From Streptosporangiaceae bacterium (GTDB taxonomy: Bacteria > Actinomycetota > Actinomycetes > Streptosporangiales > Streptosporangiaceae), in assembly GCA_025934635.1 (NCBI GenBank), contig JAICWX010000436.1, positions 1 to 6,140 of the forward strand: a stretch of 6,140 nucleotides of DNA, read 5' to 3'. The position numbers and the translations under genes are program-made. Below the pieces are notes generated by a model. That model was not told the origin of the DNA, searched no databases, and saw nothing but the letters and a program-made list of their open reading frames with translations. Each line of letters begins with the position of its first letter. Within the stretch, counting starts at the first letter, position 1. Below, piece after piece: positions 1-6,140 of the stretch.

Positions 1-27
1 TGTCCCGTCTCACTTGGCCTGGCGCAG
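1..27 (+). repeat. Left terminal inverted repeat
   Basis: Starts TGTCCCGTCTCA and matches the reverse complement of 6114-6140 at 23 of 27 positions (mismatches at 13, 17, 22 and 25). It contains the outermost copy of the 20-21 bp motif repeated at both ends. By Tn7 precedent this is where TnsB binds and cuts. Because tnsA begins just inside, this end corresponds functionally to the Tn7 right end. Confidence 0.9.
7..27 (+). repeat. Putative transposase-binding repeat, left copy 1
   Basis: GTCTCACTTGGCCTGGCGCA followed by G. It aligns with the copies at 27-45 and 57-77 and with both right-end copies. The family consensus is close to GTCTCASTTGACCTGRCGYA. The GTCTCA end faces the transposon tip. 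Assignment as a TnsB site rests on its repetition at both ends and the Tn7 precedent. Confidence 0.75.
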
Positions 28-45
28 TCTCACTTATCTGACGTA
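27..45 (+). repeat. Putative transposase-binding repeat, left copy 2
   Basis: GTCTCACTTATCTGACGTA, the same motif one base shorter than its neighbours: a gap after CTT restores alignment with the 57-77 copy. It abuts copy 1, sharing the G at 27, in the same orientation. Confidence 0.65.
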
Positions 46-56
46 TCCGGCGTGTC

Positions 57-77
57 GTCTCACCTGATCTGGCGCAG
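57..77 (+). repeat. Putative transposase-binding repeat, left copy 3, touching the tnsA start
   Basis: GTCTCACCTGATCTGGCGCA followed by G, differing from copy 1 at only 3 of 21 positions. It is preceded by TGTC, resembling the tip. Its last base is the G of the GTG at 77, one possible tnsA start. A transposase bound here would cover the upstream region of the operon, which suggests autoregulation as known for TnsB in Tn7. This regulatory role is inferred. Confidence 0.7.
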
Positions 78-886
78 TGCTCGCTAAGGTGCTGGCCCTG
101 CCTGGTCACGGCGTTTCGAGGTGGGATGTGCTGGTCAGTGCGTCTTCGGCGGCAGCGGATTCGCCGCTGGCCGCGGGGGTCGAGGTGGAGTTCACCGATG
201 TCAGCGGGTCGCGTCGGCGTGATCTGCTGGCGTCGTGCTGGGATGTGCGTTTCGAGGACGCGGTGGCGGTCCGCTCGTTCGGCTGGGCGGCCGGGCAGCG
301 GCATTTCCCTGGCTGGTGGTGGTCAGCGACGACAGGCCGGCACGTCGGCCATGAATCGTGGCTGGAGCGCGACCAGGTCATGATGCTGGACTTCGATCCG
401 CAGGTGGTGGCGTTCTCGTCGCAGCCGTTCTGGCTGGCCTGGATGGGAGGGGCGACCGCACGCAGGCATGCCCCGGACTATTTCGCCCGGCTGGCCGACG
501 GGACAGGCGTGGTGATCGATGTCCGTGCCGATGACCAGATTCCGGACAGGGACGCCGAGGTCTTCGGGATGACGGCCGATGCGTGCGCGAGTGTGGGCTG
601 GTGTTACCGGCGGGTCGGGACGCTGGCCCCGGTTCTTGCAGCCAATGTGCGCTGGCTGGCCGGGTACCGGCACCCGCGGTGCCTGGATCACGAGCAGGCG
701 GCCAGGCTGCGGGAGATCTTCGCCCGCCCGGCCGAGTTGCTGGCGGGCGCGCGGGCCGCGGGTGACCCGCTCGGCGTGCTGCCGGTGCTGTATCACCTGC
801 TGTGGGCCGGGGTGCTGGTCACCGACCTGGCGTCGGCTCGGCTGGACGCGGAGTCTGTGGTCACGGCCGGCGGGGGTGCAGGGTGA
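77..886 (+). CDS. tnsA: TnsA-like transposon endonuclease subunit
   Basis: Predicted to cleave the 5' ends of the transposon in a heteromeric transposase with TnsB. The protein is 269 aa, close to Tn7 TnsA. A restriction-endonuclease-like core is visible: a GWWWSATTGRHVGHESWLER segment (about 79-98) supplies the acidic residue (E93 or E97), followed by LDFDPQVV and a QPFWL stretch. Then comes HAPDYF with D134 and a DVR triplet at 148-150, giving the PD-(D/E)xK pattern with Arg in place of the usual Lys. The C-terminal part (about 190-255, from ANVRWLAGYRHPR) is helical and probably contacts TnsC or TnsB. The start is uncertain. GTG 77 has no clear ribosome binding site and abuts the left-end repeat; in-frame GTG 128 follows GAGGTGGG at a good distance and would give 252 aa with the nuclease core intact. 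The stop overlaps the next gene by GTGA. Confidence 0.88.
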   Translation: MLAKVLALPGHGVSRWDVLVSASSAAADSPLAAGVEVEFTDVSGSRRRDLLASCWDVRFEDAVAVRSFGWAAGQRHFPGWWWSATTGRHVGHESWLERDQVMMLDFDPQVVAFSSQPFWLAWMGGATARRHAPDYFARLADGTGVVIDVRADDQIPDRDAEVFGMTADACASVGWCYRRVGTLAPVLAANVRWLAGYRHPRCLDHEQAARLREIFARPAELLAGARAAGDPLGVLPVLYHLLWAGVLVTDLASARLDAESVVTAGGGAG

Positions 887-2964
887 GCGTGTCGCGCCCG
901 GCGGCGCTGGCTGCTGGTGACCGGGTGTGCTTCCGCGGCGAGGAGCGCATGGTGCTCAGGCTGACAGCCGGGGGTGCCTGCCTGCAGGGCCTGGAGCCGG
1001 CGGTGGCGCTGGCGGAACTCTTCGCTGATCCCGGCTTCGCGGTGGTGGCCTCGGGCAGCCCGGCCCCGCTTCCGCCGGAAGGGCTGATGGAGGGCCTGCC
1101 CGAGGAGGTGACCGAGCACGCCCGGTGGCTGGAGGGCCACATGGCCGAGGTGGTCAGCGGGCTGCCCGCTGATGCTGGCCCGGGAGCTGTTCCGAGGCCG
1201 GAGTACGACCCGGCGGTCACGTCACTGCGGCAGCGGGAGATCGCCAAGGCAGCGGAACTGCGCGGAGCCGGCCGTCCCGTGCCGCTGCGGACGCTGCAGC
1301 GGCTGCGGCGCAGGTATGAGACCGACGGCGTGTGGGGGCTGGTCGATCACCGGTTCACTCGGCAGGCCTCGCCGGCGGGCCGGGCCGACGAGCGGGTGGT
1401 AGCTGCTGTGCGCCGGGCGGTCGAGGAGGAAGCAGACCGGTCGACGGGCACCGTGGACCGGCTGCGCCGCAGGGTCGAGCAGATCCTGGCCGCCGAGCAC
1501 GGGCTGGAAGACGTGTCGCAGGTGATGCCGTCACGGGCGACGTTCTACCGGCTGGTGGGGCGGGTCTCGGCGGGGCGGCATACGTTCGGGTCGGCACGCA
1601 CCCGCCGGTCGCTGGCCAAGCGCCCGGACGGTCCGTTCGGGATGGTGACGGCGGTCCGGCCCGGTGAGTGGATGCAGATCGACTCCACGCCCGTCGACGT
1701 GCGGGTCGTGCTGGATAACGGCATGATCGACCGCGCTGAGCTGACCTGGCTGATCGACTGCGCCACCCGGACGATCCCGGCGGCGGTCCTGCGGCCCTCG
1801 ACCAAGGCCGTGGACGCGGCGCTGCTGCTGGCCCGCGCGCTGACCCCCGAGCCGATGCGGCCAGGCTGGGCCGACGCGCTGCGCATGTCCTGCTCGGTGC
1901 TGCCGCACCGGCGGCTCGCCAGGATCGATGAGCGCCTGGAGCATGCCGCTGCCCGGCCGGTGATCGTGCCGGAGACCATCGTGTGCGATCACGGCATGGT
2001 CTACATGTCCCAGGCGTTCCGGTCGGCCTGCCGGGCGCTGGGCATCAGTTTCCAGCCCTCGCACAAGGGATCGCCGTGGGAGAAGGGCATCGTCGAGCGC
2101 AGCCTGGGCTCGGTGGCTACCTTGTTCGCCCAGCATGCCGCCGGCTACGTCGGCTCCAGCGTGGAACGGCGCGGCAGGAACGCGGAGCAGGACGCTGCGT
2201 GGTCGATCATCGAACTGCAGGATCTCCTGGATGAGTGGATCGTGGCGGTCTGGCAGAACCGCCCGCACGACGGCCTGCGGCATCCCCTGATGCCGGGCAG
2301 GCCGCTGACCCCTAATGAGCAGTACGCCGCGCTGGTCGAGGCCGCCGGGTATGTGCCCGTCCCCCTGTCGGCCAGCGACTATGTCGAGCTGCTGCCGGTG
2401 ACCTGGCGGGCCGTCAACGCCTACGGCATCAAGATCAGCAACCGCAGGTATGACTGCGCGGCCCTCAACCCCTACCGCCACCAGGACTCGGGCGTGGCTG
2501 TGAGGAAGGGCCTGTGGGAGGTGCACTACGACCCGTATGACGTGACCCGGATCTGGGTCCGCGGCGATCACGACGCCGGCTGGATCACCGTGCCGTGGAC
2601 GCAGCTGAAGTCCGCGGCCGTGCCGTTCGGCGAGGCCACGTGGGACCACGCCCGCCGGCTGCTGGCCCGGCGTGGTGAGAGCCCGGCCACCGAGCAGGAA
2701 ATCGCGAAAGCCGCCGCTGCCCTTCTCGACAGGGCAGAGCAGGCGACGGCCGCTGGGGGCGGGCCTGCGAAGAAGGACCGGCGGGCAGCCGCACGGGCCC
2801 GGGCGACCGCCGCGCCTGCCTGGCCCCGCCCGGACGCCGGCCCGGCCGACCCTGCAACTGCGGCCAGCGAGCCTGACAACACCGAGGATGATGCCCTCCC
2901 GGCCGCCAGGATCACCCCGCTAGGGATCTTCGACCCGTTCGAGGAAGCGGGCAGGCCGTGGTGA
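883..2964 (+). CDS. tnsB: TnsB-like DDE transposase (Mu/Tn7 superfamily)
   Basis: Catalytic recombinase that would bind the end repeats, cut the 3' ends and join them to target DNA. The start chosen is GTG 883, which overlaps the tnsA stop and follows GGGGGTG at 872-878; an upstream in-frame GTG at 802 would overlap tnsA by 85 bp. This gives 693 aa, near Tn7 TnsB. Domains in order: an N-terminal region of about 110 residues; helix-turn-helix DNA-binding segments (about 115-225, including LRTLQRLRRRYETDGVWGL and a later ATFYRLV); and the RNase H-like rve core with D267 (MQIDSTP), D369 (VCDHG) and E405 (KGIVERSLG). D369 and E405 are separated by exactly 35 residues (DD35E). A Mu-type C-terminal beta-barrel follows at about 497-575. 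After it comes an Ala/Pro/Arg-rich linker and a distinct final segment, ITPLGIFDPFEEAGRPW, resembling the TnsC-contacting tail of other TnsB proteins. All catalytic residues are present, so it is probably active. Confidence 0.95.
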   Translation: MSVSRPAALAAGDRVCFRGEERMVLRLTAGGACLQGLEPAVALAELFADPGFAVVASGSPAPLPPEGLMEGLPEEVTEHARWLEGHMAEVVSGLPADAGPGAVPRPEYDPAVTSLRQREIAKAAELRGAGRPVPLRTLQRLRRRYETDGVWGLVDHRFTRQASPAGRADERVVAAVRRAVEEEADRSTGTVDRLRRRVEQILAAEHGLEDVSQVMPSRATFYRLVGRVSAGRHTFGSARTRRSLAKRPDGPFGMVTAVRPGEWMQIDSTPVDVRVVLDNGMIDRAELTWLIDCATRTIPAAVLRPSTKAVDAALLLARALTPEPMRPGWADALRMSCSVLPHRRLARIDERLEHAAARPVIVPETIVCDHGMVYMSQAFRSACRALGISFQPSHKGSPWEKGIVERSLGSVATLFAQHAAGYVGSSVERRGRNAEQDAAWSIIELQDLLDEWIVAVWQNRPHDGLRHPLMPGRPLTPNEQYAALVEAAGYVPVPLSASDYVELLPVTWRAVNAYGIKISNRRYDCAALNPYRHQDSGVAVRKGLWEVHYDPYDVTRIWVRGDHDAGWITVPWTQLKSAAVPFGEATWDHARRLLARRGESPATEQEIAKAAAALLDRAEQATAAGGGPAKKDRRAAARARATAAPAWPRPDAGPADPATAASEPDNTEDDALPAARITPLGIFDPFEEAGRPW

Positions 2965-4013
2965 GAACTGCCGGCGCGGAGCCGGCGCCGGGCCCGGCGC
3001 CGGCTCACTGGCACCGCCAGCTGACCACGCTGCAGGGCTGGCAGCAGTTCACCACCGACGTGCCTGACGTGCCGGAACTCCTGCCCGCACCGGTGCGCGC
3101 CGGCCTGGCAGATGAGCAGCGGTCCCGCTATGACGAGCACCGGCTGGACTACCACACGCGGCTCGGCGTGGTCGCCACCTCCACGCTGCGGCACGTGGTG
3201 AACACCGGGCGGCGGCTGGTCCTGCTGAACCGGCACGCCCTCAGCGCCCGCCGCGGGCTGATCGTCTCCGGCGCCGCGGGCACCGGCAAGACCACTGCGA
3301 TCACCCAGCTCGGCAAGACTCACCAGGCCATCGACCGTCTGCGGCACCCCGGCAGCGACCGGATCCCCGTGGTTTACGTCACCGTTCCGCCCGCCGCGAC
3401 CCCGCGGATGCTGGCCGTGGAGTTCGCCCGGTTCCTCGGCATCCCGGTCATGACGCGGGCGAACATCACCGATGTCATCGAGGCCGTCTGCGGGGTGATG
3501 ACTGACACGCGCACCACCGTGGTATGTGTCGATGAGATCCACAACCTCAAGCTCGCCACCCGCAATGGCGCCGAGGTATCCGACACCCTCAAGTACTTCT
3601 CCGAGCGCATCCCGGCCACCTTCATCTATGCCGGGATCAATGTCGAGCGCGAGGGCCTGTTCACGGGAACCCGCGGCCAGCAGATCGCCGGTCGCTTCAC
3701 CCTGATCCCCGCCACCCCGTTTCCCTACGCCGCCGAATGGCAGGGCCTGGTCGCCACCCTCGAGGACGCGCTGCGGCTGCACCTGCACCCGGCCGGCACC
3801 CTGACCAGCCTGGACCGGTACCTGCACCAGCGCACCGGCGGCATGATCGGCAGCCTGTCCCATCTCATCCGCGGCGCCGCGATCGAGGCCATCCTGGACG
3901 GCAGCGAGAAGATCACCCGCAAGCTGCTTGACTCCGTCGACCTCGACCACGCCGCCCAGGCCCGCCCCGCCCCGGCCGCCCCCGCCAGCCGGGCGCGGAA
4001 GAAGACCGCGTGA
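2961..4013 (+). CDS. tnsC: TnsC/TniB-like AAA+ ATPase, transposition regulator
   Basis: ATP-dependent adaptor expected to assemble on target DNA and pass the signal from the target selector to the TnsAB transposase. The protein is 350 aa, shorter than Tn7 TnsC and nearer the TniB size. Visible motifs: Walker A SGAAGTGKT (about 103-111, K110), Walker B VVCVDEIHNL (about 187-196, D191 and E192), a sensor-1-like FIYAGIN strand (about 221-227) and GRFTLIP (R245 a possible arginine finger). An N-terminal extension of about 95 residues (with HWHRQLTTLQGWQQF) may be the transposase-binding arm, and the C-terminus ends in an Ala/Pro/Lys-rich tail. Two adjacent GTG codons, 2958 and 2961, are possible starts. 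GTG 2961 is preferred because its GTGA overlaps the tnsB stop as at three other junctions. GAGGAAG at 2941-2947 and GCAGG at 2951-2955 are candidate ribosome binding sites. Confidence 0.93.
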   Translation: MRTAGAEPAPGPAPAHWHRQLTTLQGWQQFTTDVPDVPELLPAPVRAGLADEQRSRYDEHRLDYHTRLGVVATSTLRHVVNTGRRLVLLNRHALSARRGLIVSGAAGTGKTTAITQLGKTHQAIDRLRHPGSDRIPVVYVTVPPAATPRMLAVEFARFLGIPVMTRANITDVIEAVCGVMTDTRTTVVCVDEIHNLKLATRNGAEVSDTLKYFSERIPATFIYAGINVEREGLFTGTRGQQIAGRFTLIPATPFPYAAEWQGLVATLEDALRLHLHPAGTLTSLDRYLHQRTGGMIGSLSHLIRGAAIEAILDGSEKITRKLLDSVDLDHAAQARPAPAAPASRARKKTA

Positions 4014-4837
4014 TGACCGCAGATGCCGGCCCGCCGCGGCCGCTGCCCATCCGCCCCAGGCCCATGACCGGCGAGAGCCCGGCGTCCTACCTGCGGCGGC
4101 TAGCGCGCGCCAACCACCTGCGCCCTGCCTACCTGCGCCGTTACCTCCGTGAGCCAGGAAGCCCGGACACAATCAAGCTTGGCTGGCTCGCCGTCCTGGC
4201 CGGCCGCTCCCTTCCCGCGCTCGAACGCGCCCTGACCGGCGATCAGGCCAGCCCGGCCCGGCAGCACCCCCGCCAGGCCGGCAAGCGCGGGCTGTTCGCC
4301 GCTATCCGCCGCGACGCCCGCGACAACGGGCTGTCGATCCGGGCACTAGCTGACCGGCACGGCGTCCACCGGCGCACCGTCCGCCAGGCACTGGCCTCAC
4401 CGTGGCCCGCGCCCCGCAAGATCCCGCAGCGCCAGTCACGGCTGGATCCGTTCAAGAACGTGATCGACACGATGCTGTCCTCCCCGCAGCCAGCGCAGAA
4501 GGCCCCGCTCACCGCAACGCAGATCCACGCCAGGCTGATCAGCGAGCACGGCATGACCGGCGTCTCCTACTCCACCGTCCGCGACTACGTCGCTGGCCGC
4601 CTCCCCGCACGGCAGCTGACCACCCGGGACTCCCCGGCGCCCGGGCACGACGCCTGGCAGGCGATCACGCACCTGAAGGAAGCGCTGGAAGCGATGCAAC
4701 CAGGCATCGTCACCAGGCTCCGCCCGTACTTCGACGAGCTGGAACTTGCCATCGAGCAGGGCCCGGTCAGTGCTGCAGCAGACGCGCGCGAAGCGATGCC
4801 AGACCCGGCCCGGCTGCAAGGAAGGGAGCACGCGTGA
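4013..4837 (+). CDS. tniQ: TniQ-like target-selection protein fused to an IS21 IstA-like HTH region
   Basis: Likely target-site selector that works with TnsC. Residues about 11-75 look like a TniQ N-terminus: LPIRPRPMTGESPASYLRRL, then a helix TIKLGWLAVLAGRSLPALER. The usual TniQ/TnsD zinc fingers are missing, and the 274-residue protein has no cysteine at all. Residues about 91-195 instead resemble the DNA-binding region of IS21-type IstA transposases: a helix-turn-helix (GLSIRALADRHGVHRRTVRQ), a RLDPFKNVID segment, then LTATQIHARLISEHG and SYSTVRDYV as a second helix-turn-helix. No DDE catalytic core follows. A short helical C-terminus with DAWQAITHLKEALEAM (about 213-228) completes it. ATG 4013 is preferred, with GGAAGAAG at 3997-4004 eight bases upstream. 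GTG 4010, one codon earlier, overlaps the tnsC stop and is an alternative. The TniQ assignment rests on the N-terminal motif and gene order. Confidence 0.75.
   Translation: MTADAGPPRPLPIRPRPMTGESPASYLRRLARANHLRPAYLRRYLREPGSPDTIKLGWLAVLAGRSLPALERALTGDQASPARQHPRQAGKRGLFAAIRRDARDNGLSIRALADRHGVHRRTVRQALASPWPAPRKIPQRQSRLDPFKNVIDTMLSSPQPAQKAPLTATQIHARLISEHGMTGVSYSTVRDYVAGRLPARQLTTRDSPAPGHDAWQAITHLKEALEAMQPGIVTRLRPYFDELELAIEQGPVSAAADAREAMPDPARLQGREHA
4818..4828 (+). promoter_or_regulatory. Strong ribosome binding site for the 302-aa gene
   Basis: AAGGAAGGGAG lies five bases before GTG 4834 and inside the end of tniQ. It is the clearest Shine-Dalgarno-like stretch in the operon and fixes the start against the much longer open frame upstream. 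Confidence 0.6.
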
Positions 4838-5742
4838 GCGGCCCGAAGGGGAATCGTGGCGAAGAAGCGCTGCGCAAGCGGTTCGAGTCCGAGGAGCACC
4901 AGGCCATCGACGCTCTGGCACGATGGATCGGCCACCCCGCCGTCCGCGGCATCATCGAGCGGCGCCGCGTCGGCGCCGAGACAGTCGTGATGCCGATCGG
5001 GCGGCTGCTGACTGATCAGATCGAAGTGATCCGGTTCTGCTGGCACGTCTGCGGGATCGCCGGGATAGAGCCCGGCTTTGAACTCCGCAAGGGCGAGCCG
5101 TGGCTGCTCACCGCCAGCGAGATGAGCATGATCGACCGCGTTGAGGCCGACTTCCGAGGAGTCGTTCAGCTGGCCATCAACGAGCTCGAGGGCGCCGGGG
5201 TCGGCCTGGTTCCCACCTGGACCGGCGACCATGTGGTGGTCGGAGAGCTCCTTCTCCTGGACATCGAGTGGGACCTGCCAGCACGCGAGCTTGCCGAGTC
5301 TCTCCAGCCGCCGGCGATCGGCGCGATCCATGTCGATGCCTCCGGCACGATCCACCGGCGCGGCAGCGGAGAGCGCGCCAACAACAACATCGGCGCGCTA
5401 CGCCGCGCCTACGAACGACACCGTTACGGCCCGCCACCGCGAGCGCCTTACGCCGACGGCGGCACGCGTGCCCTGCCCAAGCCAACCCTGCGCCGCCGGC
5501 AGGCACTGGCCAGGGTCTGCGAGCAATGGCCAGGCGTCACCGCCTCGCAGATCTTCACCACGTTCGGCGACCACGGAGTGCAACGCGGCGGCCAGGCCAG
5601 GACTCCCGGCGGTTACCTGCGCCAGCTGCTCGAAAAAGGCGCCGGACCAGGCGCAATCGTGGACCGCCCAGCCAAGAGCACCCTCTATGACGATCTCAGG
5701 GCACTGCGGGCTGCCCCGGCAGACCAGAAACAGTCCGGGTGA
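4834..5742 (+). CDS. Unrecognised 302-aa protein of the transposition operon (TnsE position)
   Basis: I do not recognise this protein family. GTG 4834 is the best start: it overlaps the tniQ stop by GTGA and follows AAGGAAGGGAG (4818-4828). The open frame extends back to 4402, but that would overlap most of tniQ. The product is probably cytosolic, with no signal peptide or membrane segment. It has a charged N-terminus (about 1-50), a mixed alpha/beta middle (about 50-175, with GELLLLDIEWDLP at 137-149 and AIGAIHVDASGTIHRR at 161-176), and NNNIGALRRAYERHRYG at 183-199. After a Pro-rich linker the C-terminal part (about 216-292) looks helical and basic: LRRRQALARVCEQWPGVTAS, then RTPGGYLRQLLEKGAG and STLYDDLRALR, which could be a DNA-binding fold. 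Its place as fifth co-translated gene after tnsA-tnsB-tnsC-tniQ suggests a second target selector, a TniQ partner or a regulator. No similarity to TnsE was seen, so the function stays open. Confidence 0.8.
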   Translation: MSGPKGNRGEEALRKRFESEEHQAIDALARWIGHPAVRGIIERRRVGAETVVMPIGRLLTDQIEVIRFCWHVCGIAGIEPGFELRKGEPWLLTASEMSMIDRVEADFRGVVQLAINELEGAGVGLVPTWTGDHVVVGELLLLDIEWDLPARELAESLQPPAIGAIHVDASGTIHRRGSGERANNNIGALRRAYERHRYGPPPRAPYADGGTRALPKPTLRRRQALARVCEQWPGVTASQIFTTFGDHGVQRGGQARTPGGYLRQLLEKGAGPGAIVDRPAKSTLYDDLRALRAAPADQKQSG

Positions 5743-5861
5743 ATCATCCGGCAACATTCAGCCGAACGACCCGTCTTCCATCCTTTCTCTCGTAAGCGCA
5801 GCCGGCGGTCCCGGGCCCAGGCCGCTGACAACACCGCGACCAGCGAGAGGATCAGGAAGAT
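5743..5861. other. 119-bp intergenic stretch between the operon and the small membrane gene
   Basis: This is the only internal gap between genes. It holds a pyrimidine-rich run (CTTCCATCCTTTCTCTC, 5775-5791) and an imperfect GC hairpin at 5805-5825 (GCGG...CCGC arms) without a following T tract. No confident promoter was identified. The break from the tight GTGA coupling suggests that the last gene is expressed or was acquired separately. Confidence 0.4.
5854..5859 (+). promoter_or_regulatory. Candidate ribosome binding site for the 62-aa gene
   Basis: AGGAAG sits just before ATG 5862. The spacing is short (two bases after the last G), but the GAGAGG at 5845-5850 is an alternative with longer spacing. 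Confidence 0.4.
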
Positions 5862-6050
5862 ATGCCCGCAGAAAACGAGAGCCGGCAGCCACCGGCCAGC
5901 GGCCGTGATCCCTGGTGGGTCGCCGCCGCCGGTGGCGGAGGCGGCATAGTAGCGGCAATCCTGCAAGACCACGCCCTCGGATGGGCGATCGTCGCCGCAT
6001 TCACCGCCTGGCTCATCCACAACATCGTGATCACCTGGCTGTCAAGGTAA
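5862..6050 (+). CDS. Small two-helix membrane protein, function unknown
   Basis: A 62-aa product with ATG at 5862 preceded by AGGAAG (5854-5859) and GAGAGG (5845-5850), and a TAA stop. The first 17 residues are polar, followed by a hydrophobic helix at about 18-34 that includes five consecutive glycines (24-28). A short QDHALG turn leads to a second hydrophobic helix at about 41-60 (WAIVAAFTAWLIHNIVITWL). The likely topology is a helical hairpin in the cytoplasmic membrane with both ends on one side. It is the only gene not coupled to the transposition operon, so it is the one candidate passenger. Small hydrophobic proteins of this type include holins, toxins and membrane anchors, but no specific motif identifies it. 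Its plausible start, ribosome binding site and clean ending just inside the transposon end argue that it is real. Confidence 0.55.
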   Translation: MPAENESRQPPASGRDPWWVAAAGGGGGIVAAILQDHALGWAIVAAFTAWLIHNIVITWLSR

Positions 6051-6071
6051 CAACTCCGGCAGCACACAGAT

Positions 6072-6135
6072 CGTCTCAGTTGACCTGACGCACCGCACAT
6101 CACCGAGTTAGTCCTACGTCAGGTCAACTGAGACG
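6072..6135. repeat. Large inverted repeat at the right end
   Basis: The arms at 6072-6092 and 6115-6135 are complementary at 20 of 21 positions around a 22-base loop (6093-6114). The arms are the two right-end copies of the terminal repeat in head-to-head arrangement. A transcript crossing this region could fold into a stable hairpin. No T tract is seen on either side, so an intrinsic terminator is not clear. Confidence 0.8.
6073..6092 (+). repeat. Inner right-end repeat in inverted orientation
   Basis: GTCTCAGTTGACCTGACGCA, matching the terminal right copy (read on the other strand) at 19 of 20 positions. Its GTCTCA end faces the transposon interior, opposite to the terminal right copy and parallel to the left-end copies. 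If it is a transposase site, it is oriented backwards relative to its end. Confidence 0.7.
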
Positions 6136-6140
6136 GGACA
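6114..6140 (-). repeat. Right terminal inverted repeat with terminal transposase site
   Basis: Reads TGTCCCGTCTCAG... on the minus strand and matches the left tip at 23 of 27 positions. The 20-base motif copy occupies 6115-6134. This is the only correctly oriented copy seen at this end, against three at the left end. Confidence 0.9.

Follow-up and report, generated by a model that had tools for sequence, protein, structure and literature searches.

Several described systems resemble the locus reported here in part. TnsD of Tn7 has a TniQ-type N-terminus, is found beside tnsABC and places insertions at a constant spacing from a conserved sequence, with 5 bp duplicated; relative to the insertion point its site spans +23 to +58, and it requires a CCCH zinc finger for binding, according to the available part of the source (PMC2918618). 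The TniQ of type V-K CAST is a short TniQ module. In Tn6022, the selector TniQ-TnsF was taken from a tyrosine recombinase recognising comM, and the available part of PMC10293859 reports one TniQ-TnsF fusion and, in a figure legend, gives IS21 as an element not reported with a target selector. The IS21 transposase IstA normally binds transposon ends, and its residues Arg31 and Lys32 contact DNA, as stated in the accessible portion of PMC10122671.

The window, by which we mean the whole 6140 bp stretch of DNA that was analysed, is one Tn7-like element in the order inverted repeats, tnsA, tnsB, tnsC, tniQ-istA, gene 5 and small ORF. This extent was missed by the first-pass annotation, though the features it described in the tniQ-istA protein were borne out. 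The assignment to Tn7-like elements follows profile matches to a TnsB-type DDE transposase with a TnsC-type ATPase, the match of a TnsA-type endonuclease to NCBIfam NF033179 (E 6.3e-92), and TGT...ACA terminal inverted repeats with internal repeats, GTCTCA repeats being present inside both element ends. The features are:

1-27, forward strand: left terminal inverted repeat, starting TGTCCCGTCTCA; 27 nt, 85% complementary to 6114-6140
7-78, forward strand: left-end GTCTCA repeats (at 7, 27 and 57), probable TnsB binding sites
77-886, forward strand: tnsA, TnsA-like endonuclease subunit (NF033179, TnsA_like_Actin); exact start uncertain
892-2964, forward strand: tnsB, DDE transposase with Mu C-terminal domain (PF09299 above cut-off); exact start uncertain
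2958-4013, forward strand: tnsC, AAA+ regulator (TniB/TnsC; PF05621, E 3.9e-16)
4013-4837, forward strand: tniQ-istA, cysteine-free TniQ/IstA composite of 274 residues, proposed target selector
4046-4279, forward strand: TniQ module, residues 12-89
4307-4645, forward strand: predicted IstA-like DNA-binding region, residues 99-211, with HTH-1, SRLDPFK linker (4436-4456) and HTH-2
4640-4816, forward strand: C-terminal helical tail, residues 210-268 (AF2 model, block pLDDT 50-85)
4834-5742, forward strand: gene 5, conserved, overlapping tniQ-istA by GTGA
5862-6050, forward strand: small ORF, 62 aa (from the ORF list only)
6072-6135, no strand assigned: right-end repeats, in which a 19-nt unit occurs twice in inverted orientation (6072-6090 and 6117-6135)
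6114-6140, reverse strand: right terminal inverted repeat, an inverted copy of the left end

The integrase core (PF00665) in tnsB scores slightly below cut-off, and tnsC overlaps both of its neighbours, tnsB and tniQ-istA. No CRISPR gene appears among the family matches of the window's ORFs, and the small ORF has no family match in Pfam and NCBIfam profile searches. Because the contig stops exactly at the inverted repeats, without flank, the window's own insertion site is unreadable.

The tniQ-istA product combines a short TniQ module with a region resembling IstA, as had been proposed from the letters alone. PF06527 matches residues 12-89 at 31.7 bits (gathering cut-off 27), confirming the TniQ-like N-terminus; the match covers the first 88 of 142 profile positions and stops at residue 89. 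The zinc finger of the TniQ/TnsD common core is absent, with zero cysteine in 274 residues, and with regard to the second helical domain (Hel2), the Pfam match has already ended, and unassigned helices are predicted at residues 210-268. Residues 99-211 instead match positions 1-115 of the 294-position IS21 profile NF033546 (63.3 bits, E 2.6e-17), a score below the full-length cut-off of 160, as expected since the matched part is without the catalytic core. The IS21 DDE part is correspondingly unmatched, there being no integrase-core match in tniQ-istA. General HTH families match this region too, with HTH_23 above cut-off (26.9 versus 24.6 bits), but the best of them reaches only E 4e-6, which favours IS21 over the common regulator families named beforehand as the competing reading. 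The region has the IstA arrangement of HTH-1, linker and HTH-2, and the motifs HRRTVR (119), SRLDPFK (142) and SYSTVR (185) lie where they had been placed. The solved IstA structures 8q4d and 8b4h match residues 92-153 (E 4e-5; the family profile gives E 1.6e-7), the AF2 predicted fold agrees with the domain matches, and Arg120/Arg121, counted by hand, align with IstA Arg31/Lys32. A tblastn search against plasmids matched 168 records, 40 of them at 60-80% identity; the best IstA-type matches listed are 60-66% identical over residues 94-198, some annotated as istA and some unannotated.

Judged by its sequence, the predicted protein fits neither the ordinary TniQ type nor IstA, since it lacks both the zinc-finger feature of the TniQ/TnsD core and the catalytic core of IstA. 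It differs from TnsD, as described in the available source, in being cysteine-free and in carrying an IstA-type double HTH in place of the CCCH zinc finger. Its module is as short as that of type V-K CAST (chain Q of structure 8ea3, which we take to be TniQ, aligns to residues 12-76), yet unlike that TniQ it has its own predicted DNA-binding region attached and no accompanying CRISPR gene among the window's family matches. With TniQ-TnsF, so far as the accessible text describes it, it shares a selector taken from another recombinase, in one case fused to TniQ, whereas here a DDE transposase supplied its end-binding part and the fusion occurs in a whole family. From IstA itself, whose HTH-1, linker and HTH-2 it shares, it is set apart by its position behind a TniQ module as well as by the unmatched DDE part.

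The relatives of the window form an actinobacterial family of TnsABC elements, many of which are site-directed. There are 918 homologous proteins at E <= 1e-3, the best 120 of which were listed. Among 28 aligned members, the first ~190 residues are common and the tail is variable; a TniQ match at E <= 0.01 is present in all 28, not always above the Pfam cut-off, and an IS21 match at the same threshold in 18. The absence of cysteine, which the first-pass annotation had stressed, holds for the window protein but is not a family trait: only 8 of 47 rows lack cysteine and 14 contain CxxC, mostly (by eye) the CFLC/CYLC of the TniQ module. Scanning three peptide patterns over one genome per species gave 47 loci, of which 11 were IS21 loci, and at least one tns gene was present at 35 of the 36 others. 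In 200 Streptomyces-family genomes, 12 had a match at E <= 1e-30 (13 matches, one being an IstA gene). The gene order tnsA-tnsB-tnsC-tniQ-istA is that of the window and relatives. In P0048, P0037 and P0022, ankyrin, HIT or acetyltransferase Pfam domains follow the TniQ-IstA part.

Insertion sites in this family are not random, as a selector of specific targets had been expected to produce. The loci were found by protein searches blind to their flanks, and by our own tally three sites account for 26 of the 37 whose left flank could be read; in 7 of the remaining 11, no duplication confirms the ends. The start of acnA, seen at first look in 13 of 26 left flanks, marks the commonest arrangement. 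In 16 loci upstream of acnA (the distance for L042 counted by eye), the end of the palindrome TATCTCGATGTCGAGATA lies 41-47 bp from the left end (mean 42.8, SD 1.6), whereas the acnA start lies 151-203 bp from the element (a span of 52 bp; SD 11.8, n=15 measured), which indicates that insertion tracks the palindrome region rather than the gene start. The exact palindrome occurs in 27 of the 30 best acnA loci in a sample of 41 Streptomyces-family genomes; one of these 27 loci (L112) has element-like sequence, identified by eye, adjoining it. A second site is shared by 8 loci containing TACGTTGACATG, with 68-71 bp from motif start to left end in all seven measured; at L033, the gene starting there encodes DUF317 (PF03771). 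At the third, TGGTGAACAT lies 46 bp away in both L137 and L142, the latter with no target duplication found. Exact 5 bp duplications occur in relatives such as L005, L017, L030, L034, L135 and L136.

We consider it probable that tniQ-istA selects the target for an actinobacterial Tn7-like transposon, its TniQ module recruiting TnsC and its IstA-type double HTH reading target DNA. The short TniQ module (residues 12-89) would recruit TnsC; the double HTH with its linker (residues 99-211), replacing zinc finger and second helical domain, would read the target; and TnsC would then direct TnsAB to insert at a constant spacing from the bound site, with the 5 bp duplication as the result. The TniQ match, the IS21 match and the fixed-distance sites support the earlier reading of a selector rebuilt with another transposase's DNA-binding domain; from them we infer that the HTHs contact DNA, that the TniQ module contacts TnsC and that the window's copy works in the same way. 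Compact elements are informative as to which protein sets the address: L034 (4507 bp), L135 (4457 bp) and L136 (4519 bp) are filled by tnsABC and tniQ-istA, without another selector gene. Four further elements (L137, L138, L141 and L142) have a TnsC 82-92% identical to that of acn-site elements and TniQ-IstA proteins of other types (that of L137 compared through L138, L142 and the tree), and no acn gene was found on the 14-19.5 kb fetched. L137, L138 and L141 are placed differently in the TniQ and TnsC trees, with L142 outside both; for L141, a damaged element, no left end was found. These observations suggest that the swapped IstA-like part helps set the insertion address.

The address could alternatively be chosen by TnsC, by gene 5 or by a host protein acting at the acnA palindrome (for which TamR is a candidate), with the IstA-like region binding the element's own ends or promoter for synapsis or autoregulation, a set of options we regard as quite improbable. 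End binding is the normal role of IstA in the accessible part of PMC10122671. Some left ends in this family carry units such as TTGATCTGGCCCC (L009, about 5751-5830; window, 57-78) that resemble the IS21 repeats (CTGATCTGGCCCC); however, a weight matrix of 17 IS21 repeats scored an inner position highest in 9 of 9 elements scanned, the window included, and the left-end units showed no excess over inner matches. The acn-site TniQ-IstA proteins do not form one clade: the label needs 5 changes on the TniQ tree (10.9 in shuffles) and fits the TnsC tree nearly as well with 6, all three site labels needing 5 and 7, respectively. Residues at the IstA contact positions also differ among acn-site proteins. 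Since the trees as a whole are near-equal, the case for TniQ-IstA over TnsC comes from the four exceptional elements, which sit elsewhere despite a TnsC close to the acn group, and from the compact ones. Gene 5 (89 homologues) has a mostly helical AF2 model (pLDDT 84.5) with a weak HTH-like C-terminus, but it is absent from L034, L135 and L136. Several gene 5 homologues lie on contigs of the same length as contigs with window-like TniQ (8683, 84229 and 7238).

It is also conceivable, though unlikely, that the window's clade has lost fixed targeting, so that TniQ-IstA activates TnsC and insertions fall loosely, mostly in mobile or dispensable DNA. The window's nearest located relatives, L001 and L135, lie at different sites, L003 lies at a third, and the window contig ends at its inverted repeats, as an assembler leaves a repeat present at several sites. 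Against this, just three sites were seen, the domain tree places the clade's IstA-like region next to IstA, and a presumed IS21 terminal repeat is found 37 bp from L135. A stray or decayed fusion gene without function is scarcely credible: several copies are frameshifted or truncated in L041, L045 and L046, but the number of homologues, the conserved columns in both modules and the operon overlaps argue otherwise.

A selector role for TniQ-IstA may take a particular form in the window's clade, where the IstA-derived region could still read IS21 terminal repeats and the element home to resident IS21 copies, a scenario we hold rather unlikely; if true, one transposon would use another's end-recognition domain to make it a landing pad. 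By eye, the TniQ-IstA of L135 matches P0082 (named Parafrankia irregularis TniQ) identically. This element sits at an istB stop codon (the gene matches PF01695, E 8.9e-65) with the duplication GTCAA, and an uninterrupted stretch 90% identical across its junction is present in the Frankia genome of L001. The IS21 end there has three similar 19-nt units, 23 and 45 bp apart; the middle unit departs from the pattern at 3 positions, and the inner unit ends 37 bp from the element's left end. Some other actinobacterial IS21 copies have similarly spaced repeats (23-24, 46 or 70 bp) upstream of their istA, so these units are probably IS21 terminal repeats; the other end of the copy beside L135 is lost. 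This single case is a hint of homing, but mobile elements often land in each other, and L001, the sister of L135 on the tree, sits elsewhere though its genome holds that IS21 end.

Our literature search found no report of a TniQ-IstA fusion. The evidence supports a variant of Tn7-like target selectors in which an IS21 IstA-type DNA-binding region stands in for the zinc-finger part, within a family with fixed-distance target sites. This points to natural re-addressing of a Tn7-like transposon, the short TniQ adaptor being kept and the DNA-reading part swapped for a compact double HTH. Modular target choice is thereby directly testable with proteins of ~200 residues, no CRISPR parts and natural sites (upstream of acnA; TACGTTGACATG) whose spacing is fixed by comparison.

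Other combinations occur at related loci. Among 23 further TnsC loci, 13 have a zinc-finger-type TniQ (cysteine/histidine pairs, by eye), L149 has TniQ-IstA, L150 has a TniQ module containing many cysteines, and in 8 no TniQ-like ORF was found by pattern. In addition to TniQ-IstA, both L009 (9879-10409) and L019 (10633-11253) have a second TniQ module that runs on into cysteine-rich sequence (the L009 module match falls below cut-off); L042 has a TniQ module with cysteine-rich sequence attached (about 9989-10522) in place of the IstA-type part. Together, these loci show similar TniQ modules joined to different putative DNA-reading parts. Beside the acnA-site element, L015 (6190 to about 19200) and L023 (from about 11995) each have a second TnsABC element stacked, and a TnsABC element with TniQ-IstA, with an internal gap in tnsC, is present on a 78 kb contig listed as viral in a viral collection (L172).
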